Below are positions 1 through 44,306 of a DNA stretch of 44,306 nucleotides, piece by piece (the first letter of the stretch is position 1; each line of letters opens with the position of its first letter). This DNA is from Candidatus Thiosymbion oneisti (GTDB lineage: Bacteria > Pseudomonadota > Gammaproteobacteria > Chromatiales > Chromatiaceae): NCBI RefSeq assembly GCF_900092655.1, contig NZ_FLUY01000766.1, positions 1-44,306 of the forward strand. Direction: 5' to 3'. The position numbers and the translations under genes are program-made. The notes beneath the pieces were generated by a model. That model did not search any database, was not told the DNA's origin, and saw only the letters and a list, made by a program, of their open reading frames with translations.

Positions 1-75
1 CCGGGAGAGGGGTTGGGGAGAGGGGATCAAAAAGATGAATCGCGCTACTTTTTCACTTATAAGTTTACCACTACC
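1..75 (+). repeat. Right part of a GGTAGTGGT-ended MITE (family 2), cut by the window edge
   Basis: The sequence carries the G-rich block GGGAGAGGGGTTGGGGAGAG followed by an A-rich stretch and ends TTTACCACTACC. The same order is seen at 18286-18448 (reverse), 27240-27445 and 37808-38014. The left end lies outside the window. Confidence 0.75.
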
Positions 76-88
76 TTAATCTGCAACG

Positions 89-466
89 ATGATACCGCAC
101 CATGCTCAGCGCCTTATAGAAGACGCACTCGCCCGCCAGGCGGCGGTGGCGGTCATCGGCCCGCGTCAAGTCGGCAAGACCACCTTGGCGCTGGAAATCG
201 CTCAGAGCCGACCTGCGATTTATCTCGACCTGGAGGCGATGGCGGGCCGTGAGAAGCTGTCCGATCCGGTGCTCTTTCTCGACCAGCAGGTGGACAAGCT
301 GGTCGTGCTCGACGAAATACACCGCATGCCTGCGTTGTTCGAGGCACTGCGAGGCATCATCGACGCCGGTCGTCGCTCAGGCCGTCGGACCGGCCGTTTT
401 CTGATCCTGGGCATTGAAACCCGTGATGAGTTGTTTGGACATCCTGTCGTCGGCGCGAGCTGGGAA
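89..466 (+). pseudogene. Broken AAA+ ATPase (ATPase/DUF4143 family), internal deletion
   Basis: The reading frame opens at the ATG at 89. It shows a P-loop GPRQVGKTT about 24 residues in, and a Walker B-like LVVLDEIHRMP, typical of the AAA_14/DUF4143 ATPases that are common and often mobile in bacteria. After RFLILG the protein jumps directly to IETRDELFGHPVVGASWE, which in intact relatives lies some 150 or more residues further on. The central part is therefore deleted, and the C-terminal DUF4143 nuclease-like region is missing. Beyond about 466 the frame runs into repeat DNA and has no homology I recognise. Intact relatives are about 380-430 residues. The junction may have formed by recombination between two LLG-type coding segments. 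Probably non-functional. Confidence 0.7.
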
Positions 467-633
467 GCGAAGCGTGCCCATCAATCCATAGCTGTTGGGC
501 ACGGCGCGATAGAGGCCACAGACTCGATCGCCGGGTCGGCAGCGCGCCGTTGCCCAACCTACCCGACTCGCTTCCGGCCAAGTCGGTCCCCCAAACAGTG
601 CTGTCCGGCATTATTTTGGTGCTGCCCGAGAGG

Positions 634-852
634 GCGTCGTGTTGCGTTACGCCGCGGTCGGCGCCGTGCTCCGCCAAACGTTTTCTCGCGCGGCTAACGC
701 AACCTACACCTAAAGCAAGGTCCGCGCGGGCAGGCAGCACGGCGGGGAATATGGGTGTAGGTTGTGTTAAGACGCCGGCACTGACCTGGCAGACGATCAG
801 CGAGCCTTGGTGCGTCGCAACGCAACAGGTCCGGTCCCCCAACCAGCGCCTT
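634..852 (-). repeat. Family 1 repeat (nested GTTGCGTTA inverted repeats), copy A
   Basis: It begins GCGTCGTGTTGCGTTACGCC and contains GCTAACGCAACCTACACC and GGGTGTAGGTTGTGTTAAG as inner inverted repeats. It ends in CGCAACGCAACAGGTCCGG. It is the reverse complement of the copies at 32354, 35863, 39493 and 42587. The outer GTGTTGCGTT/AACGCAACA and the inner pair make a nested palindrome. Confidence 0.75.
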
Positions 853-1171
853 TTCTAAGAAGAAATCCGGCATCGTTACCTGGCTTGCCTGTATTGACAG
901 CTCGCCTAGGCGAGTGGAATCGGAATGGTATCCTTCCGTTCAACCGGAGTGTCACCAGGTTCTGGATGGAAACGGGACATCGTTTGATGAAGGGGCCAGG
1001 ATTATCCTGGCCCCTACTCTACCGGTTCCAATCGGTGCAGCTCGGAACGTCGCGGAGGGCGTTCCCTACAATCCCAAACTCTTGTGATTCCCCCTGTAGA
1101 GAACTGCCTCTGTGTCATCCCGTGAACCGTTCGGAACCCCGGATCGAGTGTTCCCTCCGTCATCCTTCGTC
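853..1171. other. Gene-free stretch downstream of gspF
   Basis: No coding frame with protein-like composition was seen here. The only structure noticed is a 12-bp perfect inverted repeat at 991-1015, annotated separately. Confidence 0.5.
991..1015. repeat. 12-bp perfect inverted repeat (hairpin)
   Basis: AGGGGCCAGGAT is followed after one base by ATCCTGGCCCCT. It lies about 160 bases past the gspF stop. No T-run follows on either strand, so it is not a classical rho-independent terminator. Confidence 0.6.
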
Positions 1172-2380
1172 CTATATCACCAACTCGTTGGCACCGAGGA
1201 TAGGGACGATGATGGAGATGATGATCCCAGCCACCAGGATGCCAAGCCCGACGATCAGCACGGGCTCCAACAGGGTGAGCAGGCGCTTGACGCTGGCTTG
1301 GACCTCTTTGTCGTAGATCTCTCCGACTTTGGCGAGCATGGCGTCCAGGTGGCCGGACTCCTCGCCGACCCGGATCATTTGCAGCGCCAGCTGGGGTAGG
1401 ATCTCGCGCCGTGCTACCGGCTCGGCCAAGCCGCGGCCGTGTTTGAGGTCTTCGCCCACCTCATCCAGCAGCCCCGAGAGCTTGCGGTTGGACACCACCT
1501 CCTTGGATAGATTCAGGGCACTGAGCAGTGGCAACCCGTTTTTCAGCAGCGTCGAGAGGGTGTGACAGAAGCGTGCGGTCTCCAGTTTCCAGATCAGGTC
1601 CCCGAACAGGGGTAGAGCCAGCAGCCGCCGGTCGAGCCGGGTCCGCACCGCCGGGTCTTGGAGCCGGCGTTCCACGGCCAGGGCAATCAGCGCGACCACT
1701 GCGAGCAGGGCCCACCAGTAATCCCGGAACAGGTCGCCGACGGCAATGACGATGCGGGTCGGCACGGGCAGGGCCGCCCCCATGTCTGCGAACAGGACCG
1801 AGAACTGGGGAACCACGAATACCAGCAGCATGATCACCGAGAGACCGGCTACCACCAACAGGATCAGGGGGTAGATCAGGGCCGAGGTGATGGTCTCTCT
1901 CAGTTCGGCAGTGCGCTCCAGGTAGTCGGCCAGGCGACCGAGCACCACCTCCAAGGTACCGCTGGCCTCGCCGGCACGTACCATGTTCACGTACAGGCGC
2001 GGGAACTGTCCGCCTTGTTCTTCCAGGGCCGCGGCGAAGGTGGAACCGCCGCGCACCCGCCTCTGTAAGCTTGTCATGACCCGGACGATCCGTTCTTCCG
2101 GTGCGAGATCGATCAGGATCTGGAGGGAGCGGTCCAGGGTCAGACCGGACTCCAACAGGGTCGAGAGCTCCCGGGTAAGCACGGCGATCTCTTTCGCCGT
2201 GAGGGGGCGCACCCGACCCTGGCGCAACCGGTCACTCAGTCCGCCGGCAGGTCGGATCTTGAGCGGAATCAGGCCCTGCCCCTGGAGCTGCCGAATCACG
2301 GCCCCCGCATCGGGTGCCTCCAGCTCGCCCTCCGTGGCCTCGCCGTCCTGACGCACCGCCTGGTAGGTGAACCGTGCCAT
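1172..2380 (-). CDS. gspF: Type II secretion inner-membrane platform protein GspF (PilC family)
   Basis: 402 residues from the ATG at 2380, which lies 4 bases after the gspE stop. A longer upstream extension inside gspE is rejected because MARFTYQAVRQDGE is the classic GspF N-terminus. The protein has two T2SSF domains (about residues 70-195 and 275-395), each with the conserved FPxLYVNMVRAGE/LALQMIRVGEESG signature, and three hydrophobic membrane segments. GspF is the polytopic platform that couples the GspE ATPase to pseudopilus assembly in the inner membrane. Pairing with gspE supports T2SS; the related type IV pilus PilC is the alternative. No gspG-type pseudopilin gene follows, so the pair is isolated here from the usual operon. 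Confidence 0.88.
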   Translation of the reverse strand: MARFTYQAVRQDGEATEGELEAPDAGAVIRQLQGQGLIPLKIRPAGGLSDRLRQGRVRPLTAKEIAVLTRELSTLLESGLTLDRSLQILIDLAPEERIVRVMTSLQRRVRGGSTFAAALEEQGGQFPRLYVNMVRAGEASGTLEVVLGRLADYLERTAELRETITSALIYPLILLVVAGLSVIMLLVFVVPQFSVLFADMGAALPVPTRIVIAVGDLFRDYWWALLAVVALIALAVERRLQDPAVRTRLDRRLLALPLFGDLIWKLETARFCHTLSTLLKNGLPLLSALNLSKEVVSNRKLSGLLDEVGEDLKHGRGLAEPVARREILPQLALQMIRVGEESGHLDAMLAKVGEIYDKEVQASVKRLLTLLEPVLIVGLGILVAGIIISIIVPILGANELVI

Positions 2381-2384
2381 CGGA

Positions 2385-4163
2385 TCAGGTCTCCTCGCCG
2401 GCGACCCGCATGACCTCTTCGAGCGTCGTGCGTCCGGCCAGGGCCTTGCGCAGACCGTCTTCATACATGGTCGACATCCCTTCCGCAAGCGCCTGACGTC
2501 GGATGTCGGTGGCGGTGGCATGGGAGAGCACCGACTGGCGAATGCGGTCGGTCATGATCAGGACCTCGGTGATTACCAGGCGTCCCAGGTAGCCGGTGTC
2601 GTTGCACTGCCCGCAGCCCACCGCACGGTATAGCAAGAAGTCCTCCTGGTCCGGGTCCCGCAGGCGCGCGAACTTGGCAGCCAGCGCCGGCAGGGGCCGG
2701 TAGGGCTCACGGCAGGCCGGGCACAACCGACGGACCAGGCGCTGCGCCAGGATACCGTTGATGGTGGAGGTCAGCAGATAGTCCTCCACCCCCATGTCCA
2801 GCAGGCGGGTGACGCCGCTCGGGGCGTCGTTGGTATGCAAGGTGGAGAGCACGATGTGACCGGTGAGGGCCGACTGCACGGCGATCCGCGCAGTCTCGGT
2901 GTCACGCATCTCGCCGACCATGATGATGTCCGGGTCCTGGCGGACGATGGAGCGCAGGGCCCCCGCGAAGGTCATGCCGATCTGCGGCTTGACCTGGATC
3001 TGATTGATGCCCGCCAGCTGATACTCCACCGGGTCTTCCACGGTGATGATTTTGCGCTCCTGGGTGTTGAGGCGGCTCAATGCCGTATATAGGGTGGTGC
3101 TCTTGCCGCTGCCCGTGGGCCCGGTGACCAGAAAGATACCATAGGGCATGTCCAGGATGGTGCCGAGCCGCTCCCGGGGCGGGCCGTCGAATCCCAGGGC
3201 GTCGAAATCGAAGCGCACGCTTTCCTTGTCGAGCAGACGCATGACCAGGCTCTCACCGAACAGGGTGGGCACCGTGGACACCCGCAGATCGAGCTCCTTG
3301 CCTTGTACCCGCAGGGGGATACGCCCATCCTGGGGCAGGCGACGCTCGGCGATGTTGAGCTTGGACATGATCTTGATGCGGGAGATGACCGCGGCAGTGG
3401 AATGGGTTGGCGGAGAGTCCGTCTCCTTGAGGATGCCGTCGATCCGGTAGCGGACCTTGAGCTGGTCCGCGAAGGGCTCGATATGGATGTCCGAAGCGCG
3501 GGACTCCACCGCGCGCTGGATGATCTGATTGACCAGCCGGACCACCGGTGCCTCGCTGGCCAGGTCTTTGAGGTGCTCGATGTCGTCCTCGGAGACCTCG
3601 CCAAACCCCGGTGTGGACTCGTCCGCTCCGGTCTCGCCCTCCGCCTGCTCGTAGAGGCGCGTCACGGCCAGCTCGATCTCCGACGGCAGACCGACGGTGC
3701 AGGCTACCCCTTTAGCCGCGGCCATGGTCAAGGCATCCGGCACGAAGGCATCGGTGGGATCCGCCACGGCAACAGTGAGCCCCGCCTCGTCGTCGCGCAA
3801 CGGCAGCACGCCGGCGTCCTTGAGAAAGCGGGGGCTGAACAGCTCCGGCGCAACCGATGATTGGGGGAAGTCGGCAGCTTCCACCAAGGGGAGGTCCAAA
3901 ACGTGCGAGAACGCCAGCGCCATGTCCCGTTCCGAGACCAGACCGAGACGAACCAGCATCCGCGGGATCGGGTCGCCGCTCTCTTCCCCCAGGCGCCGGG
4001 CGCGTGCCAGATCCGGGTTTCCGAGCTTGCCCTGTTCCTGGAGGAAAGCGACGACACGGGATTCGATGGGTTCCTCCGACGCCAAGGCCGACGATGTGCC
4101 CGCGGGAACCTGGTCTTCTACTCCGTCAGCGGTAGCTGGTTGCGACTGATCGTGCAAATTCAT
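2385..4163 (-). CDS. gspE: Type II secretion system ATPase GspE
   Basis: 592 residues. An N-terminal T2SSE_N/MshEN-like region (about 30-190) precedes the secretion ATPase core. Visible motifs are the Walker A GPTGSGKST (about residue 348), the Asp box after it (TVEDPVEY), Walker B DPDIIMVGEMRD, a His-box LSTLHTND, and the zinc-binding pair CPAC...CGQC (about 480 and 515) typical of GspE/PilB. The cytoplasmic hexameric ATPase powers pseudopilus extension through GspF, the next gene. Start: the ATG at 4163 gives MNLHDQSQ; the first ~30 residues are poorly conserved, so a slightly later start is possible. Upstream DNA contains two large hairpins (4189-4259, 4333-4396). Confidence 0.9.
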   Translation of the reverse strand: MNLHDQSQPATADGVEDQVPAGTSSALASEEPIESRVVAFLQEQGKLGNPDLARARRLGEESGDPIPRMLVRLGLVSERDMALAFSHVLDLPLVEAADFPQSSVAPELFSPRFLKDAGVLPLRDDEAGLTVAVADPTDAFVPDALTMAAAKGVACTVGLPSEIELAVTRLYEQAEGETGADESTPGFGEVSEDDIEHLKDLASEAPVVRLVNQIIQRAVESRASDIHIEPFADQLKVRYRIDGILKETDSPPTHSTAAVISRIKIMSKLNIAERRLPQDGRIPLRVQGKELDLRVSTVPTLFGESLVMRLLDKESVRFDFDALGFDGPPRERLGTILDMPYGIFLVTGPTGSGKSTTLYTALSRLNTQERKIITVEDPVEYQLAGINQIQVKPQIGMTFAGALRSIVRQDPDIIMVGEMRDTETARIAVQSALTGHIVLSTLHTNDAPSGVTRLLDMGVEDYLLTSTINGILAQRLVRRLCPACREPYRPLPALAAKFARLRDPDQEDFLLYRAVGCGQCNDTGYLGRLVITEVLIMTDRIRQSVLSHATATDIRRQALAEGMSTMYEDGLRKALAGRTTLEEVMRVAGEET

Positions 4164-4188
4164 AGTCTTCGGGGATGAACCGCCATCT

Positions 4189-4259
4189 CATTTATTCGTC
4201 CGCAAATAAACGCAAATTGTAACAATTCTTATTTGCGTTTATTTGCGGACGAATAAATG
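4189..4259. repeat. 29-bp perfect inverted repeat hairpin
   Basis: The left arm is 4189-4217 and the right arm 4231-4259, identical when reverse-complemented, around a 13-nt loop. The core TTTGCGTTTATTTGCGG resembles the imperfect hairpin at 7389-7476. It sits just upstream of gspE and is very AT-rich compared with the flanks. Confidence 0.85.
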
Positions 4260-4332
4260 CGTTAGTGCAGCGTAGTAGAAATACTAATGCTATTTGTTAA
4301 GTGGATTTGTACCAGAACGAACCGCACCGAAG

Positions 4333-4396
4333 AACCACGGATGGACACGGATAAACACGGATTGTGATCTGTGTTTATCCGTGTCCATCCGTGGTT
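4333..4396. repeat. 26-bp perfect inverted repeat hairpin with internal ACGGAT iterations
   Basis: The left arm 4333-4358 and right arm 4371-4396 match perfectly around a 12-nt loop. The arm itself contains the iterated words CACGGAT, GACACGGAT and AAACACGGAT. The stop codon of the dehydratase gene (TAA at 4377-4375) lies inside the right arm. Confidence 0.85.
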
Positions 4397-6258
4397 TCAA
4401 TGCAGTGAAGTGGACCCCCAGGCGCCTCGCGCCATTGAGGTATCAGGGTACCGAGCGCGGCGTATAGGGCCGCTTCGTCACCGGCCCGGACGCCGGTTTC
4501 CAGTGCTTCGAGTCCGCGCGCCAGTTCCTCCGACTCCGGCACCAGCCCGCGCCGGGCAACGCGAATCTTGGGATGTGCAGTCTCCGCCAAGTCTTCCGAT
4601 TCGTAGAAGAGCTCTTCGTAGAGCTTCTCGCCGGGCCGCAAGCCCACATACTCGATGGCGATGTCCTCACCGGGGAGCTGGCCGGAAAGACGGATCATCT
4701 GATCTGCCAGGTCGGCAATCGCGATGGGTTCACCCATATCGAGCACGAAGATCTCGCCGCCCCGCCCGATGGCTGCTGCCTGCATGATTAGCTGGCAGGC
4801 CTCGGGGATGGTCATGAAGAAACGCTTGATCTCCGGATGGGTGACAGTCACCGGTCCACCGCGCTCGATCTGGCGTCGGAACAAGGGCACCACGCTGCCC
4901 GCCGAGCCCAGCACGTTGCCGAAACGCACCGTCTCGAAGCGGGTCTTCGAAGCTTCGAAGATCGCCTGACAGAGGATTTCGGCCGCCCGTTTGGTCGCCC
5001 CCATGATGTTGATCGGATGCACCGCCTTATCGGTGGAGATCAGGACGAATTCCTCGCACCCGAAGTCGTCTGCGGCCTGGGCAACGACTCGTGTACCTAA
5101 AACATTGTTGCGGACTGCCGAGTGTATCTGCTGTTCCAACAGGGGCACGTGCTTATAGGCCGCGGCATGAAAAACGACCCGCGGTCGTTCCCGCTCAAAC
5201 AGCTCACGCACAGCCGCCGCGTCAGTGACATCGAGCAGAGCGCACGCCAGCTCCACCAGGGGATAGGTGTCCCGCAGCTCCGACTCGATACGGTACAGGT
5301 TGTATTCACCGTTGTCCGCCACCAGGAGCCGTGTCGGCCGCGCGGTCGCAATCTGGCGGCACAGCTCGGCGCCGATCGATCCACCGCCCCCGGTCACCAA
5401 GACCACCCGGTTTTCCAGGGAACAGTGGATACTGTCCTGATCGAGTCGCACCGGGTTGCGGCCGAGCAGGTCCTCAATGGAAACCGGGTGCACCTGGCTG
5501 ATGGACACCTGCCCCGCCATCAGGTCCCGCAGCGGTGGAACGGTACGGTAAGGCTTCCCGGCCCGTTGGCACAGCTTTACAAGGTGCTGCATTTGCCTGG
5601 TCGATGCGCTGGGAATCGCCAACAGGATCAAATCCACGGACAGCCTCACGACTAGCTCCGGAATCTCGGCCGTTGTTCCGCGGATCGGGATACCGTGCAG
5701 TTCGCTGCCGCGTCGGCGCGGCTTGTCGTCCACAAAGGCCACGGGGAGATAGGCCGGATGCGGATCTCGCAGCATATCCCTGACCAGCATCTCCCCGGCG
5801 CGGCCGGCCCCCACGATCAGGACCTGTTGCGCGTCATGCAGGGCCAGTCGGTGATCCTTCAGCCGCCGGTAGAGCAGGCGCGGGCCGGCCAGCAACAGCA
5901 TCTGCAGTCCCAGGTACAGCAAGGGAAGGGAGCGCGGTACCCCCTGCATACGGTCGAAGATGAACAGAGCAAAGAAGATCAGGGCCGTGCCTGCCAGGAC
6001 CCCCTTGGCAATGCGCATCAGGTCCGGTAGCGAGGCGAAGCGCCAGATGCCGCGATAGAGCCCGAATACCCAAAAGACAGAGGCCTGGATGAGCAGTACT
6101 AGGGGCAGGGCCGTCAAGGCACGGTCCAGGAACGGTTCCGGAATCACCCCGAGATTGAAGCGCAGCCAATAGGCGCCGAGCCAGGCCACCGGAACCATCG
6201 CCAGGTCATGGACGAATGCCGCAGTGCGCGAGCGCAGGCGATCGACCCAGGGCTTCAT
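4375..6258 (-). CDS. Membrane-anchored nucleotide-sugar 4,6-dehydratase/epimerase (CapD/WbpM/FlaA1-like)
   Basis: 627 residues. The N-terminus has about four membrane helices, then a first Rossmann CoA-binding-like domain (VLIVGAGRAGEM near residue 148). The catalytic SDR domain begins at TGGGGSIGAEL (about 287). The active-site region STDKAVHPINIMGATKR (about 407) carries Met instead of the usual Tyr before the catalytic Lys, as in the WbpM/CapD subgroup. Such enzymes act on UDP-N-acetylglucosamine to make UDP-4-keto-6-deoxy sugars for O-antigen, capsule or glycoprotein glycans. The start overlaps the stop of the upstream transferase gene by four bases (ATGA), implying translational coupling. 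The last codons and the TAA come from the hairpin at 4333-4396, so the C-terminal tail (HCIETTDGHG) is repeat-encoded. Confidence 0.88.
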   Translation of the reverse strand: MKPWVDRLRSRTAAFVHDLAMVPVAWLGAYWLRFNLGVIPEPFLDRALTALPLVLLIQASVFWVFGLYRGIWRFASLPDLMRIAKGVLAGTALIFFALFIFDRMQGVPRSLPLLYLGLQMLLLAGPRLLYRRLKDHRLALHDAQQVLIVGAGRAGEMLVRDMLRDPHPAYLPVAFVDDKPRRRGSELHGIPIRGTTAEIPELVVRLSVDLILLAIPSASTRQMQHLVKLCQRAGKPYRTVPPLRDLMAGQVSISQVHPVSIEDLLGRNPVRLDQDSIHCSLENRVVLVTGGGGSIGAELCRQIATARPTRLLVADNGEYNLYRIESELRDTYPLVELACALLDVTDAAAVRELFERERPRVVFHAAAYKHVPLLEQQIHSAVRNNVLGTRVVAQAADDFGCEEFVLISTDKAVHPINIMGATKRAAEILCQAIFEASKTRFETVRFGNVLGSAGSVVPLFRRQIERGGPVTVTHPEIKRFFMTIPEACQLIMQAAAIGRGGEIFVLDMGEPIAIADLADQMIRLSGQLPGEDIAIEYVGLRPGEKLYEELFYESEDLAETAHPKIRVARRGLVPESEELARGLEALETGVRAGDEAALYAALGTLIPQWREAPGGPLHCIETTDGHG

Positions 6259-7298
6259 GGCGCAGCAGTACCCGCCGACCGTTCAGCCAAACGGGTCTTG
6301 ATACCGAGCGCGAGGTAGATGACCACCCAAGCACCGAGCAGGAACCACTGATCGCGCATACCCAGGTCCCGCGCCGCCACGGCGGTGACTGCACAGGCCC
6401 CCATGAGCAGATAGGACCAGAGGACGGTCCTGCGGTGGCTCCAGCCCGTCAGCACCAGGCGTTGATAGTGGTGGGAACGGTGGGCCTGCCAGACGCGCTC
6501 GCCGCGTACCAAGCGGCGTAACAGGGTCCAACTGGCGTCCACAATGAAGGGCGAGAACGCCAGCCAGGCCACCCATAATGGGAACAAACCGCGCCGGGTC
6601 CCGATGAGAGACAAGGTTGCCGCCAGCAGACCCAGGACGGACGAGCCGAGATCCCCGAGAAAAATCCGGGCCGGCGGGAAATTGAACAGGAGGAATCCGG
6701 CCGCCGCCGCAACCACGACGCCGTTGGCCAGCGCAAATCCCGGATCCTCACCCTGCCAACCCAACACCCCTAGGGCCCCGAAGCCGAACACCGCCATTCC
6801 CCCCGCGAAACCGTCCATACCATCCATGAAATTGTAGAGATTGACCATCCACACCAGGTAGCCGAGGGTCAGGAACCAGGACAGGGTATTCGACAGCTCC
6901 CGGTAGATGCCCGGCAGCTCGATACCGGACCAGGCGATTCCCCCAACCAACAAGAGAATACCGGCACCTAAGTGAGCGGTGAGACGATAGCGGGCCCGGA
7001 CCCCGCCGTGGTCATCGAGAAGGGAAATCCCCCCTACCAGGAGCAGGGCGCCCCCGATCCAGGCCCAGGGGGAAGGTAAGGGAAAGGCCGCGAGTGCAAG
7101 GACATAGGCAACCGCAAGTGCGGTGCAGATCGCAATCCCCCCGGTGCGCGGTAGGACGCCTGCATGGAGTGAACGTTCGTTCGGCAGATCGACCATGCGG
7201 GAGAAAAGCGCGGGAGAACGGGAAAACCACCAAGTCAACAAGGTACTGATCGTAAAGGCCACGACCAACGAAACGAAGACAACGACGGCCTGGCTCAT
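6255..7298 (-). CDS. Undecaprenyl-phosphate sugar-1-phosphate transferase (WecA/WbpL/MraY family, GT4)
   Basis: 347 residues, about ten membrane helices. Conserved polyprenyl-phosphate transferase motifs are visible: DLPNERSLHAG with PRTGG near the N-terminus, LLDDHGGVRARYRL, NLYNFMDGMDGFAGG (the DDxxD-equivalent region) and FLGDLGSSVLG, followed by a His-rich cytoplasmic loop (HRSHHYQRL). The enzyme transfers a HexNAc-1-phosphate from a UDP-sugar to undecaprenyl phosphate, the first step of O-antigen or related glycan assembly. Together with the overlapping dehydratase gene it resembles the WbpL-WbpM pair, which makes and then loads a 6-deoxy-HexNAc. Start: ATG at 7298 with GGAG about ten bases upstream. 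The exact sugar cannot be read from the sequence. Confidence 0.88.
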   Translation of the reverse strand: MSQAVVVFVSLVVAFTISTLLTWWFSRSPALFSRMVDLPNERSLHAGVLPRTGGIAICTALAVAYVLALAAFPLPSPWAWIGGALLLVGGISLLDDHGGVRARYRLTAHLGAGILLLVGGIAWSGIELPGIYRELSNTLSWFLTLGYLVWMVNLYNFMDGMDGFAGGMAVFGFGALGVLGWQGEDPGFALANGVVVAAAAGFLLFNFPPARIFLGDLGSSVLGLLAATLSLIGTRRGLFPLWVAWLAFSPFIVDASWTLLRRLVRGERVWQAHRSHHYQRLVLTGWSHRRTVLWSYLLMGACAVTAVAARDLGMRDQWFLLGAWVVIYLALGIKTRLAERSAGTAAP

Positions 7299-7388
7299 TG
7301 GTCACACTCCGAACCAACAGCACGCGCTAGTACAGATGCTCCCAATTACCGATAACATTGAGCGAGCAGGATCTGCATGGAAAAGTTA

Positions 7389-7476
7389 GCCGCAAATCAA
7401 CGTAACGGGATGAAGAAACGTCGATGATGGCAAGTCGATTGCAACCGATTTGCGTTGATTCGCGTTCATTTGCGGC
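7389..7476. repeat. Imperfect inverted repeat related to the 4189-4259 hairpin
   Basis: GCCGCAAATCAACG at 7389 pairs with CGTTGATT...ATTTGCGGC ending at 7476, the right arm carrying a 7-base insertion. The word ATTTGCGTT is shared with 4231-4259. The two hairpins bracket the sugar-transfer module. The rest of 7299-7561 shows no gene. Confidence 0.55.
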
Positions 7477-7561
7477 AAAAAAGAATTCTCATTCGACGGG
7501 AACATGGCGAAATCTCTGGTAGGGTGATGCTTCCGTTATCTGCGCGCAGATGTACCACGGA

Positions 7562-8116
7562 TCAAACCTCCCGCACCAAGGCGGTCTCCACCTCGTCCCG
7601 CTTCGCCTTGCCGACGAGCGACTCGATGAGCTGAAGCGCGAAGTCCATGGCGGTCCCAGGCCCACGGGAGGTGATCAGCTTCCCGTCCACGACCACTGGC
7701 GCCTGGAGCAGGTCCACCTCCGGGAAATCCTCCTGGATGACGGCCCCTGGATAGCTGGTGGCGGACTTCCCGTCGAGCAGACCCACCCCTGCCAGCACCT
7801 TGGGGGCGGCACAGATAGCGGCGATGAAACGGTCTTCGGCTCGATAGCGTTTGAGGAGCGCGTGAATCCGCTCGTCCTGCTCCAGCCGTTGGGCCCCGGG
7901 GAGCCCGCCGGGCAGCACGATCATATCGAACCTCTGGTCCATGACCGCTTCCAGCACGGTGTCGGGTACCAACACCGTGCTGCGACTGGCGCGTACCGGC
8001 CCCTCCGTCAGACCGGCCGTGACCACCTCGATCTCGGCGCGCCGCAATAGATCGATGACGGTGACCGCCTCCAGCTCCTCACACCCCTCGGCCAGGGGAA
8101 CCAATACCCGTGCCAT
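7562..8116 (-). CDS. DJ-1/PfpI family protein (YajL-like)
   Basis: 184 residues of the DJ-1/ThiJ/PfpI fold. Visible signatures are the N-terminal VLVPLAEGCEELEAVTVID with the conserved acidic Glu, and the nucleophile elbow AAICAAPKVLA, whose Cys is the reactive, oxidation-sensitive residue. Length and motifs match YajL/DJ-1, chaperones or deglycases protecting against oxidative and carbonyl stress in the cytoplasm. AGGAG lies 7-12 bases before the ATG at 8116. It is the last gene of the operon beginning at 11648, 13 bases after ctpA. Confidence 0.88.
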   Translation of the reverse strand: MARVLVPLAEGCEELEAVTVIDLLRRAEIEVVTAGLTEGPVRASRSTVLVPDTVLEAVMDQRFDMIVLPGGLPGAQRLEQDERIHALLKRYRAEDRFIAAICAAPKVLAGVGLLDGKSATSYPGAVIQEDFPEVDLLQAPVVVDGKLITSRGPGTAMDFALQLIESLVGKAKRDEVETALVREV

Positions 8117-8129
8117 ATTCGTCTCCTTC

Positions 8130-9497
8130 TCACTCCTCGGCGTGACGGCCCAGGATATTCAGACCCTTGAGTACATTCAGTGCCTCGTTGAGCGCATAGT
8201 CCTCGGCGGCCAAGGGCTGTTTCTCCGTTACGGTCTCATCTTTTCCGGCCTCATCGTCCGTGGCCTTGTCTTTGCCGTCCGGATCTTTACTGGCCGGATC
8301 TTTGCCGGCCGGTTCCTTATCATCCAGGTGATGGTGCAAATCCACTTCCTTCAATGGTGCCACGCTCGGCTTCTCCGTAACGCTGAGCTCGCCTCTGACC
8401 AGCTCGATATCGGGCTTGATCCCATGGGCCTGGATGGAGTGACCGGAAGGGGTATAGTATCTCGCCGTGGTCAACTTGAGCGCCGTGGCATCGTCTATGG
8501 GCACGATGGTCTGTACCGAACCCTTACCGAATGTGGGGTAGCCCATGATGATGGCGCGTTTGTGGTCCTGGAGTGCCCCGGCTACGATCTCCGAGGCCGA
8601 TGCGGACCCGCCGTTGATCAGCACCACGATGGGGGCACCCTTGAGCACGTCGTCCGGACCGGCTTTGAACTGGAGCTCCGAGTCCTCACCCCGACCTTTC
8701 GTATAGACGATGATCCCTCCCACGAGGAAGGCATCGCTCACGCCGACGGCGCTGTTGAGGACACCGCCCGGATTGTTTCGCAGATCCAGGACCAGGCCCT
8801 TGAGCCTGCCGTCGTTTGCTTTCTCGAGTTCGTTCAGGGCCGAGAGCAGATCCTCGGTGGTACGTGACTGGAAGTGGGAAATACGCACATAGCCGTATCC
8901 CGGCTCGAGGGTTCGGCTCTTGATGCTCGCCACCTGGATGATGTCCCGCTCCAGATCCAGGTTGAAAGGCCGGTTCACGCCCTCCCGCAGGATGGTCAGG
9001 GTGATTCGCGTGCCGGGCTTGCCGCGCATGGTGTTGACGGCATCGTTCAGGCTCATACCTTTTACCGGCTTGTCATCGATTCGTATGATCAAATCCCCGG
9101 TTTTGATTCCGGCGCGCTGGGCGGGGGTATCGTCGATCGGGGCGATCACCTTGATGAACCCATTCTCCATCCCGACCTCTATCCCCAAGCCTCCGAACTC
9201 GCCGCTGGTGCCGACCTGTAGCTCGCGGTACTCCTCCTGGTCCAGGTAGGTGGAATGGGGATCGAGCCCCGAGAGCATGCCGCGGACGGCACTCTTGAGC
9301 AGCTTCTTGTCATCCACCGGTTCCACATACTCGCCCTTGATGCGCCCGAAGACCTCGGCAAAGATGCGCAGCTCCTTCAGAGGCAACTCGTCGTGTGCCT
9401 GTTCCTCCTCAGCAAGGATTACCCCGATAGAGCCGCCGGCAGCGGCAAGGAGCAGGCCGATTGCAAACGTCATGATCGATCGGAATGGGTTCTTCAT
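8130..9497 (-). CDS. ctpA: Carboxyl-terminal processing protease CtpA (peptidase S41)
   Basis: 455 residues. An N-terminal signal/anchor (about residues 5-28) exports the protein to the periplasm. A PDZ domain (about 95-180, with GLGIEVGMENG and the GDLIIRIDDKPV core) binds substrate C-termini. The S41 catalytic domain follows. The GGSASASEI motif places the nucleophile at Ser300 with Lys325 in YPTFGKGSVQT, the Ser-Lys dyad of this family, and Asp311 also fits. The C-terminal ~70 residues are a low-complexity Lys/Asp-rich segment (KDPASKDPDGKD) before a short conserved end. It lies directly downstream of envC, a common pairing in Gammaproteobacteria that fits a role in trimming envelope hydrolase systems. 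Confidence 0.92.
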   Translation of the reverse strand: MKNPFRSIMTFAIGLLLAAAGGSIGVILAEEEQAHDELPLKELRIFAEVFGRIKGEYVEPVDDKKLLKSAVRGMLSGLDPHSTYLDQEEYRELQVGTSGEFGGLGIEVGMENGFIKVIAPIDDTPAQRAGIKTGDLIIRIDDKPVKGMSLNDAVNTMRGKPGTRITLTILREGVNRPFNLDLERDIIQVASIKSRTLEPGYGYVRISHFQSRTTEDLLSALNELEKANDGRLKGLVLDLRNNPGGVLNSAVGVSDAFLVGGIIVYTKGRGEDSELQFKAGPDDVLKGAPIVVLINGGSASASEIVAGALQDHKRAIIMGYPTFGKGSVQTIVPIDDATALKLTTARYYTPSGHSIQAHGIKPDIELVRGELSVTEKPSVAPLKEVDLHHHLDDKEPAGKDPASKDPDGKDKATDDEAGKDETVTEKQPLAAEDYALNEALNVLKGLNILGRHAEE

Positions 9498-9539
9498 CGG
9501 GATATCACTGAAAAGCTGTTTGGTTAAATAGACTGAAAC

Positions 9540-10802
9540 TTAGGTACTCGGTGGGAGCAGAGAAGTTTCGACGCGTTTCGCTGCCGAGGTATCGGCGGCG
9601 GACTCACGTCCCGACCCGACATCGGGCCGACACCACTGCTCGGGGTTCAGGGGACGGCCCCGGTAACGGATGGCGAAATAGAGCCCGGGCGACAGGCGGC
9701 CACCGCTACTACCGCTCAGCGCGATCGTTTCGCCGGCGGCAACCCACTCCCCCCGTTCCTTGAGCAGGGCCTGGTTATGGCCGTAAAGTGTCATATAATC
9801 GTCGTCATGTGCGATGATGAGTAACAGCCCGAAACCCCGCAACCAATCCGCATAGGCCACTTGGCCATGGTAGACCGCCCGCACCTTGGCGCCTTCCTCC
9901 GCCCTCAGGACAACGCCATCCCAGCGCTGGATACCACCCGCCTTGCGACTGCCGTAGTGCGACAGCAGTGAGGCGTCGGCAAGCGGCCAGGCCAAGTGTC
10001 CGCGCAGCTGCTTTAGCGGCTGCAGCTTCTGATGCAGCTCCGCTTCGGGTAGTGCTCGGGCCTGCTGCTCGAGCCGTTCCAACAGTATGTGCATCTCCCG
10101 GGCCTGGGCACGCAACTCTTCGATGCGTTCCGCCCGGGTGGCGATGGTCTGCTCCAGGGAAGTCAAGAGCGCGGTGCGCTTGTCCTGCGCCATCATCAGG
10201 CGGGCCCGGGTCTCATCCCGGCTCTGTACCAACAAGACGAGCCGCCCCCTTTCCTTTGCTGCTTCCCGGACCAGGTCATCGAGTCTGCGCGCACGTTGGG
10301 TTACGGCTTCGATGCGCTGGATGCGGAAGCGGTTGAGGAACCCATAATAAGCCATGACTCGGCTCAGGCGATTGGAATCTTCCTGATTGAGCAGGATCCG
10401 GATATGGTTCTCCGGTCCCATGGCATACGCGGAACGCAACAGATTCTCCAGGGCAGTGCGTTCGCGGCCTAAGATTTCGCGCTCAACCACCAATCGGCTT
10501 TGGAGCTCCTCCAGAACCCGTTCCTGGTTACCGATCATCGTCATCAACCGGTGTACCGTCCGGGCCAGGTCAGCAATCTTGCGTTCGCGCCGCTCAAGCT
10601 CTGCCCTGAGCTCCTGCCGACGGCCACGGCGCACATCCAGGTTCTGCTCCAGGTCCCGTACCTGTTGCTCGATGTCGGCCAGATCGCGCTTGCGACCCTC
10701 GATGGCCTCATCTTCCGTCCCGGCCGGTACCAGTGTGGGAATCGACACCAGCAAGACGACAACCAGATGGAGTCGTCTCCGAATCAGACCGGGCGCACTC
10801 AA
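9540..10802 (-). CDS. envC: Murein hydrolase activator EnvC (degenerate LytM/M23 domain)
   Basis: 420 residues from a TTG start at 10802 that overlaps the yjbQ stop (TTGA). The longer frame to 11000 would run backwards through yjbQ and lacks a signal sequence, so it is rejected. From the TTG comes a clean signal peptide (RRRLHLVVVLLVSIPTLVPAG), then a long coiled coil (about 30-280) and a C-terminal LytM domain (about 300-410). The zinc ligands of active M23 peptidases are missing: where HxGxD is expected the sequence reads GIQRWDGVV. This is the hallmark of EnvC, which activates the amidases AmiA/AmiB at the division septum rather than cutting peptidoglycan itself. E. coli EnvC has 419 residues. 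Confidence 0.9.
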   Translation of the reverse strand: MSAPGLIRRRLHLVVVLLVSIPTLVPAGTEDEAIEGRKRDLADIEQQVRDLEQNLDVRRGRRQELRAELERRERKIADLARTVHRLMTMIGNQERVLEELQSRLVVEREILGRERTALENLLRSAYAMGPENHIRILLNQEDSNRLSRVMAYYGFLNRFRIQRIEAVTQRARRLDDLVREAAKERGRLVLLVQSRDETRARLMMAQDKRTALLTSLEQTIATRAERIEELRAQAREMHILLERLEQQARALPEAELHQKLQPLKQLRGHLAWPLADASLLSHYGSRKAGGIQRWDGVVLRAEEGAKVRAVYHGQVAYADWLRGFGLLLIIAHDDDYMTLYGHNQALLKERGEWVAAGETIALSGSSGGRLSPGLYFAIRYRGRPLNPEQWCRPDVGSGRESAADTSAAKRVETSLLPPST

Positions 10803-11218
10803 GATTCGGCCTCCGCGTCGGCCAGGATGGTGCAAACGACGGTCCGGTTGCGGCGGGGACCGTCGAACTCGCAGAAGAAGATATTCTGCCAGGTAGACAG
10901 GCCGAGCCGGCCTTCGATCACAGGGATGGTCTCCGACGGCCCCACCAGACCGGACTTGAGGTGCGCATCTCCGTTTCCATCCTGGACGTCGTGCTGCCAC
11001 ACACCCTGTGGGATCAGCTTGCGCAGCAGCTCGACCACATCCCGTTGCACACTATCGTCCCAGTTCTCCTGGATCATGAGGGCCGCGGTCGAGCCTTGGG
11101 CATAGACGGCCACCAGCCCGTTGCGTACGCCGCTGCGGCGCACCAGATCACGGACCTGGGGCGTAATATCGACCAGGGTCTCCCGCCTGTCCGTCCGCAA
11201 TTTGATCAGCTCGCGCAT
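10799..11218 (-). CDS. yjbQ: YjbQ/UPF0047 family protein
   Basis: 139 residues from the ATG at 11218, preceded by GGGAGAAAG. A longer frame would add about 32 non-conserved residues overlapping the upstream gene. Conserved family features are VAVYAQGSTAALMIQEN, HDVQDGNGDAHLKSGLVGPSE and the C-terminal LSTWQNIFFCEFDGPRRNRTVVCTI. The family has a small beta-rich fold; some members have a weak thiamine-phosphate synthase activity, but the physiological role is unsettled. It lies between a CoA-binding protein gene and envC, with a four-base overlap to envC. Confidence 0.85.
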   Translation of the reverse strand: MRELIKLRTDRRETLVDITPQVRDLVRRSGVRNGLVAVYAQGSTAALMIQENWDDSVQRDVVELLRKLIPQGVWQHDVQDGNGDAHLKSGLVGPSETIPVIEGRLGLSTWQNIFFCEFDGPRRNRTVVCTILADAEAES

Positions 11219-11240
11219 CCGTCTTTCTCCCGTGCCTTCT

Positions 11241-11648
11241 TCAGAACTGCCCCGTCCGCAGCAGGACCAGGGTACAGGCGTGTTCAAAAGGGATGCGGGC
11301 GTCCTTGAGGGCAAGCTCGAGGGCGTGCGATTCGGTTCCCGGGTTCAGGATCACCCGTCCCGGTGCCAAATCGAGGATGTCCGCAATCATCGCCTTGCTG
11401 CGTGCAGGCCCCAGGTACAGGGTGAGGGTATGAACCGGCCCTTGGATCCGACGCAGGTGGTTGACCACCGGGATGCGATCGATACGGCTCACCTTCGGAT
11501 GGCTCACCTTCGGATGCACCGGAATCACGTCGTAGCCCCGGTCATGCAGCAGCTTCACCGCCTGATAGGAGTAACGGGTCGGCTTCGGGCTCGCGCCTAG
11601 GACGACCACGGTCTGTTCCCGCGGCTTCAAATGGCTCCGCCGTTGCAC
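11241..11648 (-). CDS. CoA-binding domain protein (YccU-like)
   Basis: 135 residues, a single CoA_binding_2 Rossmann domain. VVVLGASPKPTRYSYQAVKLL is the N-terminal nucleotide loop; DVIPVHPK and the later GRVILNPGTES match the YccU family. The function of stand-alone members is not established; they resemble the CoA-binding domain of succinyl-CoA synthetase. A 15-bp direct duplication inside the gene (CTCACCTTCGGATGG/CTCACCTTCGGATGC on the plus strand, about 11489-11518) produces the repeated peptide HPKVSHPKVS. First gene of the five-gene minus-strand operon ending at 7562. Confidence 0.85.
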   Translation of the reverse strand: MQRRSHLKPREQTVVVLGASPKPTRYSYQAVKLLHDRGYDVIPVHPKVSHPKVSRIDRIPVVNHLRRIQGPVHTLTLYLGPARSKAMIADILDLAPGRVILNPGTESHALELALKDARIPFEHACTLVLLRTGQF

Positions 11649-11758
11649 GGCTTCGGCTTCCGTTAGTTAGTGGATGATTCACTGGGTTAGGCGTGCATTC
11701 TATCGCTTGGACTTTCGACGCAAAACTCGCACACGTCGTAACCCGATAAAAAAACCCC

Positions 11759-12173
11759 TGGCTCTTTATGGATTCCGGACTGCTTTGGAGTGCGCCGGCA
11801 AAGCGGCGCGACCGAATCAACCTCAGCGACGGGGGATACCAGCGGCGCTTGCCGAGAACCTGGGCAGCGGGTTCCACGTGCGCCGCGGCGACGGCGCCTT
11901 CCCCTGGCTGCAACGCCTGGCCGGGGATAGATGCGTCGCCAAATCCAAAGCGGCGGCGGGTTTGCAGCGTACATGCCGGCACCCCCGGTTACACCAGGTA
12001 GCGTGGGTTTCTACCAATACCGGGATAAGGTCGCCGCCGCACTCCAAAGTTTCCGCCGGACCGCTCCGGTTCGCCGCCTGCCGGTGCGTCCCTGCACGCA
12101 GACAGATGCTCACCACACTCGACGGTCGTGCCGGGGAGGGAGGATAGAACAGTCTGGAATCCATAAAGAGCCA
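11759..12173. mobile_element. MITE-like element, ~415 bp, 24-bp terminal inverted repeats
   Basis: The ends 11759-11782 (TGGCTCTTTATGGATTCC...) and 12150-12173 (...GGAATCCATAAAGAGCCA) are inverted copies with one mismatch over 24 bp. The flanks AAACCCC (11752-11758) and AAACCCT (12174-12180) could be a 7-bp target duplication with one change. Inside, CTTTGGAGTGCGCCGGC near the left end is mirrored by GCCGCCGCACTCCAAAG at about 12033-12051, giving a second, inner inverted pair. No transposase or other credible gene lies inside. It fills the gap between the CoA-binding gene and the foreign gene at 12184. Confidence 0.7.
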
Positions 12174-12183
12174 AAACCCTTTG

Positions 12184-13068
12184 TTAGAAACCAATTGATG
12201 TCAGATGTTTTTTCAGTGAATCTTCAATTTTGGATTTTCCTGCAATCTTGTTTTTATAAAAGATTGTTCTAATTCCGGATAGGTCAAAAGGTAGTCTTTC
12301 CCTATTGTCATCGCAAAGCAATATCGTCGGCTTATTGATTCCATGGGAATAACCGACCTCATAATATACATTTGGGTTGTCCGGGGTTATGTCGGCAATC
12401 ACGATAGCGGATTCCTGAATGGAATTTACAATGTCCTGAATGATCGGGTTTTGCGTAAAGATATCATCGGCTCGGATTGCATCGAATCCGAATTCTTTGC
12501 AGACCGGATTAATGACTTCATTATATAGCTCATCGAACTCCTCGGTAAATTGCATCACGACAAAGGCCTTCGGGATATCTTTGCTGATTTTTATCTCGGA
12601 TACGGTTAAAGGAGAATTACCACCAAAATAAAATGTAAGCTGGGACTTTTCCACGATTGCATTTGTGGCGCAAACCGACACATTGTCGACGAACAGATTG
12701 ATTTTCGAGCCTTTGACCGTGACTTTAATCGAGTATGTTTTATGGGCCGACAGTTGGGTACCGAGACCTGCAACAGACAGATTCTGAAATTGATTGTTTC
12801 TGAATATACCTATTCCATATGGCGCACCATTGTAATTCAATCCTACATGTACTTGAGCTTCGAGTCCATAGTTGAATACCAATTGGCAATGTGAGGAAGC
12901 AGCTTCCAATGTTACGTCGAATTCGATTTCACCATTTTCAAAATATATATCCGATTTCGTGAATGCATGACTGGGAGCACCCATTTCCAAATTCGCAGCA
13001 GGAGTTGGACGATATCTAAGTTCACCTTTCTCAAAGATCGTATTTCCCGACAGATTGATCCAGTTCAT
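12184..13068 (-). CDS. Fusion of a lectin-like beta-sandwich and an NDT/TIR-like nucleotide-processing domain
   Basis: 294 residues; I do not recognise a named family for the whole protein. Residues ~1-162 are beta-rich and resemble a concanavalin/LamG or DUF1080-like sandwich (GEIEFDVTLEAASSHCQLVF, YSIKVTVKGSKINLFVDNV). Residues ~166-294 look like a nucleoside 2-deoxyribosyltransferase/TIR-like Rossmannoid: FVVMQFTEEFDELYNEVI, IRADDIF, IVIADITPDNPNVYYEVGYSHG, KPTILL. The Glu in YYEVGYS sits where NDT-type enzymes carry their catalytic Glu. The gene is much more AT-rich than its neighbours and lies next to a MITE, so recent transfer is likely. It stands alone. Domains of this fold are often effectors that hydrolyse NAD or nucleotides in phage defence; that role here is inference. 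Start: ATG at 13068 with AGGAGT upstream. Confidence 0.75.
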   Translation of the reverse strand: MNWINLSGNTIFEKGELRYRPTPAANLEMGAPSHAFTKSDIYFENGEIEFDVTLEAASSHCQLVFNYGLEAQVHVGLNYNGAPYGIGIFRNNQFQNLSVAGLGTQLSAHKTYSIKVTVKGSKINLFVDNVSVCATNAIVEKSQLTFYFGGNSPLTVSEIKISKDIPKAFVVMQFTEEFDELYNEVINPVCKEFGFDAIRADDIFTQNPIIQDIVNSIQESAIVIADITPDNPNVYYEVGYSHGINKPTILLCDDNRERLPFDLSGIRTIFYKNKIAGKSKIEDSLKKHLTSIGF

Positions 13069-13587
13069 TTTTTTAACTCCTGTTTTTTGTTGTCAGCGCC
13101 AAGGGCAATCCGCCCGTCACCTGATCGTTCAGACTCTCCACTGTCTTTGCTGCCTCCCTGGCATCGGCAGATTCCGGCAATCCCTGTCGGAATGACGAGG
13201 TGGGGTCTGAACCATTACCCGCATGTTAGGCGATTGCCTCATGTCAGTCGATGGGCACGCTTCGCTTGGTGCATCCTGCAAGCAACCGTGGTCTGGAGGT
13301 CTCCGTGGAATGACCAAAGTCCTGGACTATCTTGATAGGCGTTTGCTTTGCCCATCCTACGGGCTGTCATCTCGACCGGAGGGAGAGATCCTGGACCGTA
13401 AAATCAGGCACATAATTCACAAGATTTCTCGCTTCGCTCGAATTGCGTTTCTCCAATCGATACGCAGCCGGGCAGGTCTGGAGAATACACTGAATAACCG
13501 GTTTCCGTCTTCTCGAATATGATTAAATACTTCATTGTAATGTAACAAAGTGCAACTATAACGTACCACAAATCTTTTCCGCTGCAA
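13069..13587. other. Gene-free stretch between the foreign gene and lhr
   Basis: No credible coding frame. It contains fragments that look like degenerate dispersed repeats, for example TTTGCCCATCCTACGGG near 13345 and GTCATCTCGACCGGAGG followed by ATTTCTCGCTTCGCTCGA (13365-13443). The last ~80 bases are AT-rich. Confidence 0.45.
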
Positions 13588-16500
13588 TCACCACCCGCGC
13601 CCTACCATTTTCCGGTGTTTGACGCTATCCCTACTCTTCCGCTCCTGGGTCAGGAGTTGCGCGTACTTGCGTTCCTCCTCGGCGCGCGGGGTGATAAAAA
13701 ACCGTATCTCACCGTTGATCCTGGCGGCCACCGGGATACCCTGGCGATACAGGACCCGGTTGCCGAGGATGGCGGCGACCCGCTCCCCAGGGGTAAGGAC
13801 ACCGGTGAGGTTGACCGGATCCGTGGCGCTGACGACCACCGGGGATTCAGGGCCCGGCTCGCGGTGGCGGCGCAGGGCGGCGACGGCCTCCGGGTGGGCG
13901 AATTGCTCGCCGCTGAAGCCGGTGACGAAGCGTCCGCCGCGCACCTCGCCCCTGGCCTCCAGGCGCCAATAGGCACGCAGCAGCTCGCGCCAGGGCGGCA
14001 GGCCCCGTTCGCGTTCCAGGATCCGGCGCATCACCAGGCCATAGCGTTGGATCAGCTGGTGCGCTAGTTTCTCCAGCCGGACACTCTGCGCTGCCGGCGA
14101 CTCGGGTTGGGCACCGGCGCCCGGTGTGGGCAAGGCGTCCCAGCGCCCGGCCCGGTCGATGGGGTCGATGGGGTCGATGGAGCTATTACCGCGCCGGCGG
14201 CGTGTGGTGACACTGCTTGCCGCCGGCGCGATCAGGGCACGCAGGCCGGCGAAGCCGTCCGCGGTGACCCGGCCGGCGGCCACCAGCTCACCGAGGGCGG
14301 TTGTGACCTCGGTACGCAACCGGCCGCTGTCGCTCACCAGATCGGCGAAGAAGCGGGCGCCGCGGGTCTGGAGCAGATCCAGCAGCAGCTCAGCGCGGGA
14401 CGAGAGTCCGCTGGCCTCTGCCGGGCCGTCCGCTTGCCATAGGGCAACCGTCTCGCGGCGCAGAATAGCGATGGGGGTGGTGCGTATCGGGGTCTTACCC
14501 CCCTGGCCCGGATGCAGTCTGAGCCAGAGATAGCGACCGCTGACCGTCAGGCTATCGAGCAGATCCGGGGTGTAGGCGGCAATGCGTGCAGGCAGGACCT
14601 CGGCCTCCCAAGCGGCGGCGGGGATGCTGAAGCCGGCGAGCCGGTCGAGCACGGCGCCGGTGCCCTCGATACCCTCTACCCGGTTGCCGGCCAGGCCCTG
14701 CCAGTGGAGCAGGAAGCGCATGTAGGCCGCCGGGCTCACGGGGGCGATCGCCTTGCGCAGTCCCTCCACCGTATAGCGGTTGATCCGCGCCAGCAGTCGG
14801 CGCTCGCACCATTGCTCGCCGGCCAGGTCCGGGTCGAAGCGGCCGCGCACGGCAAAGCCTTCCTGCTCCAGCGCCGCCAGGGCCTGCTCCAGGTCACTCA
14901 CGGGCAGATCCAGCGGGCGGGCGAGATCCGCGGCCCGGACCGGTCCCAGGCACTCCAGGCGGCTACGGATGACTTCACGCAGGGCGTGATCCCGGTCCGC
15001 AGGGAGGGTGTCGCAAAAGGCATCGGTCACCTTTCGATCCCTTCTCCCTAGATCCCTCGCCTGCTCGGGACAGGCTCCCTCTCCCTGGGGGGAGGATGTC
15101 GCAAAAAATGACGCTCTTTGTAGGATGCGGTGAGCCGCCAGGGACGGCGGCGAACCGCATCGATGGATGGCGGTGTGTTCCACCAAGTTGGGCATGGCAC
15201 TATCCAACGATGCGGTTCGCGGCCTACCCGCCCCGTCCCTGGGGCGGGGCAGGCGCTCACCACATCCTACGGGCTCGCGCAGGGCGCTGTCTCGATCCCC
15301 TCTCCCCAACCCCTCTCCCGGTGGGAGAAGGGCTTTTGTGACCCGCTCCGCGGGAAACGGGATGCTCGATGGGATGCCGGCGACGATGGTTGGATCCAGG
15401 GGACAGACGGCGGCCAGCTCGGGCAGCCGTTCGGTGGCACACAGGATGACCGTGCCCCTCGGTATCTCCAGACGCACCGCGCGCTGCTCCGCGGCGAGCC
15501 GGGCAAAAAAACCCGTGCCGGCGCCCAGCTCGTCCCAGGTCAGGAATCCGGCCAGCAACAAGGCGTCGTGGAGTTCGTCCGGGTCAGTAATACTCGGCCA
15601 GGCCTGCTCGCGTATCTTGGCCACGGCGGCCGGGTCCGGACGGGCGAGCCGCGCGGCTTGGTCCTGGTCGATCAGACCCCGGGTACGAACAGCCAGGGTG
15701 CGCCGCTCCTCGGCGGGAGTGTCGTCGAGAAAGGCGTAGGGACGCGCGCCGATGACCTCTTCGGCCAGGGGCGAGGGCGCGGCCAGGTCGCGGGCGATCA
15801 CCTCGACCGCGCCGGACTCGATGCGCGCAAACAGGCGTTCCAGGCCTGCGGTATCCATGACCTCGGTGAGGCAGTCCCCCAGGGTTTGAGTGACCAGGGG
15901 ATGATCCGGGATCTCGCGCTCACCCTGGATGTTTTCGAGGCACGCGAGCTGGTCGGGAAAGATGAGCGCCACCAAATCCTCGGCCGCGGAGCGTTGGAAC
16001 TGGGGCGGCACCTTGCTGCCGCCGCGGTAGCGTCGTACCGCCAGGGCGGTAGTAGCGTTCCAGCGCCAGTGGGTGCCGAACAAGGGGACATCGAGCAGGG
16101 CCTGGGTCAGCAGCCGGTGCACCGTATCGCTCTTGAGGAAATGTTGAATGTCTTCCAGGGCAAAGCTGTGCACGGCGCCCAGGGAGAGGATGATACAGTC
16201 GTCCAGCGCCGCGGCCTGGAGCTCGAAATTGAAGGTGCGACAGAACCGCTTGCGCAGGGCCAGCCCCCAGGCACGATTGAGGCGCGAGCCGTAGGTCGAG
16301 TGCACCACCAGGTGCATATCGCCGACCTCGTCGAAGAAGCGCTCGAGGACGATCCGGTCCTGGGTGGGCAGCAGGCCCAGGGCCGCCTGGGCGGCCCCGT
16401 AATAGACCAACAATTGGTCGGCTGCCGCGGGCTCCAGGCCATAGGTATCCAGGAGCCAGGCCCGGGCCTGGTCAACCCCCGCCTCCAGCCGCTCCGCAAT

Positions 16501-18255
16501 CCCGGCGCGCAGCGCGGAGACGCCCGCCGAGAGCAGGTCGTCGCGTCCCGGCGCCTCGCCGAACCAGAAGGGGATGTTGGGCGGCTGACCCCTGGCATCT
16601 TCCACTAGCACCTGGCCTGACTGCACCCGCAGGATGCGGTAGCTGGTATTGCCGAGCTGGAAGATGTCGCCGGCCAGGCTCTCGAAGGCAAAGTCCTCGT
16701 TCAGGGTGCCGATGCGCACGCCCTCGGGCATCAAGAGGACATCATAGTCGAACTGATCCGGGATAACGCCGCCGTTGGTAATGGCGGTCAGGCGCGCGCC
16801 CTTGCGTCCACGTAGCCGGCCCCCGATCCGATCACGATAGAGATAGGCGGCGCGGCGCCCGACCCGGGTCGAGAAGCCGTCGGCGAGCATCTGTAGGACC
16901 TGATCGAAGGTGGCGCGGGAGAGTTCCCGGTAGGGCCAGGCCCGACGCAGGCGATCGAACAATCCCTGCTCATCCCAGTCCTGGGCGGCAACCTCGGCGA
17001 CGACCTGCTGGGCCAGCACATCCAGGGGTTGGTGAGGGAGCCGGATGCGGTCGAGCCGGCGCGTCCGCGCCGCCGCGAGCAGGGCGGTACACTCGGCCAG
17101 GTCATCGCGGGACAGGGGAAACAGCCGGCCCTTGGGAGTGGCCGCCAGGGCATGGCCAGAGCGGCCGACCCGTTGCAGCAGGGCGGCCACGGACCGCGGC
17201 GAGCCGAGCTGGCACACCAGATCGATGTCGCCGATATCGATGCCGAGCTCCAGGGATGCGGTCGCCACCAAGGCCCGCAGCGCACCGGCCTTGAGTCGGT
17301 CCTCGGCCTCGCAGCGGTGCTCCCGCGCCAGGCTGCCGTGATGGGCCATGACCGCACCCTCGCCGAGGCGCCCGGAGAGGTGGTGCGCCACCCGTTCGGC
17401 CAACCGCCGGGTATTGACGAAGATCAGGGTCGTGCGGTGCTCCAGGGCGAGGGCCGCCAGGCGGTCGTAGAGCTCGCCCCACACCTCCCCCGCCATCACC
17501 GCCTCCAGGGGCGAGGCGGGGACCTCCAGGCCGAGATCCAAGGGACGGCTATGGCCCAGATCGATGATTGCGCAGGGCATCTCCCGGATGCCGAGGAGAA
17601 AATGTGCCATGTCCGTGACGGAGCCCTGGGTCGCGGAGATCCCGATGCGCTGCAGCGGCTGCCCGGTAAGGACTTCCGGGGCAAGGGCCTCCAGTCGCTC
17701 CAGGGACAAGGCCAGGTGAGCGCCGCGCTTGCTGCCGGCCAGGGCGTGGATCTCGTCCAGGATCACCGTCCGCACCGTTTTGAGCATGTCGCGCCCCGAG
17801 GCCGAGGTCAACAGGATGTAGAGGGACTCGGGCGTAGTCACCAAGATGTGTGGCGGAAGACGACGCATCCGCTCGCGTTCGGACTGGGGGGTATCGCCGG
17901 TGCGTACCCAGGCCCGGATCTCCACCGGCGGTAGGCCCCGCGCCGCCAACTGGTCTGCGATGCCTAGTAGTGGCCGTTGCAGATTGAGCTGGATGTCGGT
18001 AGACAAGGCCTTCAGGGGCGATACATAGAGCACCCGGGTGTGGTCGGGTAGACCCCGCTCCAGGCCCTCGCGCAACAGACCGTCGATGACGGCGAGAAAG
18101 GCCGCCAGGGTCTTGCCCGAGCCGGTGGGTGCCGCCAACAGCGTGTGCCCACCGCGTGCGATGGCCGGCCAGGCCGCGGCCTGGACCGGGCTCGGCGTAT
18201 TGAAGCTGGTCCGAAACCAAGCCCCGACGGCGGGGTGAAACAGGGAGTCGCTCAT
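13588..18255 (-). CDS. lhr: Lhr-family ATP-dependent helicase with in-frame repeat insertion
   Basis: 1555 residues from the ATG at 18255 (a TTG two codons earlier is possible). Superfamily 2 motifs are clear: Q-like PSPVQAAAWPAI, Walker A APTGSGKT (42-49), TPESLYILLTS, Walker B LDEIH, SATQGS, and the C-terminal RecA-like VATASLELGIDIGDIDLVCQLG and QRVGRSGH. The long Lhr-specific C-terminal half follows (E. coli Lhr has 1538 residues). Lhr unwinds DNA and RNA:DNA hybrids and is linked to DNA repair. Residues about 970-1080 are unlike the family: they are encoded by dispersed repeat DNA (15010-15345) that happens to stay open. After this the protein resumes with normal Lhr sequence (LREVIRSRLECLGPVRAADLARPL). 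Whether the protein is active is unknown. A small IDPIDPID iteration, a 9-bp microrepeat, occurs near 14153-14182. Confidence 0.88.
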   Translation of the reverse strand: MSDSLFHPAVGAWFRTSFNTPSPVQAAAWPAIARGGHTLLAAPTGSGKTLAAFLAVIDGLLREGLERGLPDHTRVLYVSPLKALSTDIQLNLQRPLLGIADQLAARGLPPVEIRAWVRTGDTPQSERERMRRLPPHILVTTPESLYILLTSASGRDMLKTVRTVILDEIHALAGSKRGAHLALSLERLEALAPEVLTGQPLQRIGISATQGSVTDMAHFLLGIREMPCAIIDLGHSRPLDLGLEVPASPLEAVMAGEVWGELYDRLAALALEHRTTLIFVNTRRLAERVAHHLSGRLGEGAVMAHHGSLAREHRCEAEDRLKAGALRALVATASLELGIDIGDIDLVCQLGSPRSVAALLQRVGRSGHALAATPKGRLFPLSRDDLAECTALLAAARTRRLDRIRLPHQPLDVLAQQVVAEVAAQDWDEQGLFDRLRRAWPYRELSRATFDQVLQMLADGFSTRVGRRAAYLYRDRIGGRLRGRKGARLTAITNGGVIPDQFDYDVLLMPEGVRIGTLNEDFAFESLAGDIFQLGNTSYRILRVQSGQVLVEDARGQPPNIPFWFGEAPGRDDLLSAGVSALRAGIAERLEAGVDQARAWLLDTYGLEPAAADQLLVYYGAAQAALGLLPTQDRIVLERFFDEVGDMHLVVHSTYGSRLNRAWGLALRKRFCRTFNFELQAAALDDCIILSLGAVHSFALEDIQHFLKSDTVHRLLTQALLDVPLFGTHWRWNATTALAVRRYRGGSKVPPQFQRSAAEDLVALIFPDQLACLENIQGEREIPDHPLVTQTLGDCLTEVMDTAGLERLFARIESGAVEVIARDLAAPSPLAEEVIGARPYAFLDDTPAEERRTLAVRTRGLIDQDQAARLARPDPAAVAKIREQAWPSITDPDELHDALLLAGFLTWDELGAGTGFFARLAAEQRAVRLEIPRGTVILCATERLPELAAVCPLDPTIVAGIPSSIPFPAERVTKALLPPGEGLGRGDRDSALREPVGCGERLPRPRDGAGRPRTASLDSAMPNLVEHTAIHRCGSPPSLAAHRILQRASFFATSSPQGEGACPEQARDLGRRDRKVTDAFCDTLPADRDHALREVIRSRLECLGPVRAADLARPLDLPVSDLEQALAALEQEGFAVRGRFDPDLAGEQWCERRLLARINRYTVEGLRKAIAPVSPAAYMRFLLHWQGLAGNRVEGIEGTGAVLDRLAGFSIPAAAWEAEVLPARIAAYTPDLLDSLTVSGRYLWLRLHPGQGGKTPIRTTPIAILRRETVALWQADGPAEASGLSSRAELLLDLLQTRGARFFADLVSDSGRLRTEVTTALGELVAAGRVTADGFAGLRALIAPAASSVTTRRRRGNSSIDPIDPIDRAGRWDALPTPGAGAQPESPAAQSVRLEKLAHQLIQRYGLVMRRILERERGLPPWRELLRAYWRLEARGEVRGGRFVTGFSGEQFAHPEAVAALRRHREPGPESPVVVSATDPVNLTGVLTPGERVAAILGNRVLYRQGIPVAARINGEIRFFITPRAEEERKYAQLLTQERKSRDSVKHRKMVGRGW
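15120..15162 (+). repeat. GTAGGATGCGG hairpin repeat (family 3)
   Basis: GTAGGATGCGGTGAGCCGCC is followed by GGCGGCGAACCGCATCG; the arms pair as a hairpin. Other copies: 15208-15270 (reverse), 27304-27346 (reverse), 32287-32349. Confidence 0.75.
15208..15270 (-). repeat. GTAGGATGTGG hairpin repeat (family 3), second copy inside lhr
   Basis: On the plus strand it reads CGATGCGGTTCGCGGCC...GCTCACCACATCCTAC with an internal GC-rich stem. It is in opposite orientation to the copy at 15120-15162, so the two make a larger inverted structure. Confidence 0.7.
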
Positions 18256-18285
18256 CGGCAACCGGTGTTGGAATCAGCAATTCTG

Positions 18286-18448
18286 GGTAGTGGTAAATTT
18301 TTAAGTGGTAGCGTAGAAGGGTTCATTATGCTCCATCTCTTTTTTGATCCCCTCTCCCCAGCCCTCTCCCGGAGGGAGAGGGAGTGGCGCGTGGCGTGCC
18401 CAACACGCCGCTAGTGGCTATGCTTCTATTTAGACCTTAACCACTACC
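18286..18448 (-). repeat. GGTAGTGGT-ended MITE (family 2), complete copy
   Basis: It begins GGTAGTGGTAAATTTTTAAG and ends CTTAACCACTACC, an imperfect terminal inverted repeat. Inside is the inverted G-rich block CCCTCTCCCGGAGGGAGAGGG and a GTGCCCAACACGCCGC segment. The flanks CAATTCTG and CAATCTG may be an imperfect target duplication. It lies between lhr and the OmpA-type gene, which are divergently transcribed. Confidence 0.75.
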
Positions 18449-18614
18449 CAATCTGAAGGGTCTGGATAACTTTAGCATCTTCCTGTGCGCTTCATATGGC
18501 GACTGGCGAACCGAAAAGAGCGCGGGCAGAATCCTGCTTTGATACTATTCCACCCAAGCCGTACAAAGTGCTACGGCGATTCTTTCATAGGATTTCTTGG
18601 CAGGAGATCGATCG

Positions 18615-19301
18615 ATGAACAAATCTTGGATGAAGCCCGGTGCCACACTCTTTGCCGGCAGCCTGTTGCTGGTCGCTTGTGCCACCGACGAGTACGGCAA
18701 CCGGCGGCCACTTACGGAGACCCAGGCAGGGGCCGCCATCGGCGTCATTACCGGCGCCGCCGTCGGCGCCGCGGTAGCGGACAAATCGGCCAAGGGTGCC
18801 GTGATCGGGGCGGTGGGAGGCGGCTTGGCCGGCGGCCTGATCGGCCACTACATGGAGCAGCAGCGCCGTGACTTCGAGAAGCTGCTGGCCCCGGAGATTG
18901 CCGCCGGCGTCATCCGCGTCAAGCCCCTTCCCGACGACCGGTTATTGGTCGGAATGACCAGCGAGACCACGTTCGAGATAGATTCGGACCGGATCAAACC
19001 CGGCTTCCACAGCACCCTGGACAAGATCTCGGGCGTCGTAAACAAGTACGGGAAGACCCGGCTCACCATCGCCGGCCATACCGACAGTACCGGCTCGGCC
19101 GCGCACAACCAGGGGCTATCGGAACGGCGTGCCCAGGCGGTAGAAGGCTATCTGCTCAGTGAGAGTGTGTATCCCGGCCGCCTCAGTGCCATCGGTTACG
19201 GCGAGGACCAGCCTATCACGAGTAACGAGACCGAAGAGAGTCGCCGTCGCAACCGCCGGGTGGACATCACTATCATTCCCATAACCACGGAACAATCCTG
19301 A
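18615..19301 (+). CDS. OmpA-family lipoprotein with glycine zipper (YiaD/YfiB-like)
   Basis: 228 residues from the ATG at 18615, with CAGGAG ten bases upstream; an earlier in-frame start is rejected because it would disturb the signal. A lipoprotein signal ends in the lipobox LLLVAC. A Gly/Ala-rich glycine-zipper segment follows (GAAIGVITGAAVGAAVADKS...GGLAGGLIGHYM, about residues 45-85). The C-terminal OmpA-like peptidoglycan-binding domain (about 110-225) carries the signature LTIAGHTDSTGSAAHNQGLSERRAQAV and RRNRRVDI. It probably sits in the outer membrane and binds peptidoglycan. The last codon and the TGA stop lie at the start of a family 1 repeat (CAATCCTGAATGATTTGG). Confidence 0.9.
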   Translation: MNKSWMKPGATLFAGSLLLVACATDEYGNRRPLTETQAGAAIGVITGAAVGAAVADKSAKGAVIGAVGGGLAGGLIGHYMEQQRRDFEKLLAPEIAAGVIRVKPLPDDRLLVGMTSETTFEIDSDRIKPGFHSTLDKISGVVNKYGKTRLTIAGHTDSTGSAAHNQGLSERRAQAVEGYLLSESVYPGRLSAIGYGEDQPITSNETEESRRRNRRVDITIIPITTEQS

Positions 19302-19480
19302 ATGATTTGGCGTTGTTTGGAGGGAAAAAATCCCTCCTGCGTCGGGACAGGGTTTGACGGGTTGCGTTCGACGCCTAACGGCTTGTCGATCTCCTTCGGT
19401 GTCCGTGCCGGCGTCTTAACGCAACCTACGCCCAGATTACCCCCCGCGCTGCCTGTATGCGCGGACCTCGCTTTTTTGTG
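19293..19480 (+). repeat. Family 1 repeat, copy B (3'-truncated)
   Basis: It starts CAATCCTGAATGATTTGGCG, contains GTTGCGTTCGACGCC and GTCTTAACGCAACCTACGCC, and fades after GCGGACCTCGC. The right half seen in the copies at 35863 and 39493 is absent. The rest of 19481-19691 shows no gene. Confidence 0.75.
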
Positions 19481-19691
19481 GCTGTCGGTGTTGCAACGCG
19501 GTTCCAGACCCTGGCTGCTTCGATTGACATCAGCCGCAACAGATGTCGTGCGGCACGAATCTTGGCCTCATCCGCCTTCTATACTCTGTTGAATTCCGGG
19601 ATATTGTGAGGATTGGTCTGCTCCAAGTGCTTGATGGCCTCGTCCTAATAACTCATGGCCTCTCCTGCTTTACCAAGTGTGAAAAGCGGTT

Positions 19692-20168
19692 TCACTCGGT
19701 AACGGCGATCTCCTTCTTCATGCCCTCGACGATGGCCATCAACTCGTCTTGCTCCTTTGCGGGCACCTCATAGTTGTTCATCACTCGGCGGAGGTCCGCC
19801 ATCGTGGCCTGCCACTCCTTTTCGTTGATTTTGAGATGACCATGGGACTCTTTCATACTGCGGCCCGTATACTCACATGGACCTCCCGTCTCCCGGCAAA
19901 CCATAGCCGTCAGGTGATACTTCAGGCCGGCCGCCGGCACACGGACCTTGGCTGCCTTGATCGCCGGGTTGGCATTGAGCACATCGTTTACCAGCAACAG
20001 ATCGATGAATTCATCCACCACGGCAGCGATTGGATACACCCCGCCGAGCCTGTCGTAGAGGGGTTTGTCCGTCTGTTTCTCAGCGGCTTGGGCGAGACCT
20101 TGCGCAAGCAATGCAACCAAAATGCTCCCGAGTAGGGCTGTTCTTATGGAAGCGCGCGATTTGAGCAT
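19692..20168 (-). CDS. Exported group 1 truncated haemoglobin
   Basis: 158 residues. An N-terminal signal peptide (about 1-29, ending LAQGLAQA) directs it to the periplasm. The mature part matches group I truncated haemoglobins: PLYDRLGGVYPIAAVVDEF, VCRETGGPCEYTGRSMKESHGHLKI (the region with the distal-pocket and proximal His) and W near LADLRRVM. Such proteins bind O2 or NO through heme. A signal peptide is unusual for the family. AAGGAG lies just before the ATG at 20168. It is monocistronic, convergent with the OmpA-type gene and divergent from cobT. Confidence 0.88.
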   Translation of the reverse strand: MLKSRASIRTALLGSILVALLAQGLAQAAEKQTDKPLYDRLGGVYPIAAVVDEFIDLLLVNDVLNANPAIKAAKVRVPAAGLKYHLTAMVCRETGGPCEYTGRSMKESHGHLKINEKEWQATMADLRRVMNNYEVPAKEQDELMAIVEGMKKEIAVTE

Positions 20169-20581
20169 GCTATTTCTCCTTTGATTTAGCGATTGGGAAC
20201 TGGAACGGTGATTATACTGCTGCCAGATATAAGGTGAATGCTTTCACAATCTCCGGAGTCCGGGAACGAACAAGATAATCTGGCCGATGTGGTTCGCTGC
20301 GCTCACCACATCCTTGTATGTTCTGTTTCCAAGGGAAAGCCAAGGATGGGGTATAAAGGGATTTGATGGAGCGTACCTGGGAAGCCGTTACATCCTACGG
20401 ATCCTTCTGGAACCCTCCGCCGAGGATAGATACACTGCTGTTGTTCCCGCACTGCCGGGGCGTATCAGCGAGGGAAAACCCTTATGGCCTACTACTTGTT
20501 CTCTGGCCCGTGGAGCACACGCTGCGGCAAGCCGGTCTCGACCAGCGTCCGATTGTCGTCCGTTTCCGGGAGGCGGTTGCC

Positions 20582-21643
20582 GTGAGTTGGCTGTCCAAGC
20601 CCGTGCGGCCCCTGGACGAGGATGCACGCCACGTCGCCGCCAGACGGCAGGTAGGGCTGACCAAGCCACCGGGATCGCTCGGGCGGCTCGAAGAGATCGC
20701 GATCGCATTGGCGGCGATGCAGGGCGAGGTCTACCCAACGGTCGATCCGGTCCGGATCCTGGTCTTCGCCGGCGATCATGGGGTCGCCGACGCCGGGGTC
20801 TCGGCCTATCCCCAGAGCGTGACGGCCCAGATGGTGACCAACATGGCAACGGGAGGTGCCGCGATCTCGGTGCTGGCCGAGGCGCTTGCTGCTGACCTGG
20901 AGCTGATCGTGCTCGGCACCGTCGGGGAGATTGCCTGTGATCCGGTGCCGCCGTCGGTGCGGCTGGTCGGTGTCGCCCCGTCCACAAAGGACTTTTCGCG
21001 CGAGCCGGCCATGTCGAGCGCCGAGCTCGACGCCTGCCTGGCTGCCGGGCGTGCGGCGGTCGAGCGTGCGGTTAACGACCGGGATTGCCGGCTGGTAATC
21101 GGCGGCGAGATGGGGATCGGAAATAGCACCGCGGCCGCGGCGCTGGCCTGCGCCTTGCTGGGGCGCCCGGCCTCTGAGCTGACCGGTCCCGGCACCGGCC
21201 TCGACGCCGCCGGTATCGCCCGCAAGGCGGCCTTGATCGAACGCGCCCTGCACCTGCATCGGATCGCGCCGGATACCCCCCTCGAGGCCCTGCGTCGAGT
21301 CGCCGGTTTTGAGATCGCGGCCCTGACCGGGGCCTATCTGGGCGCGGCCCAGCTGGGGATTCCGGTGCTCGTTGACGGTTTCATCGCGACCAGCGCGGCC
21401 TTGGCCGCGACCCGTATCCTATCCGGGGCGCGGGACTGGATGCTGTTCGGACACAGCTCCTGCGAGCCGGGCCATGCGATCCTGCTCGCGGCGCTCGGCG
21501 CCGAGCCGCTGCTGGATCTGGGGTTGCGGCTCGGGGAGGGCAGCGGCGCCGCGTCCGCGCTGCCCTTGCTGCGTCTCGCCTGCGCCCTGCACCGGGAGAT
21601 GGCGAGCTTTGCCGAGGCCGGTATCGACGGGGCCTTGCTCTAA
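20582..21643 (+). CDS. cobT: Nicotinate-nucleotide--dimethylbenzimidazole phosphoribosyltransferase CobT
   Basis: 353 residues from a GTG at 20582, with GGGAGG about 8 bases upstream; typical CobT length is about 350. The frame is open upstream to 20363, but that extension has no CobT similarity. Motifs: [52 protein letters not shown], and [10 protein letters not shown] carrying the catalytic Glu near the C-terminus. The enzyme makes alpha-ribazole phosphate from nicotinate mononucleotide and dimethylbenzimidazole for the lower ligand of cobalamin. No other cobalamin gene and no cobalamin riboswitch was seen nearby; tsaC follows 11 bases downstream. Confidence 0.93.
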
Positions 21644-21654
21644 CGGATACGGAC

Positions 21655-22233
21655 GTGACCACCGAGCTTGAGAGCTTGCCCGGACGCTACAAGCTGCGGA
21701 TGGCTGCCCACTGCATCCGGGGCGGCGGCATCCTCGCCTACCCCACTGAGGCCGTCTATGGTCTCGGATGCGATCCCTGGGACCGGGCTGCGGTACAACG
21801 CCTGCTCGCCATCAAGCGGCGCCCCGAGCACAAAGGGCTGATCCTCATCGGCGCCGATTTCGCCCAGCTCGAGCCCTTCGTAGAGCCGCTGGACGCGGCC
21901 CGCATGCAAGCCGTCCTTGCGACCTGGCCCGGCCCGAACACCTGGCTGCTGCCCACCCGTGCCGGCATGCCGGACTGGCTCCGGGGGCGGCATGCGACTC
22001 TCGCCGTGCGGGTCACCGCCCACCCCATCGCCGCAGCCCTGTGCACGACTGCCAGCAGCGCCCTGGTATCCACCAGCGCGAATATCAGCGACCGTCCGCC
22101 GGCGCGTACTCCCCTCCAGGTGCGGTTGACCCTCGGTCACCAGGTGGATCTCGTTCTGGCCGGCCACTGCGGGACCCGCGCCCGTCCATCCACCATCCGC
22201 GACGGGCGCACCGGTGCGGTCATTCGAGCTTGA
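21655..22233 (+). CDS. tsaC: Threonylcarbamoyl-AMP synthase TsaC (Sua5/YrdC family)
   Basis: 192 residues from a GTG at 21655. The N-terminal strand IRGGGILAYPTEAVYGLGCDPWD and the substrate-loop KRRPEHKGLILIG match TsaC (E. coli 190 residues), as do WPGPNTWLLP and STSANISDRP. It uses threonine, bicarbonate and ATP to make threonylcarbamoyl-AMP for the t6A37 modification of ANN-decoding tRNAs. It lacks the extra Sua5 domain, so it is the short TsaC form. An ATG at 21700 would cut off the first strand and is less likely. It lies close behind cobT, probably in one transcript. Ribosome-binding signal is weak. Confidence 0.92.
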   Translation: MTTELESLPGRYKLRMAAHCIRGGGILAYPTEAVYGLGCDPWDRAAVQRLLAIKRRPEHKGLILIGADFAQLEPFVEPLDAARMQAVLATWPGPNTWLLPTRAGMPDWLRGRHATLAVRVTAHPIAAALCTTASSALVSTSANISDRPPARTPLQVRLTLGHQVDLVLAGHCGTRARPSTIRDGRTGAVIRA

Positions 22234-22269
22234 GGTATCAAACCCGACCAGCTCTAAAGGACCCGATGC

Positions 22270-23487
22270 TCAAGGCAACAGGGCCGCGATTTCGACCCGC
22301 AGCGCCAGCGCCGTCAGGAGGGAAATGGTCTTGCCCGCGGTGAGCAGAGTACGTTCGGCGTAGGCGCCATGGCTCGGTCTGCGGTAGACCTCCAAACGGC
22401 GGTCGCGCAGGCTCAGGATCCAGTATTCGGGGATGGCGTTACGGGCATAAGCGGCGGCCTTGTTCAGTCGGCCTTTGGTGAGCTGGAGGTAACGCATGAG
22501 GTTATAGGTCAGGTTCATGAGGCCGATCTTGACTTCGGCACGAGCCAATCCGATGGTGCGGATGAATTTCCCTTTCATGCTGTTTTCCTGAACGCCGAAG
22601 ATGTGTTCGACACGGGAGCGGATCTTGGAACGTTTGCGATGGTTGGCTTGCTGCTCGTCACTGAGCGGGTGGGCACGGTGTCCTTTTTCGTTGATGTGGC
22701 TGTCGTAGCCGGCGTCCTCCAGCACCCGTTCCGTTTCCTCACTGCGGTAGGCACTGTCGGCCCAGACGCCCGGATCTTCGTTGTCGGGGTCGAGGAGGGC
22801 GTCGAGGACGCGGCTGTCAGGCACGTTAGCCGGCGTGGCCTCGAAGGTACGGATGAGCTTGTGCTTGGCATCGACACCGAGGTGGTTTTTGTCGCCGAAG
22901 GACTGTTTGCCCCGCTTTCCCGTCCAGCGTCCCGCCACGTCTTTCTGCGCCCGCTTGGCCCCGCTCCAATCGGCCGCAACTTCGCCTTCCTTGATTCGCC
23001 GGTTTTCTTCGCGGTGGTTGCGTTGAATGGGCACCGGGACGATGGTGGCATCGATGAGCTGTCCTTGCCTGGCCTGGAAACCCGCCGTGGTCAGAAAGTC
23101 GCCGAAGCGATCGAACAAAGTGTCGATCAACCCCCGCTCCTTGAGGCGTTAGCGAAAGCGCCAGACTGTGGTGGCATCCGCAACCGCATCCTCGAGGCCT
23201 AAACCGAGAAAGCGCACGAATGAAAGCCGATCCCGAATTTGATACTCGACCTGTTCATCCGCCAAGTTATAGAGTGTCCGCAGGATCAGGATCTTGAACA
23301 TCAACAGGACATCGAACGGTTTGCGACCCGCATTGGATTTGCGTCCCGTTCGTGGACCGGCTCCAGCAGGGGACGAAAGATCTCCCACGGGATCGCCGCG
23401 ACCAGCCGCTCCAGTGGGTCGCCCAGCTGGCTGATGCCCTGTAACCGGTTTTCTTGGTCGAAGAAGCTACACTGGCCCAGAGGTTTG
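22270..23487 (-). pseudogene. IS5-family transposase, frameshift and nonsense mutated
   Basis: Three segments in order on the minus strand make one DDE transposase. The first is SFFDQENRLQGISQL through RPLLEPVHERD (about 23475-23345). A frameshift leads to SNAGRKPFDVLLMFKILIL...GLGLEDAVADATTVWRFR (to 23149). A TAA stop follows where relatives have Glu (RFR*RLKERGLIDTLF), then the catalytic core to 22270. DDE residues are visible: LIDATIVPVP, WADSAYRSEE and RSRVEHIFG. Length summed is about 400 residues. The element is dead: at least one frameshift, one nonsense codon and no clear start codon. Confidence 0.88.
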
Positions 23488-23566
23488 CTCGCCTGTGGTT
23501 CCTAGGTCGGATGGCTGAGAGTTTAACTCGAACCCCAGCCGCAACGGTATTTTTCAAGGTGCCCTC
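22270..23566 (-). mobile_element. Remnant IS5-family insertion sequence
   Basis: The right boundary is suggested by the sequence ending 23566, which on the minus strand starts GAGGGCACCTTGAAAAATACC, a typical IS5-type end. No matching inverted end (TTTTTCAAGG) is seen on the tsaC side, so the left end seems lost or diverged. Confidence 0.65.
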
Positions 23567-23569
23567 TGG

Positions 23570-23776
23570 TCTTGACGGGGATACGTGGTCAGTGTAAAGA
23601 GCGCCCCGGTGGCAAGCCCGCGGGCACTGCCGGTACCCTGTAGGGTCTCGTAGCCTGCGTGCAGCTCCTCCAGGCGGACCCGCACCGGCTCCTGCCGGCA
23701 TCGCGTTGCCGGTAGCCGCCCGGATGGTCGTAGATTTCCAGCGCCGCATGGGGGTGCGGCTTGGGGTCGTCTAGAG
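23570..23776 (-). pseudogene. vgrG: vgrG fragment (type VI secretion spike), frameshifted
   Basis: On the minus strand two frames carry VgrG-like peptide: PKPHPHAALEIYDHPGGYRQR, then, shifted, VRVRLEELHAGYETLQGTG followed by SARGLATGALFTLTTYPRQD. In intact VgrG this is the central region, where ...YDYPG.Y is followed by RLEELQAGYE..QGTGSARGL. About 65 residues remain out of some 600 or more. The IS at 22270-23566 borders its 3' side, and family 1 repeat DNA its 5' side. Its presence beside tagH points to a former type VI locus. Confidence 0.7.
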
Positions 23777-23787
23777 GTGCGAATCGA

Positions 23788-24048
23788 GTTCCTGAATTAT
23801 TTGGCGCGGCCTGGAGGACCGGACGTGTTGGGTTACGGCGCGTTCGACACCGTGCCCTCCGCGGCGTTTCTCCGTGCGCCTAACCCAACCTACACCCGAC
23901 GCGAGGTCGGCGCGGACCGGCAACGCAGGGGTAATATGGGTGTAGGTTGCGTTAAGACGCCGGCACTGACTTGGCAGACGATCAGCAAGCCTTGGTGCGT
24001 CGAACGCAACACGTCAAACCCTGTCCCGACGCAGGTCGGTTCCGTTGG
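23788..24048 (-). repeat. Family 1 repeat, copy C
   Basis: It contains CCTAACCCAACCTACACCC, then GGGTGTAGGTTGCGTTAAGACG and TCGAACGCAACACGTCAAACC in reverse orientation. The plus-strand left end reads CCTGAATTATTTGGCGCGG, like the forward start of other copies, so both ends carry the terminal word. Confidence 0.7.
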
Positions 24049-24143
24049 CTGAGGGGCATGGCTTGGTCCTTGGAAAAGGCAGCATAAACTGCGAATCACG
24101 CGAATTGGATGGTTCGTACCCACGGGAACATTCGCGTCGATCC

Positions 24144-25949
24144 CTAAGGCGATGTTTTGTCGTGGGGCCTGGCCTGTCTGAGGCGCGCTGCCTGATCTTC
24201 GTAGGCACGGGTGAAGGCGTCTCTGAACAGGTTCATGAAATCGTCGGCCGCATCCGCCGCAATCGCCTGGTAGGTTTCAGTGAAAAGGTCCCAATACTTT
24301 GCCTTGCGGGCCATCGGCATCAGGTTGTCGATGAAGGAACGGTCGCGAAACCGTTTTTCCAATTCCGCCGGGTCCAGGCGTTTCAACAGCGCATGGAGCG
24401 CCGCGCGGAGACCGGCGACGAGTGCCATCTCGTGGCACTGGATGTCGTCGAAGGCCTCACGGGTCGCTTCCAGGGGCGGCAAGAAACCACGGCTCGGTCG
24501 AAACAGCAAGTGAGCGAGGGCGTCTCTTGGGTCGACCGAGAACTTGAAGGGATTGTTTTCCGTCGCCTGGATCCTGGTCATCTCCAGACGTAGCTCGTTC
24601 TTGAAGCTGGCCCGACCCATCAGGACCCGCATCAGCCCCTCGGTCATCGCCCGCAAGAGCAACCCCGTGGTCCGCATAAGTTCGGCTTGGGCCTGCCGAT
24701 CGGCCGGTAGTTCTCCGGTGTCCAATCCCGTGAGGAAGGCCTGGAGTGCATCCGTCTCGCTGGCTATGGTAGGCGCTGATCGTGTTTCTTGGGTCCTTTC
24801 ACCCGAGGGAGGGGTCGGTACCGGTTGCCCCTCGCGTGGGGCCGGGTTCGGAGCGATCGAGGCAGTCGGAAACTCAGGGCTACCGGTATGGAGGGCCGGC
24901 TTCGGAGCGGTTAGTGCAGGTGAAGACTCGGGGCCACCGAGGCAAGAAGCCGGGTCCGAAACGGCTGAGGCAATCGGAGGCTCAGGACCACCGGTCGGTA
25001 AGTTCCACTCTTTTTGCTCCTCAAACGGAAGCGGGTCCGGAGTGGCTGGAGTAGACGGAGACTCGGGGTCACCAACATGGAGGACCGGCTCTGGAGCGGT
25101 TGGTGCAGATGAAGACTCGGGACCACCGACGGGGAGGACCGGGTCCGAAACGGCTGGGACAGATGGAGACTCGGGGCCGCCGACGGGGAGGACCGGGTCC
25201 GAAACGGCTGGGACAGATGGAGACTCGGGGCCGCCGGTCGGTAGGTCCTGTTCTCCGGGTTGCGGGCGCGATGCATCCGCCCAGATGTCATAGTCCTCCG
25301 GAACTGCTTCGGGCGGACTGTAGGAGGCGTTCCAGTCGGGGGTATGATCCGGCTCCGTCGCCGCAGCCGGGGCCCTGGAAGACTCGCGCTCGGGCCTAAG
25401 CGTCCGGTGCCCCTCTTCCGAGGGCGCCGACATCAGCCAGTCGTCAGGCCCTGCGGATGCTTCCTGGCTTGCCGCTGGGGGGGAGAACGGATCGCTTGCT
25501 GCCGATGTCTCTCCGACCAGATCCATGATATCAGGCACAGCGCCGCCGGACGGGGTCTGCGCATAGGACTCGAATTCGGGCCTACCGCCGGCAAGGGGGT
25601 CGATCGAAGCGACAGGTTGCGGTTGAGAAACCTCCTGGGAGACGCGGATTTCATAGGCACCGATGCTCAGCACGTCACCGTCATGAAGCTCGACCTCCTG
25701 ACCCTCACGGAACGGTTCCGCGGCGTTGTTGACGAAGGTCCCGTTCTTGCTGGTATCCGTCAGAAAGAAGGCACCCTCGCGAAAGCTGATTCTGGCGTGC
25801 TGTCGCCCTACCCAACGCTCGGGGTCTGCAAGCGCCAGCTCATTATCCGGGTTGCGCCCGATGGTCCCGCCGGTGATGCCGATCCTCGCGGTCGGCGTCG
25901 ACTGTGCAGGGCGATCTTGATAGCGGACAACGGTCAGAATCAATTCCAT
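24144..25949 (-). CDS. tagH: Type VI secretion-associated FHA-domain protein TagH
   Basis: 601 residues from the ATG at 25949 (MELILTVV, the usual family start); an in-frame extension to 26045 is not conserved. The N-terminal FHA domain (about 1-105) has IGRNPDNELALAD, the phosphopeptide loop VGRQHARIS and DTSKNGTFVN. A long Pro/Ser/Glu-rich linker (about 110-385) contains imperfect 18-residue repeats of PVGGPESPSVPAVSDPVL type. The C-terminal TagH domain (about 400-590) carries FLTGLDTGELPA, LLLRAMTEGLMRVLMGRASFK and NNPFKFSVDPRDAL. In type VI systems TagH/Fha1 links Ser/Thr phosphorylation to assembly. No Tss core genes are in the window, so partners may lie elsewhere or be lost. No strong ribosome-binding site. 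Confidence 0.87.
   Translation of the reverse strand: MELILTVVRYQDRPAQSTPTARIGITGGTIGRNPDNELALADPERWVGRQHARISFREGAFFLTDTSKNGTFVNNAAEPFREGQEVELHDGDVLSIGAYEIRVSQEVSQPQPVASIDPLAGGRPEFESYAQTPSGGAVPDIMDLVGETSAASDPFSPPAASQEASAGPDDWLMSAPSEEGHRTLRPERESSRAPAAATEPDHTPDWNASYSPPEAVPEDYDIWADASRPQPGEQDLPTGGPESPSVPAVSDPVLPVGGPESPSVPAVSDPVLPVGGPESSSAPTAPEPVLHVGDPESPSTPATPDPLPFEEQKEWNLPTGGPEPPIASAVSDPASCLGGPESSPALTAPKPALHTGSPEFPTASIAPNPAPREGQPVPTPPSGERTQETRSAPTIASETDALQAFLTGLDTGELPADRQAQAELMRTTGLLLRAMTEGLMRVLMGRASFKNELRLEMTRIQATENNPFKFSVDPRDALAHLLFRPSRGFLPPLEATREAFDDIQCHEMALVAGLRAALHALLKRLDPAELEKRFRDRSFIDNLMPMARKAKYWDLFTETYQAIAADAADDFMNLFRDAFTRAYEDQAARLRQARPHDKTSP
25019..25234. repeat. 54-bp tandem repeats within tagH
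   Basis: Units 25127-25180 and 25181-25234 are identical over 54 bp, and the two preceding units (25019-25126) are diverged copies. Each encodes 18 residues of linker, so copy number can change without breaking the frame. Confidence 0.9.
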
Positions 25950-26078
25950 GGGGGAAAGTATAACCTTCACCGACCATTTCAACACGACCACGGCGAGACT
26001 TTTGATTAACCGCTGGGACGCAGGGAATGCAACGTAATTATTCAACCGGTGGTATTCTAGTTTTGTTGCTGCCGAGTA

Positions 26079-26128
26079 TAGGCAACTTGAAAATTCCCTG
26101 TCATGGGGTTTTCAAGGCACCCTATAGA
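26079..26128. repeat. Short inverted repeat with IS5-type ends
   Basis: TATAGGCAACTTGAAAA at the left is mirrored by TTTTCAAGGCACCCTATA at the right, about 50 bp overall. The word TTTTCAAGG(T/C)GCCC is shared with the IS end at 23566 and with the MITE at 29792-29887. It lies in the divergent promoter region of tagH and the gene at 26218. Confidence 0.55.
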
Positions 26129-26217
26129 TCAGAAACGACAAGCTTAGAACACCAGCTTGGAACGCTTGTCGAGATGGGCAGACGGCGCCCAAGCCTGCTG
26201 TTAAAATCAGTAGTCTT

Positions 26218-26967
26218 ATGTTACCGCCGGTCGACATCGCCTATATCGCCGAAGCGCTCCGCATATACTCGGAGGCGCTCACCGAGGTACTCGAGGACCG
26301 GAATGGCGAAGCAGATCCCGATCCACGGGTCCTGTTGAAGGCCCTGAGCGATCTCTTCGATCACCTACGGCGACTCGAGGACGGCGCACCGGATCAGGTA
26401 GCGATGGATGGATTCACTCCACCGGCGTCGGCGGACCTCCACTCCCTGGGTAACTACGGCATCGACCTGTTGGCCCGCCTGGCAGCCCTCGCCGGTACTC
26501 TGTTAGCGCCACCAAAGGCCCGCGCTATTGAGGAGCTGGCACTGCCGCTTGCCTGCTGGATAGCCCGCCGCGGTGGAGAGCTTGGCTACCTCGAGCCAGT
26601 GGTCAACGGCGCGGCACATCTGGCCAATCGTCTGATGCGACCATCCGAGTTGGAGCAGCTTTACGGCCTGCTCACGGAGGTCGTCAATGCAGTCGACCCC
26701 CGAATCTCTCAGCACACGACCTCCGCGGACTCGTCCCGCCCGTGGCGGGTCCTGCTGCTCAATCGGGCCATCGTGGCGACGCGTAGCCATCAACCGGCGC
26801 TGATGGAGGAGGCCTTCGAGTCCGTCATCGAGTACCTACCTGAGGAGGCACCCACCTTCTTTCGTGAGGGAATGGAGCAGATGGACGCATTGAATTATCC
26901 ATCCCAGGTCCGGGATCTGATGCAACGCTTCTACCAACAATGTTGTGGGCGGCGTGTGCTGCATTAG
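26218..26967 (+). CDS. Conserved hypothetical protein next to tagH
   Basis: 249 residues; family not recognised. The protein is soluble, predicted all-helical and acidic, with no signal peptide or membrane segment. It begins MLPPVDIAYIAEALRIYSEALTEVLED and ends in a Cys-Cys pair (QQCCGRRVLH). Codon use and GC match the host, so it is a real resident gene. It is divergent from tagH across a 270-bp region; that placement suggests, but does not show, a link to type VI secretion. No ribosome-binding site is obvious before the ATG at 26218, so a later start cannot be excluded. Confidence 0.7.
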   Translation: MLPPVDIAYIAEALRIYSEALTEVLEDRNGEADPDPRVLLKALSDLFDHLRRLEDGAPDQVAMDGFTPPASADLHSLGNYGIDLLARLAALAGTLLAPPKARAIEELALPLACWIARRGGELGYLEPVVNGAAHLANRLMRPSELEQLYGLLTEVVNAVDPRISQHTTSADSSRPWRVLLLNRAIVATRSHQPALMEEAFESVIEYLPEEAPTFFREGMEQMDALNYPSQVRDLMQRFYQQCCGRRVLH

Positions 26968-26996
26968 TTGGAACCGGTCAGAATGAGGAAAGACCC

Positions 26997-27251
26997 ATGT
27001 TCAAACTATTCAAGAGGCTATTTCTGTTAATCTTTTCCCCCCATTTCTTCGCTGGCCTTAAAGCAGAAGAAGTTTTTGAAAAACAAGCACTGGAAAACTC
27101 CTGGATAGTAGAAAAAATCCCTCAAGACCAGACGAGTTTTGAAAAATATAGAAAGAGCGACAAGTCTATTAAAAGAGGAGATTATATTTGCAGAAACTGC
27201 AATAATTCTGAAGAGGTATTAGGCATTATAAAATCAAGAAGGGTAAATTAA
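26997..27251 (+). CDS. Small AT-rich hypothetical protein with CxxC
   Basis: 84 residues from the ATG at 26997, preceded by GAGGAAAG. The N-terminal ~20 residues are hydrophobic (FKLFKRLFLLIFSPHFFAGL), a possible membrane anchor or amphipathic helix. The rest is charged, with one C-x-x-C (YICRNCNN) that could bind a metal. The gene is much more AT-rich than its neighbours. The final codons and the TAA fall at the left edge of a family 2/3 composite repeat, so the native C-terminus may have been altered. No family recognised; it could be a remnant. Confidence 0.5.
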   Translation: MFKLFKRLFLLIFSPHFFAGLKAEEVFEKQALENSWIVEKIPQDQTSFEKYRKSDKSIKRGDYICRNCNNSEEVLGIIKSRRVN

Positions 27252-27445
27252 AGTTCCAGGATAGTGCCCTGCCCAACATGGTATGGGACACGCCGCCATC
27301 CATTGATGTGGTTCGCCGCCGTCCCTGGCGGCTCACCGCATCCTACGGAGGGCGTCATCTTTTGCGACACCCTCTCCGGGAGAGGGGTTGGGGAGAGGAG
27401 ATCGAAATGAACCTCTCTACTTTGACAACTTATAAATTCACCATC
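27240..27445 (+). repeat. Composite MITE: family 3 hairpin plus family 2 right end
   Basis: It starts near GGGTAAATTAAAG and contains GGACACGCCGCCATCCATTG, a family 3 hairpin (27304-27346), TTTTGCGACACCC, the G-rich block GGGAGAGGGGTTGGGGAGAG, and ends TAAATTCACCATCACC. The word order is the same as in the lhr insert. It ends nine bases before the yciB start codon. Confidence 0.72.
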
Positions 27446-27453
27446 ACCCACAC

Positions 27454-28119
27454 ATGAAATTCCTGATCGACTTCTTTCCGGTCCTGCTCTTTTTTATTGC
27501 CTACAAAGTCTACGACATCTACGCGGCTACGGCAGTGGCGATTGTCGCCTCGGCGGTCCAAGTGGGTTGGTTCCGGCTCAAGCACCGCCGTACCGAGACC
27601 ATGCACCTGGTCACGCTCGGCCTGCTCATGGTTTTCGGAGGGCTCACCATCTTTTTGCAGGACCGTACCTTCATCATGTGGAAGCCGTCTATCGTCAACT
27701 GGTTGTTCGCGGCCGTCTTCCTCGGCAGCCACTTCATTGGTGAGCGTCCGCTCATCGAGCGCATGCTGGGCCAGGCGGTTAAGATGCCGCGTCACATTTG
27801 GCGCCGCCTGAATCTGGCCTGGTCCATCTTTTTCATCATCGCCGGGTTGGCGAATCTATATGTGGCCGGGCAATTCTTCACCGCCGAGCAGGCACTCGTC
27901 GCGGCTGCCGGTCAGCTGGAAGTCGATCTTGCCGCCTGCAGCGAGGTATCTTCCAAGGAGCTGCTCGAGCTGTGCATGGTGGCCCAGTCACGGGAGGAGA
28001 CTTGGGTTAACTTCAAGCTCTTCGGTATGATGGGGCTGACGCTTGTCTTCGTGGTTGCCCAGGCATTCTATTTGGCCCGGCATATTTCAGATTCCGCGGC
28101 CTCGGAGGAGATCCACTAA
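27454..28119 (+). CDS. yciB: Inner-membrane protein YciB (septation protein A family)
   Basis: 221 residues, five or six membrane helices. The N-terminus [26 protein letters not shown] and the core [20 protein letters not shown] with TWVNFKLFG are diagnostic. YciB is involved in cell-envelope and septum synthesis. The protein is about 40 residues longer than E. coli YciB (179) because of a loop between ANLYVA and TWVNFK containing two Cys ([15 protein letters not shown]). A MITE ends just upstream, and no Shine-Dalgarno sequence is visible before the ATG. yciI follows after one base. Confidence 0.9.
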
Positions 28120-28120
28120 C

Positions 28121-28423
28121 ATGTATTACGCCATCATTGCCAAGGACAAGGCGGACAACCTGAACGACCGGCTCAAGGCACGTCCGGCGCACCTGGATCG
28201 GTTGCGACAGCTACAGGACGCGGGCAGATTGCTGCTGGCGGGCCCGCACCCGGCTATCGACAGCGAAGATCCGGGAAGCGCCGGATTTACCGGCTCGCTG
28301 ATCGTGGCCGAGTTTCCCGACCTCGAGGCCGCTCGTGCCTGGGCCGCCGCCGATCCTTATGTCACCGCCGGAGTTTTCACGGAGGTCACGGTAAAGCCCT
28401 TCCGCAAGGTTTTTCCGGAGTGA
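28121..28423 (+). CDS. yciI: YciI family protein
   Basis: 100 residues from the ATG at 28121, with GGAGGAG upstream inside the end of yciB. Earlier in-frame starts are rejected because [12 protein letters not shown] is the standard start. Conserved elements are [22 protein letters not shown] with the family His, and [21 protein letters not shown]. YciI proteins have a ferredoxin-like fold with a His-Asp pair; their substrate is unknown. The yciB-yciI pair is conserved in Gammaproteobacteria and is probably co-transcribed here. Confidence 0.92.
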
Positions 28424-28599
28424 GCCCGGGATGAGCATGAAGCCGACAGATTTTTCGGGTATATAGAAACCTGATCCCAGGCCGGAAGGTGAAGCAGAAG
28501 AGCGCGGCCTTTCGGCGCAGCGCCGTCGGAAGATACGAGAAATCTGTACCACGGCAGACTATATGTGACGGATACCTATCGCAAACCGGGAACATTCGG

Positions 28600-29772
28600 A
28601 TGGCTTCGGCACAGGATACGGCGATGGGGACCAACCATGGCCCCAAACCAGAAGACCGGGAGGTCCCCGGGGTCCTGATTCGGCTGCTGGAATTAGCCGA
28701 CGTGCAGCTCAACGGCAGCCGGCCTTGGGATATTCAGGTCCACGATGCGGCACTCTATGACCGGGTTCTACGTCAGGGTTCCCTCGGTTTCGGCGAGGCT
28801 TATATGGATAATGCCTGGGATAGCAAGCGTTTGGATGAGACCCTCTATAAGCTGCTGAGCGCCCGCCTCAACACGATAAAGGGCTTCGGCAAGCTCCGGT
28901 TCTTAGGGGCATTCCTGCGTAATTTTCTGTTCAACCCTCAATCACGCAAACGCGCCTTCCAGGTCGGAGAACACCATTATGACATCGGCAACGATGTCTA
29001 TGCGGCCATGCTGGACCCGACCATGAGCTACAGCTGTGGTTATTGGAAGGACGCCGCGGATCTGGAGCAGGCCCAGCTCGCCAAGCTTCGCCTCATCTGC
29101 GACAAGCTAGAGCTGAAATCCGGCGAGCGGCTGCTGGACATCGGTTGCGGTTGGGGGGGACTGGCCCGATTTGCGGCGCAGAACTACGGGGTAGAGGTAA
29201 CCGGCATTACAGTCTCGAAGGAACAGCAACGCTTTGCCCAAGCGCGTTGTGTTGGTCTACCGGTCAGCATCGAGCTGATGGACTACAGGGACCTTAGAGG
29301 CCGCTTCGACAAGGTCGTCTCCGTGGGCATGTTCGAGCACGTAGGCCCCAAGAATTACCCGGCCTATTTCGCGACCGTCGGGCGGGTGATGGTGGCAGAT
29401 GGGTTATTCCTACTTCACACTATCGGTGACTACGACCACCCGCGCGCCCCGAACCCCTGGATCGACAAGTACATCTTTCCCAACGGCCATGTCCCCTCGC
29501 TCCAGGAGGTCAGCAAGGCCATCGAGCACGACTTCGTCCTCGAGGATTGGCACAACTTCGGCCAGGACTATGACGCTACGCTCATGGCTTGGTGGAAGAA
29601 CTTCGACCTCGCCTGGCCGCGGTTCGCCGACAGGTACGACGAGCGTTTCTATCGCATGTTCAAGTTCTACCTGAACGCCTGTGCCGGCTACTTCCGCTCC
29701 CGCCAGGGCCAACTCTGGCAACTGGTGCTGAGCAAATACGGTCGGCGCGAGATCTACCGCTCCATCCGTTGA
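28600..29772 (+). CDS. cfa: Cyclopropane-fatty-acyl-phospholipid synthase
   Basis: 390 residues from the ATG at 28600 (E. coli Cfa has 382); the frame is open further upstream to 28489 but without conservation. The N-terminal domain includes GFGEAYMDNAWDSKRLDE. The SAM-dependent methyltransferase core has LLDIGCGWGGLARFAA (motif I). Active-site signatures are YSCGYWK (Cys of the bicarbonate site), SVGMFEHVGPKNYPAYF and the late WHNFGQDYDATL, MFKFYLNACAGYFRS. It adds a methylene to the double bond of membrane phospholipid acyl chains, typically in stationary phase or acid stress. It stands alone, followed by a short MITE. Confidence 0.92.
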   Translation: MASAQDTAMGTNHGPKPEDREVPGVLIRLLELADVQLNGSRPWDIQVHDAALYDRVLRQGSLGFGEAYMDNAWDSKRLDETLYKLLSARLNTIKGFGKLRFLGAFLRNFLFNPQSRKRAFQVGEHHYDIGNDVYAAMLDPTMSYSCGYWKDAADLEQAQLAKLRLICDKLELKSGERLLDIGCGWGGLARFAAQNYGVEVTGITVSKEQQRFAQARCVGLPVSIELMDYRDLRGRFDKVVSVGMFEHVGPKNYPAYFATVGRVMVADGLFLLHTIGDYDHPRAPNPWIDKYIFPNGHVPSLQEVSKAIEHDFVLEDWHNFGQDYDATLMAWWKNFDLAWPRFADRYDERFYRMFKFYLNACAGYFRSRQGQLWQLVLSKYGRREIYRSIR

Positions 29773-29791
29773 TAACCGATAGCCCGACTCT

Positions 29792-29887
29792 TTAAGGGCA
29801 CCTTGAAAAATGAAGCGAAGTGGAAACTGCGTTTTCACTTCGCGGCTTGAAAAATCGCCGGGAAGCAATTTTTCAAGGTTCCCTTAA
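29792..29887. mobile_element. 96-bp MITE with IS5-type 20-bp ends
   Basis: TTAAGGGCACCTTGAAAAAT (29792-29811) is mirrored by ATTTTTCAAGGTTCCCTTAA (29868-29887), 19 of 20 matching. An inner GCGAAGTG/CACTTCGC pair adds a hairpin. The end sequence matches the IS end at 23566 (GGGCACCTTGAAAAAT), so this may be mobilised by that IS family. It separates cfa from oxyR and extends into the 3' end of oxyR (stop at 29884-29886). Confidence 0.75.
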
Positions 29888-30816
29888 GCCGAGTCCGGAT
29901 ACGAGACACCGGGAAGGTCCGCCCCGCGGATGGCGCGCGCGAGCACATCGACCGCCTCCAGGCGCGAAAACGATTTGCGCCAGGCCAGGGCCACCCGGCG
30001 GTGCGGGGCCTTTCCGGCAAAGGGCAGGCCACGTACCAAAGGCTCCACGAACCGGTCCTCCGCGACGGCGCTACAGGGCAGCACCGTTATCCCAACCCCG
30101 CTGGCCACCATGCAGCGGATGGTCTCCAGGGAGCCTCCTTCGAGCCCACGTTGCAGGCTGTTGCCGCCCGCGGTGGATCTGATGCAGTTCGGGCAGACCT
30201 CGAGTACCTGGTCCCGGAAGCAATGCCCCGGTCCGAGCAGCAGCACATCCTCGTTGCCGAGCTGATCGACATCTACCGACGCTTGTCCGGACCAGGGATG
30301 ACTGCCCGGCAATAGCACGATGAAGGATTCGTCGTAAATGGGCCTCGTCAGTACCCCCGGCTCATTGAAGGGCAGCGAGATAACGATGACATCCAGATCC
30401 CCGCGCTTGAGGCGTTCGCTCAACACGGACGTGAAGTTCTCCTCGATCATCAGAGGCATTTCCGGTGCCTGTTCCGATATCCGGGGAATCAACCGGGGCA
30501 GCAAATAGGGACCAATGGTATAGATGGCACCCAGACGCAAGATACCGGCAAGCGGATTCTTTCCATGTCGGGCCAAGTGCTTGATTCCATCCGCTTCCTC
30601 CAATACCCGTTGGGCCTGCTCGACGATCTGCTGACCGACGGTGGTGACGGTCACCTCCCCCGTACCACGCTCGAATAGACTCACCCCGAGCTCGTCCTCC
30701 AGCTTTTTGACCGCCACACTCAAGGTCGGCTGGCTGACAAAGCAGGCCTCCGCGGCACGTCCGAAATGGCGCTCTCTCGCCACCGCCACGATGTAACGAA
30801 GCTCACTGAGTGTCAT
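29884..30816 (-). CDS. oxyR: Hydrogen peroxide-sensing LysR regulator OxyR
   Basis: 310 residues from the ATG at 30816. The N-terminal winged helix-turn-helix (MTLSELRYIVAVARERHFGRAA...QPTLSVAVKKLEDELG) is followed by the LysR substrate domain. GHCFRDQVLEVC places the redox pair at Cys199 and Cys208, the exact E. coli OxyR positions, so a disulphide switch is expected. The start overlaps the sfsA stop by four bases (ATGA), an unusual coupling for a regulator. The stop codon (TAA, 29886-29884) lies inside the right end of the 96-bp MITE, so the last residues were probably changed by insertion. No katG or ahpC is nearby. Confidence 0.93.
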   Translation of the reverse strand: MTLSELRYIVAVARERHFGRAAEACFVSQPTLSVAVKKLEDELGVSLFERGTGEVTVTTVGQQIVEQAQRVLEEADGIKHLARHGKNPLAGILRLGAIYTIGPYLLPRLIPRISEQAPEMPLMIEENFTSVLSERLKRGDLDVIVISLPFNEPGVLTRPIYDESFIVLLPGSHPWSGQASVDVDQLGNEDVLLLGPGHCFRDQVLEVCPNCIRSTAGGNSLQRGLEGGSLETIRCMVASGVGITVLPCSAVAEDRFVEPLVRGLPFAGKAPHRRVALAWRKSFSRLEAVDVLARAIRGADLPGVSYPDSA

Positions 30817-31571
30817 TGCAGATTCGGCATTGTAAGATCCACCGGCAACCCCTCGCCGACCTCCAGGTGGGTTTCCGTGTGCCTGATGCGCACGGCGAGC
30901 ACTTCGACGCCAGCCTCCGCCGCTGCGGTTAAACGCTCGGTGTAAGCGGGATCGATCGACCAGGCCGGGGCAAAGCACTGACCCTCGGGCCGATTGACGG
31001 CGTACAGCATAACACCGCGGTTGCCCAGTTCCACCGCCGCCTGCAGTAGACTCAAGTGTTTGCGCCCACGTTCGCTGACGGCATCCGGAAACCGCAGCCA
31101 GTTGCCGTCGAGTAGGGTCACGTTCTTGATCTCTATCAAGACATCCGGCGCCGGTCCCTTGGTGAGGACGATATCCAAACGCCCTTTAGAGTATCCGGTG
31201 GGGGCAAATTTCACTTCGCGTCTGAGCTTCCGATATCCGGCAAGGGTCGGAATCCGTCCCCCCATTATGCCTTCTGCCATCACCGCGTTGGCGCGACCGG
31301 TGTGTATACCCACCCAACCGGCACCCATATCCACCCGTTCCAATGTCCAAGCCAACTTGCGGCGGGGATCGTCGCTGCAACTCAGCTGCACCGCTGCACC
31401 GGGGGACCAACAGCTAGACATACGCCCAGTGTTGGGCACGTGAGCGGTTACGAGCGAACCGTCGGCAAGCTCCACATCGGCCAGAAACCGCTTGTAACGA
31501 CGCAGAATGCGTCCGTCGATCAGGGTCGGTAACAGCAGCTTGAGATCCCGGCTAATGGATATCGAATCCAC
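30813..31571 (-). CDS. sfsA: SfsA family protein (sugar fermentation stimulation)
   Basis: 252 residues from a GTG at 31571; no strong ribosome site, so the exact start is uncertain. An SfsA OB-like N-terminal domain (RRYKRFLADVELADGSLVTAHVPNTGRMSSCWSPGA) precedes the nuclease-like domain with GRLDIVL, VLIEIKNVTLL and FPDAVSERGRKHL. The D...E-x-K pattern is that of PD-(D/E)XK enzymes. SfsA was named for a sugar-fermentation phenotype; its activity on nucleic acid is suggested by the fold. It overlaps acyP by 20 bases upstream and oxyR by 4 bases downstream, forming an acyP-sfsA-oxyR operon. Confidence 0.9.
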   Translation of the reverse strand: MDSISISRDLKLLLPTLIDGRILRRYKRFLADVELADGSLVTAHVPNTGRMSSCWSPGAAVQLSCSDDPRRKLAWTLERVDMGAGWVGIHTGRANAVMAEGIMGGRIPTLAGYRKLRREVKFAPTGYSKGRLDIVLTKGPAPDVLIEIKNVTLLDGNWLRFPDAVSERGRKHLSLLQAAVELGNRGVMLYAVNRPEGQCFAPAWSIDPAYTERLTAAAEAGVEVLAVRIRHTETHLEVGEGLPVDLTMPNLQ

Positions 31572-31842
31572 TCAGGTGCGGGAAGGCACCCGGCTCGCAG
31601 GCGACACCCGTGACTTCGGCCGTGGGCGGACCGACGCGCAACCACTCGCGTAGTTGGCCCACCAAGTCCGGCTCGCCACAGACGAGGACCTCTACCCGGC
31701 CATCCGACAGGTTGCGCGCATAACCCGTCAGCCCCAGCCGTTGGGCCTGCTCGCGGGCGGCGGCGCGGAAAAAAACCCCTTGCACCCGACCCGCCACCAG
31801 ACAACGAAAACATACGCGTTTGTCAGATGCCTGTTCACTCAT
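31552..31842 (-). CDS. acyP: Acylphosphatase
   Basis: 96 residues. The signature VAGRVQGVFFRAAAREQAQ contains the catalytic Arg, and GYARNLSDGRVEV contains the catalytic Asn. It hydrolyses acyl phosphates such as carbamoyl or acetyl phosphate in the cytoplasm. It is the first gene of the minus-strand acyP-sfsA-oxyR group and is divergent from arsC, about 100 bases away. Confidence 0.92.
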   Translation of the reverse strand: MSEQASDKRVCFRCLVAGRVQGVFFRAAAREQAQRLGLTGYARNLSDGRVEVLVCGEPDLVGQLREWLRVGPPTAEVTGVACEPGAFPHLSGFDIH

Positions 31843-31942
31843 AAACGCCGACCTCCTTCACCTTATTTGGAGTTTTCCGACCGTGGCTTACAATAGCAGT
31901 ATTCAAGGGGCGATGTCCGCCCCGCCGCGATCGAGGGCTTTC

Positions 31943-32290
31943 ATGACCATCACCATCTACCATAATCCACGCTGCAGCAAATCCCGCCGGACCTTGGAGC
32001 TGCTTCGGGACCAGGGCCTCGAGCCCCGGATCCTGGAGTACCTCAAGACCCCCCCGGATACTGCAACGCTGGAACGTCTGCTGGATATGTTGGGCCTGGA
32101 GCCTCGTGAGCTCATGCGCAAGCAGGAAAAGGCGTACCAGGAGCACGCGCTGGCGAACCCGGAGCTGTCCCGGAACGCCCTGATCGCGGCCATGGTCGCC
32201 CACCCGAAGCTGATCGAGCGCCCAATCGTCGTCACGGAGGATAAGGCCGCCCTGGGCCGTCCACCGGAGGCCGTGCTCGATATCCTGTAG
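31943..32290 (+). CDS. arsC: Glutaredoxin-dependent arsenate reductase family protein (ArsC)
   Basis: 115 residues from the ATG at 31943. The thioredoxin-like ArsC motif is YHNPRCSKSRRTLELL with the catalytic Cys, followed by EYLKTPP, MRKQEKAY and the C-terminal RPIVV. It matches the ArsC/YfgD group; true arsenate reductase activity versus a general Grx-like role cannot be told from sequence. No arsR or arsB is nearby, which favours the housekeeping YfgD-like role. The TAG stop is the first TAG of a family 3 repeat (GTAGGATGCGG). Confidence 0.88.
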   Translation: MTITIYHNPRCSKSRRTLELLRDQGLEPRILEYLKTPPDTATLERLLDMLGLEPRELMRKQEKAYQEHALANPELSRNALIAAMVAHPKLIERPIVVTEDKAALGRPPEAVLDIL

Positions 32291-32349
32291 GATGCGGTGA
32301 GCGCGGTAGGTCATACAGGATGGCACCACGAGGAGGCGCGAACCGCATC
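32287..32349 (+). repeat. GTAGGATGCGG hairpin repeat (family 3)
   Basis: GTAGGATGCGGTGAGCGCGG...GGCGCGAACCGCATC, with the same arms as 15120-15162 and 27304-27346 but a longer loop. It begins in the arsC stop codon and is followed directly by a family 1 copy. Confidence 0.72.
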
Positions 32350-32353
32350 AAAG

Positions 32354-32540
32354 CAATCCTGAATGATTTGGCGTTGTCCGGAGGGAAAAGATCCCTCCTG
32401 CGTCGGGACAGGGTTTGACGTGTTGCGTTGCGACGCTCAAAGGCTCGCTGATCGTCTGCCAGGTCAGTGCCGGCGTCTTAACGCAACCTACACCCACATT
32501 ACCCCCGCGCGGCCTGTGTGTCTCGCACGCAGACAGCACC
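32354..32540 (+). repeat. Family 1 repeat, copy D (3'-truncated)
   Basis: CAATCCTGAATGATTTGGCG at the left, GTTTGACGTGTTGCGTTGCG and GTCTTAACGCAACCTACACC inside. It shares the extra segment TCCCTCCTGCGTCGGGACAG with copy B. It ends near CGCACGCAGACAG. Confidence 0.75.
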
Positions 32541-32603
32541 CGAGCGCATCTGCGCACGTACTACCTCGGCGCCCGGCGTGCCGAATCGGTCATTCTCCAC
32601 TGA

Positions 32604-33212
<609 letters not shown>

Positions 33213-33224
33213 TCCGGATCCCGG

Positions 33225-33920
33225 ATGCACCAGATTCCCCTCCCCGTCCAGCTGAGGCCGGAAGCGGATTTCGCCGCTTTCGTGTCCGGTCCCAACGCCG
33301 AGGCCGTCGCCGCGGTCACGGCCTGGGCCGCGAGGAGCGGAGACAACTTCTTGTATCTGTTCGGCACCGCCGGCAGCGGCAAGACTCACCTGTTACAAGC
33401 CGCCTGCCGGCAGGTAACGCAGGGCGATCGCTCGGCCATCTATGTGCCCCTGGAGCATGGGGAGTTGGCCCCATCCATACTCGACAACCTGGAGCTTTGG
33501 GATCTGGTCGCCCTGGACGACATCCAGGCCATCGCCGGGGATGCGACTTGGGAACAGGGCCTGTTCGACCTCTACAACCGCCTACGCGAATCCGGCCGAT
33601 GCCTGTTGGTGAGCGCCTACACTCCTGTCTCAGAATTGCCCCTGACCCTTCCTGATCTGCGCTCGCGTCTGGGCTGGGGGCCAGGCTACCGGCTGCTCCC
33701 CTTGCCCGAGGACGATTGCGAGCACTTACTTAAGGAGTCGGCCAAGCGCCGGGGCCTTGAGCTCGGCCCGGACGCGGTCGCCTACATCATGCGTCGCTGT
33801 CCACGGGAACCGAGCTACCTAATGGGACTTCTGGAGGAGATCGACCGCGAGAGCCTGCGCAGGAAATGCCGCCCGACGCGGTGGCTGATACGACAGATCA
33901 TCGGGGCCCGCAAGTCGTAA
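33225..33920 (+). CDS. hda: DnaA regulatory inactivator Hda
   Basis: 231 residues. The AAA+ domain is related to DnaA: Walker A GTAGSGKTHL, Walker B LVALDDIQAI, Arg-containing sensor LRSRLGWGPGYRL. An N-terminal QIPLPVQL is the clamp-binding motif through which Hda contacts the DnaN sliding clamp. With DNA-loaded clamp it stimulates ATP hydrolysis by DnaA and so prevents re-initiation. It lacks the DnaA DNA-binding domain IV, which confirms Hda rather than DnaA. It is convergent with the pgsA-like gene 13 bases away. Confidence 0.92.
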   Translation: MHQIPLPVQLRPEADFAAFVSGPNAEAVAAVTAWAARSGDNFLYLFGTAGSGKTHLLQAACRQVTQGDRSAIYVPLEHGELAPSILDNLELWDLVALDDIQAIAGDATWEQGLFDLYNRLRESGRCLLVSAYTPVSELPLTLPDLRSRLGWGPGYRLLPLPEDDCEHLLKESAKRRGLELGPDAVAYIMRRCPREPSYLMGLLEEIDRESLRRKCRPTRWLIRQIIGARKS

Positions 33921-33933
33921 TCCCGCTGCCCCG

Positions 33934-34497
33934 TCAATTCTCTTTCCAGCCCTTCTGCGCTGCCTTACGCGACCAGATCCAGACATACTGGCTACCACTG
34001 ACGACCACGGTGGTAAGACAGATCCAGATCAGCGTCCGGATGACCCATCCCGGCAGGGGCATGGGCCCGGCGTCCGTGATCACCAGCACGATCAACAGGA
34101 TCTGGAGCACCGTGTTCAGCTTGCTCATCAGCGTCGGGGCCGCCTCTACTTCCTCGACCCGGTAGTTGTAGAGCACGGCCCCCCCGACGATCAGCAGGTC
34201 CCGGAACAGCACCGCCGACACCAGCCACGCTGGGATGAGCGCCAAGGCCCCGAGCACCAGGAAACAGGCCACCAACAGGATCTTGTCCGCAAGGGGATCG
34301 AGAATGCCGCCGAGGCGACTCTGCCAACCGTAATGCTTGGCCAGGAAACCATCGAGCCCGTCCGAAAACCCCGCTGCCGCAAACAGGAGCAATGCCCAGC
34401 CGAACTCCCGCTCGAGCAGCAGGTACAGGACCGGCATTACGGCAAGCAGCCGCAACAGACTGATGATATTAGGGAGGTCTTGGTACTTTAGCCTCAA
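33934..34497 (-). CDS. CDP-alcohol phosphatidyltransferase (PgsA-like)
   Basis: 187 residues from a TTG at 34497, with GAGG about 12 bases upstream. The protein has about five membrane helices. The CDP-alcohol phosphotransferase motif is present as SDGLDGFLAK...GGILDPLADK, with all four Asp conserved and Lys in place of the usual Arg. N-terminal LPNIISLLRLLAV is typical of PgsA or cardiolipin synthase ClsC-type CAP enzymes. The likely product is phosphatidylglycerol phosphate or another phospholipid; the exact acceptor cannot be assigned. Convergent with hda. Confidence 0.87.
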   Translation of the reverse strand: MRLKYQDLPNIISLLRLLAVMPVLYLLLEREFGWALLLFAAAGFSDGLDGFLAKHYGWQSRLGGILDPLADKILLVACFLVLGALALIPAWLVSAVLFRDLLIVGGAVLYNYRVEEVEAAPTLMSKLNTVLQILLIVLVITDAGPMPLPGWVIRTLIWICLTTVVVSGSQYVWIWSRKAAQKGWKEN

Positions 34498-34608
34498 ATC
34501 AGCGAACGCCTCTTGCCGGGGCCGAAGAGCAGACAGGGCACCGAACGGTGTCCCGCAACGGGTCTGACGGTTAAAATCATATCCCCCTGCCGGAGGGCTT
34601 GTCCAAAA

Positions 34609-35850
34609 ATGAAAACCTTATTCATTAAAATTCTGATTTTTCTGGTGGTACCCGTTCTGGCGTTTGACATCATCTCATTCTGGCTCCTGCCGACCGGATA
34701 TGGGTTTCAGTTCAGTCAATACCGCCGGGATCCGCAGCCGAAGGTTGCGGGTCGCTACCGTTATCCTAAGGATTACTTCGTCAAACACCCTCAACGCGGG
34801 TTCGATATCGGGACCAACAGGCAGACATACCACTGGGTAGAGGGTGTCACCTACCCCATATGGTCGAACTCCATCGGTTGCTTCGATAGGGAGTATACTC
34901 GGTACGATCCCTACGTTTACTTCGCGGGAGACAGTCTCACCTGGGGGTATACGCCGTTCGAGGAAAAATTCGGCACGCTCATCGAAAAAATGACCGGTGT
35001 CCGTATATTGAAGTGCGGGGTTACCCATACCGGTCAGCGCCACCAACACCAAAAGTTCATCGAAATCGTCCAACAAATCGGCCACCTGCCGCAAGCACTC
35101 TTTGTCTTCTATCACTGGAACGATGTTGCCAACGACCATGTTCATCCGCACTCGACGGTCATCGACGGTTGGCAGGTCAATAACATCTCTATTGATAAAG
35201 ATTACCGATTGACACGGCATACGGACCAGGAATTGGCGCAGAAAATCGTCCTTAACCTGAAGCGACATGCGGAGGAAAAACCGGTCACTTGGAGGCGGCG
35301 GATTCTGAACGTCTTGATGCGCTATTCGTTAACGGTAAACCTGATAAATTCGCTAGCGAAACAGGTGGCCAAGATAGGGCAACCCGACGCCGCCCCGAGC
35401 ACTACGCCTGTGCTCAGGAACATCCATACCCACCTGTGCCGGGCAAAGGTTTCGAATAGGGACATCTATGCCCTCATGTGCCTGGCTCCGAGTGAAGAAG
35501 GCTTCTGGTTTTCCGATAATCCCATAGCGCGGGAGAATAAATCCGCACTGCTCGATTTTCGCGATTTCGCCCAACGCAACGACCTACTGCTCGTCGTCGC
35601 GTTAATGCCGGTGGGACCAGGGGATGACCCCCGGGGAGGGGATGGGTTAAATACGGAGCACTATCGGGAAGTGCGTGATTTTCTGGACGATAAGGGTATC
35701 CGCTTCGTCGATCTTACCCTCCGTTTCCGCGCGAGAGGGTTGACGGCAAGCGACCTATACTGGAAAGAAGATCCCCACCTCAACCCTGCCGGAAACCGTG
35801 CGGTTGCGGAAATCCTGATCGAGGAGTTTCCGCAGCTGTTTTCAAAATAA
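34609..35850 (+). CDS. SGNH/GDSL-type hydrolase-like membrane-anchored protein, copy 1
   Basis: 413 residues from the ATG at 34609; the earlier in-frame start lacks support. One N-terminal membrane segment (FIKILIFLVVPVLAFDIISFWLL) anchors a large periplasmic domain. SGNH blocks can be seen: FAGDSLTWGY (nucleophile Ser), [10 protein letters not shown] (Gly), YHWNDVAND (Asn) and a C-terminal EDPHLNPAGNR with the Asp-His pair. The layout resembles AlgX/AlgJ-like or other carbohydrate O-acyl esterases/acyltransferases, but the family is not named with certainty. A close paralogue lies at 36514-37752. It is followed by a family 1 repeat and then the decayed gatB end. Confidence 0.72.
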   Translation: MKTLFIKILIFLVVPVLAFDIISFWLLPTGYGFQFSQYRRDPQPKVAGRYRYPKDYFVKHPQRGFDIGTNRQTYHWVEGVTYPIWSNSIGCFDREYTRYDPYVYFAGDSLTWGYTPFEEKFGTLIEKMTGVRILKCGVTHTGQRHQHQKFIEIVQQIGHLPQALFVFYHWNDVANDHVHPHSTVIDGWQVNNISIDKDYRLTRHTDQELAQKIVLNLKRHAEEKPVTWRRRILNVLMRYSLTVNLINSLAKQVAKIGQPDAAPSTTPVLRNIHTHLCRAKVSNRDIYALMCLAPSEEGFWFSDNPIARENKSALLDFRDFAQRNDLLLVVALMPVGPGDDPRGGDGLNTEHYREVRDFLDDKGIRFVDLTLRFRARGLTASDLYWKEDPHLNPAGNRAVAEILIEEFPQLFSK

Positions 35851-35862
35851 CCCATCCTTAAG

Positions 35863-36083
35863 CAATCCTGAATGATTTGGCGCTGTCAAGTTTGACGTGT
35901 TGCGTTCGACGCCCAACGGCTCGTTGGTCTACGGCTAGGCCAGTGCCAGCGTCTTAACGCAACCTACACCCACATTATCCCCCGCGCGGTCTCACGCGCG
36001 GACCTCGCCTTAAGTGTATAGTTGCGTTAAGCCGCACGCGCAAACGCCTGGGGGAACAACAGGGCGTAACGCAACACGATGCT
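35863..36083 (+). repeat. Family 1 repeat, copy E (full length)
   Basis: CAATCCTGAATGATTTGGCG, GACGTGTTGCGTTCGACGCC, GTCTTAACGCAACCTACACC, then AAGTGTATAGTTGCGTTAAG and the right end GGCGTAACGCAACACGATGC. It lies in the spacer of duplication copy 1; copy 2 lacks it at the same place. Confidence 0.8.
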
Positions 36084-36123
36084 AGGATCCGTTTTAACCA
36101 GACAGCTTCTAAGATTTTAAGCT

Positions 36124-36179
36124 GGTAGGCTGGTCCGTAAAAGCTGGGTTTCGTTCCTCAACCCAGCCGACTGCCTACC
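36124..36179. repeat. REP-like hairpin
   Basis: GGTAGGCTGG...AAGCTGGGTT pairs with AACCCAGCC...GCCTACC around the loop TCGTTCCTC. A typical REP-type palindrome, lying between the family 1 copy and the gatB fragment. Confidence 0.65.
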
Positions 36180-36257
36180 ATGGCCTACGGCCCTTTTTTA
36201 GACAGGCTCTCAGCCTCATTATTGAAGCGGCAGGCAGTCTACCCTGACGGGATTCGC

Positions 36258-36360
36258 TCATGCCCTGAGCTTCTCTTTCAGCAGTGCATTGACCTGTTGG
36301 GGATTGGCCTTGCCCTTGGTGGCCTTCATGATCCGACCGACGGAGCAACCAAACACCTGA
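36258..36360 (-). pseudogene. gatB: gatB 3'-end fragment
   Basis: About 100 bases encode [22 protein letters not shown] and the stop on the minus strand, nearly identical to the C-terminus of the intact gatB (38022-38124). It breaks off upstream of residue ~35 from the end. It is the leftover of a tandem duplication and not a gene. Confidence 0.88.
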
Positions 36361-36513
36361 GGCGAATCGCCCGTGTTCCAATCATTCCGGGATGCCCATA
36401 GGGAGGCGCCCCGAGGATCCGCGTAGCGGACGCTCGGCGATCGGCAGCCGGCGACTGGAAGCCGGCAGCAACTTGTCAATTGGATGAGTATAAATGGCAT
36501 TGGGAACTGTAGG

Positions 36514-37752
36514 ATGAAAACCTTATTCATTAACATTCTGATTTTTCTGGCGCTCGTTCTGGCGTTTGACACCATCTCATTCTGGCTTCTGCCGGCCAGG
36601 TATGTATCTCAGCTCAAGGAATACCGCCGGGATTCGCGGCCGGAGGTTGCGGGTCGCAATCGCTATCCCAGGCATTACTTCGTTAAACACCCTCAACGCG
36701 GGTTCGATATCGGGACAAACAGACAGGCATACCACTGGGTAGAGGGTGTCACCTACCCCATATGGTCGAACTCCATCGGTTGCTTCGATAGGGAGCATAC
36801 TCGGTACGATTCCTATGTTTACTTCGCGGGAGACAGCTTCACCTGGGGGTATACGCCGTTCGGGGAAAAATTCGGCACCCTCATCGAAAAAACGACCGGT
36901 GTTCGTATATTGAAGTGTGGGGTTACCCATACCGGCCAGCGCCACCAGTACCAAAAGTTCATCGAAATCGCCGAACAAATCGGCTACCTGCCGCAAGCAC
37001 TCTTCGTCTTCTATTACTGGAACGATGTTGCTAACGACTATGCTCACCCACACTCGACGGTCATCGACGGTTGGCTGGTCAATAGCGTATCCATTGATAA
37101 AAATTACCGATTGGTACGGCACACGGACCAGGAATTGGCGCAGCAAGTCGCCCGTAGACTGAAGCGACATGCAGAGAGAAGCTCGGCCGCTCGGGGGAAG
37201 CGGATCAAGGATGTCCTGAAGCGCTATTCGTTAACGGTAAATCTGATAAAGTCGTTAAGGAAACAGGTGGCCGAGATAGGGCAACCCGATGCCGCCGCGC
37301 TCACCACGCCTGGGTTTAGGAACCGCTATGCTCTCATGTGCAAGAATCGATGGGGTTTAGGGGACATCTATGCCCTCATGTGCCTGGCTACGAGTGAAAA
37401 AGGCTCCTGGTTTTCCGATAATCCCATGGCGCAGGAGAATAAATCCGCACTGCTCGATTTTCGTGATTTCGCCGAACGCAACGACCTACCGCTCATCGTC
37501 GTGTTGATTCCAGTGGGACCACTGGATGATCCCTGGAGAGGGGACGGGTTAAATACGGAGCACTATCGGGAAGTGCGTGATTTTCTGGACGATCAGGGCA
37601 TCCGCTTCGTCGATCTTACCCCCCGTTTCCACGCGAGAGGGCTGACGGCAAGCGAGATATACTGGAAAGGAAATGCCCACCTCGGCCCTGGGGGAAACCG
37701 TGCGGTTGCGGAAATCCTGATCGAGGAGTTTCCGCAGCTGTTTCCGAAATAA
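36514..37752 (+). CDS. SGNH/GDSL-type hydrolase-like membrane-anchored protein, copy 2
   Basis: 412 residues from the ATG at 36514, three bases after AGG. It is a close paralogue of 34609-35850, collinear throughout, with long identical tracts (for example [13 protein letters not shown] and [18 protein letters not shown]). The N-terminal membrane segment, [20 protein letters not shown] and YYWNDVAND are kept. The C-terminal block reads [12 protein letters not shown], so the Asp of copy 1 (EDPH) is replaced by Asn (GNAH). If that Asp is catalytic, as in SGNH enzymes, copy 2 may be inactive or changed in function. The segment after [10 protein letters not shown] also differs from copy 1. Confidence 0.72.
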
Positions 37753-37807
37753 CCCCCTCCTCGGCCTTATTGAAGCGGCAGGCAGTCTACCCTGATAAGA
37801 TTCGCTC

Positions 37808-38014
37808 GGTGGTGGTTAAGGTTTGAATGGTGTGTTGGGCACGCCGCCGTCCGCGGCCGGTGCATTCCGCACGCAGACAGGCTGGCGGCTTTGCCCAACC
37901 TACGCGTTTTGTTCCCTCTCCCTCCGGGAGAGGGTCGGGGAGAGGGGATCCAAAAAGAAACTGGGAGTGGTTAATGAACTTCTGTACTCGACCACTTAAA
38001 AATTTACCGCTACC
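37808..38014 (+). mobile_element. 207-bp MITE (family 2) with 9-bp target duplication
   Basis: The element begins GGTGGTGGTTAAGG and ends TTTACCGCTACC, imperfect inverted ends. It is flanked by GATTCGCTC at 37799-37807 and 38015-38023. The paralogous site at 36250-36260 has a single GATTCGCTC and no insert. Inside are a GTGTTGGGCACGCCGCC to TTGCCCAACCTACGCG inverted segment and the G-rich block CTCCGGGAGAGGG. The second target copy overlaps the gatB stop codon. Confidence 0.88.
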
Positions 38015-38021
38015 GATTCGC

Positions 38022-39455
38022 TCATGCCCTGAGCTTCTCTTTCAGCAGCGCATTGACCTGTTGGGGATTGGCCTTGCCCTTGGTGGCCTGCATGACCTGG
38101 CCGACGAAGAAACCGAACACCTTCTCCTTGCCGCCGCGGTACTGCTCCACCTGCGCCGGGTTGGTTGCCAGGATGTCTTCGATCACCGCCTCGATGGCCC
38201 CGGCGTCGGTGATCTGCTTAAGGCCACGAGCCGCAATGACCGCGTCCGCATCGCCCTCGCCGTTCCAGATGGCCTCGAACACCTGTTTGGCGAGCTTACC
38301 GGAGATCGTCCGGTCTTGAATGCGTTTGATCAGCCCCGCCAGCATTGGGGCACTGACCGGGCTTGCGCCGATCTCCAGGCCGGCCTTGTTCAGGGCCGCG
38401 GCCAGCTCACCGTTGACCCAATTGGCCGCCAGCTTGGGATCACCCGTGTCCTGGGCGACGCGCTCATAGTAATCCCCCAGTTCCCGGCTCAAGGTGAGCA
38501 GGTCGGCGTCGTAATCGGATAGGCCGTACTGGTCCCGGAACCGCCGGCGCCTGGCGTCCGGGAGCTCCGGCATCACCTGCGTCGCCCGCTCGATGAAATC
38601 GGCATCGATGACCAGGGGCAGTAGGTCCGGGTCCGGGAAATAGCGGTAATCGTTCGCCTCCTCCTTGGTGCGCATGGAGCGGGTCTCGCCCTGATCCGCA
38701 TCATAGAGCCGGGTCTCCTGCACCACCTGGCCACCGCCTTCGATGACATCGATCTGGCGCTCGACCTCGAAGCGGATGGCCCGCTCCAGAAAGCGGAAGG
38801 AGTTGATGTTCTTGATCTCGGTACGGGTGCCCAATTTCGCCTCGCCCTGGGGGCGTACCGAGACATTGGCGTCCACCCGAAAGGAGCCCTCCTGCATATT
38901 GCCGTCGCTGACGCCGATCCAGCGCACGATCCGGTGGATCTTCCGGGCATAGGCCACCGCCTCTTCCGGTGAGCGCATATCCGGCTCGGAGACGATCTCC
39001 AACAGGGGGGTACCGGCCCGATTCAGGTCGATGCCGGTCAGGCCGTGGAAGTCCTCATGCAGCGACTTGCCGGCGTCCTCTTCCAGATGGGCACGGGTGA
39101 CACCGATCTCCTTGATCGCACCATCGTCCAGTAGGATCCGTACCCGCCCCTTACCGACCACCGGCAGCTCGTACTGGCTGATCTGATAGCCCTTGGGCAG
39201 GTCCGGGTAGAAATAATTCTTGCGTGCGAAAATGGAGCGCTCCGCGATCTCAGCCTCGATGGCCTTGCCGAAGCGCACCGCCAGAGTCACGGCCTCTTCA
39301 TTGAGCACCGGCAGCACGCCGGGCAATCCCAGGTCCACCGCACAGGCCCGGGTGTTCGGCACGGCACCGAAATCAGTCGGCGCGCCGGAAAAGATTTTCG
39401 ACTTGGTCGCGAGCTGGGTGTGAATCTCCAGCCCGATGACAGTTTCCCATTGCAT
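38022..39455 (-). CDS. gatB: Aspartyl/glutamyl-tRNA(Asn/Gln) amidotransferase subunit B
   Basis: 477 residues, standard length. [26 protein letters not shown] is the diagnostic N-terminus; also [41 protein letters not shown] and the C-terminal YqeY-like domain ending in [16 protein letters not shown]. GatB binds mischarged Glu-tRNA(Gln) or Asp-tRNA(Asn), and its kinase activity phosphorylates the acyl group before transamidation with ammonia from GatA. gatA and gatC are not in the window downstream, so gatB is here separate or last in its operon. A MITE has inserted at its stop codon. Confidence 0.95.
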
Positions 39456-39492
39456 CGTCTGAGCCTATCTTGAAGATTTCAGGAGCTGATAG

Positions 39493-39726
39493 CAATCCTG
39501 AATGATTCGGCGTTGTCGGAGGATTCGACGTGTTGCATTCGACGCACCAAGGCGCGCTAATCGTCCGCCGGGTCGGTGCCGACGTCTTACGTCTTAACGC
39601 AATCGACACCCACATCACCCCCCGCGCGGCCTGTCCGTGCGGACCTCGGGTGTAGGTTGCGTTAGCCGCGCCAGAAAACGTCCGGGGGAGTACGTTCTTG
39701 AACGCGGCGTAACGCAACACGACGCC
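39493..39726 (+). repeat. Family 1 repeat, copy F (full length)
   Basis: CAATCCTGAATGATTCGGCG, GACGTGTTGCATTCGACGC, GTCTTAACGCAATCGACACC, then GGGTGTAGGTTGCGTTAGCC and the right end GGCGTAACGCAACACGACGC. It lies upstream of gatB. The remaining 39727-40014 contains no gene I can support. Confidence 0.8.
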
Positions 39727-40014
39727 TCTCAACTACCGACAACATTAAGCGGGTAGTATCCTATCCCCACGGAAAATTCGTCCGCAACTGCGGTAGCTTG
39801 CCGGACGACCGCATATTCCTTAGCCTTATTGTCCATACGCCCAACCAGCCGAGGTAGCTTTTCCGCTCATGGACACCGGCATCGGCAGTGCCCGTTTCAA
39901 CATGGTCCGGTAACGGACCCGACCCTGTGATTGCCGTGACAGGCTCTCTACCGGACGCTGCGACGCTGGCGAGACTTGACATGTAATAATAACTCAACAG
40001 ATGGAGAGTGTCCG

Positions 40015-40287
40015 ATGTCGGTTATGAATATAGAACTTCCTGATATGATCGTTGAATCATATCGGCAGGAAAACGAAAGTCTTCAGGAGGGAATCAGGTG
40101 CGGACTTGTGATCTGGGAATACTTAAATGGACGTCTATCTCTGCGGGAGTGCGGAGAACTGCTGCACATCGGCTATAGAGGGTTTATCGAACTTCTCTGG
40201 AGCAAAGGAATTCCGGTTGACGGCTTGAACGCGGAGGAGTTTGACCAGCAGCTCGCCGCCCTTCGGGCGGTATCCGACCAGGCATGA
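40015..40287 (+). CDS. UPF0175 family antitoxin-like protein
   Basis: 90 residues from the ATG at 40015, with GGAG at -13; an earlier in-frame start is not conserved. The UPF0175 core is plain: LPDMIVESY, WEYLNGRLSLRECGELLHIGYRGFIELLWSKGIPVD, a helix-turn-helix-like segment. Members are usually the antitoxin gene before a PIN-domain (DUF3368) toxin, with a four-base overlap. Here the overlap ATGA is preserved but the toxin frame dies after ten codons. Confidence 0.82.
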   Translation: MSVMNIELPDMIVESYRQENESLQEGIRCGLVIWEYLNGRLSLRECGELLHIGYRGFIELLWSKGIPVDGLNAEEFDQQLAALRAVSDQA

Positions 40288-40346
40288 AAGTTGTTTCAGA
40301 TGCCAGTCCGCTGAGACGAAACCAATTTTATCCTCCGAACTATTGA
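40284..40346 (+). pseudogene. Truncated PIN-domain (DUF3368) toxin, only N-terminal codons left
   Basis: The frame starts with the ATGA overlap and reads MKVVSDASPL, the standard DUF3368/PIN N-terminus with its first catalytic Asp. It then changes to unrelated RRNQFYPPNY and stops at 40346. No further PIN residues are seen. Confidence 0.75.
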
Positions 40347-40403
40347 ACGTTATACAGATGAAGATACCCATTAATCGCTTGTTAGCCACGTGAAGGTAAA
40401 CCG
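40347..40403 (+). other. Possible attC-like remnant before the membrane-protein gene
   Basis: The segment ends CGCTTGTTAGCC, close to an integron R' core, 17 bases before the start codon at 40404. No paired left half is clear. Weak evidence on its own. Confidence 0.25.
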
Positions 40404-41174
40404 ATGAACCCGCCAATTGCCGTCAGGATTTTACTCCCCCTTAAGAGGTCGGTGACAGTTACATTCTTAGCTATGCTCATAGTTGCTGCGGTTCGTGGAT
40501 CTAGTGAAGTGGCCGGACTTATTACCGGAGCTATTACAGTAGGTGGGGTTCCAGCGTGGATGCTTCTATTGCCCACTCGTAAGATCACCAGGATTCAATC
40601 ACGTTTTGGTAGTGGGTACGCAACTATTGGACTTCTGCATCTTGCTTCGCTGATTCTTATCTCAATCGCGATCCTGCCAGGTGGGGAAATTGCCACTGGA
40701 GTTGAGCTCTTTGCGATTTTGACGTGGCTGCTTCTTCTCGTTCTGCAGTTCGTACTGTTCCTCATCGCTTGGCCTACGGCGATTATCCGACGCAACGAAT
40801 CAACGGAGGAAGCCGATGGTGGCTTTGATGTCTCACAGCCACTCTTAGCGATCAACGAGAGCTTCGAGAACTTTCATCAGGTTGTCAGCCGCGAACGAAA
40901 GGTACTCGACGTTGCGATTTCTTCAGTAAAGGAGAAACTTGATCAGCAGCAACTTCAACTTAAGGCGACCACGGAAGCACTGCAACACCAGAAAGAGGAA
41001 GCAGAGCATTACCGAAAGCTTGCTGATCTATCTAAAGAGCAACAGGACTTGTTCCTACAAATGTTTCGGAGGCAGAAGAGAACAGACTATGTGGTTGGAC
41101 TTATCCTCGGCTTCGTTGCATCTTTGGTTGCTGGAGCAGTTTTCCTTTTTGTCGACAAAGTGTTAATCGGTTAA
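40404..41174 (+). CDS. Hypothetical membrane protein with coiled coil
   Basis: 256 residues; family not recognised. About three N-terminal membrane helices (roughly 16-55, 72-92, 100-128), a charged region with a coiled coil (about 155-220: VSSVKEKLDQQQLQL, ATTEALQHQKEEAEHYRKLADLSKEQQD), and one C-terminal membrane helix (YVVGLILGFVASLVAGAVFLFV). Base composition is lower in GC than the neighbours, suggesting transfer. GAAGG lies eight bases before the ATG. Flanks look like cassette boundaries: TTGTTAGCC upstream and a GGTTAAC...GTTAACC palindrome downstream. Confidence 0.6.
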   Translation: MNPPIAVRILLPLKRSVTVTFLAMLIVAAVRGSSEVAGLITGAITVGGVPAWMLLLPTRKITRIQSRFGSGYATIGLLHLASLILISIAILPGGEIATGVELFAILTWLLLLVLQFVLFLIAWPTAIIRRNESTEEADGGFDVSQPLLAINESFENFHQVVSRERKVLDVAISSVKEKLDQQQLQLKATTEALQHQKEEAEHYRKLADLSKEQQDLFLQMFRRQKRTDYVVGLILGFVASLVAGAVFLFVDKVLIG

Positions 41175-41222
41175 CAGGGCCTTTCAACCGAGGATGACAT
41201 GGCCGAAGGTTGGTGTTAACCG
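41168..41222. repeat. attC-like palindrome / possible bidirectional terminator
   Basis: CGGTTAACA at 41168-41176 is mirrored by TGTTAACCG at 41214-41222, with a nested CAACC/GGTTG pair and GGCC words inside. The arrangement R''-L''-L'-R' is that of a short attC site, though the core departs from the GTTRRRY consensus. It lies between convergent genes and includes the waaA stop codon. Confidence 0.5.
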
Positions 41223-42499
41223 TTTGTTCCAGAGTCGTCTTCGTAGATCCCATCAATCAGATCCAGCAGCCGCTGCAAGGCGCCCTGGTTCGCTCGCACC
41301 ACCCGTCGCCCTTGCTCGCCGACGTGTGCCCTGGTCGTTGCATCTCCCAGCCATTCCCCCATACATTGCGCCAGCGTATGGGCGTCCGTCACCCGGATCG
41401 CCGCCCCCTCCCGCACCATCAGCTCGGTAATCCGGGCGAAGTTGAAGGTGTGGGGCCCCACAGCGACGGGCACCCCTGCCGCCGCCGCCTCCAACAGATT
41501 ATGGCCGCCGGTGGGCACCAGGCTGCCCCCGATGAAGGCCGCGTCTCCCGCGGCGAGAAAGGCCGGCAGCTCCCCCATGGTGTCGCCGAGGAATACTGAG
41601 ACCTGCTCGCCGCAGGGATCGTCGGCGGATCGGCGCGCGAGTGCGAAGCCCCGGCGCTCGACTAATGCCGCGATCCGCTCGAAGCGCTCGGGATGGCGTG
41701 GTACCAGGACCAATAAGACTCCTGATAGCCGGTCCAGGATCTTTCGATGGGCGCGGAGGACCTGCTCCTCCTCGCCCTCATGGGTACTTGCGGCCACCCA
41801 GACCGGACGCCGAATCCCCCAGCGGCGGCGCAGTACCTCCGCCTGGTCGAGCAAACTGCCGGACCGGCGGACATCGAATTTGATGTTACCCATCACCCGT
41901 ACCCGTTCGGCAGGTGCCCCCAGGGCCTGGAAGCGGGTCGCATCGGCGGGGCTCTGGGCACCGATCGCCGCGAACCGCCGCAGGGTCTCGCCGGTGAAGC
42001 CGCCGAGTCGGGCATACCTCTGAGCGGAATGGGCGGACAGTCGGGCATTGGCCAGCACCACCGGAATGCCGCGGCGCTCACAGGCACTCAGCATGTTGGG
42101 CCAGATTTCGGTTTCCATGACGACCACGAGCCGGGGGCCGATCGCATCGAGGAAACGGCTCATGATCGGCGCCAAGTCAAAGGGCGTATAGACATGGCGA
42201 ACGGCACTCTCGAACAGACTGCGCAGGCGTTCCGAGCCGGTGGGTGTGGTGGTGGTGACCATGACGCCGGCGTTCGGATAACGCGCGAGGAAGTGCTTGA
42301 TGAGCGGTTCGGCTGCCTGAACCTCCCCTACGGAAACGGCATGGATCCAGATGTGGGCCCGCAGCGGGCGTTGGCCGTAGAGACCAAACCGCTCGCCCCA
42401 GCGTTTGCGGTACGCCGGTGCGTGACGGCTACGCCAGGCGAGACGCAGCAGCAGAAAGGGCAGGGCGAGATAGAGGAGTAGGCTGTAGAGCCGCGCCAC
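41216..42499 (-). CDS. waaA: 3-deoxy-D-manno-octulosonic acid (Kdo) transferase WaaA
   Basis: 427 residues. The N-terminal anchor (YSLLLYLALPFLLLRLAWRSR) is followed by RWGERFG, IWIHAVSVGEVQAAEPLI (catalytic Glu in SVGE), VMVTTTTPTGSERL, METEIWPN and the GT-B C-terminal half with GGSLVPTGGHNLLEAA for nucleotide-sugar binding. It transfers Kdo from CMP-Kdo to lipid IVA, making the first inner-core sugars of lipopolysaccharide. It fits the sugar-transfer module at 4375-7298 functionally but is not linked to it. The TAA stop falls inside a palindrome. Confidence 0.94.
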   Translation of the reverse strand: MARLYSLLLYLALPFLLLRLAWRSRHAPAYRKRWGERFGLYGQRPLRAHIWIHAVSVGEVQAAEPLIKHFLARYPNAGVMVTTTTPTGSERLRSLFESAVRHVYTPFDLAPIMSRFLDAIGPRLVVVMETEIWPNMLSACERRGIPVVLANARLSAHSAQRYARLGGFTGETLRRFAAIGAQSPADATRFQALGAPAERVRVMGNIKFDVRRSGSLLDQAEVLRRRWGIRRPVWVAASTHEGEEEQVLRAHRKILDRLSGVLLVLVPRHPERFERIAALVERRGFALARRSADDPCGEQVSVFLGDTMGELPAFLAAGDAAFIGGSLVPTGGHNLLEAAAAGVPVAVGPHTFNFARITELMVREGAAIRVTDAHTLAQCMGEWLGDATTRAHVGEQGRRVVRANQGALQRLLDLIDGIYEDDSGTNG

Positions 42500-42586
42500 G
42501 GCGGGGACAAGATCGGCATCGGGTAAAAAAGAGTCGTAAGTTTACCACAGGGATTCGTCCACCAGACGTCGGCGCCTCTCCATTAG

Positions 42587-42750
42587 CAATCCTGAATGAT
42601 TTGGCGCTGTCTGGGGGACCGGACCTGTTGCGTTGCGACGCTCAAAGGGCTGCTGATCTCCTGCGGCGCCGATGCCGGCGTCTTAACACAACCTACCCAT
42701 GGGGCGCCCGCCGTGCTCCTGGCCCGCGCGGACCTCACTTTGAGCAATAA
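42587..42750 (+). repeat. Family 1 repeat, copy G (3'-truncated)
   Basis: CAATCCTGAATGATTTGGCG, GGACCTGTTGCGTTGCGACG and GTCTTAACACAACCTACCC, ending near GCGCGGACCTCAC. It lies upstream of waaA. Confidence 0.75.
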
Positions 42751-43149
42751 AGTCCTGTGTGCTTGCCCAGTCGGGTAGGCTGGACAAAGGCGCGCACTGC
42801 CGAGCCGGCGCTCGAACCAACGGCCTCTGGCACGCCGTGCCCAATATCCATGTTTGTCATTCCCGGCCGTGGATCGATGAACACGCAACGCTTGGAACAT
42901 CCGACAAGCCGTTGCGGCACGGAAACCGCCGCGGCATGACCGAACCCATGAGTCCGCGTAGGGCGCATAAGCTTGCGCCATCCGCCGTATGCCAGTCACC
43001 TCCGTCGGGTGGCGGCCAGGCTCCCTCCTGCGTCGGGATGGGGCTTGGCCTGACCCGACCGACGGGCTACCACCCGCCGCCGTCTGGCGGGTGACGGCGC
43101 GCCTACCGCCGCAGCAATCGCGGCGCTTGGCGCACGCGCCTGACCCGCC
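42751..43149. other. Gene-free, repeat-rich stretch between waaA and the deacetylase gene
   Basis: No credible gene. It holds a GGGTAGGCTGGACAAAGG...GGCACGCCGTGCCCAA hairpin-like pair (about 42774-42843) and a REP-like GC-rich region (43063-43155) with CTACCACCCGCC and CGCCCTACGGG words. Confidence 0.5.
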
Positions 43150-43155
43150 CTACGG
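43063..43155 (-). repeat. REP-like GC-rich palindromic block
   Basis: On the minus strand GTAGGGCGGGTCAGGCGCG is followed by GGTAGGCGCGCCGTCACCCG. It begins in the TAG stop codon of the deacetylase gene. Confidence 0.55.
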
Positions 43156-43908
43156 GCTCGCCCGGCGCCATTCCAGCAGCTGAGGCTTGGGCTTGTTCTT
43201 GACGACAAGCTTCCAGAAATAGCCGATCAGGCTGTCACCGAAGGAGATGGCCTTGCGCGGGAGTACCAAGGGGTGATCGCCGGGTAACGCGGGACCTCGT
43301 AGGCAGGTAGTGGCGCTGAGATAGCCGCTCGCAGCGGCGGCGCGTACCGTGTCCGGGGCGAAGCTTCCGTATGGATAGCACAGATGCTTGACCTCCTCAC
43401 CGAGCAGGTCTTCCAAACACGCCTTGCTGTCGATCAGTTCTCGGTGTTGGCGCTCGGGGGTTGCCTCAGCGAGCTTGAGGTGACTTACCGTATGGGAGCC
43501 GACGGTTATGCCCGAAGCCTGGATTGCCCTTAGCTGGGCGGCGCTCATCAGCTCGGGAACCGGCCGCCCCGAGTCCTGGGCGAACCACTGCGCCTGCCCC
43601 CCCACCCGGCCGCTGACGGCATAGACCGTGGCCGGAAAGCCGTGGTGCCGGAGCACCGGCAGGGCGTGGCTTACGAAATTTGCGTAGCCGTCATCGAAGG
43701 TAAGCGCCACGGCCCGAGGCGGGATCGACCGTTCGCCGCGCACGCACGCCAGTACTTGGTCCAGGTCCAATACCCGGTAGCCGAAACCCTTCAGGAAGGC
43801 CATCTGACCGGCGAATCGGCGGTGGTCACAATAGTTCGCCCGGTGCTCCCGCATGGGCGCGAACTTGCCCACCTGGTGGTACATGAGGATAGAGATCCGG
43901 TTGGCCAT
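43150..43908 (-). CDS. Polysaccharide deacetylase family protein (CE4 NodB domain)
   Basis: 252 residues from the ATG at 43908 (MANRISILMYHQVG); an ATG nine codons earlier is equally open, and neither has a good ribosome site. NodB-type motifs: ALTFDDGYAN (catalytic and metal Asp), GSHTVSHLKL (metal His pair) and LCYPYGSFAPDTVRAA. The fold removes N-acetyl groups from polysaccharides or lipid-linked sugars. No signal peptide is apparent, which is like the ArnD- or polymer-modifying cytoplasmic/membrane-associated members. The substrate is unknown. The stop codon is the TAG of a REP-like repeat. Confidence 0.85.
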   Translation of the reverse strand: MANRISILMYHQVGKFAPMREHRANYCDHRRFAGQMAFLKGFGYRVLDLDQVLACVRGERSIPPRAVALTFDDGYANFVSHALPVLRHHGFPATVYAVSGRVGGQAQWFAQDSGRPVPELMSAAQLRAIQASGITVGSHTVSHLKLAEATPERQHRELIDSKACLEDLLGEEVKHLCYPYGSFAPDTVRAAAASGYLSATTCLRGPALPGDHPLVLPRKAISFGDSLIGYFWKLVVKNKPKPQLLEWRRASP

Positions 43909-44095
43909 AAGGATTTGACCGAGGGGTCTCTCCATAAGAACAGAGAATATCGTACGCTAAGCCTCAACCGCCGCTTACGGAAACTTCCTCACAGGCCCCC
44001 AACAGGCCCAGAGCGCGCCCTCCCCGATGGACGGACTTGTCCTACAAAAGGCAAAAGCCCGGACGGAACTTGCCTGTGGACCTGCGGAGTCGGTT

Positions 44096-44306
44096 CTATT
44101 TTTCCTCTTTCTGTGCAAGCACTTCCCAATGCCCTTTGCGCGTCGGACCTACATGGCGAATGCGGCCGCTCTCCGTAAGCTTTGTCAGATGGTATTTGAT
44201 GCCGTTAGCAGTGACACCGATACGTGCTGCCAGAGCCTTGCGTGTCAGGGTGGGTTCTTGCCGCAACAAGGCCAGGATCCGTTCTTGGGTAGTTTCTTGG
44301 GTAGTT
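44096..44306 (-). CDS. C-terminus of a winged-helix regulator (partial)
   Basis: About 70 residues enter from the right edge: TTQETTQERILALLRQEPTLTRKALAARIG, then VTANGIKYHLTKLTESGRI and RHVGPTRKGHWEVLAQKEEK. This is the C-terminal winged helix-turn-helix seen in AlbA_2/HATPase_c_4-type putative transcriptional regulators, which often carry the same TTQxTTQ run before the helix. The 12-bp direct repeat encoding TTQE is visible at the window edge. The gene starts outside the window. No terminator was identified after it. Confidence 0.75.
   Translation of the reverse strand, partial: TTQETTQERILALLRQEPTLTRKALAARIGVTANGIKYHLTKLTESGRIRHVGPTRKGHWEVLAQKEEK

Follow-up and report, generated by a model that had tools for sequence, protein, structure and literature searches.

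A 207-bp MITE beside gatB in Candidatus Thiosymbion oneisti and its probable IS1-family parentage

In the 44,306-bp stretch of Candidatus Thiosymbion oneisti DNA analysed here (contig NZ_FLUY01000766.1; hereafter the window), a 207-bp insert lies next to the stop codon of gatB, bounded on either side by a copy of GATTCGCTC, which raises the question of what the insert is and what kind of mobile element gave rise to it. The relevant features are listed by window position.

1..75: third family copy, truncated by the contig start so that a single end remains, at 75; this end resembles those of the 138-140-bp copies
18286..18448, minus strand: second complete family copy, 163 bp, with the imperfect duplication CAATTCTG / CAATCTGA
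36251..36259: single GATTCGCTC of the empty paralogous site, with flanking homology at 36219-36259 and 36251-36358
37799..37807: left target-site duplication, GATTCGCTC
37808..38014, plus strand: the MITE, 207 bp
37808-37829: all that the MITE keeps of its left end
37834..37904: internal palindrome GTTGGGC...GCCCAACCTACG, present in the larger copies; the greater part of it is missing from the 163-171-bp copies
37914..37946: REP-like internal palindrome CCCTCTCCCTCCGGGAGAGGGTCGGGGAGAGGG, which occurs also in genomes without exact MITE ends
approximately 37970-38014: right end of the MITE, which, read on the reverse strand, resembles IS1-family 5' ends
38015..38023: right target-site duplication, GATTCGCTC, which shares two bases with the gatB stop codon (38022-38024, minus strand)
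38022..39455, minus strand: gatB, intact, with GatB_N and GatB_Yqey domains

The insert is a real MITE insertion for which a good empty site is available. Across both strands of the window, GATTCGCTC occurs three times, at 36251, 37799 and 38015, and nowhere else. The window contains a tandem duplication in which two copies of an ORF (34513-35850 and 36484-37752; 87.5% identical in a DNA alignment of 1,248 columns) are each followed by a gatB tail, with gatB whole only in the second copy. The duplicated ORF shows a weak GDSL-lipase-like match, which at 20.4 bits falls under the cut-off of 32.9. At the paralogous site at 36251, the 9-mer is present once and the 207-bp insert is missing. The left flank of this site (36219-36259) is 92.7% identical to 37767-37807, and the right flank, which is the first gatB tail (36251-36358), is 92.6% identical to 38015-38122. 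A given 9-bp match between flanks would arise by chance with a probability of approximately 6e-6. A preliminary description of this DNA had proposed a 207-bp insert between 9-bp repeats with an empty paralogous site, which is borne out by the flank alignments and the single GATTCGCTC at 36251, and the exact element ends that it gave, GGTGGTGGTTAAGG and TTTACCGCTACC, are correct. Because the MITE lies 7 bp beyond the stop codon and the right 9-mer covers two bases of that codon, gatB is undamaged. A scan of 37700-38150 revealed no promoter and one terminator-like site, at 38020-38034, which is outside the MITE (shuffled sequences average 0.6).

The two copies of the tandem duplication (34513-38122) also differ in that the first has approximately 365 bp of other sequence (35853-36219) and the second approximately 12 bp. 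Another dispersed repeat, of the GTTGCG...CGCAACCTACA type, is found at 35861-36058 of the window, with relatives that are 77-88% alike at 32413-32512, 667-831, 23863-24019, 19352-19471, 39491-39648 and 42579-42696; no MITE ends were seen in the window alignments of this repeat.

The MITE belongs to a large family. When searched against its own genome (G000; 4.33 Mb in 1,891 contigs), the window MITE returned 67 matches at E values up to 10, many of them partial. Using the end pattern GGTAGTGGTWAANNTNTAA with up to two mismatches, we found 139 + 148 = 287 matches in G000, versus 2 + 2 = 4 for a control that consisted of the same pattern reversed, and the genome perhaps contains approximately 140 elements if each has two ends. 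The sixteen full copies that we aligned have lengths of 139 bp (two copies), 163-171 bp (nine), 178, 197, 207, 264 and 276 bp, and the ends are conserved across these aligned copies. The window copy, which has imperfect terminal inverted repeats (GGTGGTGGTTAA / GGTAGCGGTAAA), resembles L002, L005 and L014 in having the internal GTTGGGC...GCCCAACCTACG segment. It encodes no transposase, and its 207 bp leave no room for one. Within the window, the family had been described as occurring at least three more times, which did not hold: MITE ends are found at two other places (18286-18448 and the contig start), and at 15294-15332 and 27374-27407 the match covers nothing but the internal CCCTCTCCC palindrome. 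Of the first 30 ends listed, five are less than or equal to 150 bp away from a contig edge, where approximately one would be expected, and the family may contribute to assembly breaks.

To define the length of the target-site duplication across the family, ends were paired mechanically over 113 loci of the own genome and the window, with G as first base, C as last base and at most three mismatches in 12. After removal of duplicates, 82 end pairs remained, of which 21 have a perfect 8-bp duplication, two have a perfect 9-bp duplication and 59 have no perfect duplication, the last figure not being the number of true duplication-less copies, as the 82 include nested, chance and a few divergent-end pairs. 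Perfect duplications of exactly 7 or 10 bp are found in none of the 82. The 9-bp cases are the window copy and L208 (gtctcctcg). Six more end pairs match at seven of eight positions, as does L013, which was excluded from the pairing because its last base is T, and L005, L011, L012, L014 and L025 are clear copies without a duplication. The chance of an 8-bp match is approximately 2e-5 per pair. Pairs with perfect duplications span 112 to 299 bp, with sizes that include 112-113 and 126 bp. The A+T content of the 21 8-bp targets is 47%, versus 39% in the window; with both strands read, A or T occupies each middle position in 32 of 42, and the first base is C and the last G in 21 of 42. The usual duplication of the family is 8 bp, which accounts for 21 of the 23 perfect cases, and the 9 bp that had been put forward as the family length (two of the 23) is right for the window copy only as an individual case. 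The expectation that other copies would share the ends and carry a duplication held in part: their ends are similar and many have duplications, but these are mostly 8 bp and some clear copies have none.

A candidate for the parent of the family is present in the same genome. G000 contains a complete IS (L149, 1439-2373) of 935 bp that is flanked by the 8-bp duplication taaggaag and encodes its transposase in one uninterrupted ORF of 255 amino acids. The transposase is assigned to the IS1 family by NCBIfam (NF033558, 192.8 bits; cut-off 100) and matches PF03400 at 85.8 bits (cut-off 24.1); Zn_ribbon_InsA, at 20.2 bits, is under its cut-off of 26.1, and the zinc domain NF050000 scores over its own cut-off. 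A profile search with PF03400 gave one match in G000, two in G002, none in G001 and 43 in G003, a genome of the same genus, where the 43 take in fragments and a second IS1 lineage. The ends of the G000 IS, GGTAGTGGTGATTTTTGAAG, differ from the GGTAGTGGTAAATTTTTAAG of the MITE. The transposase-bearing IS for which the preliminary description advised a search is present: G000 has an IS1-family element with the same kind of ends, similar rather than identical. In G003, MITE-type ends bound an element of 936 bp that has the duplication cgaaattc (L110/L175), and perfect 8-bp duplications flank IS1-family elements both in that genome (L177, gtcacagg) and in the Olavius algarvensis Gamma 3 endosymbiont (L180, cggctttt). 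A perfect 8-bp duplication is missing from three other copies examined with both IS ends, L114, L176 and L178. Scanning the L149 transposase across the named genomes yielded six loci, of which L178 (93%) and L182 (94% over 57 residues) are in the Candidatus Thiosymbion ectosymbiont of Catanema sp., L179 and L180 (88%) are in the Olavius algarvensis Gamma 3 endosymbiont, and the remaining two, at 27-28%, are in other genomes.

Two further observations concern the IS1-family elements of G003. At 980-1049 of L110, close to eight consecutive A, the transposase reading frame breaks into two ORFs that overlap, a split that resembles the programmed frameshift of IS1; in the G000 copy there is one ORF. 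A second IS1-family lineage in this genome (L148, L151) is 905 bp long, with ends GGTAGTGTT and the 8-bp duplications catcaggt (L148) and ctaaaact (L151), and most of the compared copies are >99% identical to one another.

We also compared the MITE ends with the IS ends beyond the terminal motif. For ten chosen copies, the sequence past the first 12-14 bases was aligned to the IS ends and judged against 500 shuffles, which preserve base content only, with IS end sets of unequal size (6 and 4). When MITE right ends were compared with IS 5' ends, 0-5 of 500 shuffles scored as high in nine of the ten copies, including the window copy (0/500), and L007 failed (173/500). When MITE left ends were compared with IS 3' ends, 0-6 of 500 shuffles scored as high in seven of the ten copies; L019b was weak (19/500), and both L014 (299/500) and the window copy (435/500) failed. 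Leaving the window copy aside, eight of nine right ends and seven of nine left ends are at or below 6/500. Each end scored higher against its own IS side than against the opposite side in 19 of 20 comparisons, the sole exception being the left end of the window copy, of which no more than the first 22 bp remain ahead of the GTTGGGC segment. The likeness extends over the first 40-odd bp of the IS for right ends and its last 40-odd bp for left ends, where it covers the stretch around GCCAACA, which encodes the last transposase codons. Among the tested copies, a likeness to the IS 5' end is thus seen for most right ends, and to the IS 3' end for most left ends, which is what internal deletion of an IS1-family element leaves.

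The distribution of the ends is narrow. Among 92 related genomes, exact MITE ends were found in G000 (64 + 64), G003 (3 + 8) and G002 (1 + 0), and in none of the remaining 89. With two mismatches allowed, G003 gave 46 + 50 matches (control 1 + 5) and G002 gave 43 + 70 (control 1 + 1), and no MITE ends were detected in G001 at this setting (control 0 + 3). A longer end pattern, searched in 210 genomes of the order, was found in G000 and G003 only. That G001, a member of the genus, has neither a PF03400 match nor MITE ends is consistent with the IS1 model, in one genome. The two core palindromes behave differently. The REP-like CCCTCTCCCNNNGGGAGAGGGNNNGGGNGAGGG is present in 25 of the 92 genomes, and because 22 of these lack any exact MITE end, the repeat must also exist independently of the MITE. 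Since GGCTTTGCCCAACCTACG, an arm of the GTTGGGC palindrome, is limited to G000 and G003, an independent origin of that palindrome is not supported.

These data bear on several other explanations of the locus. If the direct repeat were a product of chance or recombination, the insert would be a mere cluster of REP-like palindromes, and the MITE interior does indeed consist mostly of dispersed palindromes. However, the ends are conserved family-wide and are common to complete IS elements, and there are 23 perfect duplications of 8-9 bp; the duplication census rules this explanation out, and we regard it as scarcely credible. A precise excision of the MITE after the tandem duplication, rather than an ancestral vacancy, would likewise leave one GATTCGCTC at 36251. 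This account requires an additional event, and none of the three gatB downstream regions of G001, G002 and G003 has a MITE end, although these regions are seemingly not alignable to that of the window. We consider excision improbable, and an empty site that predates the insertion the better reading of 36251.

A different parent, the IS1595 family, was suggested by its 8-bp duplications and by the presence of its transposase genes in G000, where PF12762 has two matches and the stop of one IS1595 gene is 167 bp away from a MITE-like end, GATAGTGGTCAATC. However, related IS1595 elements (G010, G023, G026, G027, G031 and G039) have CCTGATTA-type ends, mostly CCTGATTACC, and the G000 IS1595 copy has TTTGATTACCC adjoining its stop codon. 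Furthermore, the IS1595 transposase is matched in 31 of the 92 genomes, and exact MITE ends occur in only three. The CCTGATTA-type terminal repeats rule out as parent the IS1595 group whose ends were traced, which covers one of the two G000 genes (the other being L072), and we judge IS1595 parentage very unlikely overall.

Based on the comparisons of ends, duplications and distribution, we conclude that the insert is very probably a non-autonomous MITE of IS1-family origin. Such a MITE would have arisen from an IS1-family element that was internally deleted with both ends retained. A putative IS1-family DDE transposase would then act in trans on both MITE ends, with a staggered cut at insertion that would usually be 8 bp and here 9 bp. 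The insertion past the gatB stop would have occurred later than the duplication of the upstream ORF and the gatB tail, and the core of the MITE may have been enlarged or exchanged with other dispersed palindromes. Because the ends of the G000 IS, GGTAGTGGTGATTTTTGAAG, differ from GGTAGTGGTAAATTTTTAAG, the mobiliser may be lost, unassembled or a sister IS.

Several known systems resemble this arrangement. Classical IS1 usually generates 9-bp duplications and has a two-ORF insA/insB arrangement. The G000 IS is similar to IS1 and ISAba3 in its IS1-type transposase with an N-terminal zinc-binding domain and its length of approximately 0.9 kb, and G000-type IS ends similarly start with GGTAGTG and are associated with 8-bp duplications. 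In contrast, the G000 IS is a single ORF and the window MITE has no transposase. In one study, ISAba3-like elements are described that have 24-bp ends, GGTGGTGTTTCAAAAAGTATGCTG (of the GGTGGTGTTT type), and bound an 8.5-kb insert flanked by 8-bp duplications (PMC6382973). The same study describes MITEAba12 of Acinetobacter, which is short and non-coding, has terminal repeats and 9-bp duplications, and shares its genome with an autonomous IS; the partner is ISAba12, related IS have ends GGCTTTGTTGC, and identity is limited to the terminal repeats (PMC6382973). The window family is alike in being short and non-coding, with terminal repeats, duplications and an IS in the same genome, whereas most copies tested here match the IS beyond the terminal repeats. 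Correia elements of Neisseria, according to a review of prokaryotic MITEs, are 204 bp long, number more than 120 copies and can serve as RNase III sites in transcripts (PMC10969869). The window MITE family shares their small size and high copy number. Correia elements have the ends TATAGTGGATTAA and the target TA, both of which are unlike those of the window MITE. By title, no report on MITEs in Candidatus Thiosymbion or on this MITE family was found, nor was a paper that brings together MITEs, the IS1 family, target-site duplications and symbionts, in searches that covered a minority of subscription journals.

The MITE is one more of a known type, from a large and fairly ordinary family; what this analysis adds is a name for the probable parent IS family and a corrected duplication length. 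A likely parent can thereby be named for a large repeat family of Candidatus Thiosymbion-type symbionts, and the gatB case provides a clean insertion together with its empty site. Both strands of the MITE fold as RNA better than shuffles do (z of -4.06 for minus and -4.92 for plus), which is expected of inverted repeats anyway and does not demonstrate a function. It is possible, though we hold the idea only tentatively, that this is a modular IS1-derived MITE family, so far of one symbiont genus, that spreads an acquired REP-like palindrome core, and that insertions near gene ends give transcripts a strong RNA hairpin, perhaps as a stabiliser of mRNA 3' ends or as a processing site.

Two other loci of the genome deserve mention. 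A pair of ends 1.8 kb apart on contig C206 was considered as an autonomous element and rejected, as its left end is that of a 113-bp MITE, which has a duplication of its own, cccaaggg; no transposase was recognised by eye among the ORFs between the ends. On contig C371 of G000, a MITE end lies 2 bp from a stop-containing fragment of an IS1595 transposase (L126, 446-909), into which a MITE has perhaps inserted.
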